DNA from: Pontibacter aquaedesilientis
GTDB lineage: Bacteria; Bacteroidota; Bacteroidia; Cytophagales; Hymenobacteraceae
Direction: 5' to 3'
DNA: 64,000 bases
Assembly: GCF_014773225.1 (NCBI RefSeq)
Contig: NZ_JACXAJ010000001.1
Coordinates: forward strand, 744,001 to 808,000
Shown here: one piece after another, positions 1 to 64,000 of the stretch
Layout: the number at the start of each line of letters is the position of its first letter
Position numbering within the stretch: position 1 is the stretch's first letter
The notes under the pieces: model-generated
Database searches by the model: none
What the model saw: the letters and a program-made list of their open reading frames with translations, nothing else
What the model was told of the DNA's origin: nothing
Program-made: the position numbers and the translations under genes

Positions 1-1
1 A

Positions 2-502
2 CTGGTGAAAGACCAAAGCCAATTTCAGGATCTGGCGCTGCTGACCGTGGTACATGCCCGGCTGGGGGAAATTGCATATGGCACTAATCCGGGTTTTGCG
101 ACTGTTATGGCAACGCTTCGCGCTTTTGAGCAGCAGGACCTTGCGCTGCTCAAATCACTTGCCTTGGAAGCGGTTAATTCTGTAGCGGTTAAGCACGGCT
201 TGAAGTACAGTTTCGAGTTCGTAGAGGAGTTTCCTGCCACCGTAAATGCCCAGACTGCCGTAGAGGTGATTGCAGAGGCGGCAGCAGAACTTGGACTGGA
301 TGTGCAACGGGCCGTCAATCCGATGAGGTGGTCTGAAGATTTCGGGCATTTCACGCAGGCCTACACGGGTGCACTTTTCGGTTTGGGCGCTGGCCTTGCG
401 CAACCACAACTGCACCATGCCGATTACGATTTTCCGGATGAACTAATAGCAACGGGAAGTTCCTTTTATTATCGAATCGCTCAGCGCATCCTGAACACTT
501 AA
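2..502 (+). CDS. M20-family amidohydrolase/peptidase, C-terminal part (cut by window start)
   Basis: The reading frame is open to the window edge, so the N-terminal half, with most of the metal ligands, lies outside. What remains matches the C-terminal part of HipO-like M20 amidohydrolases, which remove acyl groups from amino acids. It includes the end of the dimerisation domain and a stretch around residues 139-148 (QPQLHHADYDF) that in this family carries the last metal-binding His just before a DF(P/N)DE motif. The GTG at position 5 could be read as a start, but the protein would then lack its catalytic core. It ends five bases before the alanine racemase gene and is probably co-transcribed with it. 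Exact substrate unknown. Confidence 0.8.
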   Translation: MVKDQSQFQDLALLTVVHARLGEIAYGTNPGFATVMATLRAFEQQDLALLKSLALEAVNSVAVKHGLKYSFEFVEEFPATVNAQTAVEVIAEAAAELGLDVQRAVNPMRWSEDFGHFTQAYTGALFGLGAGLAQPQLHHADYDFPDELIATGSSFYYRIAQRILNT

Positions 503-507
503 GTGCT

Positions 508-1659
508 ATGTTCCACAGTTCCTATATAGAGATAAGTAAGTCAGCCTTACAACATAACATCAGTTTTATTAAAGAGCAGCTGGCACCGGACGTGCGCCTT
601 TCTTCGGTTGTGAAAGGCAATGCCTATGGCCACGGGATCGAAGAATTTGTAGGGATAGCGCATGCTTGCGGCTTGGACCACTTTTCGGTGTTCAGCGCTG
701 ATGAGGCCTTTCGTATCCAACAGGTTTTGCCGAATTCTGCAACGATTATGATCATGGGCTTCATTGATGACTCGGAGCTGGAGTGGGCTGTTGCGCATGA
801 TATTGAGTTTTATGTGTTCTCTACTGAAAAGCTAGAAAGCGCTGCCGTAGCAGCCAGAAAGCTGCAGAAACCAGCCCGCGTTCATCTTGACATTGAAACT
901 GGCATGAACAGGATTGGCTTGGGCGGGGATGAACTGGAAAGGGCTGCCGACTTTATCCTGGCCAATCAGGCTTTATTCGAAGTGGCAGGTATATGCACGC
1001 ACTTTGCAGGGGCCGAAAGCCAGGAAAACCATGACCGGGTAGCCGGGCAGATCGCCCGATACAACGAAGCCGTGGATCTGCTCAAAACGAAAGGCATTGT
1101 TGCCCGGCAACTGCACAGCGCCTGTTCAGCCGCGGTTATGGCCTACCCCGAAACCCACCTGGACATGGTGCGGGTAGGTATCATGCAATACGGTTTTTGG
1201 TCAAGTCCCGAGATTTACTACCGGTACATGGGCCTCAGCACAGACCGTACCGATCCCCTCAAAAGAATCATCAACTGGAAGAGTCACATCATGAGTCTGA
1301 AGCTGGTAAAAGCCGGCGAATTTATCGGGTATGGCACCAGTTACCAGGCAACGTTTGACATGAAGACCGCAGCCGTGCCGGTTGGTTACGCCTGGGGATA
1401 TAGCCGGGCGCTCAGTAACCAGGGCGAAGTGCTGATACGGGAGCACAGAGCGCCTGTGGTAGGTATTGTGAACATGAATGTGCTCATGGTCGATGTGACC
1501 GGTATTCCGGACGTGGCTTTGAAAGACGAAGTCGTGCTACTTGGCAATCAAGGAAAAGAAAGTATTACAGTAGCCTCGTTCGCAGAACTAAGCACCCAGC
1601 TTAATTACGAGTTACTCACCAGGTTGCCTATGAACATACCCCGTTATATCATAGACTGA
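508..1659 (+). CDS. alr: Alanine racemase
   Basis: 383 residues, normal family length. A PLP-dependent enzyme that interconverts L- and D-alanine to supply D-Ala for peptidoglycan. The PLP-binding lysine is Lys36 in the motif VVKGNAYGHG, and the catalytic tyrosine is very likely Tyr275 in GYGTSY. HSACSAAVMAYPETHLDMVR is the conserved barrel segment around the PLP phosphate and the carbamylated-Lys region. The C-terminus reads LPMNIPR where many homologues have LSSRVPR. ATG start five bases after the preceding amidohydrolase. High confidence in family; the physiological amino acid is taken from the family. Confidence 0.93.
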   Translation: MFHSSYIEISKSALQHNISFIKEQLAPDVRLSSVVKGNAYGHGIEEFVGIAHACGLDHFSVFSADEAFRIQQVLPNSATIMIMGFIDDSELEWAVAHDIEFYVFSTEKLESAAVAARKLQKPARVHLDIETGMNRIGLGGDELERAADFILANQALFEVAGICTHFAGAESQENHDRVAGQIARYNEAVDLLKTKGIVARQLHSACSAAVMAYPETHLDMVRVGIMQYGFWSSPEIYYRYMGLSTDRTDPLKRIINWKSHIMSLKLVKAGEFIGYGTSYQATFDMKTAAVPVGYAWGYSRALSNQGEVLIREHRAPVVGIVNMNVLMVDVTGIPDVALKDEVVLLGNQGKESITVASFAELSTQLNYELLTRLPMNIPRYIID

Positions 1660-1672
1660 TGACGGGTTACCA

Positions 1673-2509
1673 TTAAACCAATTCATCTATTTTGTGCAGT
1701 TCAAAACCGCAGTTGTCGCAGAAATTGGCCTTGGCAGCATGACCTTCGGTGTGACAATTAGGGCACACACGGGTCGAAGTGCTAAGCCGCTCTGCGTTCG
1801 CTAGTTCCACTGAAACTATACCTGTTGGCACCGCTATGATACCATATCCGGTAATCATCAGACAACTGGCCAGAAACTGCCCCAATGGCGTGACAGGGGT
1901 AATGTCTCCAAATCCTACGGTTGTGATTGTCACGATGGCCCAGTAAATGCCTTTAGGTATGCTGGTATAGCCGCTGGCCCGTCCTTCCACCACATACATG
2001 AGAGCGCCGACCACAATAACCATCATCACCACTACTCCCAAAAAAACGGTGATCTTGGTTAAGCTGGCCCGTAGCGCTTTCGAAAGCACATGGCCCTCGT
2101 TCACAAAGCGGGTCAACCGAAACACACGCGCTATGCGCAACAGACGGAAAACACGAATAACAAGCAGATATTGCGACCCAACCACAAACAAACTGAGGTA
2201 TGTCGGGATAATGGCCAGAAAATCGATTATGCCGAAGAAGGAGAAAATATAGTTTAATGGCCGCGATGAACTGTACAACCTCAGCATGAACTCAATTGTA
2301 AAGAGGATCGTAAAAGTCCACTCCAGTATCTGAAAAATTAGAAGGTAGTCTCTCCTGAATGCCACGACACTTTCCAGGGACACGACGACCACACTCGCCA
2401 CAATGAGCAAAAGCAGGATGACGTCAAAGGCTTTACCCGCCGGGGTTTCAGCTTCAAAGATGATGGTATGGAGCTTTTTTTTCAGTGGATCTTTATCTGT
2501 GACTGGCAT
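1673..2509 (-). CDS. Voltage-gated-type potassium channel with C-terminal zinc ribbon
   Basis: 278 residues. Six-helix ion-channel architecture: helices from about residue 30, a charged S4-like helix with regularly spaced Arg (residues 119-134), a pore loop with the K+ selectivity filter TVGFGD (197-202), and a last helix ending near 235. The short tail carries two CxxC pairs (Cys249/252 and Cys264/267), a zinc-ribbon form that is unusual for such channels. It lies 52 bases downstream of the DUF389 gene and is probably the last gene of a leftward membrane-protein operon. Ion selectivity is inferred from the filter; gating is unknown. Confidence 0.85.
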   Translation of the reverse strand: MPVTDKDPLKKKLHTIIFEAETPAGKAFDVILLLLIVASVVVVSLESVVAFRRDYLLIFQILEWTFTILFTIEFMLRLYSSSRPLNYIFSFFGIIDFLAIIPTYLSLFVVGSQYLLVIRVFRLLRIARVFRLTRFVNEGHVLSKALRASLTKITVFLGVVVMMVIVVGALMYVVEGRASGYTSIPKGIYWAIVTITTVGFGDITPVTPLGQFLASCLMITGYGIIAVPTGIVSVELANAERLSTSTRVCPNCHTEGHAAKANFCDNCGFELHKIDELV

Positions 2510-2561
2510 ATAGCGGTGCTAGGTAATTGGGCTTTACGTATCAATATACGATTAATTCAGA

Positions 2562-3953
2562 TCAAATTGTGGAGCTCACCCGCACAGAGTCGCGTTTGAA
2601 ACGGTTGGACATGTAATTTCTGATTCTGGTCTCATACGCCCGGACCATTTCAGCATCTATACCTGGTGCAACGGGATTCTTTCCTTTGACTGTCACCTGC
2701 TCCTGCTTTTTCCAGTCAATCATCACCAGCATGACTGTGTCGAGGCGGGTTTTTCCTTCCGCGACCGACACCATCTCCCCTATTTCTACCTTGTTGATTT
2801 CCGGGAAAATAAGCTTTAGCTCCCTGCTGGCGCTCACGGGCGTGTAGGCACTGGCGAGTTTGAGAAGGCTGTCGGCCCGCTCGCTATGGAGTTTCTGTAT
2901 CTCGATCGTTTTCAGGAAATCCTTGGTCAGGTTATTTGTAATGTCCGAAGCCATGCGGCGAACGTCTTCAGCCGACACATCCAGCTGCACCAACTTCACC
3001 CGGTGCTTGGAGAGTGAGTTGTCGGTGAGGAGTGTGTTGTAATAAGTTATCATGGTGTCGGGAACGGGGCTGCCTACACTGTATATCTTAATGGTATTCA
3101 GGGAGTCTGTCTCTGTTACTTCCCATTTGATGATTTCATTGTCCCGGCTGGCAAAGTCACGCACGATCAGTTGCTCTATCTTCTTCTTCGTCTGAACGCT
3201 CTGGTAGATATTGTAAAGGAAATAGATGCTTGGAGACACAACAATGAACAACACCACAGCCATGATGCGGGCCACTTTTAGTTCGGTAGCCTTGTCCAGG
3301 TAGTGTTTGATGTCAAATTTCAGGTACTTAACGATGAGGAAGGTAGCCAGGCTGATGAAAACGGCATTGATAAAGAACAGGTAAAAGCCACCGAAGAAAA
3401 AGTCGAAACGGCCCCTTGCAAGGCCATAGCCAGCTGTGCAGAGCGGCGGCATCAGGGCCGTTGCAATAGCCACCCCAGGTATAGCATTGGATTTGTCGGT
3501 GCGCGAAATGGAAACAATGCCAGCCACTCCACCAAAGAACGCCACCATCACATCCAGCAGCGTGGGTTTAGTGCGGGCCAAGATCTCATTGGTTGGTTCG
3601 CCGAGCGGTGTTAGCATGAAGTAGAGCGTACTCACGGAGAGGCCAGCCAATGCTGCGATCCCCAGGTTTTTGACGGATGCAATGAGCATTTCCCGGTCGT
3701 TAATGCCAACCGAAAGGCCCACCCCCAGTATAGGGGACATCAGGGGCGAGACAAGCATGGCCCCGATGATAACGGCACCGGAGCCGGTGTCAAGGCCTAT
3801 AGACGCCAGTATGGCAGAGCAGATCAGCATCCAGGTGTTGTTGCCCCTTACCGGAATCTTATCATAAATCTCACGGATCGTGCCCTCTTCGTCGGTCTCG
3901 TTTACAATGTTCAGCACACTGCCCAGTGACCTTTTCAGGGTTTTGAAAATCAT
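2562..3953 (-). CDS. DUF389 (TIGR00341-like) integral membrane protein
   Basis: 463 residues from the ATG at 3951-3953; a longer reading from TTG at 4007 would add 18 residues and is less likely. The N-terminal half carries the DUF389 signature: an amphipathic segment, then hydrophobic helices with GAMLVSPLMSPILGVGLS, followed by SNAIPGVAIATALMPPLCTAGYGLA. These helices resemble a conserved permease core of unknown substrate. After a final helix near residue 260 there is a soluble C-terminal domain of about 200 residues. Located between DUF2254 and K+ channel genes on the same strand. Function unknown; the context suggests ion or osmotic homeostasis. Confidence 0.8.
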   Translation of the reverse strand: MIFKTLKRSLGSVLNIVNETDEEGTIREIYDKIPVRGNNTWMLICSAILASIGLDTGSGAVIIGAMLVSPLMSPILGVGLSVGINDREMLIASVKNLGIAALAGLSVSTLYFMLTPLGEPTNEILARTKPTLLDVMVAFFGGVAGIVSISRTDKSNAIPGVAIATALMPPLCTAGYGLARGRFDFFFGGFYLFFINAVFISLATFLIVKYLKFDIKHYLDKATELKVARIMAVVLFIVVSPSIYFLYNIYQSVQTKKKIEQLIVRDFASRDNEIIKWEVTETDSLNTIKIYSVGSPVPDTMITYYNTLLTDNSLSKHRVKLVQLDVSAEDVRRMASDITNNLTKDFLKTIEIQKLHSERADSLLKLASAYTPVSASRELKLIFPEINKVEIGEMVSVAEGKTRLDTVMLVMIDWKKQEQVTVKGKNPVAPGIDAEMVRAYETRIRNYMSNRFKRDSVRVSSTI

Positions 3954-4008
3954 AAGAAAGGAAATTGCTATTTCGGCAAAAATAGTCTTTTTAAGCCAGT
4001 AACCCAAC

Positions 4009-5343
4009 TCAGGGTGTCAGCAATGCAAGCTTGCGCGGCAGGGCATCTGTGGTGTTCAGGGCCTTTGCCATCGCATTGAGTTTACCCCGATCTCCCGGAT
4101 TCTTAATGGTTGCATTGGCATCCTGCAGGATATGACTGGCCTCGTTGTAAAGGATGTCCTTGTACTTCGGATGTTTTGCCACTCCATAGCAAAGACTTTG
4201 GAAGAGGTTCAGCAGGCGGAGCAAAATAACAGGGTCTTCTTTGCCATAGACTCTGAGGGGGCCCAGGCAAGCACCCATCAGTTCCTCGAAGCTCACTTCA
4301 TCCAGTCGCAAACGCAAAGTGCCCTCATCGTCATGGTAAATTTTCTCATCGGTGAGTCCCATGCGCACAATGAACAGATCTGTGAGGTAGTCGATCGCTT
4401 TGATGGCTGTACCGGGGTCGTTCACGCTTGGGCTAAGTGCCTTAACGGCACTTTCGGTAATCTGCTTGAAGCCGTACAGATAATTGATCTCGGCTAGCTC
4501 TTCCTGGTAATAGTGGAGGAGAACATCCAGATTTTCACAAAAGGAATCTTTGTCTTTCAGCGTGTTGGTGACACGGGCAAAGGGCAGCCCTTTGATGACA
4601 AAATTCCCAAGCGGTTGCAGAAACTCAAGCACGACGTTGTGTTGCTGGCATAAACTAATGACAGATTTGCGGTCTACATGCTGCAGGTAACCTGTGTGCC
4701 TGCTTTCCAGATCAAGCCAGTTTCCTGTCTCGAATATCGCTGGCAACTTTGCCCCTTCATCCAATTCAATCTCTTTGTGCAGCTTTGCCAGTGTTGTGTT
4801 GTAAATGCCCTCAAGTATATTGTCGATCTGTATGGAAGCGGAGATAGAATGTATAAAATACACGAAAAATGCCAGGCAGAGAATCGTAAAGCACATCGCC
4901 AGGAAAACGGCCAGGCCCGGCAGATCGGCATCGTAATGTTCCGATCGAACGTTAACCATCACCACCAATGTGTAAATCAGTGTGCCCAGGTATAGACCCA
5001 GTACTTTTTGGTTAGACTTGGAGGAAATGAGGCCAGGTATAACCCTGGGCGAAAAGTTGGAGCTAGCCTGGTTGAGCACCAGCATTACCATGGTGAAGCT
5101 GAATACAATCAGGGAGAAAATGCCCGAGGCAATTGTGCTCAGGATCATGTTTGCCGTTTCGCCGTGCGTAATGATGAAAAATGGCAGGTCATCTTTGAGG
5201 TAATTGCTGATCCCTCTTGTTTCAAAATAGATCATGAGCACTGCCAAACCAAAGAACAGCAGCGAAATGAGGGTCGGAAAGAAGCCAATACTGGTATAGA
5301 TAAACTGGAGCACCAGTTTGAGTCTGCTAAAGAGTTTGCTCAT
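4009..5343 (-). CDS. DUF2254 family membrane protein
   Basis: 444 residues from ATG at 5341-5343 (the TTG at 5355 is a weaker alternative). Four hydrophobic segments lie in the first 160 residues, including the typical IASGIFSLIVFSFTMVML and LVLNQASSNFSPRVI stretch that marks DUF2254. The soluble part contains RALSPSVNDPGTA-like residues (ALSPSVNDPGTAIKAIDYL), the second family hallmark. First gene of the leftward set DUF2254-DUF389-K+ channel. No biochemical role is established for the family; a membrane transport or stress role is only inferred from the neighbours. Confidence 0.8.
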   Translation of the reverse strand: MSKLFSRLKLVLQFIYTSIGFFPTLISLLFFGLAVLMIYFETRGISNYLKDDLPFFIITHGETANMILSTIASGIFSLIVFSFTMVMLVLNQASSNFSPRVIPGLISSKSNQKVLGLYLGTLIYTLVVMVNVRSEHYDADLPGLAVFLAMCFTILCLAFFVYFIHSISASIQIDNILEGIYNTTLAKLHKEIELDEGAKLPAIFETGNWLDLESRHTGYLQHVDRKSVISLCQQHNVVLEFLQPLGNFVIKGLPFARVTNTLKDKDSFCENLDVLLHYYQEELAEINYLYGFKQITESAVKALSPSVNDPGTAIKAIDYLTDLFIVRMGLTDEKIYHDDEGTLRLRLDEVSFEELMGACLGPLRVYGKEDPVILLRLLNLFQSLCYGVAKHPKYKDILYNEASHILQDANATIKNPGDRGKLNAMAKALNTTDALPRKLALLTP

Positions 5344-5491
5344 GGCAGAAGGCAAAATAGGTTGATTGTGACATGTTGTTTTTACTGACTCTGCCTGCTA
5401 ATGGTTCTCAGAGTGGAGTTTCAACAGTTGCTGACAAGCAGCTGGGTTGTGACTTAGAAGTCAGTTAGCGCATTTTCTTACATACATAAAG

Positions 5492-5525
5492 CAACAAGGC
5501 CCCCGTTATGGCAGGGGCCTTGTTG
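5492..5525 (-). terminator. Rho-independent terminator after the cupredoxin-like gene
   Basis: Perfect 12-bp inverted repeat (CAACAAGGCCCC / GGGGCCTTGTTG) with a 10-base loop, eight bases beyond the leftward stop at 5533. The minus-strand sequence after the stem is T-rich. Confidence 0.8.
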
Positions 5526-5532
5526 TATCTCT

Positions 5533-6081
5533 TTATTTCACGATCAGCTTTCCCCTCAACTTTTGGTGGTCGCCAGGATAAGTGCTGACAAAATCATAAT
5601 CTCCGGGCTCAAGGGGAGCTGTAAACTCCATACTGACCGTTTGGCCAGGCAATGCCAGCGGGGAAGCCGCCAGCATGATAGCGCTATCGGGAAGGTAATT
5701 GCCCGAAGCTCCGGCACTGCTGCCTTGCTCTGCTGCCATTTGATAAAGCCCCGGCCTAATAAAAACGATGTTCAAGATCATTTTCGGGTCTGTACCTTCG
5801 TTAATCAGTTCTAGCCGAACCAACGAACCGGCCTTTACCTCCAAGGTATCCTGGTCAAATGCCATGCGGGCGGTGTCCTCCCCTCCTATTGCCCGAATGG
5901 AAATTTCTTCCACTTTCTGCAAAGTCGTATCCTGCACAGCCTCCTGTTGCTTCAGGACATCCCCGGCCTTTTCATTGGAATCATCCTGTTTACTACCATC
6001 ACAGCCTGTCACTATATAAACGGCGGCAAGGCACAAAACAAGCCATAGGTTTTTCACAGCTATAATGTTAGGGTGATACAT
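5533..6081 (-). CDS. Cupredoxin-fold lipoprotein lacking copper ligands
   Basis: 182 residues. An N-terminal hydrophobic segment ends in a lipobox (VTGC, Cys27), so it is probably a lipid-anchored periplasmic protein. A Glu/Gln-rich linker is followed by a domain resembling azurin/auracyanin (residues about 55-182): LEVKAGSLVRLELINEG, then PGDYDFVSTYPGDHQKLRGKL at the C-terminus. In copper-binding relatives the last motif reads FxCTxPGHxxxMxG; here Cys is Ser, His is Asp and Met is Leu, and the upstream His is also missing. It should not form a type 1 copper site. Its gene starts 14 bases after the L,D-transpeptidase stop, so the two form an operon. Confidence 0.75.
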   Translation of the reverse strand: MYHPNIIAVKNLWLVLCLAAVYIVTGCDGSKQDDSNEKAGDVLKQQEAVQDTTLQKVEEISIRAIGGEDTARMAFDQDTLEVKAGSLVRLELINEGTDPKMILNIVFIRPGLYQMAAEQGSSAGASGNYLPDSAIMLAASPLALPGQTVSMEFTAPLEPGDYDFVSTYPGDHQKLRGKLIVK

Positions 6082-6095
6082 GCTGCTAGAATTGG

Positions 6096-7838
6096 TTAGC
6101 TAAACAATTCCTGCTCTAGCTTTTTGTCGTGTCCGTAAATATCCTCACGGAAGTGGACGTTGCCGTCTTCATCGACCCAACTGGTAAAGTACACCAGGTA
6201 TACCTGTAGCTTTTTAGGCAAGGTGATCCATTCTTCTTCCCCTCCGTTAATCGTTGACTGAATTCTGCTTTCGGTCCATTCGGGCATGTCCTTCAGCACA
6301 TATTTAGCCAAATCAAGCGGCCGCTGAAGGCGAACGCAACCATGGCTGAAGCCTCGTTGTGTCTGGCTGAAAAGTTGATCTGTAGGAGTGTCGTGCAGGT
6401 ATACGGCGTGCTCATTGGGGAAAAGGAATTTAACATGGCCAAGGGCATTTTTAGAACCCGGACGCTGGCGCACCATGTAAGGGAAGTTCTTTTCTGTCAC
6501 AGACCCCCAGTCGATGGAGCTGGCCGAAATGGGTTTGGGGTTGCGTTCTTTTGTCACGATCTCCATATTCTGCCTCTCCAGATAGCCTGGATTGCGCAGC
6601 ATGGCCGGGGCTATTTCCTTCTCCACAATACTGTTGGGAACGTTCCAGTAAGGTGCAAGCACCACATATTCCATTTTGTCGCTGAAGATTGGAGTAGAGT
6701 GCATTGTCTTACCCACGATCACATTCATTTCCATGGTCTTTTTATAAGCCCGCTCTGCTTCCGGACTATTGGACGGATCTTCGTAAATGTAGAGCTTGTA
6801 CTCCGGGATATTCACCCAAATGTACTTTTGGTCAAGGTTCTTAGGCACCAGTCGCTTCGGTATCCAGCGCCAGCGTTCCATGTTCATCATGATTTGCTGT
6901 ATGCGGTCCTCCACTGGCACGTTCATGGTTTTCAGGGTGTTGCCGCCTATTTTTCCATCTTCATCGAGCCCGTGCAGTCGCTGGAATTGTTTTACTTCCG
7001 CTTCCAGTCTCTCATCGAAGAGGCGCATTTTGGGATTGTTGGCGTCTATTTGCGCAGTGGGGTTCAGACGTTTGCGGAGTGCGACAACGGCCGCTGCAGT
7101 GTCACCCTTTTGCAATGACTTTCTGTTTCCTAGCTCAACTTTTGCCCAACCGCCTTTCTGTTCTAATTCACGGTACTTCTGCAATGCATCGCGCAAATCG
7201 ATATACCCTTTGTGCAGGGCTTCAAACTCATAGTAGGGGTAAGTGCTTTCTCGTTCTTTCAGAATGGTTTGCAAGGCTTTGTGCAGTTTGATCTTGTTGT
7301 TACGCACGCCCCACTGCACCTTCTTGACATTACCTGGGTTTAACCGCCCGCGGTAAAAGTCAGAGGCATAGTTGAAATAAGTGGCCGTAAGCGCCACGTC
7401 AATCTGCTGCTGCAATTCAAGACGAGCGGAGTCCTTACGACCTAGCCCCTCATAGCGGGCAATCATCTCATTAATGTCCACTACCTTATATTCTTTCGGG
7501 TCAAGTCCTTCTTTAGATGCCTGGGTGAGCGTAGTGAGCAGTTTCTCAGACTGCGGCACCAGATCAGTGTCTTTAAACCAAGCCAGGTTATAGTCCCGGT
7601 CGCCGTAAAACAGGTAGATCAAATCAGCATGCTCTTTAAACTGAGCTTCTTTTTCGATGTAGTTTTTGATAAAGATACTATCGGTGCTGGTCTGCGTGAG
7701 CGTTGACATGCCAAGCAGGTCTTTCACACCTGAACTTTCTTCCTTGCCATCGCTGCTCCCATTACAGGAAGCAACCAACACGGAGCACAGCAGGGCGAGG
7801 CTGTATCGCTTTAGTTCTGTTAATCTTGAAGGGTTCAT
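6096..7838 (-). CDS. L,D-transpeptidase (YcbB/LdtD-like), lipoprotein
   Basis: 580 residues. A signal peptide with lipobox (VASC, Cys25) predicts an outer- or inner-membrane lipoprotein in the periplasm. An N-terminal alpha-helical region precedes a peptidoglycan-binding domain (about 255-310, LRKRLNP...FQRLHGLDEDGKIGGNTL), then the YkuD catalytic domain. The catalytic motif SHGCVRL places the nucleophile at Cys501 and the histidine at 499. Family enzymes form 3-3 cross-links in peptidoglycan. It is the upstream gene of a two-gene leftward operon with the cupredoxin-like lipoprotein. Confidence 0.9.
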   Translation of the reverse strand: MNPSRLTELKRYSLALLCSVLVASCNGSSDGKEESSGVKDLLGMSTLTQTSTDSIFIKNYIEKEAQFKEHADLIYLFYGDRDYNLAWFKDTDLVPQSEKLLTTLTQASKEGLDPKEYKVVDINEMIARYEGLGRKDSARLELQQQIDVALTATYFNYASDFYRGRLNPGNVKKVQWGVRNNKIKLHKALQTILKERESTYPYYEFEALHKGYIDLRDALQKYRELEQKGGWAKVELGNRKSLQKGDTAAAVVALRKRLNPTAQIDANNPKMRLFDERLEAEVKQFQRLHGLDEDGKIGGNTLKTMNVPVEDRIQQIMMNMERWRWIPKRLVPKNLDQKYIWVNIPEYKLYIYEDPSNSPEAERAYKKTMEMNVIVGKTMHSTPIFSDKMEYVVLAPYWNVPNSIVEKEIAPAMLRNPGYLERQNMEIVTKERNPKPISASSIDWGSVTEKNFPYMVRQRPGSKNALGHVKFLFPNEHAVYLHDTPTDQLFSQTQRGFSHGCVRLQRPLDLAKYVLKDMPEWTESRIQSTINGGEEEWITLPKKLQVYLVYFTSWVDEDGNVHFREDIYGHDKKLEQELFS

Positions 7839-8183
7839 TTTTATGGGTTTTAGAGCAACGCTGCTGTCAGGGGAAGTCTCCTGTCTTTGGTGCAGGATAA
7901 ATTCTTGCCTTACTTAAAATTGTGCTATTTTAATGCAGCAGGTTGCCGTTAGTCTTTGAATTTGCTTTATGTACTTCAATCTCGACCAAAATGTTATGAT
8001 AGCCTGGCATGGCCCTCTTTTAAAAGATAGTTTCAGGTATATATTTCCGACGTAGAGGCCCATATAAGTGATATGGCCCTGCATAACATGACATATATAT
8101 AATACGGAATAAGGCGTTGCGGCAAAGGGTTTTTTATTCTTTAGGTCAAATCATGTATCTTACAACACCATTATATAAAGACT
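7839..8183. other. Divergent intergenic region, no gene seen
   Basis: This 345-base AT-rich spacer separates the leftward transpeptidase gene and the rightward M1 peptidase gene, so it must hold both promoters. I could not find a clear TAnnTTTG box for either. One AGGTATA copy lies near 8035. Confidence 0.5.
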
Positions 8184-10082
8184 ATGAACCCATACCGTAC
8201 TTATTTACTTGGCCTAGGATTGGCAGGATGCCTGCAACTGGCCGCCTGCAGTACTCAAACCACAAGCACCGAAGAAACTATGACAACCGAACAACTAGGT
8301 ATAGCCCAGGCACCATCCGACGTGCACAGCTACGCCAAACCCGCTGAGGCCGTGGCCCGCCACCTGGATCTGGATATAGCTGTCGACTTCGATAAGAAAG
8401 TCATCAGTGGCAAGGCATCTTATCAGATCGAGAACCTGGCAAAAGGAAACCAGATCATTTTCGATACCCGAGGACTAAACATTGAGCAGGTATACCTGGG
8501 GAAGGAGCAAACACCCACCACTTTTAGGCTTGGCGACGAAAAGAAATTTCTGGGTAAACCACTTATTGTCGATATTAAGCCAGAAACTGATTATGTAACC
8601 ATTCAGTACAGCACAACCGCCAACGCTGATGCTTTGCAATGGCTCAATCCGCAGCAGACGGCCGGCAAGAAGCACCCTTTCCTATTCACGCAGTCGCAGG
8701 CCATTTTGGCCCGTACCTGGATTCCGATACAGGACAGCCCAGGTATACGCATCACCTACAGCGCCAAAGTGCAAGTGCCAAAAGAGCTCATGGCCGTGAT
8801 GAGTGCTGAAAATCCACAGCAGAAGAACAACACCGGATCCTATACCTTCGAAATGCGTCAGGCTATCCCTTCTTATCTGATGGCCTTGTCTGTGGGGGAT
8901 ATGGTGTTTAAGCCAATCGGCAGCCAAACCGGTATCTACGCTGAGCCTGCCACGATAGACGCAGCCGTTTACGAGTTTGCTGAAATGGATAAAATGCTGG
9001 TGGCAGCCGAAAAGCTTTACGGCAAATACCGTTGGGATCGGTACGATTTGCTGGTACTGCCTCCCTCCTTCCCTTTTGGTGGCATGGAAAACCCACGTCT
9101 GACCTTCGTAACGCCTACCGTGTTGGCCAAAGACCGCTCCCTGACCAGCCTGATTGCCCATGAGCTGGCACACAGCTGGAGCGGCAACCTGGTAACCAAC
9201 GGCACCTGGGATGATTTCTGGCTTAATGAGGGCTTCACGGTTTACTTTGAACGCCGCATCATGGAGGAAATTTATGGCAAAGACTATGCAGACATGCTCA
9301 ACGTACTCGGGTATCAGGACCTCGAGCATACCCTGGAAGAACTGGGAAGCAATAGCGACGATACTCGCCTGAAGCTGGACCTGGAAGGCCGTGACCCGGA
9401 CGAAGGTTTGACGGATATCGCCTACGAGAAAGGCAATTTCTTCCTGCAAAACATAGAGCGTGCCGTCGGACGGGAACGTTTTGACCAGTTCCTCAACAAG
9501 TACTTCCAGACCTTCGCTTTCAAGAGCACCAATACCGACCTTTTCCTGGATTTCCTCAGAACAGAGCTGATTAAGGGGGATGAGCAATTGGCCGAGCAGA
9601 TCAATATTGAAGGCTGGGTGTATACGCCCGGCTTGCCTGACGACCACAAAAAACCGACTTCAAGCCGATTTGCACAGGTAGCAGCAGCATTTAATTCCTG
9701 GAAAAGCGGTAAGCCAGCCAATCAGCTTCAAACAAAAGACTGGTCCAGTCACGAATGGCTGCATTTCATCCGCTTGCTTCCGGAGCAAATGTCGCAGCAG
9801 CAGATGGCGGAACTGGATAAGGCGTTTGGGTTTTCCAACTCTGGCAATTCGGAGGTTTTGGCCGCGTGGTTTATCCATACCATCCGCAACAACTATACAG
9901 CGGCTGACAAAGCACTCGACAAGTTCCTGACCAGTGTGGGCCGTCGCAAGTTCCTGGTGCCCCTCTATAAAGCACTAATCACCACGCCTACGGGCAAGAA
10001 AAAGGCACAGGAGATTTATGTAAGGGCAAAACCTAACTACCATGCTGTGTCAACCAACACACTGGATGCCCTGCTGAAATAG
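8184..10082 (+). CDS. M1-family zinc aminopeptidase (LTA4H/aminopeptidase B-like), lipoprotein
   Basis: 632 residues. An N-terminal signal peptide with Ala-Cys lipobox (LAACS) predicts export as a lipoprotein. The exopeptidase motif GGMEN is at 299-303 and the zinc site HELAH-x18-E is at His326, Glu327, His330 and Glu349. The transition-state tyrosine is very likely Tyr414 in DIAYEKG. The C-terminal 200 residues are helical, like the armadillo-type domain of leukotriene A4 hydrolase. It removes N-terminal amino acids from peptides in the family. Monocistronic, followed by a terminator. Confidence 0.93.
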   Translation: MNPYRTYLLGLGLAGCLQLAACSTQTTSTEETMTTEQLGIAQAPSDVHSYAKPAEAVARHLDLDIAVDFDKKVISGKASYQIENLAKGNQIIFDTRGLNIEQVYLGKEQTPTTFRLGDEKKFLGKPLIVDIKPETDYVTIQYSTTANADALQWLNPQQTAGKKHPFLFTQSQAILARTWIPIQDSPGIRITYSAKVQVPKELMAVMSAENPQQKNNTGSYTFEMRQAIPSYLMALSVGDMVFKPIGSQTGIYAEPATIDAAVYEFAEMDKMLVAAEKLYGKYRWDRYDLLVLPPSFPFGGMENPRLTFVTPTVLAKDRSLTSLIAHELAHSWSGNLVTNGTWDDFWLNEGFTVYFERRIMEEIYGKDYADMLNVLGYQDLEHTLEELGSNSDDTRLKLDLEGRDPDEGLTDIAYEKGNFFLQNIERAVGRERFDQFLNKYFQTFAFKSTNTDLFLDFLRTELIKGDEQLAEQINIEGWVYTPGLPDDHKKPTSSRFAQVAAAFNSWKSGKPANQLQTKDWSSHEWLHFIRLLPEQMSQQQMAELDKAFGFSNSGNSEVLAAWFIHTIRNNYTAADKALDKFLTSVGRRKFLVPLYKALITTPTGKKKAQEIYVRAKPNYHAVSTNTLDALLK

Positions 10083-10104
10083 ATTACCCCTGCCTTAAAA
10101 ACAA

Positions 10105-10130
10105 AAAGCCCCGCCATCAAGCGGGGCTTT
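10105..10130. terminator. Terminator between M1 peptidase and DUF892 genes
   Basis: Perfect 10-bp stem AAAGCCCCGC / GCGGGGCTTT with a 6-base loop, followed by GTTTTTT. Placed between convergent genes, it can serve both strands. Confidence 0.85.
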
Positions 10131-10223
10131 GTTTTTTGGCTGAAACGAAAAAAATCTGTCTCCTTCTGGCCAGCTTGGGTAGCTTGGGGAAAGGACAGAT
10201 TTTTTTCGGTATGTTTTAGCGTG

Positions 10224-10724
10224 TTACTTCTGCTTGTGTTCAGCTTTGATATTGATTTTACTTTCGGCAATATCGGTCAGCTTTAGGTCAGTGGCTTTTT
10301 CTTCCTCCAGCGTTTTGTGCAACAGGTTCAGCACCTCTGTGTGGCCCAACTGCTTGGCATAGGTACATAGCGTACCGTATCCTGCTATTTCGTAGTGCTC
10401 CACGCGTTGTGCTGAGGCAATCAGGGCGGCGTCCATCACATCAGAGTCAGCGTTTTCGGACATCATGTCCTGCGCTTCCTTGATGATTCCTTCCATCGCC
10501 TTGCATTTTTCGCCAGAGGCTTTCTTGCCCATTAATTCGAAGACTTTCTCCAGTCGCTCAATCTGAGTTTCAGTCTCAGCCAGGTGCATCTCAAACGCTT
10601 TTTTCAGCTGCGGCGAAGAAGCCTCCTTCATCATTTTAGGCAGCGCCTTTGTGATTTGCTTTTCGGCATTATAGATGTCCTTGAGTTCGTGGATAAATAA
10701 GTCGTTCAGGTTGTTTAGTTTCAT
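10224..10724 (-). CDS. YciF/DUF892 ferritin-like protein
   Basis: 166 residues. Matches the DUF892 (YciF) family: starts with LNDLFIHELKDIYNAEKQITKALPKM, and continues with four predicted helices and Glu/His residues at spacing typical of a ferritin-like four-helix bundle (HYEIAGYGTL around 115-125, LEEEKATDLKLTDIAE near the end). Family members are induced by stress and may bind a di-iron centre; the precise role is not known. Single gene with its own upstream region. Confidence 0.88.
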   Translation of the reverse strand: MKLNNLNDLFIHELKDIYNAEKQITKALPKMMKEASSPQLKKAFEMHLAETETQIERLEKVFELMGKKASGEKCKAMEGIIKEAQDMMSENADSDVMDAALIASAQRVEHYEIAGYGTLCTYAKQLGHTEVLNLLHKTLEEEKATDLKLTDIAESKINIKAEHKQK

Positions 10725-11070
10725 AGCTTGGAAAGGTTTAGCGTCGATTATTAATTACAATTGCTTGTGGACTTACTATACGGTATGTTTTTTCATAGGT
10801 TAGAAAATATAATTATTATTAGGCAAAGTCTATATTTGCAAAATTGGATTGCTTCGTGTATATGACTATTACTATATAATTATATCTGTAACTTTACGAG
10901 AACGGGCTTTTGAATCGGACTGGTGGCAAACCAGGTTATTAATAAATGCCGGGATGGCGTAACGAATTCGTAAAATTTTGGTACTCTTAGTTGGGTAGTC
11001 TGTTAGAGCAGTATACCTAAAATAATTTCATTGCGCATTCAATACATTACCAGAGTAAAGCAGCAAAAAC
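10725..11070. other. AT-rich divergent intergenic region
   Basis: 346 bases between the leftward DUF892 gene and rightward cyanophycinase gene. A TATATTTG box on the plus strand (10831-10838) fits the Bacteroidota -7 element TAnnTTTG, but I see no good -33 TTTG partner and it lies 230 bases from the next start. No RNA gene or ORF recognised. Confidence 0.4.
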
Positions 11071-11967
11071 GTGGAAATACCTAAAGGAAAGCTTATTGCA
11101 ATTGGCGGAAATGAAGACAAGGGTTCGTACCCAAACCCAAGGACAAAGAAAAAGTATTACCTTGATTTTTTTGAGCTGGGTATTCTGAAGCGTTTCCTGA
11201 GCGAGATTCCCGCCAAAGCCCCTGTTATTGAAGTGATCACCACGGCTTCGCTTATACCTGAGGAGGTCGGGGAGCGCTATGAAAGCGCATTTGCCATTTT
11301 GGGTTGTGACAACGTTCACCTGATGCACATCCGGGAAGAGGAAGACGCCTTGAAACCTGAGTATTTAGAGCGTATCAAAAAGGCTGACGGCGTGATGTTC
11401 AGCGGGGGGGACCAGTCCCGGCTGACCAGGATTTTTGGCAATACGGAATTTCTTGAAATCGTGAAGCACCGCTATTGGAACGAGGAGTTTGTGGTGGCCG
11501 GAACAAGCGCCGGTGCCATGGCCATGTCTGAGATCATGATCAAAGGAGGCAGTTCGACAGAGGCCCTGCTGCGCGGCTCTGTTAAAATCGGCCAGGGATT
11601 TGGGTTGATTTCCGGTGTCATCATCGATTCGCACTTCGTGATCCGGGGGCGTTTCGGGAGGCTCATGGAAGCCGTGGTAACGCATCCCAAAACCGTAGGT
11701 ATAGGCCTGGGCGAAGACACCGGGGTACTCATCACCCAAGGCCACATGATCGAGACCATTGGCTCAAACCTGGTTGTGATAGTAGATGGGCACGGCGTGG
11801 ACTATACCAATATAAATGACATCGAACCGGGCAAACCAGTGGCAATAGCCGGCATGATGATGCACGTTCTGGCCAAAGGCAATGTATTCAATATCAATTC
11901 ACGGGTGTTTTTCAAAAGCATGGAACTGCTCGAAAAGAAAGAGCTTCAGTCAGAAGACCGCAGTTAG
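11071..11967 (+). CDS. cphB: Cyanophycinase
   Basis: 298 residues, starting at GTG. An S51-family serine peptidase that cleaves the storage polymer cyanophycin into beta-Asp-Arg dipeptides. The N-terminus IAIGGNEDKG is typical, and the nucleophile is Ser146 in GTSAGAMAMSE. The downstream GFGLISGVIIDSHFVIRGRFGRL stretch matches the family (His and Arg around the active site). It converges on an isoaspartyl peptidase gene with a 4-base overlap (TAG on one strand and TTA of the other). That enzyme would finish the pathway. No cyanophycin synthetase is in the window. Confidence 0.92.
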   Translation: MEIPKGKLIAIGGNEDKGSYPNPRTKKKYYLDFFELGILKRFLSEIPAKAPVIEVITTASLIPEEVGERYESAFAILGCDNVHLMHIREEEDALKPEYLERIKKADGVMFSGGDQSRLTRIFGNTEFLEIVKHRYWNEEFVVAGTSAGAMAMSEIMIKGGSSTEALLRGSVKIGQGFGLISGVIIDSHFVIRGRFGRLMEAVVTHPKTVGIGLGEDTGVLITQGHMIETIGSNLVVIVDGHGVDYTNINDIEPGKPVAIAGMMMHVLAKGNVFNINSRVFFKSMELLEKKELQSEDRS

Positions 11968-12890
11968 CCTTTGTAAATAGCCACCTTCGCATCGCCGTTA
12001 CTGGTGCGGCTACCACGGTACATACCTTCTGAGTTAAATGGCAAGGCCAGGTTTCCGGCCGCATCAACAGCAATCAGGCCGCCTTCTCCGCCGAACTTCA
12101 CCAGTTTTTCCTTCACAACCAGGTTGCAGGCCTGTTGCAAGGTATAGCCCTTGTATTCCATCAGACAGGATACGTCATAGGCCACCACCGCCCGGATGAA
12201 ATACTCCCCATGTCCGGTACAGGAAATGGCGCAGGTCTTGTTGTTGGCATAGGTGCCAGAGCCAATGATCGGGGTGTCCCCTATTCGATTGAAGTTTTTG
12301 TTGGTCATGCCGCCGGTTGAGGTAGCCGCTGCCAGATTACCTGCTTCGTCCCGGGCGACAGCTCCCACTGTGCCAAATTTCCTTTCTTCGGTGTGGTCGA
12401 GCATGAACACATCGGTATCGCGCACATCACGCCACTGTTTATAGCGGTGCGAGTCATAGAAATACTCCTCCGGCTCAAAGGCGATGCCGTGCTTGCGGGC
12501 AAATTCCTCGGCGCCATACCCGCTCATGAACACATGGTCAGAGTGCTCCATGATCGCCCGGGTCAGCGTAACCGGATTCCGGATACTGCGCACGCCGGCG
12601 ACAGCGCCTGCCTCGAGTGTCTTTCCGCACATGATGGCCGCATCCATCTCATGCTTTCCTTCTTTGGTGAACACAGATCCTCTTCCGGCATTGAACAAAT
12701 GCGAATCCTCTAGTTCTGCCACGGCTATTTCAACGGCGTCCAGGGCTGTTCCGCCGTCAGCAAGCACACGATAGCCTTTGTCCAGGGCTTTTGCCAATGC
12801 GCCCTTGTAAGCTTTTTCGAGTTCAGGTGTCATAGATGCCGGGGTAATGGTGCCGGCACCTCCGTGTATGGCGATTGAAAAGTCAGGCAT
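11964..12890 (-). CDS. iaaA: Isoaspartyl peptidase/L-asparaginase (Ntn hydrolase, T2 family)
   Basis: 308 residues. The precursor would self-cleave before Thr174 in GTVGAVA, freeing the nucleophile of the beta subunit. IAIHGGAGT at the N-terminus and GDTPIIGSGTYA and STGGMTNK are family signatures. It hydrolyses beta-aspartyl peptides and also asparagine. Together with the convergent cyanophycinase it would turn beta-Asp-Arg into free Asp and Arg. No signal peptide, so cytoplasmic. Confidence 0.92.
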   Translation of the reverse strand: MPDFSIAIHGGAGTITPASMTPELEKAYKGALAKALDKGYRVLADGGTALDAVEIAVAELEDSHLFNAGRGSVFTKEGKHEMDAAIMCGKTLEAGAVAGVRSIRNPVTLTRAIMEHSDHVFMSGYGAEEFARKHGIAFEPEEYFYDSHRYKQWRDVRDTDVFMLDHTEERKFGTVGAVARDEAGNLAAATSTGGMTNKNFNRIGDTPIIGSGTYANNKTCAISCTGHGEYFIRAVVAYDVSCLMEYKGYTLQQACNLVVKEKLVKFGGEGGLIAVDAAGNLALPFNSEGMYRGSRTSNGDAKVAIYKG

Positions 12891-12990
12891 GGTATGGTAT
12901 TGGTTGGTTTTTTAGCCTCCTACGCCCATTTTGGCAGCCCTGTTCAGGAAGAGGCAAAATCAGGCGAAAAAATATGGGACCGACCGCAAT

Positions 12991-13025
12991 TCTGTCCGCA
13001 TGAAGGCAAAGATTTTGTATATTTG
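12991..13025 (+). promoter_or_regulatory. Probable promoter of the DUF3127 gene
   Basis: TATATTTG at 13018-13025 fits the Bacteroidota -7 element TAnnTTTG. TCTG at 12991-12994 is close to the -33 TTTG. The ATG follows at 13062. Confidence 0.5.
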
Positions 13026-13061
13026 TAATTAGATCAATGTATTCATTCAAAAGTTTATTTT

Positions 13062-13439
13062 ATGTCGTTTGATATTCAAGGAAAGCTGTACGAAGTGTTT
13101 GAGGAGCAGCAAGTAAGTGAAAAGTTCAGAAAGCGTGAGTTCGTACTGGAGATTCCTGACGGGCAGTACACGCAGCACTGCAAGTTCCAGCTCACGCAGG
13201 ATAAGTGCAGCCTGATAGAGCAGTACAAGCAAGGTGATGAGATCAAAGTAACCTTCAACCTGACCGGCAAGCCTTTCACCAAGAACGGTCAGACCATGTA
13301 TTTCACGAACCTGCAGGCCTGGCGTATAGAAGGTGCTGCGGCCAACGGCGGATTTGGCGCTCCTGCTGGTGCCCCGGCTCAGGAATCAGCCGCTCCGTCT
13401 TTCTATAGCAGCGACGCAGACAACGACCTGCCTTTCTAA
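13062..13439 (+). CDS. DUF3127 OB-fold-like protein with SSB-like acidic tail
   Basis: 125 residues. Residues 1-90 match DUF3127, a small Bacteroidota family predicted to have an OB fold (MSFDIQGKLYEVF...GDEIKVTFNLTGKPF). A Gly/Ala/Pro-rich linker (93-110) leads to the C-terminus SDADNDLPF, which closely resembles the acidic tip of single-stranded DNA-binding protein (DDDIPF), the docking site for many repair proteins. DNA binding is an inference from fold and tail. Own promoter and terminator. Confidence 0.85.
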   Translation: MSFDIQGKLYEVFEEQQVSEKFRKREFVLEIPDGQYTQHCKFQLTQDKCSLIEQYKQGDEIKVTFNLTGKPFTKNGQTMYFTNLQAWRIEGAAANGGFGAPAGAPAQESAAPSFYSSDADNDLPF

Positions 13440-13456
13440 TAAAATATTACGTAAAG

Positions 13457-13488
13457 AAAAGCGGGCCCCTGTGGCTCGCTTTTTTTAT
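13457..13488 (+). terminator. Terminator after the DUF3127 gene
   Basis: Stem AAAAGCGGGCC / GGCTCGCTTTT (one G-T pair) with a short loop and a T run after it. Confidence 0.75.
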
Positions 13489-13588
13489 GCCTTCTACATT
13501 TTAAATACTTGTGGCAGTATCCATAAACCGGAGACCATGCTTTCGTTTAAGGTATAGCCGTCTCCTCCCATTGCAAAAACCCTCACCT

Positions 13589-14209
13589 ATGGATGACCTA
13601 CAGCACCTGATCTGGCAGGGTGAAAACGACCAGGTAGATTTTAAACAGCGTGTCACCCAACCTGACAAAATAGCCCGCACGCTGGTTTCCTTCGCAAACA
13701 CCCGGGGTGGTACCGTTCTTATTGGCGTAAAGGACGACGGGAGGCTGGTAGGTATAGACCCCGAAGAAGAGAAACATACTTTGGAACTGGCCGCCGGTTT
13801 TTACTGTGATCCGCCCTTAAAGCTGGCGTATGAGGAAGTCGAGGTGGATGGGCACACTATCCTGAAAGTGACTGTACCGGAGAGCAGCCACAAACCGCAC
13901 TTTGCCAAGGTAAAAGAGGGCGATTGGCGCGGCTATGTGCGCGTGAAAGACACCAGCGTGCAAACCAGTAAGATGGTGAATAAAGCAATGCAGGCAGAGG
14001 AGCCAGAATTTGAGCCTATACCTTTGGATCGGCATGAACAGGCTGTGTTGGATTACCTGGCCCTGAACCGGCGTGTTACGCTGCGGCAGTACACGAAAAT
14101 AGCGAACCTCTCTGAACGACGGGCCTACCGCTTGCTGGTCAAGCTGGTGATACATGGCTACCTGCGACTCCACGATAAAGAAAAAGAAGCTTACTATACC
14201 TTGAGTTAG
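13589..14209 (+). CDS. AlbA_2 (Schlafen-like) domain protein with winged-helix C-terminus
   Basis: 206 residues from ATG 13589; the frame is open upstream to a GTG at 13511, but the protein family starts near the ATG. Residues 5-125 match the AlbA_2/divergent AAA4 domain: ESDQVDFK-like GENDQVDFKQRV, then the hallmark FANTRGGTVLIGVKDDG. The remaining part (150-206) looks like a winged helix (VTLRQYTKIANLSERRAYRLLVKLVIHGYL). Such proteins are often transcription regulators or RNA-associated; the target is unknown. The stop overlaps the end of the convergent MORN-like gene by 4 bases. Confidence 0.82.
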   Translation: MDDLQHLIWQGENDQVDFKQRVTQPDKIARTLVSFANTRGGTVLIGVKDDGRLVGIDPEEEKHTLELAAGFYCDPPLKLAYEEVEVDGHTILKVTVPESSHKPHFAKVKEGDWRGYVRVKDTSVQTSKMVNKAMQAEEPEFEPIPLDRHEQAVLDYLALNRRVTLRQYTKIANLSERRAYRLLVKLVIHGYLRLHDKEKEAYYTLS

Positions 14210-14706
14210 TCGGGCTGCAAGTTTTTTCTGCCAACCAAGTCCAAAGTTATTTCATTTCCTTTTTCATAGTATTCGGAGTGGCTGAACTGTCCTTGCCGGT
14301 TGTATACCTGCCAGGTCCCAAACCAGAAATAGTGGATGTCCCGCGCCGTTTCCACTACTTTAGCCATTCCCTGTTTTTCCAGTTGGCCATTGTCGTGGAA
14401 AATTTTAACCAGAAATTCCTTGCTGCCTGGCTTATGGTACTCAATCTTTCTTATTGTGCCGTCCGAATAATAATAGCGCCACTTTCCTCTCTCCTGCCCG
14501 TGCCTATACCTGCCTTTGCGCAACAGTGTGGTGTTGTCGCTCAGGTATAGCTTCCACATGCCATGCTGGCGGTTTGCCTTGTCGTAACGATTGGGCTTAA
14601 ACGGCCATTGCAGCTTCTTCCTGACAGGCTCTGCTGTTGCCATAAAAGGCATTAAAATGAGCAAGATGAAAAATAAGACGTAACTGCTACGCATAGGGTT
14701 GAGCAT
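14206..14706 (-). CDS. Secreted MORN-repeat-like (YwqK-type) protein
   Basis: 166 residues with a hydrophobic N-terminal signal segment (residues 5-25, ending ATAEP). The body carries repeated W.(Y/L)Y..(D/N)G-type strands: HGMWKLYLSDNTTLLRKGRY, GKWRYYYSDGTIRK, FHDNGQLEKQG, which resemble MORN/YwqK repeats. Start at ATG 14706; a second Met at codon 5 is equally possible. Probably periplasmic or surface; function unknown. Confidence 0.7.
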   Translation of the reverse strand: MLNPMRSSYVLFFILLILMPFMATAEPVRKKLQWPFKPNRYDKANRQHGMWKLYLSDNTTLLRKGRYRHGQERGKWRYYYSDGTIRKIEYHKPGSKEFLVKIFHDNGQLEKQGMAKVVETARDIHYFWFGTWQVYNRQGQFSHSEYYEKGNEITLDLVGRKNLQPD

Positions 14707-14936
14707 GAAGTTAAGGTGGGCTTCCTGTTCAAATATAAAAATTTTATTTTTTAAACTAAATATTTAGTTTTACTAAATTTGGTTTGTAAGGTTTTCTAAA
14801 TCAGGCCTCTATATTTTGCTTTGCTAAGCCGCTATAACAGGATTTGTTCGTGGATTCCAATATAGTGTTTTGGATATAGACCAAAGCGCAGGGCTTTTCG
14901 TAAATAAGAGTAAGTTCACCCTTTAGCCCTACCCTT

Positions 14937-16361
14937 ATGCCCAAGCAAACCCAGAAACCCAAGGAGGCGACGTCTGAGAAACTGTCCCGCACAGCCAGCA
15001 AAGTAAGAGCCACTGCAGCAGATAACACCAAAACTGCCGAAGCCAAAACCAAGAAGATTTTCGTACTCGATACCTCCGTCATTCTCTACGATCACAGTGC
15101 GGTGCAAAACTTTCAGGAGCACGATGTTGCCATCCCGATCACGGTGCTTGAGGAGCTCGATAACTTCAAGAAAGGCAACGACATCAAGAACTTTGAGGCG
15201 CGTGAATTTATCCGTTTCATCGACAAGCTCTCCTCAGAACACATGCTGCAGGAGTGGATTCCGCTCAACGGCAAGACCAAAGGCAAGTTCAAGGTCATGA
15301 TGAATGGCAGCGCCAAACTCGACGCCACCAAGATTTTCGGGGATAAGAACGACCACCATATCCTCAACTCAGCCCTGCACATGCAGCAGGATTTCCCCAA
15401 AAGCAAGGTGGTGCTGGTCACCAAGGACATCAACCTACGCCTGAAAGCCCGTTCTCTCAACCTGACGGCCGAAGACTACGAGACAGGCAAGATTCAGGAC
15501 GTGGCCGGCCTTTATACCGGTAGCGATACGCTGGAGGATGTGGCACCCAACGTCATCAACGACTTGTATGAGCAAGGCATATGCGAAAGTGGCAAAGTGA
15601 CCAAGGAAACACCGCCCGACAATCACTTCTATGTGCTCAAAAGCTTTAAAAACTCGATCCTCTCTTACTACAATCCCTCTGAGAATCAGTTTGAGCGGGT
15701 TGACAAGCAGAGTGCCTTTGGCGTGAAGCCGCGCAATGCCGAGCAGACCTTTGCCATGCATGCCCTGCTCAACCCAAAGATCAAGCTAGTCAGCATACAG
15801 GGGGTGGCAGGAACTGGCAAGACCTTGCTGGCCCTGGCCAGTGCGTTGGAGCAGCGCCGCGATTACAAGCAAATATACCTGGCAAGGCCTATTGTGCCGC
15901 TCAGCAATAAAGATATTGGCTATTTGCCTGGCGATATCAAATCGAAGCTGAACCCTTATATGGAGCCGCTATGGGATAACCTCAAGTACATCCAAAACCA
16001 GTATGCCGAGAACAGCAAGGAGTATCAGAAGATCCGGGAATTGGTAGATCTGGAGAAGTTGGTGATTACACCGCTGGCCTACATTCGCGGGCGCAGCCTT
16101 TCCAATATCTACTTCATCGTGGATGAGGCGCAGAACCTGACTCCGCACGAAGTGAAGACCATTATATCAAGGGCCGGCGAGAATACTAAGATTGTGTTTA
16201 CGGGTGATATCTACCAGATCGATACACCCTATCTGGACTCGCAGAGTAATGGCCTTTCGTACCTGATTGACAGGGCCCGGAACCACCCTTTATACGCACA
16301 CATCACTTTGCTCAAAGGGGAACGCTCCGAACTGGCGAACCTGGCTAATGAATTGCTATAA
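14937..16361 (+). CDS. phoH: PhoH-family protein with N-terminal PIN domain
   Basis: 474 residues. A basic, disordered N-terminus (1-38) precedes a PIN RNase domain starting at KIFVLDTSVILYD, with further acidic residues through about 175. The C-terminal half is the PhoH-like ATPase: Walker A GVAGTGKT with Lys295, Walker B FIVDEAQN, and VFTGDIYQID. PIN-PhoH fusions act as ATP-dependent RNA helicase/ribonucleases in other bacteria. Single gene, terminator follows. Confidence 0.92.
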   Translation: MPKQTQKPKEATSEKLSRTASKVRATAADNTKTAEAKTKKIFVLDTSVILYDHSAVQNFQEHDVAIPITVLEELDNFKKGNDIKNFEAREFIRFIDKLSSEHMLQEWIPLNGKTKGKFKVMMNGSAKLDATKIFGDKNDHHILNSALHMQQDFPKSKVVLVTKDINLRLKARSLNLTAEDYETGKIQDVAGLYTGSDTLEDVAPNVINDLYEQGICESGKVTKETPPDNHFYVLKSFKNSILSYYNPSENQFERVDKQSAFGVKPRNAEQTFAMHALLNPKIKLVSIQGVAGTGKTLLALASALEQRRDYKQIYLARPIVPLSNKDIGYLPGDIKSKLNPYMEPLWDNLKYIQNQYAENSKEYQKIRELVDLEKLVITPLAYIRGRSLSNIYFIVDEAQNLTPHEVKTIISRAGENTKIVFTGDIYQIDTPYLDSQSNGLSYLIDRARNHPLYAHITLLKGERSELANLANELL

Positions 16362-16379
16362 TTAGCGATCTCGTTTTAA

Positions 16380-16422
16380 AAAAGCAAGGCCCTGGCTAAG
16401 GTATAGCCAGGGCCTTGCTTTT
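16380..16422 (+). terminator. Strong terminator after phoH
   Basis: Perfect 19-bp stem from 16380-16398 to 16404-16422 with the 5-base loop AGGTA. The loop and right arm together form AGGTATA. It could act on both strands. Confidence 0.85.
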
Positions 16423-16464
16423 AAATGCTTCCTATCATAAACTACGATCGGGCTTTTGTAACCA

Positions 16465-17019
16465 TTAATTTTTGGTGAGGGAGCCGCTTTTGTTTTCAAC
16501 CAGCGACTTCAGGGCCAGTAAACTTTGTTCGGTTTCCTGCTCTGTTTTAAGCTTTTTGAAGAAGCCCTTATACCTGCCCAGCGTAGAATCGTCCAGGGTT
16601 GTCTCCTGTTGCCATACTATGCGTGTTCCTTCCGTGACAGGTTCCAGGCTGAAGACTCCGTTGGTGATGTGGGCTGTGCCTTTTGTATACAGCTTATAAT
16701 TCAGCAGCGAAGGTGGCGTGCTTTCTGTGAACTGCATTCTCACGGTGCCTACTCTATCGCCGTGCCACTCCTGCGATGCCCCTTTGCCTGCCATGGGGCC
16801 TCCATACAACCGGATCATGGACGGGTCATAGGACTTGTTCCAGGCATTCCACCTCTCCCACTCGGTAGGGTTGCTGATGAGCGGATATACCTGTTCTGCC
16901 TTTGCCTGCACCGTAACCGAACGACTGACTTCGTAAGACACCGGCAGCAGGTAGGAACCAAAATAAACAGCAGTCGCCGCCATGAGCAGCGATACCAGCA
17001 CGTAGAGCGACGCTTTCAT
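16465..17019 (-). CDS. SRPBCC/polyketide cyclase-like protein with N-terminal membrane anchor
   Basis: 184 residues. One hydrophobic helix (residues 5-26) is followed by an SRPBCC (START-like) fold from about 34 to 170: SVTVQAKAEQVYPLISNPTEWERWNAW is the classic entry, and TRIVWQQETTL matches the later strands. This fold binds hydrophobic ligands. A single gene facing phoH; ligand unknown. Confidence 0.8.
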   Translation of the reverse strand: MKASLYVLVSLLMAATAVYFGSYLLPVSYEVSRSVTVQAKAEQVYPLISNPTEWERWNAWNKSYDPSMIRLYGGPMAGKGASQEWHGDRVGTVRMQFTESTPPSLLNYKLYTKGTAHITNGVFSLEPVTEGTRIVWQQETTLDDSTLGRYKGFFKKLKTEQETEQSLLALKSLVENKSGSLTKN

Positions 17020-17217
17020 AAAATCTGCAAAATGCCTGGAAGAATGTTGTACAATTAGCTGTTAAAGGTACACCAATTTAAAGTAGAAAAAATCATTCAG
17101 CCAAGCATCGGCCCATAATTATTTTTATTGACATGGATGGATGGCTACAGACGGTTCCTTTCCCCTATACCTAATCAGAACCGACACCGTATAAGGTCCA
17201 AACGAAAATCCGAAACC

Positions 17218-17667
17218 ATGATTCAAGATTTGATAAATAAGGGACTGCAGTTATCGCAGCACACGATTTTTAAGAAATTTTTGGGGAAAGCTGGAGGACT
17301 GATGTCCAAGCCGGTGAAGCTGGGCATGCTGCTGACGACCGCCTATGGCAAGCTGGTGGATGTAGACAGCGGCAAAAGCGGGTTTGAGCAGGTAAAGGAG
17401 GTTATGCAGACGTTCATTCGCCTGGTGAGGTCCTATGTTAACGGGTCTTACCGGGATGTTTCCAAAAAGTCCATGCTGATTGGCGTGGCGGTGCTGCTAT
17501 ACCTGGTCACGCCGCTGGATATTATACCTGACTTTATACCCGTGATCGGATTCCTGGACGATATCAGCCTGATGGCCTGGTTCATCGACTCCTTCCAGAA
17601 AGAGATCTCAAACTTCAAGGCCTGGGAAAGCAGCAAAAACTTTGAACCCACCATGGGAACGCTTTAA
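17218..17667 (+). CDS. YkvA family (DUF1232) membrane protein
   Basis: 149 residues from ATG 17218 (an upstream GTG/ATG-like extension to 17128 is not conserved-looking). DUF1232 is recognised in residues 90-130: a hydrophobic segment with YLVTPLDIIPDFIPVIGFLDD, the diagnostic motif of YkvA proteins. The rest is helical and basic. Function of the family is unknown. Confidence 0.82.
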   Translation: MIQDLINKGLQLSQHTIFKKFLGKAGGLMSKPVKLGMLLTTAYGKLVDVDSGKSGFEQVKEVMQTFIRLVRSYVNGSYRDVSKKSMLIGVAVLLYLVTPLDIIPDFIPVIGFLDDISLMAWFIDSFQKEISNFKAWESSKNFEPTMGTL

Positions 17668-17668
17668 A

Positions 17669-17701
17669 GAATTAAGAATTAAGAATTAAGAATTAAGAAT
17701 T
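17669..17701. repeat. Short tandem repeat GAATTAA
   Basis: 4.7 perfect copies of the 7-base unit directly after the ykvA stop codon. Similar AT-rich repeats occur in other spacers of the window. Confidence 0.9.
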
Positions 17702-17775
17702 TCATCTATAGACTCTCAGGCATTCCCTGTAAAAGACTCTGTGCGTGTACTTGATGTTATCAGGGGAAATAAGCG

Positions 17776-17808
17776 AAAGGCTGTTGCAAATCTTGCAACA
17801 GCCTTTTG
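17776..17808. terminator. Terminator downstream of ykvA
   Basis: Perfect 14-bp stem AAAGGCTGTTGCAA / TTGCAACAGCCTTT with a 3-base loop, then TGTTTT. Confidence 0.8.
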
Positions 17809-17880
17809 TTTTAGTGGTTCCTGTTCTGGTTCTATATTAATTGGTGAGGCCGGTTCAATTCCTAATTCCTCTTTATTCTG

Positions 17881-17888
17881 TATCTTCG
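17881..17888 (+). promoter_or_regulatory. Possible -7 element of the S46 peptidase gene
   Basis: TATCTTCG is one mismatch from TAnnTTTG and lies 31 bases before the ATG at 17920. No clear -33 box. Confidence 0.35.
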
Positions 17889-17919
17889 GCTTTCAAAACC
17901 AACACAAAATAAATCTAAC

Positions 17920-20247
17920 ATGATCAGCAAACGCATCGTAGCATTTTTTGCTGCTGCCTGCCTGAGTTTAGGTATAAGCACGGCCCGACCTGACGAGGGT
18001 ATGTGGCTGCCTATGCTTCTCAAGCAGCTCAACGAATCGGAAATGCAGAAAAAAGGCATGAGACTCTCTGCCGAAGACATTTACAGCATCAACCAGTCCA
18101 GCCTCAAAGACGCCATCGTTTCGTTTGGCGGTTTCTGCACCGGCGAGATGATTTCCTCGGAAGGTCTTTTGCTTACCAACCACCATTGCGGCTACGGCCA
18201 GATCCAGAACCACAGCACCGTGGAGAAGGATTACCTGACAGAGGGCTTTTGGGCCATGACCCGTGAACAGGAGCTTCCGAATCCGGGCCTGACCGCTACT
18301 TTCATCGTTCGCATGGAAGACGTGACACAGCAGATTCTGGCAGGTATACCGGCAAATGTCTCCGAGGCCGAGCGCGAAAAAATGGTGCAGCAAAACATCA
18401 GCAAAGTGCGCCAGCAGGCTACTGCCGGCACGCATTATGATGCCGTGATTCGCCCGTTCTTCTATGGCAACGAATACTACATGTATGTAACGGAAACCTT
18501 CCGCGATATCCGCATGGTGGGTGCACCTCCGTCCTCAATCGGTAAGTTCGGTGGCGATACCGACAACTGGATGTGGCCACGCCATACCGGTGACTTCTCC
18601 ATCTTCCGCATCTATGCAGGAGAGGACAACAAGCCAGCCGACTACTCGCCCAACAACAAACCCTACAAGCCAAAGCATCACCTGCCCATCTCGCTGAGTG
18701 GTGTGCAGGAGAACGACTTCACCATGGTGTTCGGTTTCCCGGGCCGTACCAACGAGTACCTGACCTCGCATGCAATTGAGGAAATCTACGAAGTATCGAA
18801 CCCGGCAAAGATCAAGATCCGCGATACCAAACTGGCGATTCTGGATAAAGACATGAAAGCCTCCGACGCGGTGCGCATACAGTACGCCGCCAAATATGCC
18901 AGCGTGGCCAATGCCTGGAAAAAGTGGATCGGTGAGAACCGTGGCCTGCGCAAAGCCAACACGATTGCCCGCAAGCAGGAACTCGAGCAGCAGTTTACAC
19001 AGTGGGCCAATGCGGATGCCAGCCGCAAACAGACCTATGGTAACCTGATTACCGAGTTTGCCAACAACTACAAGGCGCTGGAAGGCATCACTATTTCCCG
19101 TGATTACATACTGGAAGCTGCCTGGGGCGTGGAGCTCGTCAGGTATGCCAATGAGTATATCAAACTGAACGAACTGCTTGAGGCCAAGGCACCGCAACAG
19201 GAAATCAATGCACAGCTGGATCGTCTGGAGCGCGGCATACCTGGTTTCTATAAAGACTACCACGCTCCTACCGACAAGAAAGTGTTTGCCGCTCTGATGA
19301 GCATGTATTACGAAGGGATAGACCCGAATATGCATCCGGAGGCTTTTAAAACTGTTCGCCAGAAGTACAAGGGTGATTTCAGTAAATATGCCGAGGAGGT
19401 ATACGGCAAATCGCTGTTCACATCGGAGAAAGGCGTTCGCCAGGCTATTGCAGATACAAGGGCCGGTCAAGGCAACCCGCTGAAAAATGATGCGGGCTTC
19501 CAACTGGCCAGTAGCATCAACGACCACTACCGCACCAATATTCTGCCTACCTACACCAAGGTAAACGATAACCTGAACCTGCTTTACAGAACGTATGTAG
19601 CCGGTTTGCGTGAGATGCAGGCAGATCGTAAGTTCTACCCGGATGCCAACTCTACGCTACGTGTGGCTTACGGCAAAGTGGAGCCTTATGAGCCGGTGGA
19701 CGGCGTGAAATACAAGTACTATACCACGCTGGAAGGCATTATAGAGAAAGCCGCCTCCGGTGCTGCGGAAGACTATGCTATACCTGCCCGCCTGCAGGAA
19801 CTGTATGACAACAAAGATTACGGCCCTTACGGCGTAAACGGACAGCTGCCTGTCGCCTTCATCGCCTCGAACCATACCACTGGCGGTAACTCTGGTTCTC
19901 CGGTGATCAATGCCAATGGCCAACTGATTGGCACGAACTTCGACCGTAACTGGGAAGGCACCATGAGCGACCTGACCTATAACCCGGACCAGGTACGCAA
20001 CATTTCGGTGGACGTGCGCTACATGCTGTTTATTGTAGACAAATTTGCCGGTGCCGGTCATTTGGTGAAAGAGATGACACTGGTAAATGACAATACGTCG
20101 GGTCTGCCGCAGGTTGACGCTCGTCGCAAATCCGAAATTCCGGCAGAGGCAACGCAGCTTTCTGATAAAGAAAAGCGCAAAGCTGAGAAGGCCGCCAGAA
20201 AAGCCGCCAAAAAGAAAGAAAAGGAGGCAGCTGAGGTTGTAAACTAA
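17920..20247 (+). CDS. S46 family dipeptidyl peptidase, DPP11-like
   Basis: 775 residues, usual length. Signal peptide (1-22) predicts periplasmic location. A chymotrypsin-like serine protease with inserted helical domain: catalytic His in LTNHHCGYG (His88/89) and Ser658 in GGNSGSP. Eighteen residues after the Ser is Arg676 (FDRNWEG). The equivalent position is Arg in DPP11 (Asp/Glu at P1) and Gly in DPP7, so acidic P1 specificity is likely. The C-terminus has an unusual Lys/Ala/Glu-rich tail of about 30 residues. In the family, it releases dipeptides from oligopeptides for nutrition. Confidence 0.93.
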   Translation: MISKRIVAFFAAACLSLGISTARPDEGMWLPMLLKQLNESEMQKKGMRLSAEDIYSINQSSLKDAIVSFGGFCTGEMISSEGLLLTNHHCGYGQIQNHSTVEKDYLTEGFWAMTREQELPNPGLTATFIVRMEDVTQQILAGIPANVSEAEREKMVQQNISKVRQQATAGTHYDAVIRPFFYGNEYYMYVTETFRDIRMVGAPPSSIGKFGGDTDNWMWPRHTGDFSIFRIYAGEDNKPADYSPNNKPYKPKHHLPISLSGVQENDFTMVFGFPGRTNEYLTSHAIEEIYEVSNPAKIKIRDTKLAILDKDMKASDAVRIQYAAKYASVANAWKKWIGENRGLRKANTIARKQELEQQFTQWANADASRKQTYGNLITEFANNYKALEGITISRDYILEAAWGVELVRYANEYIKLNELLEAKAPQQEINAQLDRLERGIPGFYKDYHAPTDKKVFAALMSMYYEGIDPNMHPEAFKTVRQKYKGDFSKYAEEVYGKSLFTSEKGVRQAIADTRAGQGNPLKNDAGFQLASSINDHYRTNILPTYTKVNDNLNLLYRTYVAGLREMQADRKFYPDANSTLRVAYGKVEPYEPVDGVKYKYYTTLEGIIEKAASGAAEDYAIPARLQELYDNKDYGPYGVNGQLPVAFIASNHTTGGNSGSPVINANGQLIGTNFDRNWEGTMSDLTYNPDQVRNISVDVRYMLFIVDKFAGAGHLVKEMTLVNDNTSGLPQVDARRKSEIPAEATQLSDKEKRKAEKAARKAAKKKEKEAAEVVN

Positions 20248-20271
20248 GTACTGTTTCTCCCCTATTGCAGG

Positions 20272-20305
20272 AAGCCCCGTCTGGTCGATCAGACGGGGCT
20301 TTTTG
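20272..20305 (+). terminator. Terminator after the S46 peptidase gene
   Basis: Perfect 12-bp stem AAGCCCCGTCTG / CAGACGGGGCTT with a 6-base loop and TTT run. Confidence 0.85.
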
Positions 20306-20339
20306 TTGGCGCTATATTGGCGTGCGGGTGTCCTTATAC

Positions 20340-20714
20340 CTAGCTCTGCTCCATGTAAGGTTGCCAGTTGACGATGAGCACCTTCTCGTCGGGCAGCAGC
20401 AGGTACCCGTAGTCATAGCAGAAGTAATAGGTGTTGCCCTGTTTGGTGCGGTAGAGGTGGGTGAAGTGGCGGAAGTCGAAGCCGGCCGCCTGGAGCACTT
20501 CCCGCCGCAGGGTGGTCTTGCCCTCGGGGCTGTGGCGCTGCAGCACAAAGCGGTTATGGCGCAGCTTGTTGTTGATTTCCTTCATCAGGCGCTCGCCCGC
20601 GTTCTGTGCCTTTCGGCTGTTTTTGGCTACCGAGCGGCACTGGTCGCCGCAGAACCGCTTATCGATTCTGCCCGTCAGCTTCACGCTGCAGTTTTCACAT
20701 GTTCTCTCTTGCAT
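20340..20714 (-). CDS. Small zinc-ribbon protein of a conserved Bacteroidota family
   Basis: 124 residues. Begins CENCSVKLTGRIDKRFCGDQCR, a C-x2-C...C-x3-C zinc finger, followed by a helix and a compact domain ending YYFCYDYGYLLLPDEKVLIV. I recognise the overall pattern as a recurring small Bacteroidota protein of unknown function. The ATG at 20714 sits in one unit of a 14-base direct repeat. Divergent from the tyrosine recombinase gene, with the inverted-repeat cluster between them. Confidence 0.75.
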   Translation of the reverse strand: MQERTCENCSVKLTGRIDKRFCGDQCRSVAKNSRKAQNAGERLMKEINNKLRHNRFVLQRHSPEGKTTLRREVLQAAGFDFRHFTHLYRTKQGNTYYFCYDYGYLLLPDEKVLIVNWQPYMEQS

Positions 20715-20734
20715 GTTCTCTCTTGCATGTTCTA
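20698..20734. repeat. 14-base direct repeats over the zinc-ribbon start codon
   Basis: Two full copies of CATGTTCTCTCTTG (20698-20711, 20712-20725) and a partial third (20726-20733). On the minus strand each unit supplies AAGAGAG followed by ATG, so the ribosome site and start are duplicated; only the first unit reads into the gene. Confidence 0.85.
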
Positions 20735-20744
20735 TTCGCCTTTA

Positions 20745-20791
20745 TCCGGCTATACCCGGGTAAGCCGGGTATAGCCGGACTTACCCGGGTA
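20745..20791. repeat. Overlapping inverted repeats upstream of the recombinase gene
   Basis: A perfect 15-bp inverted repeat (TCCGGCTATACCCGG at 20745-20759, complement at 20765-20779) overlaps a second perfect 12-bp one (TACCCGGGTAAG at 20753-20764, complement at 20780-20791). The two hairpins cannot form together. Either a regulatory switch or recombinase binding sites; this is inference. Confidence 0.85.
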
Positions 20792-20846
20792 TTTTACGAC
20801 TGGCTTGGATTTATGTGGTTAATTGCGGTTGTTAATTTCAAGCACC

Positions 20847-22301
20847 ATGCAATTCCCGTCCAATCAGCCAGTTATCTACCTCAACGCTCTGGAGCATGAG
20901 GGCGCTAAATACATCCGCCTATGGCACAAGCCCAACCCTTTTATAGTGAAGCGGCTAAGGGAGGCCAACTGGATCAAGTACAGCAAGACCTATAGGTGCT
21001 TTGTGATGCACCACCGCCCGCAGAGCATGGAAATGACCTTCGCGCACTTTCAGGGGCTGGCTCAGGTGAACACGCGCTACCTCTACCGGCCCAAAAGGCT
21101 GAAGCCTGGCAAGCTGGTGGCTGTTTTGGCTGGTGGCCAGCAGGGCGAGCCCCTCCAAAAGCTGCCGGATTTGCCGGTGGTGAAGCTCCAGCCCATGCTG
21201 GTGGGGGAAAACAAGACGGTGGTCGGCATCACCTTCCGCCACAGCCAGAAGGTATACGAGACCCTGCGCCACAGCAGGCTGGCCACCTGGCAGCTGGAGC
21301 AAAAGTGTTTTGCCATACCCGAAGGCGGACAGCACATACAGGCCCTGGCCGAGGAACTGGAGGGCATTGGCTGGCTATGGCTGAGCCAGGAGCTGGTGGT
21401 GCGCGATATTGTGCTGCTGCGCAGGCTCTGGGAGCAGACCTACGTGAAGGGGGCGGACTACATCCCCTGCCCGATGGACTACCTGGAGAAGCTCTACCTG
21501 CTCAACTACTCCATGAACACGATCCGCACCTACCATTCTCTGCTGCTGCGCTTTCTCAACAGCCACAAAGACAGGGGGCTGGGGCAAATCAACCTCTTCA
21601 CCGAGGAGGACATCAACCAGTACCACCGGCAGATGGTGCAGGCAGGGGCCTACTCCTGCTCTTTCATCAACCAGAGCATTAACGCTGTCAAGTTCTACTT
21701 CCAGCGGGTATTGGGGCGCCACGAGGTGCAGCTCAACAATGTGGAGCGCCCGGAGAAACCCGATAGGCTGCCCACCGTGCTCAGCAAGGAGGAGGTGAAG
21801 CGGATTCTGGAGGCCACCGACAACCTCAAGCACCGCTGCATGCTGCAGCTGCTCTACGCGGGCGGGCTTCGGATCGGCGAGGTGATCAACCTGCGGCTCA
21901 CCGACGTGAAATCGGACCGTAACCTGCTGCTGATCAGGGGCGGCAAGGGGAAAAAGGACCGCACCACCGTGCTCTCGCAGAGGCTGCTGGAGAACCTTCG
22001 GCTCTATTACAGGGAGCACAGGCCGAAGGAGTGGCTTTTTGAGGGGCAGTTTGGCGGGCAGTACACGGCAGACAGCCTGCGCAATGTGTTCCAGGCCTGC
22101 CGCAAAAAGGCGGGGGTGAAGACCAACGCCACGCCCCATACGCTCAGGCACTCCTTTGCCACCCATTTACTGGAGCAGGGCACTGACCTGCGCTACATCC
22201 AGACGCTTCTGGGGCACCGCTCCAGCAAAACTACCGAGATCTACACACACGTTACCACCTACGCCTTGGATAAAATCGTGAGCCCGCTTGACAATCTGTA
22301 G
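20847..22301 (+). CDS. Tyrosine recombinase with duplicated N-terminal module, not IntI-type
   Basis: 484 residues from ATG 20847 (TTG at 20823 possible). Catalytic residues are visible: Arg342 (GGLRIGE), HTLRHSF, LGH, and the nucleophile Tyr466 (TEIYTHV); the C-terminus SPLDNL resembles integron integrases. A SAM-like core-binding domain precedes it (about 215-300). Residues 10-70 and about 100-175 look like two copies of one module (pattern of a Trp/Lys-rich strand, helix and aromatic strand). The roughly 20-residue extra domain between Arg and His boxes that defines IntI is absent. The gene is about 58% G+C and reads toward the cassette array that begins 140 bases downstream. Confidence 0.88.
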   Translation: MQFPSNQPVIYLNALEHEGAKYIRLWHKPNPFIVKRLREANWIKYSKTYRCFVMHHRPQSMEMTFAHFQGLAQVNTRYLYRPKRLKPGKLVAVLAGGQQGEPLQKLPDLPVVKLQPMLVGENKTVVGITFRHSQKVYETLRHSRLATWQLEQKCFAIPEGGQHIQALAEELEGIGWLWLSQELVVRDIVLLRRLWEQTYVKGADYIPCPMDYLEKLYLLNYSMNTIRTYHSLLLRFLNSHKDRGLGQINLFTEEDINQYHRQMVQAGAYSCSFINQSINAVKFYFQRVLGRHEVQLNNVERPEKPDRLPTVLSKEEVKRILEATDNLKHRCMLQLLYAGGLRIGEVINLRLTDVKSDRNLLLIRGGKGKKDRTTVLSQRLLENLRLYYREHRPKEWLFEGQFGGQYTADSLRNVFQACRKKAGVKTNATPHTLRHSFATHLLEQGTDLRYIQTLLGHRSSKTTEIYTHVTTYALDKIVSPLDNL

Positions 22302-22467
22302 AAATGAAGTATATTAGTGTTGCGCTATGGAAGTGATGGAAATGAAAGGCTCCTCTGGTTTTAAAGCCCATAAAAAGGTAGTATCCAAACTCCACACATA
22401 GTGCAGATAGTAGGAGTAGGTAGTCCTGCTATCAGATAGTTAGCCAGCATATGTAATCATAGAAAAG
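22302..22467 (+). other. attI-like region at the head of the cassette array
   Basis: Between the recombinase stop and the first cassette gene. A near-perfect inverted repeat (GATAGTAGGA 22406-22415 and TCCTGCTATC 22424-22433) stands just before GTTAGCC at 22439-22445. That heptamer marks the left border of cassette 1, because its complement GGCTAAC opens the repeat at the other end of the cassette. An attI role is inferred from position. Confidence 0.6.
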
Positions 22468-22944
22468 ATGAATAAAGAAAAGACAGGGTATGAAAAACAA
22501 CTTTCTGACATTAAAGAGCATGGACTACATGTTATTCATGTTTTAGAAGATGAAAAAGGTCCTAGCTTTTCTTATTCAGTAGGGCTGTTTCACAATTATC
22601 AGCATCCAGAAATCATAATGATTGGGCTAAAAAGAGAATTAGCCCATATACTGATCAATAATATTGCCTTTGACATCAAAGAAGGCAAAATATTCAAGGG
22701 TGGACAGTTTTACTCTGATATATTAGATGATTTTGAGTGCCTAATGCTAGACGTAGAAGCGAAAAACTATGATGAATACTTTGGGCAGGCAAGCAGGTTT
22801 TATGAAAGCAATGATTTCCCTGTGTTGCAGTGTGTTTATCCAACTGTAAGTGGGGTATACCCATGGGAAGATAATTGGCCAGAAAACCTAAAAGACATCC
22901 AACCATTATTGGGCAAAATCAATAGAAGCATTATCGAGAAATAA
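22468..22944 (+). CDS. Cassette 1: DUF4262 domain protein
   Basis: 158 residues. Matches DUF4262: HGLHVIHVLEDEKGPSFSYSVGLFHNYQHPEI is the characteristic opening, with a conserved YPTVSGVYPWEDNWPENL-like C-terminal motif. Function unknown; cytoplasmic. ATG lies 22 bases after the GTTAGCC cassette border. G+C is far lower than in the host genes on either side, in line with capture from elsewhere. Confidence 0.85.
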   Translation: MNKEKTGYEKQLSDIKEHGLHVIHVLEDEKGPSFSYSVGLFHNYQHPEIIMIGLKRELAHILINNIAFDIKEGKIFKGGQFYSDILDDFECLMLDVEAKNYDEYFGQASRFYESNDFPVLQCVYPTVSGVYPWEDNWPENLKDIQPLLGKINRSIIEK

Positions 22945-22950
22945 TACATT

Positions 22951-23004
22951 GGCTAACCACACCCATAAGCCAGCTACGCCGCCTTATGGCCAAGTCCGTT
23001 AACT
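22951..23004 (+). repeat. attC-like site 1 (54 bp)
   Basis: Opens with GGCTAAC (22951-22957), complement of the cassette 1 left border, and closes with GTTAACT (22998-23004), left border of cassette 2. Inner arms CCATAAG and CTTATGG are perfect complements around a 13-base loop. Confidence 0.88.
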
Positions 23005-23016
23005 GTTATAAGAATT

Positions 23017-23490
23017 ATGAATAAAAAGAAATGCTTTTTAGGCCTTGCCTTAATTCTTGTGACAGTCTTGTCTTACGGCCAGAATAACTATGTTAACCCA
23101 ACAGGTTCATATACTTTGCAAGGTAAAAAGCTTAAGAATGGAGAAAGAGCTAACTACGGTGAAGTTCATGTGAAACTTATTGGCAACAACCGATTAGCAA
23201 TTAGCTTCTACTACAATAAAGGCTATCCAAGCTACAATTCTGGTTCCTTTGTGGACACTTTGGATTATGTTGACAATAAGGCCGTCTATACCTATGATGA
23301 GCCTGAAATACCTACATCTGATTGTAGATTGACATTCACATTTCACAAGCAAAAAGTTACCATCAATCACGAAGCAGAAGATTACAATTATAGCTGTGGA
23401 TTTGGAATGGGAGTAGTTGCAAGTGGGATTATGATTAAAACATCTGCCAAAATACCAGAGATTAAGGATTTCTGGGAGAACGAAGAATAA
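23017..23490 (+). CDS. Cassette 2: secreted protein of unknown function
   Basis: 157 residues. Clear signal peptide (1-21, ending SYGQ), then a beta-rich domain with TGSYTLQGK opening and three late Cys (two in the segment SDCRLTF...YNYSCGFGMGV) that could form a disulfide. No family recognised. ATG 19 bases after the GTTAACT border. AT-rich relative to the host. Confidence 0.75.
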   Translation: MNKKKCFLGLALILVTVLSYGQNNYVNPTGSYTLQGKKLKNGERANYGEVHVKLIGNNRLAISFYYNKGYPSYNSGSFVDTLDYVDNKAVYTYDEPEIPTSDCRLTFTFHKQKVTINHEAEDYNYSCGFGMGVVASGIMIKTSAKIPEIKDFWENEE

Positions 23491-23494
23491 CATC

Positions 23495-23559
23495 AGTTAA
23501 CCCAGCACATAAGCCAAGCTTGGCTAAGCCTCGCTCACCTTATGTACAAACCGTTAGCC
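23495..23559 (+). repeat. attC-like site 2 (65 bp)
   Basis: Opens with AGTTAAC, the exact complement of the cassette 2 left border GTTAACT (8 bases match counting the flanking C). Closes with GTTAGCC (23553-23559). Inner arms ACATAAG / CTTATGT. Confidence 0.88.
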
Positions 23560-23597
23560 CTAAGTTAATTTATAAAAACATAAGAAAAATAGCCTTT

Positions 23598-23942
23598 GTG
23601 ACTGAAAAACCGAACATACTGGTAGTTTGTGGACGAAACAAGAGAAGAAGCAGAACAGCAGAGTACATCTTTAAAAATGACATGCGCTTTAACATCAGGT
23701 CAGTCGGGCTTAGCCCAAAGAGTGAAAGGCAAATAAAAGAAAAGGACGTACTCTGGGCTGACATCATTTATGTTATGGAACAAGGACAGGGGGCAAGAAT
23801 TGCAGGAACCAACAGGCAATTGGAATTACCTCCCCTAGAAGTACTTCATATAGAAGATGAATACGAGTACCTTGAGCCTGAACTGATAGAAATGCTAAAA
23901 GACAGAATCAATTCATCTCTCAAGGTAGTGTACAAAATTTGA
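23598..23942 (+). CDS. Cassette 3: small LMW protein-tyrosine-phosphatase-like protein
   Basis: 114 residues from GTG 23598, which gives the start TEKPNILVVCGRNKRRSRT typical of this family; the frame is open back into the repeat but has no good start there. The phosphatase loop C-x5-R-S is intact (Cys11, Arg17, Ser18). The classic DP general-acid pair is not seen: the late segment reads HIEDEYEYLEPELI. Phosphatase or arsenate-reductase-like activity is possible, not proven. Confidence 0.8.
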   Translation: MTEKPNILVVCGRNKRRSRTAEYIFKNDMRFNIRSVGLSPKSERQIKEKDVLWADIIYVMEQGQGARIAGTNRQLELPPLEVLHIEDEYEYLEPELIEMLKDRINSSLKVVYKI

Positions 23943-23953
23943 AGAAAACCTGT

Positions 23954-24007
23954 GGCTAACCACACCCATAAGCCAGCTACGCCGCCTTATGGCCAAGTAC
24001 GTTAGCG
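23954..24007 (+). repeat. attC-like site 3 (54 bp)
   Basis: Opens with GGCTAAC, complement of the cassette 3 border GTTAGCC, and closes with GTTAGCG. Outside the last bases it is nearly identical to site 1, with one change in the final spacer. Confidence 0.88.
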
Positions 24008-24033
24008 TCAACAGGTAATTACGAATTCACGAA

Positions 24034-24381
24034 ATGGATGATAGGAAAGAATCTATTCTAACCCTCAGGAGAATTACTTCTGAATTTCTTAAAGGAGACC
24101 TCGACTTTATAAAATATTACGAAGTACTCTCCTTTGAATTAGGTTCTACTTTTGATCCTTTTGATTGGACAACGGAAGATTTGGAGAGTGAATTAGTTGA
24201 AGAGCTAAAGCTATATTTGAAATTTTCTGGTGGCGAGTTTGGAGAGCATAATGACTTCATTCCAAAGAATAAAGAATGGAAGTATGGAGAATCAGACGTG
24301 AAATATGCATGGATTGATTCTACAGAGTACAAAAAGCTTCTAAAGAGAGAGTATTCTCTAATTAAACTGAAAAAACTGTAA
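24034..24381 (+). CDS. Cassette 4: orphan protein
   Basis: 115 residues, acidic in the middle and basic at the C-terminus (KKLLKREYSLIKLKKL). No signal peptide or membrane helix. Helix-rich N-terminal half, WKYGESDVKYAWIDSTEY in the C-terminal half. No family recognised. Assigned as a gene from its place between two attC-like sites, strand and ATG. Confidence 0.65.
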   Translation: MDDRKESILTLRRITSEFLKGDLDFIKYYEVLSFELGSTFDPFDWTTEDLESELVEELKLYLKFSGGEFGEHNDFIPKNKEWKYGESDVKYAWIDSTEYKKLLKREYSLIKLKKL

Positions 24382-24390
24382 AACTGCATA

Positions 24391-24456
24391 CGCTAACCCA
24401 GCACATAAACCATGCTTCGGCTACGCCTTGCTCGTTTTATGTACAAACCGTTGTAG
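24391..24456 (+). repeat. attC-like site 4 (66 bp)
   Basis: Opens with CGCTAAC, complement of cassette 4 border GTTAGCG (8 bases counting the flanking A), and closes with GTTGTAG. Inner arms ACATAAA / TTTATGT. Confidence 0.88.
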
Positions 24457-24469
24457 TAAATTTGAATTA

Positions 24470-24874
24470 ATGAATATTAGCCCCTCAATAATTGCTAATG
24501 TTGGTCTTGCCCTAACAGTAATTATAGCTTTGGCAGGAATAGATAAAAGGTTAAGAAGTGATAGGACATTACTAGTTATGGGTGTCGCAGCCTTGACAAT
24601 TGGCATTGTTGGATTCTTAATCAGAAGTGAAAGTACAGGTATGGCAAGAGGGAATGCAGCTGACTTTTTGTTTGGCCCTTTCATCTATGTGCTTTCATAT
24701 GGACTTCTTAGAAAGCTGTATAAAAGTATATACAAAGTTGAGCCTACTTATGTATGGCTATCTGGCTATGACGCAGAGGACATGAGAGATGTTAATTTTC
24801 TTGATAAAGTTGTCTATGTTCTGCCACTTCTGTTAGGAATGGTGCTCCCATTTATTGGAAAAGTAATTGAATAA
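24470..24874 (+). CDS. Cassette 5: small multi-pass membrane protein
   Basis: 134 residues from ATG 24470, 14 bases after the GTTGTAG border; an open upstream extension reaches into the repeat and is rejected as the start. Four likely membrane helices (about 6-24, 36-50, 62-78, 112-130). No family recognised. Confidence 0.7.
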   Translation: MNISPSIIANVGLALTVIIALAGIDKRLRSDRTLLVMGVAALTIGIVGFLIRSESTGMARGNAADFLFGPFIYVLSYGLLRKLYKSIYKVEPTYVWLSGYDAEDMRDVNFLDKVVYVLPLLLGMVLPFIGKVIE

Positions 24875-24880
24875 AACTTG

Positions 24881-24945
24881 CTACAACATGGCACAGGCTC
24901 CATACGCAGCTACGCCTCGCTCGCAGCCTGTACTAAACGTTAGCC
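24881..24945 (+). repeat. attC-like site 5 (65 bp)
   Basis: Opens with CTACAAC, the exact complement of the unusual cassette 5 border GTTGTAG, and closes with GTTAGCC (24939-24945). Inner arms ACAGGCT / AGCCTGT differ from the other sites, showing that structure rather than sequence is kept. Confidence 0.9.
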
Positions 24946-24962
24946 AAAATGAATGTTATAGA

Positions 24963-25355
24963 ATGAAAGGACTCACTTTATCAATACTGACAATATTATC
25001 AGTCCTTTACTGTCTTCGCTTCGGGTATATCTGGACAGCTTATGGGCATGGTGGGCAAATGATTGGAATACCCTTCGCTCTACTTATGGTCGGCATGACA
25101 ATAAGGTATGTAGCAGTTAAGGATGAAAGAAGAAAAGAAAAGGTGTTTTATGGGGCTCTGTTTTATTTCTCTGCATTGGCCTTGTTCAGCATAACAGTAG
25201 AAATAATCATAAGCAGTAACTCGAATTACTTTGAGCTACTTTATGCAGAGCCGGGAGGAATCGTGAATAAAATATTCATGGCATTTGCAGCAGCTGGAAC
25301 TATAGCAACATTTCTAAAATTTCGGCAGATAAATAAACAGGAAGCTGTACAGTAG
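24963..25355 (+). CDS. Cassette 6: small multi-pass membrane protein
   Basis: 130 residues from ATG 24963, 17 bases after the border GTTAGCC. Upstream in-frame codons run through the repeat and are not used. Four likely helices (about 4-22, 28-44, 58-78, 96-115). No family recognised; distinct from the cassette 5 protein. Confidence 0.68.
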   Translation: MKGLTLSILTILSVLYCLRFGYIWTAYGHGGQMIGIPFALLMVGMTIRYVAVKDERRKEKVFYGALFYFSALALFSITVEIIISSNSNYFELLYAEPGGIVNKIFMAFAAAGTIATFLKFRQINKQEAVQ

Positions 25356-25364
25356 AATCTCTTT

Positions 25365-25430
25365 GGCTAACCCAGCACATAAGCCAAGCTTCGGCTATAC
25401 CTTGCTCGCCTTATGTACAAGCCGTTGGCA
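25365..25430 (+). repeat. attC-like site 6 (66 bp)
   Basis: Opens with GGCTAAC, complement of cassette 6 border GTTAGCC, and closes with GTTGGCA (25424-25430). Inner arms ACATAAG / CTTATGT. Confidence 0.88.
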
Positions 25431-25448
25431 GCAATTTCTAATTAAAAG

Positions 25449-26030
25449 ATGAATAATACCCAAAGTATAGAGAAGGATTCAAAGTTGCTTTTGCTCATTC
25501 TAAGTATTTCATATGCTCTCTACATTGTGGTAGCATTTGACTTCATCACTCTTTATGAAATATTTGTAGACCTTGCTTTATTCGCGACATTGGTTGGAAG
25601 CATAGTATACATATTCAAAGTTGTTATAGCTTCAGCAAAAACAAAGCATCTCCCAAAAAAGTCTACAATTTTAATCACTTGCGCTGTAGCATTTTGCTAC
25701 TTTCTCACTTTTGGGAATAGAAATGGAATGTTTGAAGGTGGAAAAATATTGGACGCCGCTTTCCTGGATGACAGAAGCAGAATAGACATAGCGCTCTATG
25801 AAAATGGAAAATACATCATATTCTCTAACTGGATGTTTGGTGAGGAAAGGTTTGAAGGGAAGTACAAGCTTGAAGGAGACACAATAAAATTTTTAACTAC
25901 TCCTGTAATTGATAATGACTTTATCGCTCAAGAGGCAATTATTGATAGGAAAGAAAAAAAGATTTATTTCCGCAAGAACATTGACGGAAACTACATAAAG
26001 GACTTTTACTACTTTCAAATTGGTTTCTAA
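25449..26030 (+). CDS. Cassette 7: membrane protein with C-terminal beta-rich domain
   Basis: 193 residues. Three likely helices (about 13-30, 36-60, 73-90) are followed by a soluble domain of about 95 residues with alternating strands (SRIDIALYENGKYIIFSNW, EERFEGKYKLEGDTIKFLT) that looks lipocalin-like. Function unknown. ATG 18 bases after the border. Confidence 0.7.
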   Translation: MNNTQSIEKDSKLLLLILSISYALYIVVAFDFITLYEIFVDLALFATLVGSIVYIFKVVIASAKTKHLPKKSTILITCAVAFCYFLTFGNRNGMFEGGKILDAAFLDDRSRIDIALYENGKYIIFSNWMFGEERFEGKYKLEGDTIKFLTTPVIDNDFIAQEAIIDRKEKKIYFRKNIDGNYIKDFYYFQIGF

Positions 26031-26038
26031 AATAACAT

Positions 26039-26105
26039 CTGCCAACCACGTGTATACTTTATGCTCGGCTACGCCTTACACATCGTCTACACCAGTCCGT
26101 TGGGC
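26039..26105 (+). repeat. attC-like site 7 (67 bp)
   Basis: Opens with CTGCCAAC, exact complement of the cassette 7 border GTTGGCAG over 8 bases, and closes with GTTGGGC (26099-26105). Inner arms are shorter here (GTGTA / TACAC). Confidence 0.85.
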
Positions 26106-26158
26106 GAGACAAAAATCAATATCAACAGTATAATAAAATAAGCGTAAATTGTGACACC

Positions 26159-26482
26159 ATGAAAGCTATCAGAGATCATATACAGCAAATCGAAAATCTG
26201 TGTGATGAACATAGTGTTCGCTCTTTGTTTGCATTTGGCTCTGTAACAACGGATAGATTTAAGCCTGACAGTGATATTGATCTAGTTGTGGACATTGCTT
26301 CTGAAGATCCCATAGAATACTCTGACCATTACTTTGCATTAAAATTTCAATTAGAACAAATATTCCAAAGGGAGATCGACCTTCTAGAGCAGAAAGCAAT
26401 CATGAATCCGTTTCTCAAACAGGAGATTGATCAGACGAAGATACTTGTTTATGGAAAGTTAAATCCGCATTTGGCTGGCTGA
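26159..26482 (+). CDS. Cassette 8a: MntA-like minimal nucleotidyltransferase (antitoxin)
   Basis: 107 residues. Carries the nucleotidyltransferase motif GS-x10-DxD (GSVTTDRFKPDSDIDLVV), with a third acidic residue in REIDLLE. In type VII MNT-HepT toxin-antitoxin pairs this protein adds AMP to the HepT toxin and silences it. A HepT-like frame follows directly and overlaps its 3' end, so the pair arrived as one cassette. Confidence 0.85.
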   Translation: MKAIRDHIQQIENLCDEHSVRSLFAFGSVTTDRFKPDSDIDLVVDIASEDPIEYSDHYFALKFQLEQIFQREIDLLEQKAIMNPFLKQEIDQTKILVYGKLNPHLAG

Positions 26483-26783
26483 CATCAAAAAAGCAATTTC
26501 TGAAATAAATCAGTTTTTACCCGCCGAGAAGAATTTTCTACTCTTCCAAAAAGACCTAAAGACAATAAGGGCAGTTGAGCGTAATCTGGAAATAATTGGT
26601 GAAGCTATCCACAGAATATTGAAAGTTGAGCCTGACATACAGATAACACATGCCCGCAGAATTGTAGACACTAGAAATAGAATAATTCACGGCTATGATA
26701 CCGTATCTGAAGATATTATATGGGCTATTGTAATCCGGGAACTCCCAAATCTTGAACTCGAAATAGAAGCACTGTTGAAATAA
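26463..26783 (+). CDS. Cassette 8b: HepT-like (DUF86) toxin with disrupted start
   Basis: 106 codons that match HepT/DUF86: DIKKAISEINQFL, AVERNLEIIGEA and the RNase motif R-x4-H with following Tyr (RNRIIHGYD). The expected ATG at 26451 inside the mntA end is followed by GAA AGT and then an in-frame TAA (26460-26462). One base change (AAA to TAA) would explain it. Translation could only start at a weak codon such as ATT or CTG after 26463, so the toxin may be off. Too few codons are lost to harm the fold if it is made. Confidence 0.65.
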   Translation: MRIWLADIKKAISEINQFLPAEKNFLLFQKDLKTIRAVERNLEIIGEAIHRILKVEPDIQITHARRIVDTRNRIIHGYDTVSEDIIWAIVIRELPNLELEIEALLK

Positions 26784-26792
26784 AATTGCCTG

Positions 26793-26844
26793 GCCCAACA
26801 CAACCTAAAACATACCAAGGCGTGCTTTAGCCCAGCCGTTATAG
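26793..26844 (+). repeat. attC-like site 8 (about 52 bp)
   Basis: Opens with GCCCAAC, exact complement of the cassette 8 border GTTGGGC, and closes with GTTATAG (26838-26844). Inner arms CTAAA / TTTAG. Confidence 0.82.
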
Positions 26845-26877
26845 GCCAAGCAGACAATCATTGGATGGAGAATGATA

Positions 26878-27471
26878 ATGAATAAAGAGATCGCTCGAGG
26901 ACAAAACAGGTCAAATTCCAAAGTCCTTTTTACAGGTATTGTAACTGTTTTAGTTCTCTCCTTACTTATTTGGGAGCATTATCATGGTGGTATCGCCAGT
27001 CATCATATTCTGCAACAACAAAACCTGCCTGCAATCTCCAATTGGTGGAGCGGATTGTCACTTCCTGTTCTTACATGGTTTCTTGTAGGTATATCGGAAA
27101 AGAGGATTGGCAAACAATCTTCACAGGGACAGCAAACGCGCAACCTACAAATACAGGCTTTAAGACTTTTTGTAACAGGTTTGGGCTTAGGGGTTTTGAT
27201 AGCAACTTCATTCACAAATGGATACAGCGCCTTTTTAGACAACATTCCTTACATCATATTAGTGCTCAGCTTAATTATTCCCATATTTTACGCTGAGTTT
27301 ATCTTAGAATTTATAACTGGCATGACTTATACCTTTGGAGCAATATTGCCCACTGTTTTCATATTCTTACTGGCACTTATTGGAATACTTACCTATAGAT
27401 TTATCAGACCAGCGATTGTAATGCTGACAGTGAAATTGAAAAGCGGTTTGCATAAAAGCCCGAGCCGATAA
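26878..27471 (+). CDS. Cassette 9: multi-pass membrane protein
   Basis: 197 residues from ATG 26878, which has GGAG seven bases upstream; the in-frame ATG at 26872 is too close to it. Five likely helices (about 15-35, 50-70, 88-110, 120-145, 150-172). No family recognised. The stop overlaps CGATAAC, a one-mismatch match to the expected right border CTATAAC. Confidence 0.7.
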   Translation: MNKEIARGQNRSNSKVLFTGIVTVLVLSLLIWEHYHGGIASHHILQQQNLPAISNWWSGLSLPVLTWFLVGISEKRIGKQSSQGQQTRNLQIQALRLFVTGLGLGVLIATSFTNGYSAFLDNIPYIILVLSLIIPIFYAEFILEFITGMTYTFGAILPTVFIFLLALIGILTYRFIRPAIVMLTVKLKSGLHKSPSR

Positions 27472-27472
27472 C
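27466..27472 (+). repeat. Degenerate right end of the cassette array
   Basis: CGATAAC differs by one base from CTATAAC, the complement of cassette 9's left border GTTATAG. No matching GTTRRRY-type end follows before the terminator, so the last attC looks truncated. Confidence 0.4.
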
Positions 27473-27484
27473 AAGGCATGCACT

Positions 27485-27540
27485 GCAAAGAAAAATCCCC
27501 GGGCAGCACTGAGTGCACAGTCCGGGGATTTTTTCTTTGC
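27485..27540. terminator. Long terminator at the end of the array
   Basis: 18-bp stem GCAAAGAAAAATCCCCGG paired with 27522-27540 (one extra T), loop of 19 bases. A-rich left and T-rich right flanks let it work on both strands. Confidence 0.85.
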
Positions 27541-27602
27541 GGAAAGCAGACTATTAATAAAAGGAAGTTATTCCGTGCAAAATTCTACTGTTCAACGAAT
27601 TT

Positions 27603-27651
27603 CCAAACTCTCTAACTCCTTAACTCTCAAACTCCTAAACTCACTAACTCT
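27603..27651. repeat. Degenerate AACTC-type spacer repeats
   Basis: Run of seven- to eight-base units of the type CTAACTC / TTAACTCT / AAACTCCT. Its complement (GAGTTAG, GAGTTTAGGAGTT) recurs at 41728-41760 and 42910-42957. Confidence 0.75.
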
Positions 27652-28516
27652 GCTTCCCTCTCATTTGCTTCTCCATGGCATCCCACATTTCCTGCGGTAT
27701 TTGGTCGAAGGCATTGAACTCACCGGCACCGTAGAGCCACTCGCCGCCATCTATCGTTACAACTTCACCGTTCACGAACGCGGCGTAGTCTGACACCAGG
27801 TAGGCCGCCAGGTTGGCCAGTTCCTGGTGCTCACCAAATCGTCCGACAGGTATACGCTTTACCGGATCCAGTTTATCTGCCAGTTGTTTCGGGAAGAGTC
27901 TCGTCCAGGCACCTTCTGTGGGGAAAGGACCTGGTGCAATGGCATTAGAACGGATGCCGTATTTCGCCCATTCTGAGGCCAGGGAGCGGGTCATGGCCAG
28001 AACGCCCGCTTTGGCGCAGGCGGATGGCACTACATAGCCGGATCCGGTCCAGGCGTAGGTAGTCACGATGTTGAGGATGGTTCCCTCCTGCTTCTGCCCG
28101 ATCCAATGCTTGCCCAACGCCAGCGTGCAGTTGTAGCTTCCTTTCAGCACAATGTCGGTGATTACGTCGAAGGCTTTGTGGCTTAGGCGCTCTGTTGGAC
28201 TCACAAAATTACCGGCTGCGTTGTTGACCAACACATCCACCCTGCCGAATTTGTCGAGCGTGGCCTGCAGCATGGCTTCGATCTCGTTGTATTTGCGCAC
28301 ATCGCAGACCACCGGAAGCACCTCTCCGCCTGTTTCCTGCATGAGTTCCTGTGCGGCCTGCTCCAGCACCTCCTGTTTGCGGCTGCAGATGACAGCATTG
28401 GCTCCGAGCTCCAGAAAATATTTTACCATGGAGCGTCCAAGGCCAGTGCCGCCCCCCGTTACGATGATCGTTTTGCCTTTCAAAGCGCCTTCTTTCAGCA
28501 TGGGTTCTGCCTTCAT
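27644..28516 (-). CDS. SDR-family oxidoreductase, 2,4-dienoyl-CoA reductase-like
   Basis: 290 residues from ATG 28514-28516; the frame extends to 28564 but the SDR start fits the inner Met. Rossmann motif VTGGGTGLGR, NNAAG, and YVVPSACAKAG region where the usual catalytic YxxxK reads SACAKAG, as in DECR-type SDRs that use a different active site. C-terminus includes VNGEVVTIDGGEWL. Likely reduces 2,4-dienoyl-CoA with NADPH in fatty acid beta-oxidation; substrate from family likeness only. Confidence 0.85.
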   Translation of the reverse strand: MKAEPMLKEGALKGKTIIVTGGGTGLGRSMVKYFLELGANAVICSRKQEVLEQAAQELMQETGGEVLPVVCDVRKYNEIEAMLQATLDKFGRVDVLVNNAAGNFVSPTERLSHKAFDVITDIVLKGSYNCTLALGKHWIGQKQEGTILNIVTTYAWTGSGYVVPSACAKAGVLAMTRSLASEWAKYGIRSNAIAPGPFPTEGAWTRLFPKQLADKLDPVKRIPVGRFGEHQELANLAAYLVSDYAAFVNGEVVTIDGGEWLYGAGEFNAFDQIPQEMWDAMEKQMRGKQS

Positions 28517-28639
28517 AATTTTATCTTGTTTGTTTTGGTTTGCTAACGTATAATAGCATCGCACTGTCTAACCTAAATATAAGAACCTGATCTGACAAAT
28601 GGAGTAAAAGAAGCATTCTTTTGCAAAAGCAACTAAACT

Positions 28640-29044
28640 ATGGACCTGAAACAGATTGAAACTGAACTGAAGGAGGCGACCAACGGCCTGCTTATGATGA
28701 GCGAAACGGATGCTCCCTTTGAATTTTTTCACGAAGAGAATTTCAAGAACGAAGCGCTGAACAAAGAAACGGTGCTGAAAATGGCTGCCATGCCGGCCGA
28801 CTATCCCGTGGAGGTTGTGGAGCTGGCGTATTTTTTCCGGAACATGACCCATGCCAGACCCGAGCAAGGCGAAGCCGGCATGCAACAGGCCAAACGATTC
28901 GAGGAATTGCAGAAAAAGCTTCGGGAACTTTTGCAGGACGTCAAGGTATACCGCATCGGTGAAACCCAGATTCTGGCACTCATACTAGGCCGAACCCCAG
29001 CCGGTGAGATTACAGGTCTCAAAACGATGCTGGTTGAAACCTGA
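28640..29044 (+). CDS. Nuclease A inhibitor (NuiA-like) protein
   Basis: 134 residues, cytoplasmic. Matches the NuiA family: LKEATNGLLMMSETDAPFEFF opening, VVELAYFFRNMT, and a C-terminal VYRIGETQILALILGRTPAGEITGLKT. NuiA of Anabaena binds and blocks NucA, a DNA/RNA non-specific endonuclease. A gene of exactly that nuclease family ends 65 bases away on the other strand, so the pair is very likely inhibitor and target. Confidence 0.85.
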   Translation: MDLKQIETELKEATNGLLMMSETDAPFEFFHEENFKNEALNKETVLKMAAMPADYPVEVVELAYFFRNMTHARPEQGEAGMQQAKRFEELQKKLRELLQDVKVYRIGETQILALILGRTPAGEITGLKTMLVET

Positions 29045-29090
29045 TAAAAAAAATCCCCGGCCACATTGGCCGGGGATTTTTTTTTATCAG
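29041..29090. terminator. Bidirectional terminator between inhibitor and nuclease genes
   Basis: Near-perfect stem of about 22 bp centred on CCCCGGCC acatt GGCCGGGG, flanked by A8 and T9, between two convergent genes. Confidence 0.9.
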
Positions 29091-29108
29091 GAAGGCTATA
29101 CCTATACC

Positions 29109-29996
29109 TTAAGAAGTAGGGCCGTTGTCTATACGCGCCTCAATTACGTCCTGAATGGAGGCCGGCACGTTAGAGAGAATATTGTAACCGGTTTTGGCTT
29201 CGATGGCGTCAACGGTGGTGCGGTATGTTCCCCAGCTGGTGCTGATGCTGGTAGAGTTTGGCGTGTCGATGGCAATTACGCGGGTGCTTGTCGTCACACG
29301 GCTCACGTCGCTGGTGCCTACAGGCAGCACTACAATCACTTTCCAGATACGGTTAGGCACGGTAATTTTGCCACTTGCTAATGTTTCTTTGTAGCCATTG
29401 CTACCGGTACCGCCTTTGCCATACTGCCCCATGATGATGTAAAGCTCATTGCCCTGGCTGACCAGTGTGCGGCAATAATTTTCCAAATTGGCCCAGGTTT
29501 GCTGGTTATTGGTGGGTGCCTGCGGAATCATGTTCGACATCAGGAAAGTGGCGGAATTATCTGTCACCGTAAGGGTGCGGTCCGCTGATGGGGCATTGTG
29601 CCCACGGTCAAAGCCACTGCCCGTATAGTCCGTGGTCTGCACTTTGTAAAATGCGCTCGGCAGTGAGTTGTCTGCCCTGAAGTCGTCCTGGCGCGGGGTG
29701 CTGCCAAGCCAGGCGCTGCTCAAATGCCAGCTCACCCAGTTCGGGGTGCCCCGGTAGGAGTTGTAGGACATTGAGTACTGCGGCTTGTCGATGAGGTAGT
29801 TGGAATAGCTGGTGTTCGCCCCGCTCGGGTTGCCCATCGCCCTGTTGTCGTCCTTTGTGGCGGTGGCGTTCGCAATAGAATCGATCCTGCCCAGATCCTG
29901 CTCACTGGACTTGGGTGTGAAATCCTCCTGCGAACAGGATACCAGCATCCATCCCAGTAATGACAGAGAGAGAAGGCGGTGAAATTGTTTGAACAT
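29109..29996 (-). CDS. Secreted DNA/RNA non-specific endonuclease (NUC family), lipoprotein
   Basis: 295 residues. Signal peptide with lipobox (LVSC, Cys21) predicts a lipid-anchored exported nuclease. The NUC active-site motif DRGHNAPSADR starts at Asp130, with the catalytic His133, and the metal-binding Asn is expected in the NQQTWANLENYCR stretch. Cuts DNA and RNA without sequence preference in the family. Convergent with the NuiA-like gene. Confidence 0.9.
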   Translation of the reverse strand: MFKQFHRLLSLSLLGWMLVSCSQEDFTPKSSEQDLGRIDSIANATATKDDNRAMGNPSGANTSYSNYLIDKPQYSMSYNSYRGTPNWVSWHLSSAWLGSTPRQDDFRADNSLPSAFYKVQTTDYTGSGFDRGHNAPSADRTLTVTDNSATFLMSNMIPQAPTNNQQTWANLENYCRTLVSQGNELYIIMGQYGKGGTGSNGYKETLASGKITVPNRIWKVIVVLPVGTSDVSRVTTSTRVIAIDTPNSTSISTSWGTYRTTVDAIEAKTGYNILSNVPASIQDVIEARIDNGPTS

Positions 29997-30201
29997 AATT
30001 TTTTTAGTTTGTTTGAAGCGGTAAATATGGCAATCTTCCCTCAGGTTTACATTATCAGATTATTATATTTTCATAAGTAAATATATTATCCTTGAACTGG
30101 CCTACAGAAGTCCGTTATAACCATATAACTGATGTTTCAACAGCTAAATCAGCATTCGTGATTGAGGTCTGCCGCTTCGAACTTTGGTGATATATTTCAA
30201 T

Positions 30202-31656
30202 TTAGAAATGATCCTGCAGCAGTTTGTGTACTGCTATAATCCCACTGAGGCAAGTCCCCACAATGCCTTGGCCGGGGTACACGGTATCGCCGCAGATATA
30301 GGCTCCCTTGTGGTCGAGCCGAGCGTCTTTCATCTGCCAGGGTTTAATGTGTCTGTATTGCGGATAGCCGCCCACCATGCCAAAAGCCCTTTGTGTCCAG
30401 AAGATCCAGGCGCCTGGCGTGGCCGAATCCAGGTATAGGATGTCTTCCCGCTGCAGCAGTTTCTCCTTTTCCATTAGGGCTAGTATGGCTTCTACCAGCG
30501 GTTTCTTATCATAAATCACACTGTGTTCAGGGTCCGATACGTGCGTACTGACTGCTACTACGGTATGACCACTCGGCGCTCTTTCGGTATCGTTTGGATG
30601 ACTGAAGCTGACGAAAAAACTTTTACTTCCAATTATCGGGAGTCCCTCGGGCACATGCACCTGGTGATGGAGAACACTTTGCCGGAATCTGTTTTTAATC
30701 ACAAAACCCATCGTAAAGGCTCCATTCAACTTTTCGGACGGCAAGGTATAGCGACGCAGTTTTGACTTCAGATGCTCATCCCGAAACAGCTCATGGGTAT
30801 TGTTCAGCGGTATGCCACTGATGACGAAACGGCATTGGAAGGTACCCGCCCCCGTTGTCACGTCGTAGCCTTCGGCAGTTGCATTGACCGATTTTACCGC
30901 ATGACGGTAACGGATGCTTGATCCCTTGCTCGTCAGATATTGTTCGATGGCGCGGGCCAGCCGAATAAGGCCACCATCCACGTAATAGTTGCCATACAAG
31001 GTATAGCACAGTGCCGTAGCGCCAAAAAGCTCATTGACCTCCTCCATGTGGTTTTGGGCGGTGATGAGCAGTTGTTCGTTTACAAAACCGACGAAAAGCC
31101 TGTTCTCCAGCAGGCCATACCTGCGCAGCAAATCTTCCATGGTCCTGAAGGCTCCGGGAAGCAATCGCAATTGGCGTGGCCGTGTATGCTGCACCCCCTG
31201 CCATACATCCTTCGGGTTTGAAAACGGAAAACTGCGCTGCTCTAGTGATGTGCGCCATACCTCCTGGCTGATTTTAAAGCAATGCTCCCAGAAATCCCGC
31301 TGCCTGCCTTTCCCGAAGACGCGTTCCGCCTCCCCTATCCATTCGTCCAGCTTTTGGAAACGGGTCACTAGCTGGCCATCGGGCAAGTGGACCTGCATGG
31401 GCGTTTCCAGCCTTCGAAACGGCACCTGTATACCTGTTTCCTTGAGCAGATAATGCAGCGGCATGTGCTCGTCCAACCCAACCAGTGTGGTGGCACCTGT
31501 CTCAAACCAATAGCCTTTGCGCTTGTAGGATGAGGCGCATCCACCCGGATACTTTGCCTGCTCCAGCACGCACACCTTCATCCCCCGTTTAGCTAGCAGG
31601 GCGGCGGCTGTCAGCGAGCCGAAACCCGATCCGATTAAGATGACGTTATACTTCAT
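30202..31656 (-). CDS. CrtI/CrtISO-like FAD-dependent oxidoreductase
   Basis: 484 residues. N-terminal dinucleotide-binding motif GSGFGSLTAAALLAKRG, then EQAKYPGGCASSY, and the C-terminal flavin motif GDTVYPGQGIVGTCLSG shared with phytoene desaturases, carotenoid isomerases and retinol saturases. Closest likeness is to the carotene isomerase/saturase branch. No carotenoid genes lie next to it, so the substrate is open. Confidence 0.85.
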   Translation of the reverse strand: MKYNVILIGSGFGSLTAAALLAKRGMKVCVLEQAKYPGGCASSYKRKGYWFETGATTLVGLDEHMPLHYLLKETGIQVPFRRLETPMQVHLPDGQLVTRFQKLDEWIGEAERVFGKGRQRDFWEHCFKISQEVWRTSLEQRSFPFSNPKDVWQGVQHTRPRQLRLLPGAFRTMEDLLRRYGLLENRLFVGFVNEQLLITAQNHMEEVNELFGATALCYTLYGNYYVDGGLIRLARAIEQYLTSKGSSIRYRHAVKSVNATAEGYDVTTGAGTFQCRFVISGIPLNNTHELFRDEHLKSKLRRYTLPSEKLNGAFTMGFVIKNRFRQSVLHHQVHVPEGLPIIGSKSFFVSFSHPNDTERAPSGHTVVAVSTHVSDPEHSVIYDKKPLVEAILALMEKEKLLQREDILYLDSATPGAWIFWTQRAFGMVGGYPQYRHIKPWQMKDARLDHKGAYICGDTVYPGQGIVGTCLSGIIAVHKLLQDHF

Positions 31657-31750
31657 TTTTATGCGAAATGTCCCGTAAATTTAGGCCCGGGTATAGCCGA
31701 TGATAACGAAAATTCCCAAAACAGGTACATGCAGGTATAGCCCCTCTCCC

Positions 31751-32023
31751 ATGACAGACAAACGCATTGATCAGCTAATCCTCTTCCTTCCCATGCTAAG
31801 TGCCTGGCTAATGGCACGGGGCCTGGCCAATGACCTCATGCTGATGGTCCTGATAACGGCAGTATTGGCTCTAATCGGTTTCGGGCTGGGATACCTGCTG
31901 GTCAGGAACCTGCAAGGCAAACAACGGCACGTCCGTATTGTTGCCCTTATCGTGGTTTTCGTTTTGGTTTTTGCTTTGCCGCTGCTGGTGGATACAATCT
32001 TAACCTTCTATAGAGCACGCTGA
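31751..32023 (+). CDS. Small membrane protein
   Basis: 90 residues from ATG 31751. Two or three hydrophobic helices (about 7-24, 28-48, 60-82) with a basic loop RNLQGKQRHVR. No family recognised. It lies 49 bases before the epimerase-like gene on the same strand. Confidence 0.6.
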   Translation: MTDKRIDQLILFLPMLSAWLMARGLANDLMLMVLITAVLALIGFGLGYLLVRNLQGKQRHVRIVALIVVFVLVFALPLLVDTILTFYRAR

Positions 32024-32072
32024 TTTCAAACCTGTGGCTTAATGGTTTTTATGCCTTAAACAAAGTGATAAT

Positions 32073-32900
32073 ATGAAAGAAAAAGCAGCTATCAGTGTCA
32101 TGGGTTGCGGCTGGCTGGGTCTCCCGCTCGCCAGGCGTTTTGCACAGTTGGGTTACCGTGTAAAAGGCTCTACAACCACACCCGAAAAGCTGGATAATTT
32201 ACGCCAGGAGGGCATAGATCCTTACCTGATTGACCTAGCTAACGCTAGTGAGAACCAGCAAGCGCTGCGCGATTTCCTGCTGGCTGAAGTGCTGATTCTG
32301 AATATCCCTCCGAAGCTCCGTTCGGATGGTGGTGAAAGCTACTTACAGCAAATGCGTCTGTTGCTGACTTTCCTGCGTGCATCTCCAGTCAGCAGGGTTT
32401 TGTTTGTCTCCTCCACTTCTGTTTACCAAGACCTCAATCGGGCGGTATCCGAAGAGGATGTGTTCTATACAGAGGAGCGAGATCCGACAAATGCCCTGCT
32501 GTTGGCAGAGAACATGTTTCGGGATAGCGAGGATTGGGTATGCACTGTAGTGCGCTTTGGCGGACTGGTGGGTGGCAGCCGACAGCCGGGCCGCTTCATG
32601 GCCGGCAAGCAGAACCTGCCCAACGGCGATGCCCCGGTCAATCTGATTCACCTCGATGATTGCCTTAATATTTTGCAGCGGATTGTAGAGCAGGAAAAAT
32701 GGGGAGAGGTATACAACGCCTGCGCGGACGGGCACCCCAGCCGGAGGGACTTTTACCGAGAAGCAACACGAGCCCTTGGACTAGAGCCGCCAGAATTTGC
32801 TGACATGGAGGAAACAAAGTTTAAGCTTATTAGCAGCCAGAAATTGAAGGATGACCTGTCTTATGTATTCTCCCACCCCAACCCCATGGCTTTCTTTTAG
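32073..32900 (+). CDS. NAD(P)-dependent epimerase/YeeZ-like SDR protein
   Basis: 275 residues. Rossmann start ISVMGCGWLGLPLARRFAQLGYRVKGST, with the WLG variant typical of YeeZ-like extended SDRs; FVSSTSVYQ and LIHLDDCLNIL complete the pattern. The substrate of this group is not known. Ends just before a TATCTTTG promoter element for the next gene. Confidence 0.83.
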   Translation: MKEKAAISVMGCGWLGLPLARRFAQLGYRVKGSTTTPEKLDNLRQEGIDPYLIDLANASENQQALRDFLLAEVLILNIPPKLRSDGGESYLQQMRLLLTFLRASPVSRVLFVSSTSVYQDLNRAVSEEDVFYTEERDPTNALLLAENMFRDSEDWVCTVVRFGGLVGGSRQPGRFMAGKQNLPNGDAPVNLIHLDDCLNILQRIVEQEKWGEVYNACADGHPSRRDFYREATRALGLEPPEFADMEETKFKLISSQKLKDDLSYVFSHPNPMAFF

Positions 32901-32908
32901 TATCTTTG
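32901..32908 (+). promoter_or_regulatory. Probable -7 element before the YhiN-like gene
   Basis: TATCTTTG fits TAnnTTTG exactly; the next start is ATG 32987. It overlaps the end of the previous gene region, no clear -33. Confidence 0.45.
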
Positions 32909-32986
32909 ATGAAAAATTGCTGGTTGTTGATTGCTAATGGTTATTCATTCTTAGAGCAAACAATCAACAATGAACAATTATCAATC

Positions 32987-34225
32987 ATGAATATAGTAGT
33001 TATAGGAGGCGGTGCGGCTGGTTTCTTTGGTGCGATCGCTTGTGCGCAGGCCAATGCGGGAGCTCAGGTAATCCTCTTGGAGAAGACGAACAAGCTGCTT
33101 TCCAAGGTGCGGGTATCAGGCGGCGGACGTTGCAATGTGACGCACAACTGTTTTGTACCCAGTGTGTTTGCGCAGCACTACCCACGTGGTGCCAAGCAAC
33201 TGAAAGAAGCTTTCAAAACCTTTGGGGCCAAAGAAACCATCGATTGGTTTGAGTCGCGAGGCGTGAACTTAAAAGCCGAAGCCGACGGTCGCATGTTCCC
33301 CATAACAGATAATTCCCAAACTATTATCGATTGCCTGCAACGGGAGGTAAACCGTAATGGAATTCAGATCAAGACTGGAGTGGCCGTGGAGCGCATCGAG
33401 CCACAGCAAGGTGAAGAGGGCGAAACTGGCTTCATGCTATACCTGACTGGCGGCAAAGAACTGCATGCGGACCGCTTGTTGGTCTGCACGGGCGGCAATC
33501 CCAAAACCCAGAACTACGACTGGCTGCGAGCGCTGGGGCATCCCATACAGGAACCCGTGCCCTCGCTTTTTACCTTTAATGAACCGGCCTCCCCGCTCAA
33601 GGAGTTACAGGGAATCTCGGTGCCGCGTGCCCGGGTGCGCATAGCAGGACAGAAACTGGAATATGAAGGCCCGCTGCTTATCACGCACTGGGGCTACAGC
33701 GGACCGGCAGTGCTGAAGCTGTCGGCTTGGGGGGCACGGCTTTTCCATGAGCGCAACTATCGCTTCACGGCCCTGATCAGTTGGGTATCCGATCAAACCG
33801 AGGAAAGTCTGCGTGAGCAGCTGCAGCAGTTCCGCAAGGCACACCCAAAGAAAGTAGTGGTCACCAATCCGCTTTTTGGCTTACCGCAGCGGCTTTGGAA
33901 AGCACTCACAGGTATAGCCGAAGTGAATCAGGACGTGATCTGGTCTGAACTGACGGCCAAAAGCACGAATAAGCTTGTCGAAGCTTTGTTGCGCATGCCT
34001 GTAGAGGTAGACGGCAAGACGACTTTTAAGGAGGAGTTTGTGACGTGTGGCGGAGTGGACCTGAGCCAGGTGAACATGAAAACTATGGAGAGCCGCCTGC
34101 ACTCTGGGCTTTATTTTGCCGGTGAGGTGCTGGACATTGACGGTATAACCGGTGGATTTAATTTCCAGGCAGCCTGGACCACGGGCTATCTGGCCGGTAA
34201 AGCGATCGCTGCTTCCATATCCTAG
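32987..34225 (+). CDS. YhiN/HI0933-type flavoprotein
   Basis: 412 residues from ATG 32987; the earlier in-frame start at 32906 would add 27 residues coded by a low-complexity spacer and is rejected. FAD-binding GGGAAGFFGAIACA, KVRVSGGGRCNVTH (family hallmark), and C-terminal AGEVLDIDGITGGFNFQAAWTTG. Homologues are NAD(P)/FAD oxidoreductases of unknown substrate. Confidence 0.9.
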   Translation: MNIVVIGGGAAGFFGAIACAQANAGAQVILLEKTNKLLSKVRVSGGGRCNVTHNCFVPSVFAQHYPRGAKQLKEAFKTFGAKETIDWFESRGVNLKAEADGRMFPITDNSQTIIDCLQREVNRNGIQIKTGVAVERIEPQQGEEGETGFMLYLTGGKELHADRLLVCTGGNPKTQNYDWLRALGHPIQEPVPSLFTFNEPASPLKELQGISVPRARVRIAGQKLEYEGPLLITHWGYSGPAVLKLSAWGARLFHERNYRFTALISWVSDQTEESLREQLQQFRKAHPKKVVVTNPLFGLPQRLWKALTGIAEVNQDVIWSELTAKSTNKLVEALLRMPVEVDGKTTFKEEFVTCGGVDLSQVNMKTMESRLHSGLYFAGEVLDIDGITGGFNFQAAWTTGYLAGKAIAASIS

Positions 34226-34305
34226 CATAGCCATATATCCATAGATGGTAACAAAAAGTAATGTATTGCAGTACATCAGCATACAAAAACTAAAAAAATA
34301 TCACT

Positions 34306-34761
34306 ATGGAAATTAATAAAGAAGTTTATTCAACTGTGCACCATTTGATTGAACGTTGCAAGGATGGTGTAAAAGGCTACAAGACCGCCGCCGAAGACGT
34401 AGAAGATCAGGATCTGAAAGACCTCTTCAGAAAATACGCCGTGCAGCGCGACAGCATGATCACTGAGTTGCAGGACCAATTGCATAAGATGGGGAAGACA
34501 GATGATGAGTCAAGTTCAATCGAGGGTTCGTTGCACCGTGCCTGGATCGACATCAAGGCTGCTCTTTCTTCTAAGGATAGAAAAAGAATACTGGAGGAGT
34601 GTGAGCGTGGAGAAGACTATGCCGTGAAAGCGTATGAGGAGGCGATGGAGAAAAACCTGCCAGGTGACCTGAAGCCTATCGTAGAGCAGCAGTACCGCGA
34701 TGTAAAGAATGCGCACGACCACATTCGCTCGCTTCGCGACAATGCGCGTGACAATGGTTAA
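34306..34761 (+). CDS. DUF2383 (PA2169-type) four-helix-bundle protein
   Basis: 151 residues, all helical. Start LIERCKDGVKGYKTAAEDVED and later GSLHRAWIDIKAALSS and ECERGEDYAVKAYEEAM are the DUF2383 signatures. Ferritin-like bundle of unknown role, often linked to stress. Single gene followed by a hairpin terminator. Confidence 0.87.
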   Translation: MEINKEVYSTVHHLIERCKDGVKGYKTAAEDVEDQDLKDLFRKYAVQRDSMITELQDQLHKMGKTDDESSSIEGSLHRAWIDIKAALSSKDRKRILEECERGEDYAVKAYEEAMEKNLPGDLKPIVEQQYRDVKNAHDHIRSLRDNARDNG

Positions 34762-34785
34762 GGAACCGATCAGGTCATAGTAACA

Positions 34786-34811
34786 AAGAGGAGCTTCGGC
34801 TCCTTTTTTTG
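34786..34811 (+). terminator. Terminator after the DUF2383 gene
   Basis: GGAGC TTCG GCTCC stem with UUCG-type tetraloop, A-rich left flank and T7 right flank. Confidence 0.75.
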
Positions 34812-34855
34812 TGACTTTGTATGAAGTTTTTAGGTATAACAGGTATAAAAAATAA

Positions 34856-34886
34856 TAAGCCTGACATCCGTCTGATGTCAGGCTTA
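34856..34886. terminator. Second hairpin in the same spacer
   Basis: Perfect 13-bp stem TAAGCCTGACATC / GATGTCAGGCTTA with a 5-base loop. No long T run on either side; could be a terminator or another structured element. Confidence 0.55.
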
Positions 34887-34996
34887 TCAGTTCTAACTGC
34901 GTAAAACAGTAGAATAATCTTCCAACCTTTTTATGATATCTTCTTTAACGGAGATAGGTACAGGCTGGTTGCAGGATTTTGAAAATTCTTAAAACA

Positions 34997-35025
34997 AAAA
35001 GGCCGACGTTTCAAGTCGGCCTTTT
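34997..35025 (-). terminator. Terminator of the RGG-tail helicase gene
   Basis: Perfect 11-bp stem AAAAGGCCGAC / GTCGGCCTTTT downstream of the leftward stop at 35104. Confidence 0.75.
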
Positions 35026-35103
35026 CTAACAAGTTGAAGGGTTTGAATTCTTCAAGCTTTGTATATCTATTTATACGTGCTGCCCGCAGGCAGGTTCAGT
35101 TAC

Positions 35104-36951
35104 TTAGAATCTTTTTTTGCGGAAACCGCCACGGTCGCCACCGCTGCTGCGACGGTCGCCTCCTCTGAACGAATCGCGGTCGCCACGGCCACCGAAACGG
35201 CTTCCGCCGCCTCCGTATCCGCCACCTTCTTTGCGTGGACCACGGTCACGGTCGCCGTAACCGCCACGGTCGCCACCGCCGAAGCGTTTGCCACCACGGT
35301 CGCCGCCACGATCAGCACCGCGATCACTGAAACCGAAGTCTTCCCGGCCACCACCGGCTCCGCCTTCTTTCTTCTGCGATTTCTCCACGATCACCGTGCG
35401 TCCGTCAACCTCAATGCGGCCAACTTTCTGCAGGATATCCGCTGTGTACTCACTAGGCACCTCCACGAAGCTGAACTTGTCATACAGGTCGATGTCACCT
35501 ACTTTAGAGGCAGGAATATCGGCGTTCTGGCTCAGCAGGTCGATCAGGTCTTTCGGGTGTACACGGTCTTTTTTACCGATGGTGATGAAAAGACGGTCGA
35601 AACCAGCCTTCGGTCCACCAAGACCTTTTTCGGCTTCTTTGCCCGCTTCTTTTGTTTTGGCTTCTTTCAAAGTCATTTTCAAAAGAGCAGCGGCGATCTC
35701 AAGTGAGGTATACTCTTCGTTTACCAGGCTCTCGATTTTGGTAATGTGCTTGCTCAGGTTGCCCTTTTCAAGTACTTCACGCACCTTCTCAAGGTATGCG
35801 CTGGTGCGCAGTTCGTTTACGTCTTCGTAAGTAGGTACCTGCTGCAGCTGGATATTGGCCTTGGTATAGCGCATGATATCCTTCAACTTGTACATGTCCG
35901 AACGACCAGACACGAAAGAGAAAGCACGGCCAGACTTACCGGCACGGCCTGTACGACCGATACGGTGTACATAAGACTCTTCGTCCTGTGGCAGGTCGTA
36001 GTTGAATACTGCCTCAACATTGTCAACGTCCAGACCACGAGCAGCCACGTCAGTAGCTACCAGTATCTCCAGTGTGCCGTTACGGAACTTGCCCATCACG
36101 TTAGAACGCTGGTTCTGGTTCAGGTCACCGTGAAGCGCGTCAGCGAAATAGCCACGTGCCTGCAGATTGGTCACCAGTTCGTCCACCATACGCTTGGTAT
36201 TGCAGAAGATGATAACCGACTTCATGTTGTGCATGTCCAGGATACGGGAAAGCACTTCCTGCTTCATGCTGTTACGCACCTCGAAGTATACCTGATCGAT
36301 GTTGGTTACGGTCAGTTCCTTGTGCACCACTTTCACGATCACAGGATCCTTCTGGTAACGCTTGGTCAGGTCCATGATCGGCTTCGACATAGTGGCCGAG
36401 AAGAAAATGGTCTGGCGCTCTTCCGGCATTTTGCTCAGCACGAACTCAATGTCGTCACGGAAGCCCATGTCGAGCATTTCGTCCGCCTCGTCCAGGATGA
36501 TCTTCTTGATCTTGTCCAGCTTCAGCGTTCCGCGCTCGATGTGGTCCATCACACGGCCCGGCGTACCGATCACGATCTGCACACCCTGCTTAAGGGCGCG
36601 AAGCTGACGGTCGTAGGCTTGTCCACCGAAAATAGGCACAATGCTGATGCCCGGCTTATACTTAATAAGTTTCTGGATTTCTCCGGCTACCTGAATAGCA
36701 AGTTCGCGTGTCGGGCAAAGAATTAGCGCCTGCACACTGCGATCGTTTTCATCGATGCTCTCGATGGTAGGTATACCAAAAGCCGCGGTTTTACCGGTTC
36801 CCGTCTGGGCCTGGCCTATAATGTCTCGTCCTTCTAATACAACCGGGATTGCTTCTGTTTGGATGGGAGAGGCTTCTTCAAAGCCCATGTCAGCGATAGC
36901 ACGCTGGACTTCCGCAGACAGCGGAAGTTCGTCAAATCTGATTTTGTTCAT
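35104..36951 (-). CDS. DEAD-box RNA helicase, DeaD/CsdA-like with Gly/Arg-rich tail
   Basis: 615 residues. Q motif near 30, Walker A AQTGTGKT (Lys54), DEAD, SAT and HRIGRTGRAG. After the two RecA domains comes a linker and a DbpA/CsdA-type RNA-binding domain (about 455-530, FITIGKKDRVHPKDLIDLLS). The last 75 residues are an RGG-like tail (repeats of DRGG, GGYG, RFGG) that would bind RNA loosely. Typical role: unwinding of RNA in ribosome assembly and cold. Long upstream region without genes. Confidence 0.93.
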   Translation of the reverse strand: MNKIRFDELPLSAEVQRAIADMGFEEASPIQTEAIPVVLEGRDIIGQAQTGTGKTAAFGIPTIESIDENDRSVQALILCPTRELAIQVAGEIQKLIKYKPGISIVPIFGGQAYDRQLRALKQGVQIVIGTPGRVMDHIERGTLKLDKIKKIILDEADEMLDMGFRDDIEFVLSKMPEERQTIFFSATMSKPIMDLTKRYQKDPVIVKVVHKELTVTNIDQVYFEVRNSMKQEVLSRILDMHNMKSVIIFCNTKRMVDELVTNLQARGYFADALHGDLNQNQRSNVMGKFRNGTLEILVATDVAARGLDVDNVEAVFNYDLPQDEESYVHRIGRTGRAGKSGRAFSFVSGRSDMYKLKDIMRYTKANIQLQQVPTYEDVNELRTSAYLEKVREVLEKGNLSKHITKIESLVNEEYTSLEIAAALLKMTLKEAKTKEAGKEAEKGLGGPKAGFDRLFITIGKKDRVHPKDLIDLLSQNADIPASKVGDIDLYDKFSFVEVPSEYTADILQKVGRIEVDGRTVIVEKSQKKEGGAGGGREDFGFSDRGADRGGDRGGKRFGGGDRGGYGDRDRGPRKEGGGYGGGGSRFGGRGDRDSFRGGDRRSSGGDRGGFRKKRF

Positions 36952-37614
36952 TCTGTTAATTATAACTTTTTATTACATCACTTGGAGGCAGCCTGTCCTT
37001 AACACCCTTCTTCTACGAAAGAAAAGTCCGAAACGAAACTAAAATCAACCAGGTTATGCCAAAAGCGGAGTATCCAGTTATACCTAAATCAGACTGATTC
37101 CAAATCGGCTGCAAAGGTACGGAGAATATTCGAGACTTGCAGATTAATCGCAAACTATTATTAAGCAGACAGGATTGCACAAATACCTCAGTATTATTCT
37201 GTTATAAAATTGTTTTAAGAAAGTGTTTCTGCGTTAGATAATTTTAAAAATAATTTTTATTTTGCAGAAAAATAATTCAAATAAATATTGAAATAAGAAA
37301 CAAGGCCATTCTTCACACGTAAGAAGAGAACATTTACATCTGATTTCTGGCTGTTTGCTGATTTTAAAATTTATCATTGGTTTATCCTATTTAAAGGCCG
37401 TAGTTTAGAACAGGAATAGGATTGATACGGACATATTTGGTAAATCCTGTATATAGGAGCAACCAGGTAAAGAAAATTTTCTGTTGCATTAGCGCCACCA
37501 GCACCACCACTCCACCTTAGCTTGAAAACAGTATCAGGATCAATTGTGTCCTGTGAACATTGTTGTCATTAAACACTGAATAAATATTCTTAACCCTTTA
37601 ATTCCTTTCTAACT
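36952..37614. other. Long AT-rich divergent intergenic region
   Basis: 663 bases between the leftward helicase gene and the rightward orphan at 37615. It has one good minus-strand -7 candidate (37112-37119), which would give the helicase mRNA a leader of roughly 150 bases. Several A/T homopolymer runs and a CACCAGCACCACCACTCC stretch near 37500. No ORF or RNA gene recognised. Confidence 0.5.
37112..37119 (-). promoter_or_regulatory. Possible -7 element for the RGG-tail helicase gene
   Basis: CAAAGGTA on the plus strand is TACCTTTG on the minus strand, an exact TAnnTTTG. No clear -33 TTTG at the usual distance. Confidence 0.4.
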
Positions 37615-38151
37615 ATGTTACACTTCTCCAAAATCTCAACCAAAGGCAAAGACTTCAATCTGATCGCTTCGGGTGCGCTGGCATTTAAAATCCACAACAA
37701 GATACTCAAGGACGAAACCTTCATGAAAGGGACCAAGGTTTCGAGAAACCTCCTGCAGAGTAACGCGGTACTGAAGGCTGACAATAATGACCATAAAAAG
37801 GTGTTTTTCGTCATCATTTCTGATCTGGACAAAATGAACGCTGCGTCGCTCTGCAATATGATAGCAAAGGAACGGGCCAAGGGTAGTTTCGCTGTGTGCC
37901 AGGTCATCCCGATGTTCTACAACGAGCCTTCGTTTAAAGCCCTGAAGATGCTGCGCCAGAATTTTGATGAAGTAATTGAGCTCAATAAACTGACTTTAGG
38001 CGGCGGAAAGGCCTTAATCAGCACAGAGCAACAGAACTGTATTATCACGGATTATTCTATCTCTATGGCTCGTATTATGCGCAATGTGTGTGTGAATGAT
38101 CATGTAACGAAGGAAAAGGAAGTCAAAAAGGGGCAGTTAGCATACGCCTAG
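37615..38151 (+). CDS. Orphan protein with faint FtsZ/tubulin-like pattern
   Basis: 178 residues, no signal peptide. The middle (residues 60-125) has the order strand, helix, strand of the FtsZ GTPase core: KVFFVIISDLDKMNAASLCNMIAKER, then GSFAVCQVIPMFYNEPSFKALKMLRQNFDEVIELNK, resembling the FtsZ run from the tubulin loop to the NxxL region. The nucleotide loop GGGTGTG itself is absent. Weak likeness only; otherwise unknown. Terminator follows. Confidence 0.6.
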   Translation: MLHFSKISTKGKDFNLIASGALAFKIHNKILKDETFMKGTKVSRNLLQSNAVLKADNNDHKKVFFVIISDLDKMNAASLCNMIAKERAKGSFAVCQVIPMFYNEPSFKALKMLRQNFDEVIELNKLTLGGGKALISTEQQNCIITDYSISMARIMRNVCVNDHVTKEKEVKKGQLAYA

Positions 38152-38175
38152 CCTTTATCCACATCGTAGAAAGGC

Positions 38176-38212
38176 AAAAGCTCCTTCCGGCTGACACGGA
38201 AGGAGCTTTTTG
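38176..38212 (+). terminator. Terminator after the 37615 gene
   Basis: Perfect 14-bp stem AAAAGCTCCTTCCG / CGGAAGGAGCTTTT with a 7-base loop. Confidence 0.85.
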
Positions 38213-38331
38213 AATTTTAAGGCTACCGCCCAGGGTGTTATAGCTCCTGTCGCTATTTTTTGTTGGTTGCTATTGGCTTTAGCCGACCGGCTGATGTATC
38301 TTTAAAATTCTGATAACACAGGATTCAAGCT

Positions 38332-41300
38332 ATGCCGTCTACATTCAAGATACTCTCCTCCTCTGCCGGTTCTGGCAAAACCTACAACCTGACCAAGGAA
38401 TATCTGAAGCTGGCCCTGCATACCCCCAACCCTGATTATTACCGCTCTATCCTAGCCATTACTTTCACCAATGATGCGGCCGCCGAAATGAAGGAGCGTA
38501 TATTGGGTGATCTACGGAATTTTAATGACCCTAACCTGAGTGACAGATTGAGGGCCAAAAGTGAGCAATTGCTGGATTTTATCACCACCGAACTTCAGGG
38601 AGAATATCCGGAGGAGCCGTTCGATAGAGAGGCCATTCGTGAAAGGGCTGGCAGACTGTTTACCCAGATACTTTATAACTACAGCGATTTTTCGGTTAGC
38701 ACCATCGACAGCTTCGTCAATAAGATCGTGCAGGCCTTTACTCGGGAGCTGAACATTCCTTACAACTTCGAAGTAGACCTCGATTCGCAAACGCTTGTCA
38801 GTACCGCCGTGCAGTTATTGCTCGACAAAGTGACCAACAGCAAGGACGACCTCCTTTCGGAGACACTGGAGCAATATGCCCTGGAGAAAGCCCGGGAAGG
38901 ACGGAGCTGGAACACGCTGCCGGACGACCTGGCCGAATTTGCCAAAAATTTGCTAAACGAACAGGTATACGAAGCCGTGACTGATATACAATCGCTCACA
39001 CTGGAGGACTTTAAAGGTATACGAAAACAGCTAAAAGAGCTACAGGAAGGTATAGCGGCGGCACTGCAGGAAGAAGCCAGCAAAGCCCTGGTAGCTGTAG
39101 AAAACGCAGGCCTCTCCCCTTCCGATTTTTACCAGGGCAACCGGGGACTCTGGGGCTACTTCAATAAGTTTGCCCGCGAAGCTGACCTTACTTATGGTAA
39201 CAACTATGCCCGGCAGACCGTGGAAGATGACAAGTGGTATGCCGGCAAGGCTTCTTCGCATACAAAGAGCCAGATTGATGGCGTCAGCATGTTGCTGCGG
39301 GAGCTTTATTATAACATCGAAGGTATAAAGGAACAGTTTGCCAGCACTTTTACACTAATTGCTTCGGTGGTACCGCACCTCTATAAGGTGTCGGTTTTGA
39401 ATGAACTGGAAAAATGCCTGCAGGAAATCAAGCTGGATAGGAACACGGTACACATTTCCGAGTTTAACAAGCGTATTATCGATATTGTGTTGCAGGAGCC
39501 GGTACCCTTTATCTATGAGCGACTGGGCGAGAAGTACAACCATATCCTCATCGATGAGTTTCAGGATACCTCGGTGCTGCAGTGGAACAATCTATTGCCA
39601 TTGGTAGACAATGCGCTGGCTTCCAGTCATTTTAGCATGGTGGTGGGCGATGCGAAGCAGGCTATATACCGATGGCGCGGAGGTGAGATGGAACAAATTC
39701 TTCACCTTTACAAACAGAATACCAGGTTACTCTATGAGAACCGCCGCCATGGACACCTGATTCGAGAACGCTACGAGTCAGTTGACCATGCCCTTCAACC
39801 GGACGATCTGCAAACAAACTACCGAAGCCGCGCAGAGATCATTGGATTCAACAACCAACTGTTTACTTATATCAGCAAGGAGCATGCGGCATATAGCATG
39901 TTCGCTTCCATCTACGACGAAAACTTTGTGCAGCGGGTGCCGGATGGCGACAAAAGCGGCGGACACGTGCAGATCCTGTTCACTCACCCTGACGATACCA
40001 ATTTCAAGTATGATCTGAACACTTGTGCCCGGTCGGGGGAGTTATATGAGGAATATGCCCACGAAAAAGTGCTCAGTTACGAGGAAAGTACGCTGAATAT
40101 GGTGTTGCAACTGGTACAGCAGGGCTTGGCCGATGGCTATACCCTGAAGGACATGGCGATACTCTGCCGTACCAATGTTAGGAGTAAGCAAATCGCCAAC
40201 TTCCTGAAAGAACGTCGGTATGACATCATCTCGCAGGACTCGCTTTCGCTGCAATTTGCTGAGGTGATCAATCTGGTCATTGCCTTGTTCAAGGTATTTA
40301 ATCGCCCCAACGATACGCTGGCTAAATCGGAGGCGCTATACCTGGTTTGTGCCGTGGCGATGGAAGAGATTCCGGATACAGAAATGACCCAGACCATTGC
40401 AGCGATTGCCCGGGAACCCGACCCACAGGCATTTTTTGATCAGTTACGCGTGATGGGATTTGATGTGAAGGAGCGGGAAACCGGCAACCTTTCCATTTAT
40501 GAACTGACTGAACAGCTGATCCGAATCTTCAACCTGCTGGGGCATAATAATGAGTGCGAGTACCTGTTCCGATTCCTCGACCTGGTACTGGAGTATAGCC
40601 TCAAAAATAGTAACAACCTGAACAATTTCCTGGCTTACTGGGAGGTGCAGAAAGAGCGCTTGAGCATTAACACGCCCAAAGACCGCAACGCCATCACGAT
40701 CACGAGCATCCACAAATCCAAAGGCCTCGCTTACCCAATTGTTATTATACCGTTTGCCGACTGGAGCACCGAGCCGCAGACACGTGCCTTGATGTGGAGC
40801 CGTTTGCCGGAAGAGGTCACCGTGACGGGTAAGCTGCGGAGTGTGGCAGTTAACATAAGTTCGAAACTGGAGACAACAGTTTTGGCGGGGCAGTACAGCA
40901 CTGAGATTGAAAAGACCTTTATCGAAAACCTGAACATGCTCTATGTGGCCCTCACCCGCCCTATTGACCGGCTATACCTGATCGGCAACGGCAAGGAACT
41001 CCAGGATGAGAAGAAGTCGCTTCGGGCACTGGAGGGCACTGCCAAGAATGTGAGTCAACTGCTCTATCGCTTCCTGGTGCATAAGGAAATGTGGCAGCCG
41101 GGGCAGTTCTGTTACCAACTGCACAAAGGCACAGAAAGGCAGCACCACGAGCAAGTGGACACGGAGCATACCTATACCTTGCGTCACCTGGACTCCACTG
41201 ACTGGTCAAAGCGACTGCAACTGAAACAGCATGCCAATAACGTGTTTGACTTTGAGACGCAGACCATACAGCGTACCCTCAACAAAAAGCTGCATTATGC

Positions 41301-41727
41301 CCTCGCACGCATCATTACGGCACCGCAACTCGACCATGTTTTGCGACAGATGGTATACCAGGGTATTATTAGTGAACGGGAGAAGCCCGCTCTTCGGGAG
41401 CGCCTGCAGGAGGTGGTGAGACATCCTAAGCTGCAGCATTTGTTTTCGGAGGAAGTGGTCGTGGAACACGAAAAGGAACTGCTCGACGCCCGCGCCTATC
41501 TTTACAAACCAGACCGGGTCGTATTCGATGGAGAAGGGGTTGTTTTGATCGAATTCAAATTGCCGCCTCCACAACCCGAGCACCGCAACAAACTTGATCT
41601 GTATGCGCTCCGCTTCAAGCAATTGGGTTACGAAAAGGTAAAATGCGTGCTTTATTATTTTGATACAGAGGAGATTCTGGAATGGCAGTATGGAGGCAAA
41701 AGCCTTCAGATGGGACTGGCGCTTTAA
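38332..41727 (+). CDS. UvrD/RecB-type helicase-nuclease (AddA-like)
   Basis: 1131 residues. SF1A helicase motifs: Walker A AGSGKT (Lys16), ITFTNDAAAEMKERI, LIDEFQDTS, GDAKQAIYRWRGG, ITSIHKSKGLAYPIVIIPF, MLYVALTRP. The C-terminal 130 residues carry a RecB-like nuclease (VVFDGEGVVLIEFK, D...E.K) with later Gln/Tyr motif in KLDLYALRF. With the AddB-like protein 1.3 kb downstream it would form the end-resection complex for homologous recombination. Same strand, separated by DUF4287 and VOC genes. Confidence 0.88.
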   Translation: MPSTFKILSSSAGSGKTYNLTKEYLKLALHTPNPDYYRSILAITFTNDAAAEMKERILGDLRNFNDPNLSDRLRAKSEQLLDFITTELQGEYPEEPFDREAIRERAGRLFTQILYNYSDFSVSTIDSFVNKIVQAFTRELNIPYNFEVDLDSQTLVSTAVQLLLDKVTNSKDDLLSETLEQYALEKAREGRSWNTLPDDLAEFAKNLLNEQVYEAVTDIQSLTLEDFKGIRKQLKELQEGIAAALQEEASKALVAVENAGLSPSDFYQGNRGLWGYFNKFAREADLTYGNNYARQTVEDDKWYAGKASSHTKSQIDGVSMLLRELYYNIEGIKEQFASTFTLIASVVPHLYKVSVLNELEKCLQEIKLDRNTVHISEFNKRIIDIVLQEPVPFIYERLGEKYNHILIDEFQDTSVLQWNNLLPLVDNALASSHFSMVVGDAKQAIYRWRGGEMEQILHLYKQNTRLLYENRRHGHLIRERYESVDHALQPDDLQTNYRSRAEIIGFNNQLFTYISKEHAAYSMFASIYDENFVQRVPDGDKSGGHVQILFTHPDDTNFKYDLNTCARSGELYEEYAHEKVLSYEESTLNMVLQLVQQGLADGYTLKDMAILCRTNVRSKQIANFLKERRYDIISQDSLSLQFAEVINLVIALFKVFNRPNDTLAKSEALYLVCAVAMEEIPDTEMTQTIAAIAREPDPQAFFDQLRVMGFDVKERETGNLSIYELTEQLIRIFNLLGHNNECEYLFRFLDLVLEYSLKNSNNLNNFLAYWEVQKERLSINTPKDRNAITITSIHKSKGLAYPIVIIPFADWSTEPQTRALMWSRLPEEVTVTGKLRSVAVNISSKLETTVLAGQYSTEIEKTFIENLNMLYVALTRPIDRLYLIGNGKELQDEKKSLRALEGTAKNVSQLLYRFLVHKEMWQPGQFCYQLHKGTERQHHEQVDTEHTYTLRHLDSTDWSKRLQLKQHANNVFDFETQTIQRTLNKKLHYALARIITAPQLDHVLRQMVYQGIISEREKPALRERLQEVVRHPKLQHLFSEEVVVEHEKELLDARAYLYKPDRVVFDGEGVVLIEFKLPPPQPEHRNKLDLYALRFKQLGYEKVKCVLYYFDTEEILEWQYGGKSLQMGLAL

Positions 41728-41760
41728 AGAGTTTAAGATTTTGGGAGTTTAGGATTTTAA
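41728..41760. repeat. Low-complexity GAGTTTAAGATTTT spacer
   Basis: Degenerate repeats of AGTTTA(A/G)GATTTT type right after the AddA-like stop; same style as the repeats at 27603-27651 (complement) and 42910-42957. Confidence 0.6.
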
Positions 41761-41841
41761 GAATTGATGAAGTACTTTTTATCTAAAAATCAGGTTTTGA
41801 TAGCGTATTGTTAATTGTTTTAACCTCATAAAAAAAACACC

Positions 41842-42396
41842 ATGGACCAGGCAGCACAGACCATGATCGATAACCTACAGAAGAACACAGGCAAATCGAT
41901 GGAGGAATGGAAACAGATCGTGGCTGATTCGGGCATTCAGAAACACAGCGACATCCTTAAATTCCTGAAAACGGAGCACAATTTTACACACGGATTTGCC
42001 AACTTGATCGCCCTCAAGTTCAAAGGAACTGATGCCGGCTCGGCAGAAAGCCCAGAGCAGTTAATTGAGAAGCAGTACCAGGGGAAAGAGAATCTGAAAC
42101 CGCTCTATGATAAATTAGTGACGGAACTAAAGCAGTTTGGCGAAGACGTCGAGTTGGCGCCTAAAAACGCCTATGTCAGTGTCAGAGTAAAAAAGCAGTT
42201 CGCCCTTTTTCAGCCCTCCACGAAGACCCGTCTGGATGTAGGTATAAATCTGAAAGGAACAGAGCCTGTCGGTCGTCTGGAAAAATCCGGGAGCTTCAAT
42301 GCCATGTGCTCGCACAGGGTTAGGCTGGAGAGCTTGGAAGACGTTAATCCGGAATTGATTGGCTGGTTGAAAGCAGCTTATGAACAAGCCCGGTGA
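41842..42396 (+). CDS. DUF4287 + DUF5655 protein
   Basis: 184 residues. N-terminal DUF4287 (MIDNLQKNTGKSMEEWKQIV...KHSDILKFLKTEHNFTHGFANLIAL) joined to DUF5655 (VELAPKNAYVSVRVKKQFALFQPSTKTRLDVGINL...FNAMCSHRVRL). Both domains are of unknown function and often occur fused. Cytoplasmic. Confidence 0.87.
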   Translation: MDQAAQTMIDNLQKNTGKSMEEWKQIVADSGIQKHSDILKFLKTEHNFTHGFANLIALKFKGTDAGSAESPEQLIEKQYQGKENLKPLYDKLVTELKQFGEDVELAPKNAYVSVRVKKQFALFQPSTKTRLDVGINLKGTEPVGRLEKSGSFNAMCSHRVRLESLEDVNPELIGWLKAAYEQAR

Positions 42397-42491
42397 TGTT
42401 TGTTGCATATTCCTGTCATCGTTCAGTTTATTTTAATTTCAATTTTAATTATCGGCTCCACTTCCTCAGAAGGGACACAATAGATACCAGC

Positions 42492-42914
42492 ATGGAACAA
42501 CGCATTACCTTGATCACTTTAGGCGTCAAAAATCTGCAGCGCTCGAAAGATTTTTACCAGAACATCTTTGGGTGGCACCCATTGGAGAGCAGCAACGAGC
42601 GCATTGTGTTTTTTCAGCTTAACGGGTTACAGCTGGCCCTTTTCCCGCAGGAGTCGCTGGCTGATGACGCGGGTGTGGATGCTGAGGGCAAAGGCTTCCG
42701 TGGTTTCTCGCTGGCCTATAATGTTCGCTCTGAAAAAGAAGTGGATGAGCTGGTGGCTCGCCTCCAGGAAAAAGGCGTTACCATTCTGAAGCAACCTGAA
42801 AAAGTATTCTGGGGCGGTTACAGCAGCTACATCGCCGACCCGGACGAAAACCTGTGGGAAATCGCCTACAACCCCTTTCTGCCGCTAGATGAGAAGGGAA
42901 ACGTTTTAAGTTAG
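42492..42914 (+). CDS. VOC-family (glyoxalase-like) protein
   Basis: 140 residues from ATG 42492; the frame extends upstream to 42393 without family likeness. ITLITLGVKNLQRSKDFYQNIFGW opens the fold, and SYIADPDENLWEIAYNPF closes it with the metal-ligand Glu region. Member of the vicinal oxygen chelate superfamily; substrate unknown. Confidence 0.87.
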   Translation: MEQRITLITLGVKNLQRSKDFYQNIFGWHPLESSNERIVFFQLNGLQLALFPQESLADDAGVDAEGKGFRGFSLAYNVRSEKEVDELVARLQEKGVTILKQPEKVFWGGYSSYIADPDENLWEIAYNPFLPLDEKGNVLS

Positions 42915-42957
42915 AAAGTTTAAAAGTTAGAAAGTTTAGGAGTTAGAGAGTTAAAAC
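42910..42957. repeat. Degenerate GTTAGAAAGTTTA spacer repeats
   Basis: Units of AGTTAGAAAGTTTA / AGTTAGAGAGTTA right after the VOC stop. Followed at 43002-43057 by a second low-complexity tract of AATTAACAATT and CACTCAATCACCCATTC units. Confidence 0.75.
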
Positions 42958-43070
42958 TTGATATTCTATAGGGACAGGTCGCGACCTTTTCGAATCATGC
43001 ACCCAACAATTTAACAATTAGCAATTAACAATTCCTCTATTCACTCAATCACCCATTCAACATTACCCCT

Positions 43071-45959
43071 GTGCAGACCTTTCTTGAGCTAACAGCCAAA
43101 TACGTTTACGAGAAGTATAAGGAGAATATCAGCGAGTTGTGCATTATCCTGCCGTCGCGTCGTGCGAGTTTCTTCTTTAAGAATGCGCTGGCGCAGGCGG
43201 CCCCGGAGCCCATCTGGTCGCCGGAGGTATCTGGTATGGAGGATTTTATTACCCGCCTGGCCAAGACGGATGTGCTGGAGCCTATTAACCTGCAACTGGA
43301 ACTGTATGACCTGATGCGGGAACAGGACCCAACGCTGGACTTCGACCAGTTTGTGACCTGGGGCGGCACCCTGCTGGACGACTTCAGCCGGATAGACCAG
43401 AACCTGGTGGACACAAGTAAGCTGTTTGAGTACCTTAGCGAGGCCAAGGCGTTGGAGCGTTGGGACCCGAAGCACCTGGGTACGGAGCTCTCTCCTACCA
43501 TGAAAAAGTACTTCAGCCTGTGGGACAACATCGAAAAAACTTACCATAACCTGAAAAAACGCCTGTTGGAAAACAAGCAGGCCTATACCGGAATGGCCTT
43601 TCGGAAGGTGGCCGAGGGCATCGAAGGTATAGCCAAAGACCCAGGCTGTGCGCAGTACATTTTCATTGGTCTGAATGCATTGACCAACTCCGAGGAAAAA
43701 ATCATCAGAACATTGCTAAAGCACAACAAAGCCGAAGTGCTGTTCGACTCGGATGATTTTTACATGGACGAAGGCACGCCGAACCGGGCGGGTAGCTTTT
43801 TGCGAAAGTATAAGAGCACCTGGAAACTGGAAGAATGGCGGTGGCAGCAGAATCTGCTGCTGACTGATGAGAAGGAAATCAACGTGATCGGGGTGGCCAA
43901 TGCAAGTATGCAAGGCAAACTGGCGGGACAACTGCTGCAGGAGATTCGCCAGCAGGACAAGCATGCGCAGGTGGCCATCATTCTGCCTGACGAGACCCTG
44001 CTCCTGCCGGTGCTGCATTCTATACCCGACGAGGTGCCCAACTACAACGTAACCATGGGTTTGAGCTTCAAGGGTACGCCGCTTTACAACCTCATCGACC
44101 TGCTATTCGATGTGCACCTGACGGGGGTGACACAGTTGCAGGAGTCCGGTTACAAGGTATACCAGTACCATCACCTCACCGTGACCAAACTGCTCACGCA
44201 CCCCTTCATCCGAAGGTATGAGCTATACCTGAGCGAGCAGCCGGAGCAGGAAAAACACCACGGTTTTATACAACGGGTGCTCGACCTGATCGTGCAGGAC
44301 AACCGGGTGCTCATCACGGCAAACGACCTGCTGAAAATGGGCGGCCACCAGCCGCTCTTCGAAACGCTGTTTACAAGCTGGCGCGATTGCGACGACATCA
44401 TTGCCTCCCTGTATAAGCTGATCGACCTGCTGCGGGAGGTATACAGCCACCAGCCCAATACCATCGAGACAGAGTACCTCTACATTTTCTATACCATCGT
44501 CAAGCGCCTCGACACCATATTCGATTGTCGGGAGCAGAAGATTTCGGTACGCAGTTTCCGGAAGTTCCTCAATGAGCTGATCGGTTCGCAGCGCCTCCCT
44601 TTCAGCGGGGAGCCTATTTCGGATGTGCAGATCATGGGTATGCTCGAGACCCGTGCGCTCGATTTTGAGAACCTGATCATTCTGTCGGTGAACGAGAATA
44701 CCTTGCCGGCTCCCAAGCGACACGAGTCGCTGATGCCTTACGATGTGCTGAAACAGTTTGGGCTGCCAACCTATGCCGAAACCGAAGGCGCCATGGCCTA
44801 TAATTTCTACCGGTTGTTGCAGCGGGCCAAGCGCGTGAACCTATTGTATGTGCTGCCTTCCGATACCTATGGCTCCGGTGAAAAGAGCCGCTTTATTCTG
44901 CAGCTGCAGAACGACCTCGCCTTCCGAAACCCAGGTATAAAGTTCCGTGACCTGACCGCCGCCGTCGAGCAGCAGCAGACCCGGAAATATGATGAGGACA
45001 TCGTGATACAGAAGGACTCACAGACGCAGGAGCAGCTCAGGAAAGAACTCCAACGCGGCCTATACCCTTCTCATCTCAACATGTATATCAATTGTTCGCT
45101 GCAGTATTACTTCAGCCGGATCGCCAAAATACGGGAAATGGACGAAGTGGAAGAGCAGCTCGGGGCCGACCAGTTTGGCACCATTGTGCACCAGGTACTC
45201 GAGGATTTTTTCCGGCCATTTGAGCAGAACGGGCAGCCGATTGAGCAGCAACACGTCAGGCTAATGCTGGCGCAGCTAAGCGACAAGGTGGAGTCGGAGT
45301 TCAGGAAAGTAACCCGCGGTGCCACACCCGAGCGCGGCATGAATTACCTGCTTTACAAAGTGGCGGTGCAGGTGCTGGAGAAGTACCTGGAGAGCCTGTT
45401 GGAGTCGAAGGACGAACTGCCGCTCTATGTGCTGCGACTGGAAGAGCAGCTGGAAGCCACGCTGCAGGTGCGGGTGGGTGACGAGCTTATACCTGTGAAA
45501 GTAGCCGGAAAAGCCGACCGCATCGACCTGAAAGGCAACGAGCTGCGGGTGATCGACTACAAGACCGGCAAAGTGGAACGGGCACAGGTAACGGTGAAGC
45601 CCGACGATGTGGCGCTGCACTTCACTACCGACCCCAAATACGACAAAGCCCGCCAACTGTGGCTCTATCAGTACATCCTGCAGCGCAACTTGCAGCAGGC
45701 TCCGCAAAACATACTCCGCAACGCCCGGCATGTATCACCGCAAAGCATCGTAGCGAAGTCAGGCATTCTATCTTTCCGAAACCTGGATGCGGGAGTGCTA
45801 TCGGCTAACTTCCCGTTTGAGGATGACTTTATACCTGTTTCCGAAGGTTTGTTCTCCAAATTCGTGAACCGCCTGCTGGATCCGGAGGAACCTTTCCGTA
45901 AAACCAAAGATCTGGAGGTTTGCCAATACTGTCCGTATCGGGGTATTTGTGCGCGATAG
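43071..45959 (+). CDS. PD-(D/E)XK nuclease, AddB-like, with Fe-S cysteines
   Basis: 962 residues from GTG 43071. N-terminal inactive-helicase-like part (CIILPSRRASFFFKNAL), later RecB-family nuclease core: IDLKGNELRVIDYKTGK (D...D.K) with Gln/Tyr in QLWLYQYIL. Four Cys fit an iron-sulfur cluster: one in YINCSLQYYF and three at the C-terminus (CQYCPYRGIC). This is the AddB layout. Partner of the AddA-like protein upstream. Confidence 0.88.
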   Translation: MQTFLELTAKYVYEKYKENISELCIILPSRRASFFFKNALAQAAPEPIWSPEVSGMEDFITRLAKTDVLEPINLQLELYDLMREQDPTLDFDQFVTWGGTLLDDFSRIDQNLVDTSKLFEYLSEAKALERWDPKHLGTELSPTMKKYFSLWDNIEKTYHNLKKRLLENKQAYTGMAFRKVAEGIEGIAKDPGCAQYIFIGLNALTNSEEKIIRTLLKHNKAEVLFDSDDFYMDEGTPNRAGSFLRKYKSTWKLEEWRWQQNLLLTDEKEINVIGVANASMQGKLAGQLLQEIRQQDKHAQVAIILPDETLLLPVLHSIPDEVPNYNVTMGLSFKGTPLYNLIDLLFDVHLTGVTQLQESGYKVYQYHHLTVTKLLTHPFIRRYELYLSEQPEQEKHHGFIQRVLDLIVQDNRVLITANDLLKMGGHQPLFETLFTSWRDCDDIIASLYKLIDLLREVYSHQPNTIETEYLYIFYTIVKRLDTIFDCREQKISVRSFRKFLNELIGSQRLPFSGEPISDVQIMGMLETRALDFENLIILSVNENTLPAPKRHESLMPYDVLKQFGLPTYAETEGAMAYNFYRLLQRAKRVNLLYVLPSDTYGSGEKSRFILQLQNDLAFRNPGIKFRDLTAAVEQQQTRKYDEDIVIQKDSQTQEQLRKELQRGLYPSHLNMYINCSLQYYFSRIAKIREMDEVEEQLGADQFGTIVHQVLEDFFRPFEQNGQPIEQQHVRLMLAQLSDKVESEFRKVTRGATPERGMNYLLYKVAVQVLEKYLESLLESKDELPLYVLRLEEQLEATLQVRVGDELIPVKVAGKADRIDLKGNELRVIDYKTGKVERAQVTVKPDDVALHFTTDPKYDKARQLWLYQYILQRNLQQAPQNILRNARHVSPQSIVAKSGILSFRNLDAGVLSANFPFEDDFIPVSEGLFSKFVNRLLDPEEPFRKTKDLEVCQYCPYRGICAR

Positions 45960-46139
45960 CAAAACTTATTATCGATGAGGTTTCCGGGTCTAAGGTAAAT
46001 ATTTAATTGCGTATGCAACTTCATACTTGGTTTAATACGCACACCCAAAGCCTAAATTCATTGCCTTTTATGAAACTCAATTGTCTACGCTCATCAAATT
46101 TTTAGTACTTTAGATGACAAAATCTATAAATAAGGAAGT

Positions 46140-46694
46140 ATGAAGAGACTTATACTTATTTGCCTGGTGTGGTGTCATGCCGGGAATTTGCTCGGGCAGG
46201 ATTACATTTCACACTCAAATTATGCTAGCCGGATAGTTTCTATAGCAGAACCTTTACTGCCAATAACTGAATTTGCTGTTGTGGTAGATACTGTCTCTGA
46301 TTCGGAAGTCCCTGTGGAAGTATTAGCGGAATTTATTGATAGCCAACACGCTGACTCCATCCTGCATGCCTTGGGAAAACAGAATGCCAGGCTATATTTT
46401 AAACGGCCGGCTGTTTTCACTGCATCGGCTTTAGGTACTACTTTGGGTATACTAACCGCCGGTATTACGCTTGCAGTCCCCATTGCACTGGCTGCTCTTC
46501 CTGCAAAGGTCAAGGATAAGGATATACCAGACCAGTACCTGGCACAAAACCCAAGCTACATGGCAGGTTATACCGCGGAGGCAAAAAAACGCAAAAGAAT
46601 AACAGTACTTAAAGGAACCGGGGTAGGCGTATTGGGTGCTGGTGCACTGGTCGGAGCATTTTATATGATGATTTCGTCTCTTTCGCACATTTAA
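46140..46694 (+). CDS. Exported protein with a glycine-rich hydrophobic hairpin
   Basis: 184 residues. Signal peptide (1-19, ending LLGQ), a soluble stretch to about 90, then two hydrophobic Gly/Ala-rich segments (about 95-118 and 157-180) around a basic loop EAKKRKRITVLKGTG. No family recognised. Single gene. Confidence 0.65.
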   Translation: MKRLILICLVWCHAGNLLGQDYISHSNYASRIVSIAEPLLPITEFAVVVDTVSDSEVPVEVLAEFIDSQHADSILHALGKQNARLYFKRPAVFTASALGTTLGILTAGITLAVPIALAALPAKVKDKDIPDQYLAQNPSYMAGYTAEAKKRKRITVLKGTGVGVLGAGALVGAFYMMISSLSHI

Positions 46695-46769
46695 ACTCCG
46701 CTATTTTGCCTGGCAAACCTACCCTTTCCTGATCTGGTCAGGAAAATCACCTTTTACCAAATTTTGTTT

Positions 46770-46835
46770 ATGAAAAGATTCGTCATTTCCGACAGCCACG
46801 GGGATACAAAGCTACGGTCTCATACATTACTTTAA
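46770..46835 (+). pseudogene. Truncated start of a metallophosphoesterase gene
   Basis: 21 codons from ATG 46770: MKRFVISDSHGD is the first metal motif of calcineurin-like phosphoesterases (usual FVISDIHGD), then 9 more residues and a TAA. Nothing of the rest of the domain follows. Looks like a remnant left by a deletion; a chance short ORF is less likely given the motif. Confidence 0.5.
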
Positions 46836-46935
46836 AAAAATATTATTTCTGAATATAGTCTTGCTTAGATACTATCATCAACAGGTAATTAACTTTTAAC
46901 CTTCACTCATTTTTCGTAATATCGGGTTTTAACAT

Positions 46936-48024
46936 ATGCCGGTAAAACTTTTAGCCTTGCGTACATCCATACTGACTTTTCTCTTCTTACTTATCTCAAT
47001 CTATACCTTCGGGCAAAGCGCCAATCTGCAGGTAGTGGCTTTGCCAGGCGATGGTGTCTATACCTTGCTGCGCCGTCACGGACTCAATCCTTCGGAGCAC
47101 CTGAGCAAATTTATGGAGCTTAACAAAGAGCGGTTTGGCAAGGACAACGGCCTTATTGCTGGCAAGGAATATACCTTACCCGAACTAACTAAAGCCAGCA
47201 GCTCAGCAGCGCCAGCCACTACTGGCCCCTCTCCTGCTATTGCGAAAGAAACAGCTGCAAGTTCACCGGCCAAGTCAACTTCGCGAGTGCTCGATATACC
47301 CTTGTTCGGCGATAAATACTCTCGTGTGGAAGTTAAGGATGATAAGTTAAAAGGGGCGGTCTATTATCTGAGTTCAGGACACGGCGGCCCTGACCCTGGG
47401 GCGGTTGGTAAGTATGGCAGCAACGACCTGGCCGAAGATGAGTACGCTTACGATGTGACCATCCGGCTGGCCCGTGTACTGATGGAGCATGGCGCAACGG
47501 TTTACATGATCATTCAAGACCCAGATGACGGTATTCGCGACGAAGGTGTCCTGAAAATGGACCGTGATGAAGTAACCTATCCAAAGCAGAAGATACCACT
47601 AAACCACAGCGCCCGGCTACGCCAGCGCACGAACGCTGTCAATGGTTTATACCTCAAGCATAAAGGGGCTTACCAGCGTATGCTAGCCATCCATGTAGAC
47701 AGCCGCAGCGAAAGCCAGAACATCGACGTGTTTTTTTACCATCACGAAAACAGCAAAGACGGGGAGCAACTGGCCAAGAATATCCACCAGACCTTTACGA
47801 ATAAATACAAGCGCTATCAGCCTAACCGCGATTATTCCGGCAATGTATCGCAGCGTAGCAGCTTGTATGTGGTCAAATATACCCATCCGCCAACCGTATT
47901 TATTGAGCTCGGCAACATCCGCAACGACAAGGACCAGCGCCGCTTTGTGATCTCAGACAACAGGCAGGCCCTGGCTAACTGGATTTACGAAGGCCTGCTT
48001 TCCGATTACAGTGCTGAAAAATAA
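46936..48024 (+). CDS. N-acetylmuramoyl-L-alanine amidase (Amidase_3)
   Basis: 362 residues. Signal peptide (ending TFGQS), a LysM-like segment (about 30-85, GDGVYTLLRRHGLNPSEHLSKFMELNK), an Ala/Ser/Pro linker, then the zinc amidase domain: SSGHGGPDPGAVG (first His), DLAEDEYAYDV (Glu), LAIHVDS (second His), and a C-terminal EL.NIRN. It would cut the stem peptide from muramic acid in peptidoglycan. Confidence 0.88.
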   Translation: MPVKLLALRTSILTFLFLLISIYTFGQSANLQVVALPGDGVYTLLRRHGLNPSEHLSKFMELNKERFGKDNGLIAGKEYTLPELTKASSSAAPATTGPSPAIAKETAASSPAKSTSRVLDIPLFGDKYSRVEVKDDKLKGAVYYLSSGHGGPDPGAVGKYGSNDLAEDEYAYDVTIRLARVLMEHGATVYMIIQDPDDGIRDEGVLKMDRDEVTYPKQKIPLNHSARLRQRTNAVNGLYLKHKGAYQRMLAIHVDSRSESQNIDVFFYHHENSKDGEQLAKNIHQTFTNKYKRYQPNRDYSGNVSQRSSLYVVKYTHPPTVFIELGNIRNDKDQRRFVISDNRQALANWIYEGLLSDYSAEK

Positions 48025-48095
48025 TCTACTGGCTAGGTATAAATCTTAATTATACCCTTAACTCGCGGGCTACAATTGTGTTAAGGAGATTTTTG

Positions 48096-49352
48096 CTAGA
48101 GTACCTCTTTCACCAATTTTCTGCTGCCGTCTATTTTGTGGCCATACCGGAGACCCAGAATCTCGGCGATAACCGGATACACGTCCACACTTTCGAATGA
48201 TGGAATTTTGCGTCCTTTCCTGAAAGCCGGGCCCCAGGCATAGAAGGTGGCGTGCATTTCCTTTACTTCTGTCGCATCGTAGCCATGTGTGCCCGGTGAT
48301 GGCTTGCGCGCAGAGAAGTGAAATACTTTGGGGGCATCCGCCAGCAAGAGTATGTCGCCTATGCGGCAGTACTTATCATCCTTCCGGCCATAGTGCAGGT
48401 ACCTGGGCATGTTTCGCTTGCGGTATACCTTGTAATCTTCTGCGTCTTTCTTTAGCTGCTTATAAGTGCTTCTGATAGCGCTTTTATCTTTTGCGTGCAG
48501 CTCCACCATTACATCTCCGCTCGAAACGATAAACTTGGATGTGTCGATAGCCGCAGGAAGTGACAACGTGTTTTCTGTGTCAATGTGGAGCATGCCGTGG
48601 TCCGATAAAAACACATAGTTCACCGGCAGGCCTGTTGTTGCTACCGCCTCTGTCAGCTGCCGGATCTGTTCGTCCAGCTCCAGCACAGCCTGTCGGGTTT
48701 CGGGTGCTTCAGGCCCGTAGCGGTGTCCGGCGTGGTCTACTGCCGGTAAGTAAATGGTGATCAGGTGCGGGCGGCGCTCTTCAGGCAGGTTTAGCCAGTC
48801 CACTACTGTTTTGATGCGGCTTTCTACCGGAATTACCTCACTGTACTGGTAATGGTAGGTAGGCAATACTCCCTGAATAGGCGCCTCGGAGCCTACCCAG
48901 AAAAAGCTGGCTGACAACATCTGCTGCTGCTCGGCCAGCACCCAGAGCGGTGTGCCGCCATACCAGCTGCCATCCTCCACTTTGCTGCGATCGCGCACGG
49001 TATAATACTCCTGACGCTTCGGGTCGTAGAAATAATTATTGATCAGGCCATGGCTGGCTGGATAAAGACCCGTTACGATCGAGTAATGGTTCGGGAAGGT
49101 TTTGGATGGAAACGCCGGAAGCATCGATTCGGCCTGCACGCCTTGCTCACGCAGCGCGATTAGTTTTTTGGCCTGGTACTTATCTGCGTAATCGTACCGG
49201 AAGCCGTCAGCCGATATAAGGATAACATAGGGCTTCTCCTGTTGCGAAGCACTGTTATACCTGCCTGTTATAACACGCTGCAACGTGTCTGCCTGGGCGA
49301 AAGCCTGTACTTGGACAAACAGGCAGCATATCAGAGTAATAAATGGTTTCAT
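48096..49352 (-). CDS. Ectonucleotide pyrophosphatase/phosphodiesterase-like enzyme (NPP, alkaline phosphatase superfamily)
   Basis: 418 residues with a signal peptide (ending AFAQ). Metal and nucleophile motifs: LISADGFR (Asp), PSKTFPNHYS with nucleophile Thr, DHAGHRYGP, and FLSDHGM (Asp-His). Length and layout fit bacterial NPPs, which split phosphodiester or pyrophosphate bonds in the periplasm. Single gene. Confidence 0.9.
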   Translation of the reverse strand: MKPFITLICCLFVQVQAFAQADTLQRVITGRYNSASQQEKPYVILISADGFRYDYADKYQAKKLIALREQGVQAESMLPAFPSKTFPNHYSIVTGLYPASHGLINNYFYDPKRQEYYTVRDRSKVEDGSWYGGTPLWVLAEQQQMLSASFFWVGSEAPIQGVLPTYHYQYSEVIPVESRIKTVVDWLNLPEERRPHLITIYLPAVDHAGHRYGPEAPETRQAVLELDEQIRQLTEAVATTGLPVNYVFLSDHGMLHIDTENTLSLPAAIDTSKFIVSSGDVMVELHAKDKSAIRSTYKQLKKDAEDYKVYRKRNMPRYLHYGRKDDKYCRIGDILLLADAPKVFHFSARKPSPGTHGYDATEVKEMHATFYAWGPAFRKGRKIPSFESVDVYPVIAEILGLRYGHKIDGSRKLVKEVL

Positions 49353-49547
49353 GGGGCTAAGATAGCCGAAAAGCTCCTTTTCGCACAGCGCCGCAAAATA
49401 TTATACCGCCAAATTAACACACTTGGCCTTGCTGCAGGTATAGCTCTGCTAAGTAAATAGGCCTAGGTATGTGCTTCATCAAGAGATCGTTGTCAATAAT
49501 CCGTACAACTGACAAAATGCTTTGCGCTCCATACAAATCAGGATGAC

Positions 49548-50927
49548 ATGCTTCAGGACCCTTCCCCGATCTCGCTCACGTTTCTGGGCGGAGCAGGCAC
49601 CGTAACCGGCTCTAAAATATTGCTCAAAAACGATCAGCATCAGGTCCTGATCGACTGCGGGCTCTTCCAGGGAATCAAGCAATTGCGCTTGCTCAACTGG
49701 CAGGAGTTGCCGCTGGATGTCACGCAACTGGACGCCATTATACTCACCCACGGACACCTGGACCATTGTGGCTACCTGCCGGTGTTGGCCAAGGACGGGT
49801 ATACAGGGCCCATCTATGCCACAGCCCCTACCCGCGACGTAACCGAGATTATATTGCGCGACAGTGCCAAGATTCAGGAGGAAGACGCATCCGAAGCAAA
49901 CCGCCAGGGCTACTCGCGACACCACCCTGCCAAGCCACTCTATACCTCCGACGATGTTGACCTGACCATGCCGCTGTTCGAAACGCACGAGGACGAGCAG
50001 TGGGTGATCATCAATGAGGATTTTAAATTCTGCTTCCGTAAGAGCGGTCATATTCTGGGTTCCGTTTTTGTTGAACTGCAATGCAAGGGCCGTAAAATTG
50101 TTTTCTCAGGTGATATTGGCCGGCGTAAGCCCCTGCTCATGGACCCGCCCAAATTCATAAAAGAGGCAGACTATCTGGTGCTGGAATCAACTTACGGGGA
50201 TCGGTTGCATGAGCAGATGTCGCCCTACGACGAGTTGCAGGAAGTGGTGAACCATACTTATGAGAAAGGTGGCACGCTTGTAATACCTAGCTTTGCGGTG
50301 GAGCGTGCCCAGGAATTACTGCTGCTGCTCAACACCTTGCGTGAAGATCGAAGCATACCGGCTATACCTGTTTACCTCGATACTCCCATGGGGATAGACG
50401 TGACAGAGCTATACCTGCATCACCGCAATTGGCACAGCCTGACGGATTCGGAGTGCCGCACTATGATGCACAACGTGCATGTGATCCGGGAATTTCAGCA
50501 GTCCCTGCGCGTGCTTGATAACAGGGGTCCAAAGATCGTGATTGCCGGGAGTGGCATGGTGACCGGAGGACGTGTGCTCTATTACCTGAAACGGTTGCTG
50601 GATGATGAAACGAGTACCATTTTGCTGGTAGGGTATCAGGCGCCGGGAACACGGGGAAATCTGCTTGCAAGTGGCGCTACAGAGATTAAGATGCAAGGAG
50701 ATTACTACCAGGTAAAAGCCGATATACGCCAGATATCCTCCCTCTCTGCGCACGCCGACCAGGCTGAACTGCTGTGGTGGCTTGGCCATTTTAAGGAAGC
50801 CCCGCAGCAGGTATTCTTGAATCACGGGGAGGCACAGGCACTGGATGCATTGCGGCTTAAGATAACCGATTCGTTAGGTTGGAATTGCACGATTGCTGAA
50901 ATGGGAATTTCCTATGAGCTTAACTGA
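49548..50927 (+). CDS. MBL-fold/beta-CASP metallohydrolase (CPSF73-like)
   Basis: 459 residues. Metallo-beta-lactamase motif THGHLDHCGYLP (His68, His70, Asp72, His73), later FSGDIGR, the beta-CASP region (IPSFAVERAQELLL...GSGMVTGGRVLYYL) and the C-terminal SAHADQAELLWWL with the last His. Bacterial relatives are RNases or RNA-processing enzymes of the CPSF73/YSH1 type. RNA cleavage is inferred. Confidence 0.9.
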   Translation: MLQDPSPISLTFLGGAGTVTGSKILLKNDQHQVLIDCGLFQGIKQLRLLNWQELPLDVTQLDAIILTHGHLDHCGYLPVLAKDGYTGPIYATAPTRDVTEIILRDSAKIQEEDASEANRQGYSRHHPAKPLYTSDDVDLTMPLFETHEDEQWVIINEDFKFCFRKSGHILGSVFVELQCKGRKIVFSGDIGRRKPLLMDPPKFIKEADYLVLESTYGDRLHEQMSPYDELQEVVNHTYEKGGTLVIPSFAVERAQELLLLLNTLREDRSIPAIPVYLDTPMGIDVTELYLHHRNWHSLTDSECRTMMHNVHVIREFQQSLRVLDNRGPKIVIAGSGMVTGGRVLYYLKRLLDDETSTILLVGYQAPGTRGNLLASGATEIKMQGDYYQVKADIRQISSLSAHADQAELLWWLGHFKEAPQQVFLNHGEAQALDALRLKITDSLGWNCTIAEMGISYELN

Positions 50928-50941
50928 AAAGTGCTTGTGCC

Positions 50942-51403
50942 TTATTTAATGAACAACCGCTTGTCAAACTCAAATGGGCCAGTAGCCAACAGTCTTATCT
51001 TGCTGAAATCTGGATGCCTCGGATTGACAAGGAAGTTAAAAGTGCCTTGCACGGTAGCCGAGGGTACTTTCAGCACCAGGTAATCGCCTTGAGTCACGAA
51101 CTTGTCTCCCATCTCTTGCGTCACATTGGCATGGGGGAAAGACTTCCAAGTATCAGGCAGGTCCGCCTCCCTTATTTCCTGCCGAGGAATATCGTCCGGT
51201 ATCTCAATCTGCACCAGGTGATAGTCTTTGGGTATGATACCCAGGGGCATGTGCACGGCCACCTCTACGGCGCAGAGCGCAATGGATTCGCTGGTGTACA
51301 GCATGGCAGTGCCTTTGCTGTTCCAGCGTCCCCCCGCCAATTCGGCGCCTTTCCCTGACAGGTCGTTCCGGTATGTACCTTTGCTGAGGCGGTATACGAT
51401 CAT
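50942..51403 (-). CDS. RES-domain toxin
   Basis: 153 residues. RES family pattern: VYRLSKGTYRNDLSGKGAELAGGRWNSKG with conserved Arg, then TSESIALCAVEVAVH with Glu, and a Ser/Asn region near the C-terminus. RES toxins destroy NAD+. Its ATG overlaps the end of the antitoxin gene by 4 bases (ATGA), the usual order for RES-Xre pairs. Confidence 0.9.
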   Translation of the reverse strand: MIVYRLSKGTYRNDLSGKGAELAGGRWNSKGTAMLYTSESIALCAVEVAVHMPLGIIPKDYHLVQIEIPDDIPRQEIREADLPDTWKSFPHANVTQEMGDKFVTQGDYLVLKVPSATVQGTFNFLVNPRHPDFSKIRLLATGPFEFDKRLFIK

Positions 51404-51828
51404 GCCAGCACGCCGTGTTCGATGCGGGTCAGTTCGTCGCGCATCAGGCCGATGCCAAACGTACTGTCCAGCAATTCCTTAGGGCGTATACCTCCCAATG
51501 CGATGTTCTTTGCTTCCAGCCAGGCATCAAAATTATCCTTGTCGCCAAACACCGCTATGCCCTTGTTGTAGACCAGTGTAATTTCCAGGATTTTCTCAGA
51601 GTGAAGGGGATCGAACTTGCGCTGCTCTTTTCTATACCTTTGGAACGTGCGCTCAGACAGGTGCAGGTAGGAAGACCACTCGCTGGTACTGAAAGGGCTC
51701 TTGTCGGCGATGCTCTGAAACAAGGTATACTTTATACCTTCGCGTACCGTGCTGATCAGCATAAACACATCTCTGTCGTCAATCAACCCATAATGGATGC
51801 TTTCGTCTATCTTTAAGGCTCGTCCCAT
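51400..51828 (-). CDS. Xre/MbcA/ParS-type antitoxin
   Basis: 142 residues. N-terminal helix-turn-helix-like region (TSEWSSYLHLSERTFQRYRKEQRKFDPLHSEKILEI) and C-terminal DUF2384 part (AVFGDKDNFDAWLEAKNIALGGIRPKELLDSTFGIGLM), the standard antitoxin for RES toxins. It would bind its own promoter and the toxin. Confidence 0.9.
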   Translation of the reverse strand: MGRALKIDESIHYGLIDDRDVFMLISTVREGIKYTLFQSIADKSPFSTSEWSSYLHLSERTFQRYRKEQRKFDPLHSEKILEITLVYNKGIAVFGDKDNFDAWLEAKNIALGGIRPKELLDSTFGIGLMRDELTRIEHGVLA

Positions 51829-51841
51829 ACGTATCTTTTTA

Positions 51842-51849
51842 CAAATATA
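51842..51849 (-). promoter_or_regulatory. Possible -7 element of the antitoxin-toxin operon
   Basis: CAAATATA is TATATTTG on the minus strand, exact TAnnTTTG, 13 bases before the start codon. The leader would be very short; no clear -33. Confidence 0.4.
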
Positions 51850-52001
51850 CGAAATATGTCGCTTTTAATACGTCTCTTGTCGTGAATATTTAGAAATTCT
51901 GAAATTAGGTTATGCAGCCATCTTGAGTTTTAAGGAATAAACAGGTAAGGCACTATTGGGGGTAGTTGTGCGTTAATAGCCTAACCAATTTAAAATAATA
52001 C

Positions 52002-52718
52002 ATGCAACGCTGGATTATCGCAGCCGGTATAGCAGCAACCATAGGCCTTGGTGCCTGTAGCTCGCAGAATGCCATTACTGAAAACAAACAGAACCCCATA
52101 CCTGAATACACGCTGGCCGATGTGGTGCCGGTTAAAAATCCTAATACGGTTCAGGAAAGGCAACAGCACAAAAAATTTTTGTATAAGAATATCAAGCGCT
52201 TTAAAAGCCGGCAGGCCGCCTCGGCCTATTACGCCATGGAAGCCAAGCGAAATTTCAACGAAGAGAAACTCGACTCTGCCAATTTCCTGTTTGGCCGCGC
52301 CTGGCTCATGGACAGCACCAACAACGATGTGTATTGGGGCTATGGCCTGGTATACGGCCAGCAGAAAGAGTTTGACAAAGCGCTTTTCATACTTTACAAG
52401 GCACTTGAGAAAGATCAGCATAATCCCAGATTGCTTACCGATGTCGCCACCAGTCACCTGGGTCGTTTCTATGCAGAAAGCAACCCCGAGGACCTGTTGC
52501 AAAGCAGGAAACTGCTCGAGAAAGCCATCAGGTTCGCACCCGAACAGGCAGCTGTTTACTACAAGCTCGCCATCAACAGTTATTATCTTCAGGAATATGG
52601 CAAGGCGTGGGAGTACCTGCACAAGAGCCTGAGCAAAGACCAAAGCCTGGTTGATGCTGGATTCATAGCCGCCTTACTGAAAAAACAACAAGACCCGGCC
52701 GGGAAATACCAGCGATAG
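52002..52718 (+). CDS. TPR-repeat lipoprotein (paralogue A)
   Basis: 238 residues. Lipobox (LGACS, Cys20). TPR-like helices from about 75 to 220 (EKLDSANFLFGRAWLMDSTNNDVYWGYGLVYGQQKEFDKALFILYKAL). Its order and motifs parallel the next gene almost throughout, including the end (WEYLHKSLSKD.../QDPAGK), so the two came from a duplication. Probably a periplasmic scaffold near OmpA. Confidence 0.75.
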   Translation: MQRWIIAAGIAATIGLGACSSQNAITENKQNPIPEYTLADVVPVKNPNTVQERQQHKKFLYKNIKRFKSRQAASAYYAMEAKRNFNEEKLDSANFLFGRAWLMDSTNNDVYWGYGLVYGQQKEFDKALFILYKALEKDQHNPRLLTDVATSHLGRFYAESNPEDLLQSRKLLEKAIRFAPEQAAVYYKLAINSYYLQEYGKAWEYLHKSLSKDQSLVDAGFIAALLKKQQDPAGKYQR

Positions 52719-52802
52719 CCCGGCCCTACACTTGTTAATTAATGCCTTGTAGTGTATTTTTAGATTTCAATACAAACCATAACATCATCTGAACTACACC
52801 GC

Positions 52803-53507
52803 ATGAATAGATTAGCACTGGCAGCCGCCATCATTTTGTTGAGCGCTTCTGCTTTGTTTGCCCAGGCCCCTACCCCTCACCCTAAGGTGTTGCCGATGTT
52901 TGGCAAACAGCCAAAGACCGAAGCGCAGCAGAAAGCCGACGAAAAATTCCTAACCAGCTGCGACAAGAACTTCACCAGCCGAACTGAGGCCAGCAACTTT
53001 TTCATGGAACGGGGTTGGGAGTATTTTAACGAAGGGCAGACCGACACGGCCGTATACCGCTTCAATCTGGCCTGGCTCCTGAACCCGGACAATGCCAACA
53101 CTTATTGGGCTTTCGGTCTGGTAGAGCAAGGCAAGGGCAACGCCACAGAGGCGATTGGGATGTATGAGCGGGCGTTGAAATACCAGCCGAAGAACTCCCT
53201 TTTGCTGGCTGACGCAGCATCAGCTTACCTCAACCTGTATGATTCCTCTAAAAAGAAGAAGCACCTGAAGCAGGCCTTCTCTTACCTGGAGCAATCTGTT
53301 GCGGCAGACGCGACTAATGCTTATGCCCTATTCAACCTGTCGAAGGTAAAATACCATCAAAAGAAATACGACGAAGCCTGGGATTATCTGCATCAGAGCC
53401 GTGATATTGATATGCTAACCTTGGACTATAATTTTCTGGCTGATTTAATGGCCCGGATGCCTGATCCGATGGGAATCTTTAAGAACGATACCCAGCAGTC
53501 AAATTAG
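52803..53507 (+). CDS. Exported TPR-repeat protein (paralogue B)
   Basis: 234 residues with a plain signal peptide (ending LFAQ), without the lipobox of its neighbour. Shared pattern with paralogue A: SRTEASNFFMERGWEYFNEGQTDTAVYRFNLAWLLNPDNANTYWAFGLV, then WDYLHQSRDIDM...DPMGIF. Same strand, 84 bases behind it, and 50 bases before the OmpA gene. Confidence 0.75.
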   Translation: MNRLALAAAIILLSASALFAQAPTPHPKVLPMFGKQPKTEAQQKADEKFLTSCDKNFTSRTEASNFFMERGWEYFNEGQTDTAVYRFNLAWLLNPDNANTYWAFGLVEQGKGNATEAIGMYERALKYQPKNSLLLADAASAYLNLYDSSKKKKHLKQAFSYLEQSVAADATNAYALFNLSKVKYHQKKYDEAWDYLHQSRDIDMLTLDYNFLADLMARMPDPMGIFKNDTQQSN

Positions 53508-53557
53508 AAAAGCAGATTGCCCCACAAACACCCTTTTACCAACCTTATTTTATTGAT

Positions 53558-54436
53558 ATGAAGAAGAATATTTACAAAGTCTCCGCCCTGCTACTTGTCG
53601 GAAGTCTTTCGCTTTCCTCCTGCGTGGTTTCCAAAAAGAAATATGATGATTTGATGGCCCGGAAAAATGCGCTTGAAATAGACAAGTCTGGCCTGGAGCA
53701 GGAGAAATCGACGCTGGAGCAGCAGAAGGCAGCCCTGGAAAATGAAAAAGCCAAACTAGAGCAGGAACGCGCTGAACTCGAAAAACAGAAAGCCGAGTAC
53801 CAGCAAAGTTTGCAGCAAGCCTTGAAAGAAGGCAAAGCCCTGGGAGAAACCCTGAACATGAGCAAGTCGCAGATTGATAAACTCAACGCCGACCTGAAAG
53901 CCCGCGAGCAGCGCCTGGCTGAATTGCAGCGCATCCTGGACGACAAAGACAAGGCCGTAAATGCACTTCGCGCCAAAGTGAGCAACGCCTTGCTGGGCTT
54001 CAATGACAAAGACCTGACCGTGAATATCCGAAATGGCAAGGTATACGTGTCGCTGGCAGAGCAGCTACTGTTTAACTCAGGCTCCACAAAAGTAGACCCG
54101 AAAGGTGTAGAAGCTCTGAAGAAGCTGGCCACCGTGCTGAAAGAACAGCAGGATGTGAACGTGGTAGTGGAAGGCCACACAGACGATGTGCCGATCGCTC
54201 GCGGTACGGTAGGCATGCAGGACAATTGGGACCTGAGCGTGCTTCGCGCTACGGAAATTACCCGAATCCTGACGCAATCAGGTGTACAGTCAGAGCGTGT
54301 GACGCCATCCGGACGCAGCCTTTACGTGCCCCTGGACAACGCCAAGACAAAGGAAGCGCGGCAGAAAAATCGCCGTACAGAGATCATCCTGACGCCGAAA
54401 CTGGATGAACTGTTCCAAATACTGGAAAATGCTTAA
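53558..54436 (+). CDS. OmpA-family lipoprotein with long coiled coil
   Basis: 292 residues. Lipobox (LSSC, Cys22), then a Leu/Glu/Gln/Lys coiled coil from about 30 to 140, then the OmpA C-terminal domain (about 165-280: LLFNSGSTKVDPKGVEAL, VEGHTDDVPI, LSVLRATEITRIL, RQKNRRTEII) that binds peptidoglycan. It likely links the outer membrane to the wall. May form a unit with the two TPR genes. Confidence 0.92.
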   Translation: MKKNIYKVSALLLVGSLSLSSCVVSKKKYDDLMARKNALEIDKSGLEQEKSTLEQQKAALENEKAKLEQERAELEKQKAEYQQSLQQALKEGKALGETLNMSKSQIDKLNADLKAREQRLAELQRILDDKDKAVNALRAKVSNALLGFNDKDLTVNIRNGKVYVSLAEQLLFNSGSTKVDPKGVEALKKLATVLKEQQDVNVVVEGHTDDVPIARGTVGMQDNWDLSVLRATEITRILTQSGVQSERVTPSGRSLYVPLDNAKTKEARQKNRRTEIILTPKLDELFQILENA

Positions 54437-54458
54437 GCCCGTTTTGCCTTAAAACAGA

Positions 54459-54493
54459 ATAGCCAGCCCCGAAAGGAGCTGGCTATTTTTTTA
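54459..54493 (+). terminator. Terminator after the OmpA gene
   Basis: Perfect 9-bp stem ATAGCCAGC / GCTGGCTAT with a 10-base loop and T7. Confidence 0.85.
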
Positions 54494-54510
54494 ATACCGG
54501 AAAGTGTACC

Positions 54511-55164
54511 TTATGGCAGTGCCTCAGGTTCTGTTATACCTGTGAGTGGCGTCGCAACTACAAGTGGCTGCGGTTGGGGTAAAAATCTTTGGAATAAAGG
54601 CAACAGGATGAAATACAGACCTATACCTGCAGGTATAGCCAGCAGAGCCCATGCCGAAACAGCCGCCAGGTTTGCCAACCATAGTTTGTTGAGGGCAGCA
54701 AGCCAGTCCAGTTTGAACATGGCGATCATTTCATCGAGCGAGAATTTCAGCTCATCGAGTCCGAACATAGAAATGCCTGCCTTGACAAAAGGTATAATAA
54801 GCAGTAATTGGAGCGGTTGCACCAGGTAGCTCACCAATACCGTAGCGGCAATATTCAGACGGAAGCGGGCAGCAAGTGCCGTGCCCACTATCGTTGTGAT
54901 GCCCAGAGCCGGTAACACCCCAACTACAGATCCAAGCGCAACCGTAACAGCCAGTTTGTGCGGTGTCATGCCTTGCCGTAGCAGGTTTAACACAGGTTGC
55001 GCAATACGGCGCCTGAAAAATGAGGTGAAAATGGTAGAAGACAAACCTTGACTAAACTCTAAATGAGTGAAAAAACAGGAAACGATGAAAAACTCTTTCA
55101 AACTGGAAGACGCCACGAAGTGCCAAACAGTTGCAAACTGCCCAACATAAATTATGCCATGCAT
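54511..55164 (-). CDS. DUF2062 membrane protein
   Basis: 217 residues if the first ATG (55164) is used. Relatives usually begin near FFRRRIAQPVLNLLRQGMTPHKL, so the start may be the TTG at 55044 with 177 residues. DUF2062 core: ALGSVVGVLPALGITTIVGTALAARFRLN, then hydrophobic helices LVQPLQLLLIIPF and AVSAWALLAIPAGIGLYFI. Function unknown. Confidence 0.72.
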   Translation of the reverse strand: MHGIIYVGQFATVWHFVASSSLKEFFIVSCFFTHLEFSQGLSSTIFTSFFRRRIAQPVLNLLRQGMTPHKLAVTVALGSVVGVLPALGITTIVGTALAARFRLNIAATVLVSYLVQPLQLLLIIPFVKAGISMFGLDELKFSLDEMIAMFKLDWLAALNKLWLANLAAVSAWALLAIPAGIGLYFILLPLFQRFLPQPQPLVVATPLTGITEPEALP

Positions 55165-55364
55165 TTTACCTTCTTTGATACAATCTATTCAGTAAAGTAA
55201 CCTGCCTATCAGAACATTGTTTTATGGGGTAGCTATAAACACAACTTGGATATTCAAACCGTCAAGATCATCACTTCAATTAAGAGGCAAGTATCCGAAA
55301 GTCCTGCAGTAGCTACCTCTTAAATAACAAGCCATACCTGAAGGCTGTCGTTATCTGTACATCA

Positions 55365-56468
55365 CTATTTTTTTATTCTAAAAAAGTGCAGGATTTTGTC
55401 GAGAGTCAAGGCATGTTCTTCAGTGCCTTCCGTGCCCAACAGGTAGGAATATGAATTCATTCGCTCGTTGAAGTCGCAATAAATCTTGAACATGCCCAGC
55501 AAAGGCACGGCCACAAACATGCCGGGCAAACCCCAAATCATGCCACCCACGATAATACTCAATATAGTAAACATAGGATTGATGTTCACACGACTGCCCG
55601 TAATGTTGGGTGTCAGAATATTGTTCTCTGTGAACTGCACCACCAGGAAGAATAAAAGAACAGCAAGCGTTTTCTGGGGATCACCCTGCACAATTAAGGT
55701 ATAAAATAGAGGGATTGCCCCTCCAATGAGTGTTCCAAAATAAGGTATAAAGTTAATAAAGGCAGAAATAACTCCCAGAAGAATGGCGTACTCAACGCCT
55801 ATCAGTAGCAGCCCTATCGAGTTAATAAAGCATAGTATCAGTATCACGATTACCACCCCTCCCATATAGCGAATGGTTACCTGCGATAACTCATCAATAA
55901 TTGCCTTCGTCTTTTCTTTTCGGTAAGGCGACACGGCCCTCAGAATGAAGGCTTCAAATTTATTGCGATAATATAGCATCAGGAACATGTAAACCGGTAT
56001 CAGGGCTAATTTGGTAAGAGTGCTGGTTGTGGCCAATAAAACCTCGGCAATGGCAGAGCCAATGAGGTCAAAAAAATTACTGACCTGCATGCGCAACCAA
56101 CGTTCATTGGCATGATTGTTATCGCCCAGCTTCTGATCGATCATGACTTGCAAGCGATCAATATTCAATAATGCCTTATCTTTTAGGTCGGGGAAATCAG
56201 TTAAAAAAACAGAGAGTTGTTTGTAGAGGAGGATCAACAGCCCGGCAAAAAGTGCCACCGTCATGACGATCGTCACAATATTGGCCAGTATCCGGGGAAC
56301 ACCCCAGTTCTCCATCCGCTTTACGATCGGGTATAGCAGATAGGAAAATAACAGCGCAATTACCAATGGGTATAGAAACTCCCGAGCCTCTACCAATACA
56401 AAAACCAGCAAAACCAGAAATAAAAGCCAAAAAGTTAATCGCTTTACAAACTTTAAATCTTTGCCCAT
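55365..56468 (-). CDS. AI-2E family transporter (PF01594)
   Basis: 367 residues from ATG 56468; a TTG at 56519 would add 17 residues. About eight helices and the long middle loop of the AI-2E family (DLKDKALLNIDRLQVMIDQKLGD), GVEYAILLGVISAFINFIPYFGTLIGGAIP and GLPGMFVAVPLLGMFKI. Members export varied substrates; AI-2 itself is not implied. Confidence 0.88.
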   Translation of the reverse strand: MGKDLKFVKRLTFWLLFLVLLVFVLVEAREFLYPLVIALLFSYLLYPIVKRMENWGVPRILANIVTIVMTVALFAGLLILLYKQLSVFLTDFPDLKDKALLNIDRLQVMIDQKLGDNNHANERWLRMQVSNFFDLIGSAIAEVLLATTSTLTKLALIPVYMFLMLYYRNKFEAFILRAVSPYRKEKTKAIIDELSQVTIRYMGGVVIVILILCFINSIGLLLIGVEYAILLGVISAFINFIPYFGTLIGGAIPLFYTLIVQGDPQKTLAVLLFFLVVQFTENNILTPNITGSRVNINPMFTILSIIVGGMIWGLPGMFVAVPLLGMFKIYCDFNERMNSYSYLLGTEGTEEHALTLDKILHFFRIKK

Positions 56469-56580
56469 AGTCTTCTTACTTCCAAAATAACTGAAAGGGT
56501 ATATTTTAGTATCAGGCAACTAGACACAATAGGTATAAGACTACAGGTTGAATGTAAAGGGCTTGGTTGAGTAGGAATGA

Positions 56581-56615
56581 TTTGAAGTAAACCGGTGTTA
56601 AAATCCGTACCTTTG
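56581..56615 (+). promoter_or_regulatory. Probable promoter of the dbpA-like gene
   Basis: TTTG at 56581-56584 and TACCTTTG at 56608-56615 match the -33 and -7 elements, though the 23-base gap is a little long. ATG follows at 56636. Confidence 0.5.
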
Positions 56616-56635
56616 CAATTCACACACGCTTTTTT

Positions 56636-58015
56636 ATGTCAACTTTCGCTGATTTCAACCTCTCTCCCGCCCTGGTACAACGTCTGGATGAGATGAGTTT
56701 CCATACGCCTACGCTTATACAACAGGCCGCTATACCACTATTGCTAAAGGGGCAGGACGTAGCCGGTCAGGCAGAGACAGGCAGCGGGAAGACGGCGGCC
56801 TACGGATTGCCACTTTTGCAGCAAATTGACACAGACAAGCAATATGTGCAGGCGCTTATATTGGTACCGACCCGCGAATTGGCCGTGCAGGTACGGCATG
56901 AACTAAAGCAACTGGCACAACAGGTCAACAATTTAAAAATCAGCGCATTTTATGGAGGGCATTCCTTCTCGCAGGAACGAGCTTCATTGGCTTTCCCGCC
57001 ACAGGTACTGGTTGGCACACCGGGCCGCCTCACAGACCACCTCTACCGCCAAACTCTGGATCTGAGTGGCGTAAAGCAACTGGTACTGGATGAGGCGGAC
57101 AAACTGCTGGAGATGGGTTTTGCGGATGAGATTGATCAGATAATGCAAGCTTTGCCTGCCAAACGGCAATCCGTACTTTTCTCGGCCACCATGCCCGACC
57201 CGGTTAAACAGCTGATCAGCGATTCGTTAAAAAATCCGCAGTTTGTGCAAGTGTCACCACACGCTATACCTGATCAGGTGAAGCTGATAGGTATAAAAGT
57301 AACCCAGCCAGAAAAGCAGCAAGCCCTCATCCACCTGCTGCAAGGTATAGACCCAGCCGGTACAGTTGTGTTTTGCAATACACGGGGTGCTTCCGACGAT
57401 GTGGCTGCCATGCTCGCCAATCACGGATTCGGAGCGCGGGCTTTGCATGGCGGTATGGAGCAGCAGGACCGCGATAAGGTGATGACGTTGTTCCGAAACG
57501 GAACCACCCAGGTATTAGCAGCCACCGATCTGGCAGCACGTGGATTGGACATCGCAGCCCTTCATACAATTATACATTATGAGTTGCCCGACGATGAAGC
57601 AGCATACCTGCACCGAAGCGGGCGAACCGGCAGAGCCGGCCGAAGCGGCGTGGTATATACCATGGCGACGCAGCGGGACGAGAAAGTACTCAGAGAATGG
57701 GGTTTGGTGCGTATGGACGAATGGTTGTCTGCAGATGCGCTGGCCACACGAGCAAGCGAGGCTAAGCCGGAGGTGACAGAAGCTTTTACCACCTTGCACA
57801 TCAACGCCGGCCGTAAAGACAAACTGAGCCCGCGTGACATTGTGGGGGCGCTTATTGCAGCCGCAGGATTAAAGGCAGATCAGATCGGGCGTATAGAGGT
57901 GCAGGACAAGGCCAGTTTTGTGGCGATCCCTGCCAGCCAGGCAAACCAAATCGTAGAGGCCCTCGCAACCGGAAAGATCAAAGGCAGAAAATTCAGGGTA
58001 AGCCTACTGAAATAA
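56636..58015 (+). CDS. dbpA: ATP-dependent RNA helicase DbpA-like
   Basis: 459 residues, the length of DbpA. All DEAD-box motifs: AETGSGKT, PTRELAVQV, DEADKLLEMGF, SAT, ARGLDIAALHTIIHYE, HRSGRTGRAG. The C-terminal 70 residues fit the DbpA RNA-binding domain (LHINAGRKDKLSPRDIVGALIAAAGL...). DbpA acts on 23S rRNA hairpin 92 in 50S assembly. No RGG tail, unlike the helicase at 35-37 kb. Confidence 0.9.
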   Translation: MSTFADFNLSPALVQRLDEMSFHTPTLIQQAAIPLLLKGQDVAGQAETGSGKTAAYGLPLLQQIDTDKQYVQALILVPTRELAVQVRHELKQLAQQVNNLKISAFYGGHSFSQERASLAFPPQVLVGTPGRLTDHLYRQTLDLSGVKQLVLDEADKLLEMGFADEIDQIMQALPAKRQSVLFSATMPDPVKQLISDSLKNPQFVQVSPHAIPDQVKLIGIKVTQPEKQQALIHLLQGIDPAGTVVFCNTRGASDDVAAMLANHGFGARALHGGMEQQDRDKVMTLFRNGTTQVLAATDLAARGLDIAALHTIIHYELPDDEAAYLHRSGRTGRAGRSGVVYTMATQRDEKVLREWGLVRMDEWLSADALATRASEAKPEVTEAFTTLHINAGRKDKLSPRDIVGALIAAAGLKADQIGRIEVQDKASFVAIPASQANQIVEALATGKIKGRKFRVSLLK

Positions 58016-58062
58016 GGTATAGGAACAGTAGCAAGCATCACTTAAGGTATAGGTATACAAAA

Positions 58063-58098
58063 AGCCGGTACTCACTGCATTTGCAGCCGATACCGGCT
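58063..58098 (+). terminator. Possible terminator after dbpA
   Basis: 8-bp stem AGCCGGTA / TACCGGCT with a 20-base loop that has its own GCA pairs; weak T run. Confidence 0.45.
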
Positions 58099-58117
58099 AT
58101 TTCGTATCTTGAGCAGG

Positions 58118-58399
58118 TTAGCGCTGGTTTTTTGTCTCTTTTCCAGATTCAGCTTTGGAAGCCTCTGGTTTAGCGCAGCAAGATTTTACGGGAGTTTTAC
58201 CCGCTTCAGAAGTCGTGCCTGCAGTAGCCGTCATGTGGCAGCTTTCATCCTTTGCAGCGGCTTTTTTTCCTTTCTTGGTTTTTCCATTTTTGTCGGTGTG
58301 CTCCATGGTGCATTTACCGCCTTCGCAGGCCAGGGCTGGTGTGGCTATACCTGCACCAGCAAATCCTGACAGTGCCAATGCCAATACAATTTTTTTCAT
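58118..58399 (-). CDS. Small exported Cys/Lys-rich protein
   Basis: 93 residues from ATG 58399, which gives a clean signal peptide (ending PALA). The mature part is Lys-rich with CEGGKCTMEH, ESCHM and KSCCAKP, Cys/His/Met groups that could hold metal such as copper. No family recognised; metal binding is a guess from composition. Confidence 0.7.
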   Translation of the reverse strand: MKKIVLALALSGFAGAGIATPALACEGGKCTMEHTDKNGKTKKGKKAAAKDESCHMTATAGTTSEAGKTPVKSCCAKPEASKAESGKETKNQR

Positions 58400-58509
58400 T
58401 CGGTAGGTTTTAATATTGTTAAAACAGAAAATGTCCGTATGCTGTTGTGTGAGTAAATATACAAGAAGTATCAAAAGTCTGAAATGACTGTTATCATTTT
58501 ATTAAACCC

Positions 58510-60765
58510 TTGAGCCACAGATCCAGCAGTTTTCTTGTCCTTGCCGTTATCGGCATTCTCACGGCGCTGAGTATTTTTTTCGCATCTCGCCTACGATTCG
58601 ATTATAACTTCGATAATTTCTTTCCCAAGGGTGATCCGGACCTGGCCTACTACCTGAGCTACCGCGATAAGTTTGGAAACGACAACGACTACCTGCTCAT
58701 CGGGCTCGACAATGGCTCCAGCATATTTGACCAGGATTTCCTGACCCGGGTCGACAGCCTGACACGATTTATGCAACGCCAACCGCACGTGGAATCGGTA
58801 CTCTCTCCTACCACGGTCAAAAGCCCGATCGTGGAGCAGTTTGGTTATTTCGAGATTCCCTACCTGCATGTGTCCGAACCCGAGCGTTATACCTTGGATT
58901 CGGCCATGATCTACAGTAGCCGAGAATTGGTCGGAACGCTCTTTTCGGAAGACGCCACGGCCGTTTCGCTGTTTGTGCAAACCAGCGACGACCTGAGCAA
59001 AGGAGCCAGCGATACGCTGATTGCGGCCATGTATCAACAGTTGGAGCACCTTAAACTGAGTCGAAACCACGTGGCTGGCAAAGCCCTGGCACAGGCTGTT
59101 TTCATCGAAAAAATGAAGATCGAACTGGCCGTGTTCATGTCAGCGTCCATTGTGCTGGTCATTGTGTTTCTCTGGGTTGCCTTCCGTACAGCCTGGGGTG
59201 TGCTTGTACCTTTGGTGGTGGTGCTGTTGTCTGTTGTCTGGAGTCTCGGGGTGATGGGCCTGTTCGATAAACCGATCGATATCATGACGGTGCTGCTGCC
59301 GACCATTATGTTTGTGGTGGGTATGTCAGACGTCATCCACATTATGTCGCGCTACATCACCGAGATTGGCCAGGGCGCCACCAAGATACAGGCGCTGCGA
59401 ACCACGCTACGGGAAGTAGGCCTGGCCACCTTGCTGACCTCCCTGACAACCTCCGTGGGTTTCCTGACCCTCCTGACCACTTCCATTGTGCCGATCCGGG
59501 AGTTTGGAGTATTCACGGCTATATCGATTTTCCTGGCGTTTATCCTGGCTTTTACAGTGCTCCCGGCTATCCTGCTTCTGATCAAGAGACCCAACCCACA
59601 ACGTGCCCGGCGAATTGACATTTCCTGGCCCCTCCTGTTGCGCCGCCTCTATGGGTTTGTCTTGCGCAAGCCCAAACCGATTCTTTATGCCAGTATGGCC
59701 ATTGTGCTGGTATCCATGATGGGCATCAGCCTGATACGGGTAGATACCACTTTGCTCGAAGACCTGGGGGACGATGACCCGGTGATCAAGGATTTTCAGT
59801 ACTTTGAAGACAAGTTCTCAGGCGTCCGTCCTTTTGAGTTGCACCTGATCGCCGGGCCCGGTAAAACCATGAATGACCTGGAAGTGCTACAGGAAGTCAA
59901 TAAGATCGAGACATACCTTTACCAGGATTATGGCCTGAACTTCATCACTTCCCCGGCAACGGTGGTGCGCACCATCAACCGGGCGCTGAACGGCGGCCTG
60001 AACAATTACTATACCTTGCCGGAAAGTCCGCTAGGTATGCAACAAGTGAAACGGCGGTTAGACACGTTCAACAAACGGAGTGAACTACGGTCGGTGGTGA
60101 CGAATGACCAACAGGAAGGACGGTTGGCGGGCAAAATGACGGATGTGGGGAGCGTGAGAGCCGCCGAACTCAATGACTCACTGGAGTTGTTCATTGACCA
60201 ATACATCAATCCCGCGCTTTTGCAAACCCGGCTTACAGGCAGCGCCGTCATGCTCGACAAGAACAATGAGTATGTAGTTAGCAACATGATGCAGGGCTTG
60301 CTCATCGCCTTTCTGGTCGTAGCCCTGTTGGTTGGGATCATCTTCCGTTCGTTGCGCATGGTCGCCATTTCTCTTGTTCCGAATATCATTCCGTTGCTGA
60401 TGATCGGGGGCATCATGGGCTTCCTGGGAATCAACATGACCGTTTCTGTCTCGATCATCTTCACCATCGCTTTTGGCATCGCCGTCGACGACACCATCCA
60501 TTTCCTAGGTAAACTAAAGCTGGAATTGCAACAGGGTAAGTCGTTGCCATATGCCATCAAACGGACGATCATATCAGCCGGGCAAGCCATTATTATTACC
60601 TCCTGCATACTGGTTGCCGGCTTCCTGACCCTTGTGCTGTCCTCGTTTGACGGGACCTTTTATGTAGGGGTGTTTGTGAGCCTGACCTTGCTCTTTGCGG
60701 TAGCGGCCGACCTGCTGCTATTGCCCGTTCTCATCCTCTTTTTTTACAAACCGGCTCGAAAATAA
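58510..60765 (+). CDS. RND-superfamily exporter (MMPL-like)
   Basis: 751 residues, starting at TTG 58510 as no ATG fits. Two halves, each one helix, a periplasmic loop and a five- to six-helix bundle: first (VFMSASIVLVIVFLWVAF ... VGMSDVIHIMSRY) and second (IAFLVVALLVGIIF ... FGIAVDDTIHFLGKL). Motif FDYNFDNFFPKGDPD opens the first loop. Such exporters move lipids or hydrophobic compounds; substrate unknown. Confidence 0.88.
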   Translation: MSHRSSSFLVLAVIGILTALSIFFASRLRFDYNFDNFFPKGDPDLAYYLSYRDKFGNDNDYLLIGLDNGSSIFDQDFLTRVDSLTRFMQRQPHVESVLSPTTVKSPIVEQFGYFEIPYLHVSEPERYTLDSAMIYSSRELVGTLFSEDATAVSLFVQTSDDLSKGASDTLIAAMYQQLEHLKLSRNHVAGKALAQAVFIEKMKIELAVFMSASIVLVIVFLWVAFRTAWGVLVPLVVVLLSVVWSLGVMGLFDKPIDIMTVLLPTIMFVVGMSDVIHIMSRYITEIGQGATKIQALRTTLREVGLATLLTSLTTSVGFLTLLTTSIVPIREFGVFTAISIFLAFILAFTVLPAILLLIKRPNPQRARRIDISWPLLLRRLYGFVLRKPKPILYASMAIVLVSMMGISLIRVDTTLLEDLGDDDPVIKDFQYFEDKFSGVRPFELHLIAGPGKTMNDLEVLQEVNKIETYLYQDYGLNFITSPATVVRTINRALNGGLNNYYTLPESPLGMQQVKRRLDTFNKRSELRSVVTNDQQEGRLAGKMTDVGSVRAAELNDSLELFIDQYINPALLQTRLTGSAVMLDKNNEYVVSNMMQGLLIAFLVVALLVGIIFRSLRMVAISLVPNIIPLLMIGGIMGFLGINMTVSVSIIFTIAFGIAVDDTIHFLGKLKLELQQGKSLPYAIKRTIISAGQAIIITSCILVAGFLTLVLSSFDGTFYVGVFVSLTLLFAVAADLLLLPVLILFFYKPARK

Positions 60766-60826
60766 ATTGCGCCTATTCCAATAAGGATGCCCATATTTGC
60801 GTGTTAAAAGTATAGCAACTCTTTTT

Positions 60827-61417
60827 ATGATGAAGAAGAAACTACTGGCAATGTTCTTTTGCTGCCTTTGGTTTGTGGGGACTCAGGCACAGGAACAATC
60901 GCAAACTCCGCCTCAGGATGACAAATTAACCCGACTGATGAGCGATCGTGAGCAGCTCATACTCGAATACCAATACTACAGCCAACAGAACAGCAATTTC
61001 TGGGGCAAGCAGTCCAAAAAAGACCTGCTCAACATCATCGATACGTTGAAGGAAATCATCCGAAAGGACTCTGAACTGATAGCGGCCGTGAAGGAAGCCA
61101 GCGTGCGCAAAATTGCCCAAAGCACAGTAGAGAATCAGCGTGCCGGCAAACAGATACAGCAGGATGAGCGCCTGATCAACAGTCAGATAGCTGACTTACA
61201 GGGCCAGATCAGCACTTTGCAGAGTCAGGCTAAAAAACGGGAACGCGTGATTCTGGACTTACAGGAGCAACTCAAAGGAACAGACGAGGTGCGCTACGGA
61301 AAGGACCGCGTGATTGCCGTGATGAGTGTATTGGCTTTTGTGCTTTTCCTCTACGCCGTGTTCCTGCAGATTCGCTTGAGCAGAAAACCTGCTACCAAAA
61401 AACGCAAGAAAGCGTAA
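60827..61417 (+). CDS. Exported coiled-coil protein with C-terminal membrane anchor
   Basis: 196 residues from ATG 60827. Signal peptide (ending TQAQ), a long coiled coil (about 25-155, rich in Gln/Glu/Lys), one hydrophobic helix (VIAVMSVLAFVLFLYAVFLQI) and a basic end KPATKKRKKA. No family recognised. It follows the RND gene by 61 bases and may be its partner. Confidence 0.7.
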   Translation: MMKKKLLAMFFCCLWFVGTQAQEQSQTPPQDDKLTRLMSDREQLILEYQYYSQQNSNFWGKQSKKDLLNIIDTLKEIIRKDSELIAAVKEASVRKIAQSTVENQRAGKQIQQDERLINSQIADLQGQISTLQSQAKKRERVILDLQEQLKGTDEVRYGKDRVIAVMSVLAFVLFLYAVFLQIRLSRKPATKKRKKA

Positions 61418-61510
61418 GGCTCTAGAGCTGCTGCTTATATACCAACCAGACAAGGGTTAGCGTAATAGCGGATTTGTTTAGGTATAGGCTGGAATTAATT
61501 AAAGCACAAT

Positions 61511-61600
61511 TTTTGTTATGAAACGATGCCTCTAACGGAGGTATGATGTTTATAACAAAAGCGATTTCAAAGGCTGGCGCTTAAAACCAGCCTTTCTTTT
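61511..61600 (+). promoter_or_regulatory. Structured leader of the UPF1-like helicase gene
   Basis: Inverted repeat TTTTGTTAT-g-AAAC (61511-61524) and GTTTATAACAAAA (61548-61560), 13 bp with one bulge, holds an inner CCTC/GAGG pair. Right after it comes a terminator-like stem AAAGGCTGG (61569-61577) / CCAGCCTTT (61587-61595) with CTTTT, 11 bases before the ATG at 61611. Attenuation is inferred. Confidence 0.6.
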
Positions 61601-61610
61601 TGGACAACGA

Positions 61611-63563
61611 ATGATCGATATATTCAAAGAACTGAAGCAGGTACAGGAACTGCTTAAAATAGAACAGGAAGAAGACCGGCAGCAATACAAGCTGAAGGCG
61701 CTCAAAAGCAGCATCACCGAGCGCAAGGCTATGGGCCTGTGCTGGTATCCGGTAGTGATCTCCAAAGAGGAAATCGGTTTTGGCAACAAGGTAGTGCTCG
61801 AACTGGAGCGCACCTCAGACCGTGACCAGCTGCACCTTTTCCAACCCGGCAAAACAGCTTCCCTCTTTACCAACAGCGGCTCCAACAGTGGTGAGCGCAC
61901 CAACCTCAGCGGCGTTGTGCTCAGTGTAAAGCGTAACAAAGTACTGTTTGCCACCAACAAGGAAGATCTGCCTGATTGGATAGACAATGGCCGCTTGGGT
62001 GTTGAGCTTACTTTTGATGAGATCAGCTACCGCGAAATGGAGATTGCCCTGAAAAAGGTGCAGGAAGCGCAAGGCAGTCGTTTGGCTGAACTGCGCGATA
62101 TTATGCTGGGCGTGAAATCGGCCTCCTTTACCAATGCACCGATGGAGGAGATTCAGGAACTGAACGGGTCGCAGAACGAGGCGGTTCGGAAGATCTCGCA
62201 GGCAAACGATGTCGCCATCATACATGGCCCTCCGGGAACCGGTAAAACCACTACCCTGGTGCAGGCCATCCTTCATACCCTCAAAACCCAGAAGCGACTG
62301 CTTGTTACGGCCCCTTCCAACACGGCGGTTGACCTGCTGACCGAGAAACTGGCTAACGAAGGTATAAACGTGATCCGGATTGGCAACCCTTCGCGGGTTT
62401 CGGATGTGCTGCTGGAACACACGCTTGATGCCCAGGTAATGGCGCACCGCGCTTACAAAGACCTGAAAAACCTTCGGAAAACCGCAGAGGAGTACAAGCG
62501 AATGGCCTTCCAGTTCAAGCGCAAGTTCGGACATCAGGAGCGGGCGCAGCGACAGTTATACAAATCGGAAAGCCATCGTTTGTTGGAAGAAGCTGATAAT
62601 GTGGAGCATTACATCACCGATGATTTGCTGGACCATGTGCAGGTGATAACCTGTACTCTGGTGGGAGCCGCCAACAAAGCCATCCGCCACCTGAAATATG
62701 ATACCGTATTCATTGACGAAGCTGCCCAGGCACTGGAGCCGGCCTGCTGGATTCCGATAAGCCGGGCCAATCGGGTGGTGCTGGCCGGTGACCATTGCCA
62801 GCTGCCTCCTACCATCAAGTCGCTGGAGGCTGACAAAGGCGGCTTGAGTACGACCTTGTTTGAAAAGTGCATTGAGCGGCAGCCGGAGGTTTCGGTTATG
62901 CTGAAAACGCAGTACCGTATGCACCATCATATCATGGAGTTCTCGAACGGGCAGTTCTACGGTGGCGAGCTGGTGGCGCACGAAAGCGTACACAGCAGCG
63001 ACCTGCATGGGTATAGCAGCCTGTTCGCACCGGGCATGGCCGTGGAGTTTATCGATACGGCAGGCTGTGGCTACAACGAAACCGAAATCCCTGACAGTTT
63101 GAGTTCCGCTAACCCGGAGGAGGCCGACCTGCTGATCAACCACCTGTCAAGGTTACTGCAGGACTATGACGAAGATGATGAAGTGGCTCCGTTGAAGATC
63201 GGCGTAATTGCCCCCTACCGGGCACAGATCAACTACCTGCAGGACAAAGTGGAGCATACCCCGCGCCTCCAGGAACTGTTCCGTAAAAGGCAACTTTCCA
63301 TCGGCACGGTAGATAGTTTTCAGGGGCAGGAGCGCGATATCATCTGTATGAGCCTGGTGCGCAGCAATGAGCGGGGCGAAATCGGATTTCTGGCTGATGT
63401 GAGGCGCATGAATGTGGCCATGACCCGTGCCCGCCGCAAACTGATCATCGTTGGCGACAGTGCCACGCTTTCCCTGAATCCATTTTTCGCAGAGTTGCTG
63501 ACTTACGTGGAAAGCATCGGCGCCTATAAAAGTGCCTGGGAGTTAACGGAGAGCCTGCCCTAA
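61611..63563 (+). CDS. SF1B helicase, IGHMBP2/UPF1-like
   Basis: 650 residues. N-terminal beta-barrel insert region (1-180), then helicase core: Walker A HGPPGTGKTTTLVQAI, VTAPSNTAVDLL, FIDEAAQALEPA, GDHCQLPPT, QYRMHHHIMEFSN, TVDSFQGQERDII, NVAMTRARRKLIIVGD. Bacterial members of this RNA/DNA helicase group are little studied. Its ATG lies just after a terminator-like hairpin. Confidence 0.92.
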   Translation: MIDIFKELKQVQELLKIEQEEDRQQYKLKALKSSITERKAMGLCWYPVVISKEEIGFGNKVVLELERTSDRDQLHLFQPGKTASLFTNSGSNSGERTNLSGVVLSVKRNKVLFATNKEDLPDWIDNGRLGVELTFDEISYREMEIALKKVQEAQGSRLAELRDIMLGVKSASFTNAPMEEIQELNGSQNEAVRKISQANDVAIIHGPPGTGKTTTLVQAILHTLKTQKRLLVTAPSNTAVDLLTEKLANEGINVIRIGNPSRVSDVLLEHTLDAQVMAHRAYKDLKNLRKTAEEYKRMAFQFKRKFGHQERAQRQLYKSESHRLLEEADNVEHYITDDLLDHVQVITCTLVGAANKAIRHLKYDTVFIDEAAQALEPACWIPISRANRVVLAGDHCQLPPTIKSLEADKGGLSTTLFEKCIERQPEVSVMLKTQYRMHHHIMEFSNGQFYGGELVAHESVHSSDLHGYSSLFAPGMAVEFIDTAGCGYNETEIPDSLSSANPEEADLLINHLSRLLQDYDEDDEVAPLKIGVIAPYRAQINYLQDKVEHTPRLQELFRKRQLSIGTVDSFQGQERDIICMSLVRSNERGEIGFLADVRRMNVAMTRARRKLIIVGDSATLSLNPFFAELLTYVESIGAYKSAWELTESLP

Positions 63564-63685
63564 CGTAGGTATAGGTATAAATTTCTAATTTTAAACAGAC
63601 AGAGGGTACTGGAAAAAATGCCGGTCGGGTTATGCTTCTCCGGTTTATCTTTCTACCTTTCTGCTATCAAAACAAAAAAATTAAC

Positions 63686-64000
63686 ATGAAAATCGAGAAA
63701 AACAGAGTGGTGACGCTCTCTTATGAGCTTCGTATCCAAAACGAAAACAGTGAGCAAACCCTCGTAGAAATAGCGAATGAAGAAAATCCGATGGTGTTCA
63801 TCTATGGCATGAGCGGCCTTCCGGAGCAGTTTGAAGAGAACCTGGATGGAAAGAGCGCTGGCGACGAATTCGACTTTAAGCTGGCATCTGAGGCTGGATA
63901 CGGCGATTTTGACCAGAACGCTGTGGTAGAACTGCCGATGAGCGTATTTGAAGTAGAAGGCGGTATACCTGAGAACATGCTGGAAGTGGGCAATTTTATC
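63686..64000 (+). CDS. FKBP-type prolyl isomerase, SlyD-like (cut by window end)
   Basis: The first 105 residues are visible. MKIEKNRVVTLSYELRIQNE, then MVFIYGMSGLPEQFEENLDGKSAGDEFDFKL and GYGDFDQNAVVELP are the SlyD pattern: FKBP strands split by the insert-in-flap domain. It helps fold proteins by proline isomerisation and binds metal in some species. The rest lies outside. Confidence 0.9.
   Translation, partial: MKIEKNRVVTLSYELRIQNENSEQTLVEIANEENPMVFIYGMSGLPEQFEENLDGKSAGDEFDFKLASEAGYGDFDQNAVVELPMSVFEVEGGIPENMLEVGNFI

Follow-up and report, generated by a model that had tools for sequence, protein, structure and literature searches.

A tyrosine recombinase without the IntI insert as the probable integrase of its own cassette array in Pontibacter aquaedesilientis

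Introduction

Which enzyme moves the cassettes of an array whose neighbouring recombinase is not an IntI? The question is raised by a locus of Pontibacter aquaedesilientis, in a stretch of 64,000 nucleotides (the window, whose positions are used unless another locus is named), where a tyrosine recombinase gene is followed by a cassette array (Table 1). A sequence-only reading of this locus had offered two answers, that the array is a CALIN that lost its integrase or that the enzyme drives a new type of cassette system. Our comparisons support the driver and disfavour the CALIN, with excision by the enzyme still untested. We consider it very likely (a probability of roughly 0.87) that the recombinase is the integrase of its own array; its catalysis is inferred, and no recombination has been observed. 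Part of this reading is that the enzyme belongs to a little-recognised kind of integron that is common in Bacteroidota, with an IntI-like recombinase that has no insert and carries one to three N-terminal modules.

The plan of the locus is that of an integron, with a recombinase beside an array, an attI-like site, attC sites and circularising cassettes. What is unusual is that a folded site would be read without the insert. A widespread lineage of this kind would be a natural test of what a recombinase needs in order to read a folded site, and it supplies a candidate driver for arrays that are now filed as CALIN.

Published lists of integron-bearing phyla include Bacteroidota (PMC8618304, PMC9668308). 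A 2008 survey, which picked IntI by the IntI-specific domain, lists the Bacteroidetes/Chlorobi group (PMC2426708), and the sole complete integron that the IntegronFinder 2.0 study names in Bacteroidetes proper is that of Salinibacter ruber (PMC9024848). Standard searches can miss the kind of integron considered here because its enzyme lacks the domain that defines integron enzymes. Since IntegronFinder demands the profile of the IntI-specific domain (PMC9668308), an IntI-based search would probably call the window array a CALIN, although we did not run IntegronFinder. We found no account of this system in the open-access literature searched, which included no preprints and few subscription journals. 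In the relevant sections of a LexA paper (PMC8565304), the word 'integron' occurs in the reference list only.

Results

Table 1. Positions of the features discussed (window coordinates unless a locus is named)
Feature	Position	Strand	Remark
Small gene, Cys-rich N-terminus	20340..20714	-	treble-clef-like by eye; divergent from recombinase
Palindromic repeats between divergent genes	20745..20800	.	by eye; possible operator/promoter, function inferred
Tyrosine recombinase, proposed array integrase	20847..22301	+	484 aa, without IntI insert
N-terminal module 1 (aa 8-80)	20868..21086	+	homologous to module 2; model with five strands, two helices
N-terminal module 2 (aa 106-188)	21162..21410	+	homologous to module 1; AlphaFold model
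SAM-like core-binding domain (aa 214-291)	21486..21719	+	PF13495, E 5e-10
Catalytic domain (aa 311-470)	21777..22256	+	PF00589, E 3e-42
attI-like site	22387..22445	+	predicted cut G22439|TT
Cassette 1	22440..22998	+	DUF4262 gene 22468-22944
attC 1	22951..23004	-	50.3 bits, covariance model R1
Cassette 2	22999..23553	+	gene 23017-23490, no Pfam match
attC 2	23495..23559	-	R1, 62.9 bits
Cassette 3	23554..24001	+	gene 23598-23942; sub-cut-off match to low-molecular-weight phosphatase
attC 3	23954..24007	-	R1, 53.6 bits
Cassette 4	24002..24450	+	gene 24034-24381
attC 4	24391..24456	-	R1, 64.7 bits
Cassette 5	24451..24939	+	gene 24470-24874
attC 5	24881..24945	-	R1, 51.4 bits
Cassette 6	24940..25424	+	gene 24963-25355
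attC 6	25365..25430	-	R1, 63.1 bits
Cassette 7	25425..26099	+	gene 25449-26030
attC 7	26040..26105	-	R1, 67.5 bits
Cassette 8	26100..26838	+	nucleotidyltransferase and HepT-like pair, toxin-antitoxin type (PF01909, PF01934)
attC 8	26793..26844	-	R1, 32.4 bits; most degenerate
Gene past last attC; array end	26872..27471	+	no Pfam match
tet(X) plasmid stretches	L244 157-1490; L245 to 2424; L246 3008-4341		

The recombinase has no IntI insert

The recombinase frame translates with zero internal stops; the mechanical open reading frame begins at a TTG at 20823. Pfam recognizes Phage_integrase (144.7 bits) together with SAM-like domains in the protein. An alignment of 20 sequences, made up of the recombinase and its relatives, shows R342, K367, H431, R434, H457 and Y466 to be invariant; we take these residues to be the catalytic set. 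Left out of this alignment were L132 and L144, which contain stop codons, and L151, L153, L154 and L161.

The difference from IntI lies between the KGxKxR and HxLRH motifs, which are 58 residues apart in the window enzyme and 58-61 apart in the measurable relatives (two were not measurable). Two Xer proteins have a spacing of 64-66 residues and three IntI one of 100; in a fourth IntI it was not measurable. Likewise, the alignment of VchIntIA (2a3v) to the window enzyme falls into two pieces, separated by about 40 additional residues. The integron integrase model TIGR02249 gives 205.7 bits, under its cut-off of 265, and its match is split at model positions 178 and 242, which is the location of the insert. 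These results uphold the earlier claim of a 484-residue tyrosine recombinase without the extra domain of IntI.

The best NCBIfam match is XerA_Arch (NF040815), at 214.8 bits against a cut-off of 220; the XerC/XerD models are not reached (TIGR02224, 188.1 of 335.15 bits; TIGR02225, 193.6 of 329.6 bits). NF040815 carries the product name 'site-specific tyrosine recombinase/integron integrase', and a relative on a Chryseobacterium plasmid is so labelled. We read this NCBI label as a family name and not as evidence of tested function.

In the tree, one clade (100/100) unites the four IntI and another (100/100) the window type, with IntI placed beside some of the module-bearing recombinases (forks 88/86, 94/86 and 95/77). 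Because merely four IntI and two Xer sequences were included, the tree leaves undecided whether the insert was gained or lost. Judged as an IntI, the enzyme passes one criterion, the conserved tyrosine recombinase residues, and fails those of cut-off, insert and clade.

Two N-terminal modules precede the recombinase domains

The N-terminal pair of similar modules that had been proposed is also borne out: the two modules align to each other with an hhalign probability of 97.7% (E 1.6e-12), and the AlphaFold model predicts the same order of five strands and two helices in both. By eye, many relatives have one module (about 345-400 aa) and some have three (about 540-560 aa).

What the modules resemble is less certain. 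The HARP domain has been described with five strands and two helices (PMC4666394), the composition predicted for each module, and the HARP model (PF07443) weakly matches two relatives (E 0.05-0.17; at best 13.5 bits against a gathering score of 25); it gives no match in the window protein itself. In structural comparison, module 1 comes closest to archaeal XPB N-termini, with Z of 5.6-6.5 (6.5 to 2fz4; VIA-align), all below 8, and unrelated eIF1-type rows follow closely at Z 5.2. Foldseek with the N-terminal model returned zero matches at or below 0.001, and a profile search of PDB sequences with the N-terminal part found nothing below 0.36. HIV reverse transcriptase, which filled most of the top Foldseek rows, was disbelieved for its poor TM-scores. 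We also dropped the idea that the modules are proven HARP domains, the scores being under the Pfam cut-off. Unlike the damage-recognition domains of HARP and XPB, the window modules are fused to a recombinase and not to a helicase. The modules are the obvious candidate for reading a folded attC without the insert, but this remains a possibility: their role is inferred, and the likeness to HARP/XPB is a lead only.

Comparison supports a bottom-strand fold of the attC sites

Covariance model R1 gives eight matches in the window, all on the bottom strand (E 1e-13 to 3e-5), although four of the eight sites were among the 70 on which R1 was trained. The array that had been proposed beside the recombinase is thus present beyond chance. 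The cassette genes and the recombinase all lie on the + strand and the attC matches on the bottom strand, so the claim that enzyme and cassettes are co-directional also held. Rfam returned only sub-threshold matches on the array region, none of them on attC sites. By eye, a terminator-like repeat lies near 27500, past the gene that ends the array.

Comparison of the 70 sites supports paired R and L boxes and a bottom-strand fold. In an alignment made without structure, 86.1% of cells are paired, compared to 66.8% after shuffling, and covariation is 0.471, compared to 0.174; in slid versions, paired cells fall to 29-39%. An important caveat is that the sites were picked for the fit of R'' to the preceding R', and that the pattern scan that found them demanded the L stem, so that the outer stem, unlike the inner one, is partly there by choice. 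Read on the bottom strand, the stem has 56 G.T and 7 A.C, and 67 of the 70 sites keep a further G.T pair, an excess expected if the bottom strand folds. The scan credited G.T on the top strand, a bias opposite to this excess, and kinship among the sites inflates the counts. Folding isolated sites as single strands gave mixed z-scores (-0.5 to -3.2), and the case for structure rests on covariation instead. The pattern scan matches both strands because attC is palindromic; direction comes from the covariance models. Covariation, wobble bias and R boxes together support the folded site, and that the enzyme acts on it as a single strand is our inference.

Cassette starts carry the fingerprint of excised circles

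If a circle closes at a single attC, the opening of a cassette (TTRRRY) is the former R' of its own attC, and its own R'' should therefore be complementary to it. All eight attC of the window show this, each R'' complementing the R' at the opening of its cassette at 7/7 nt, or 56/56 nt in all, a fit equalled in 13 of 100,000 reorderings; compared to the R' now standing in the same attC, R'' matches at 36/56 nt. The same fingerprint recurs elsewhere. At the family loci, R'' is perfect to the preceding R' in 70/146 cases, against 9/189 for the site's own R', 4/146 for the following and 7/189 for random ones; this count uses an incomplete site list, the pattern scan missing sites. At distant Bacteroidota loci the proportion, over the outer 4 nt, is 66/79, against 9/113 (own), 4/79 (following) and 16/565 (random). 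We regard this complementarity as the fingerprint of excised circles, and in this sense it supports cassettes that circularise, by inference from sequence and without recombination having been observed.

Comparison between arrays also shows the cassette to be a unit cut at G|TT, and shows that cassettes are shared. Cassette 1, with ends no more than 2 nt from its own cuts, is present at 91.5% within the array of another member of the genus (L073), and cassette 7 recurs at 90.9% in another array of the genus. Arrays of different loci share 40 matches (at least 200 nt, at least 80%), whose edges fall within 10 nt of a predicted cut in 20/40 cases on the left and 9/40 on the right, compared to 48/2000 at random. 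Several further cassettes adjoin attI in one genome and lie deeper in the array of another. L076, L140, L141 and L149 were left out of the sharing count.

An attI-like site and a divergent gene mark the head of the array

A conserved stretch ending in TA|GTT, 126-190 nt past the recombinase stop, is found at 57 of 67 family loci under a strict rule. The remaining ten comprise six with an attI by eye, two with TAGTG (interrupted), one at a contig end and one (L149) without a site. TAGTT itself was the anchor of the search, from which L076, L140 and L141 were left out. Conservation before the anchor reaches 1.5-1.9 bits at positions such as -13, -9 and -8, and past GTTR the sequences diverge, most positions being near background with the exception of +10. 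A primary insertion site is accordingly supported in the window, by comparison only.

Several observations on this site stand apart. The base ten past the cut G is an A in the cassettes at attI of 50 of 55 loci, for reasons unknown. Two related recurrent sequences lie directly at attI in eight loci (L075, from about 6580, L092, L100 and L067; L054, L059, L068 and L120). In L075 this sequence has no open reading frame of at least 120 aa starting in its first 590 nt or so, and some contigs stop just past it. Another element, common to L061 and L123, interrupts attI after TAGT.

On the other side, 62 of 64 family loci have a homologue of the Cys-rich gene no more than 400 nt upstream of the recombinase, in divergent orientation. 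The gene is also found at 7 distant Bacteroidota loci and occurs in 63 of 200 family genomes. It has no Pfam match above cut-off. It may be a regulator or helper of the platform, a possibility and no more. A promoter among the palindromic repeats between the two genes is inferred; repeats of like kind but with other letters are seen at a second locus of the genome (L017 5215-5260) and in several relatives.

The enzyme and attC recur together across the family

The sequence-only reading could have been refuted by homologues without a link to arrays or by a true IntI elsewhere in the genome, and neither was found. Downstream sequence of 1 kb or more is available for 42 of the 56 named family loci (for three of the 42, the match did not include the N-terminal part), and R1 matches occur at 41 of the 42. 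No R1 match was seen at L133, and the pattern scan found no site at L077. The 236 R1 matches at 78 named loci include one weak upstream match (L114) and two plus-strand doubles of bottom-strand matches. The named relatives are from Pontibacter, Rufibacter, Adhaeribacter, Botryobacter and Sabulibacter. Part of this recovery is by construction, because R1, like the second model R2 described below, was trained on sites from such loci, and training and test loci partly overlap.

At the level of genomes, the N-terminal part is matched in 63 of 200 family genomes (some as fragments), and all 63 carry attC. Among the other 137, attC was found in 14 and was missing from 123. A Fisher test on 63/63 against 14/137 overstates independence, because genera differ. 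An IntI above the TIGR02249 cut-off is present in merely 2 of the 200 genomes, one with an internal stop, and in none of the contigs of the window's own genome; one of the 14 genomes (G029) has a true IntI.

Within the genome of the window, attC follows both family recombinases, and six other listed recombinase places have no listed attC within 5 kb. Of the listed attC, 36/45 are away from both family recombinases; this list is incomplete and lacks attC 8 of the window. The second locus (C1:379316-380754) repeats the plan, with a divergent Cys-rich gene, a recombinase, an attI-like site and attC sites (two by R1), and with what we take to be a HigB/HigA-like pair. Its recombinase (L017 5304-6757) is 77% identical in the catalytic part and has a frameshift between the N-terminal modules and that part. 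Clusters of attC without an adjoining family recombinase, possibly served in trans, were noted at C13:646-6265, C1:159686-161832, C1:231674-232952 and C6:14429-16051.

Related loci occur across Bacteroidota

A profile search found strong recombinase relatives in 105 of 395 Bacteroidota genomes, many matched in the recombinase part alone. The distant arrays have attC of about 131 nt, for which we built R2 from 48 training sites, drawn from many of the loci later searched. R2 gives 121 matches in 61 loci, and 121/121 are on the bottom strand and downstream; for some loci less than about 1.3 kb of upstream sequence is present, so that the upstream control rests on L143-L165. A single genome can hold both size classes: the genome of the window has a 131-nt attC of the R2 type at C14:146489-146619 (93 bits).

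Among loci with 1.5 kb or more downstream, an R2 match is present at 29 of the 32 that bear modules, with two or more matches at 23 of them (L232, L233 and L236 have none), compared to 1 of the 12 module-less loci, namely L218, which the tree places in a module-bearing clade. The 32 and 12 loci were hand-picked from the profile-search matches; L220 and others with less than 1.5 kb downstream were left out, and L221 is the place of L214. At the genome level frame size did not separate, attC being present in 59/65 long-frame and 32/37 short-frame genomes, and only the locus-level comparison did. The link between modules and arrays at locus level fits a role of the modules, yet clade and module presence are confounded in the tree.

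R2 matches at or below 1e-6 occur in 188 of the 395 genomes, in 94/105 with a strong recombinase match and in 94/290 without. R2 has no control outside Bacteroidota, where its sole use was on an Acinetobacter plasmid (L238).

Discussion

A model for the locus

Taken together, our results lead to a model in which excised cassettes would be circles closed at a single attC. The catalytic and SAM-like domains would sit on the L and R boxes of the attC hairpin, with the N-terminal modules on the hairpin or on its junction of single and double strand. The enzyme would cut at G|TT and join the circle to the attI that follows its gene. Each new cassette would thereby be added at the array's head, in the same direction as the enzyme.

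A bolder version goes beyond the window. It holds that this is an integron type of its own, very common in Bacteroidota, with attC in about half of the genomes sampled there; that folded attC is handled without the insert through one to three junction-binding, HARP/XPB-like N-terminal modules; that the type went unrecognised because searches use the IntI insert; and that tet(X) is one of its cassettes. As a joint claim, we lean towards this version by only a small margin.

Alternative explanations

The alternative that survives best, although we think it unlikely, is that the enzyme is an ordinary IntI whose insert was lost, which would make it a degenerate offshoot within the IntI family and not a separate type. 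In its favour are the tree forks beside IntI and the TIGR02249 score, as well as a classification of tyrosine recombinases that describes an integron-like subgroup with an incompletely conserved insert, which is nevertheless called essential for function (PMC8138268). The family of the window enzyme possibly falls in that subgroup. Against this alternative, IntI and the window type form separate, fully supported clades, the insert is missing from every measured relative, and the best NCBIfam match is XerA_Arch.

We consider it very unlikely that the array is a CALIN, built by a true IntI that was then lost, with the recombinase an unrelated neighbour. The formal definition does apply, no IntI lying beside the array, and attC clusters without an adjoining family recombinase do occur in the same genome. 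However, the enzyme family stands upstream of attC at all but one of the 42 named loci and in one orientation, both the attI-like stretch and the divergent gene at the head of the array are conserved, IntI above cut-off is nearly absent from the family genomes, and the CALIN criterion that no other recombinase be consistently linked fails.

Equally hard to sustain is the proposal that host XerC/XerD or another tyrosine recombinase moves the cassettes in trans while the head enzyme serves another purpose: the genome does encode Xer-type and other tyrosine recombinases, and many attC lie far from the head enzyme, but both family members have attC nearby where the six other recombinase places do not, and, if Xer is universal as we take it to be, the lack of attC in 123 of the 137 genomes without the N-terminal part counts against it.

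Comparison with known systems

The reading we prefer, an integrase dedicated to its own array, can be set beside known systems, using features of integrons that are general knowledge. Like chromosomal (sedentary) integrons with IntI, the locus has an attI-like site behind the recombinase, attC with R and L boxes, a G|TT cut and a bottom-strand fold, and mostly single-gene cassettes in one direction, which start with a complement of their own R'' and include a toxin-antitoxin cassette. Unlike IntI integrons, its enzyme has no insert, stays under the IntI cut-off, carries N-terminal modules and is encoded in the direction of the array; it is preceded by a conserved Cys-rich gene in divergent orientation, and a G.T wobble is conserved in the attC stem.

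The archaeal Xer of the XerA type (NF040815; 4a8e, 5hxy) share the core-binding and catalytic domains without the insert and provide the best PDB structure and sequence matches. The window enzyme differs from them in its link to cassette arrays and an attI-like site, its N-terminal modules and a conserved NQSINA motif. A CALIN, in turn, differs from the window locus, which has a dedicated recombinase and an attI-like site at its head.

tet(X) and plasmid-borne loci

On plasmids of Empedobacter, Riemerella and Bacteroides, tet(X) is followed by a whole 133-nt attC of the R2 type (62-65 bits). The Empedobacter cassette starts with GTTATGTGCC, which complements the R'' region GGCACATAAC exactly (10/10 letters); the Bacteroides start agrees at 9/10 letters, and the Riemerella start is absent. 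The attC past the gene and this complementarity make tet(X) look like a cassette of the R2 class, and on these three Bacteroidota plasmids such an attC offers an origin for its mobility. We found no account of tet X together with attC in the open-access literature searched.

On the Acinetobacter plasmid NZ_CP041297.1 (L238 6052-8165), about 190 nt separate tet(X3) from the end of an upstream, truncated recombinase relative, and merely a partial attC (15.9 bits) lies past the gene. Similarity between the Empedobacter and tet(X3) plasmids starts at the G of the Empedobacter cassette start.

The recombinase and attC are also found together on a plasmid of Pontibacter kalidii that is typed as mobilizable (L240, six R1 matches) and on one of Chryseobacterium (L239, three R2 matches); on a Rufibacter tibetensis plasmid, only a recombinase match (H42) was seen. 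The arrays of two plasmids contain IS110-family transposases, with a group II intron near one (L239 10041-11042 and 12507-12783; L240 13204-14559).
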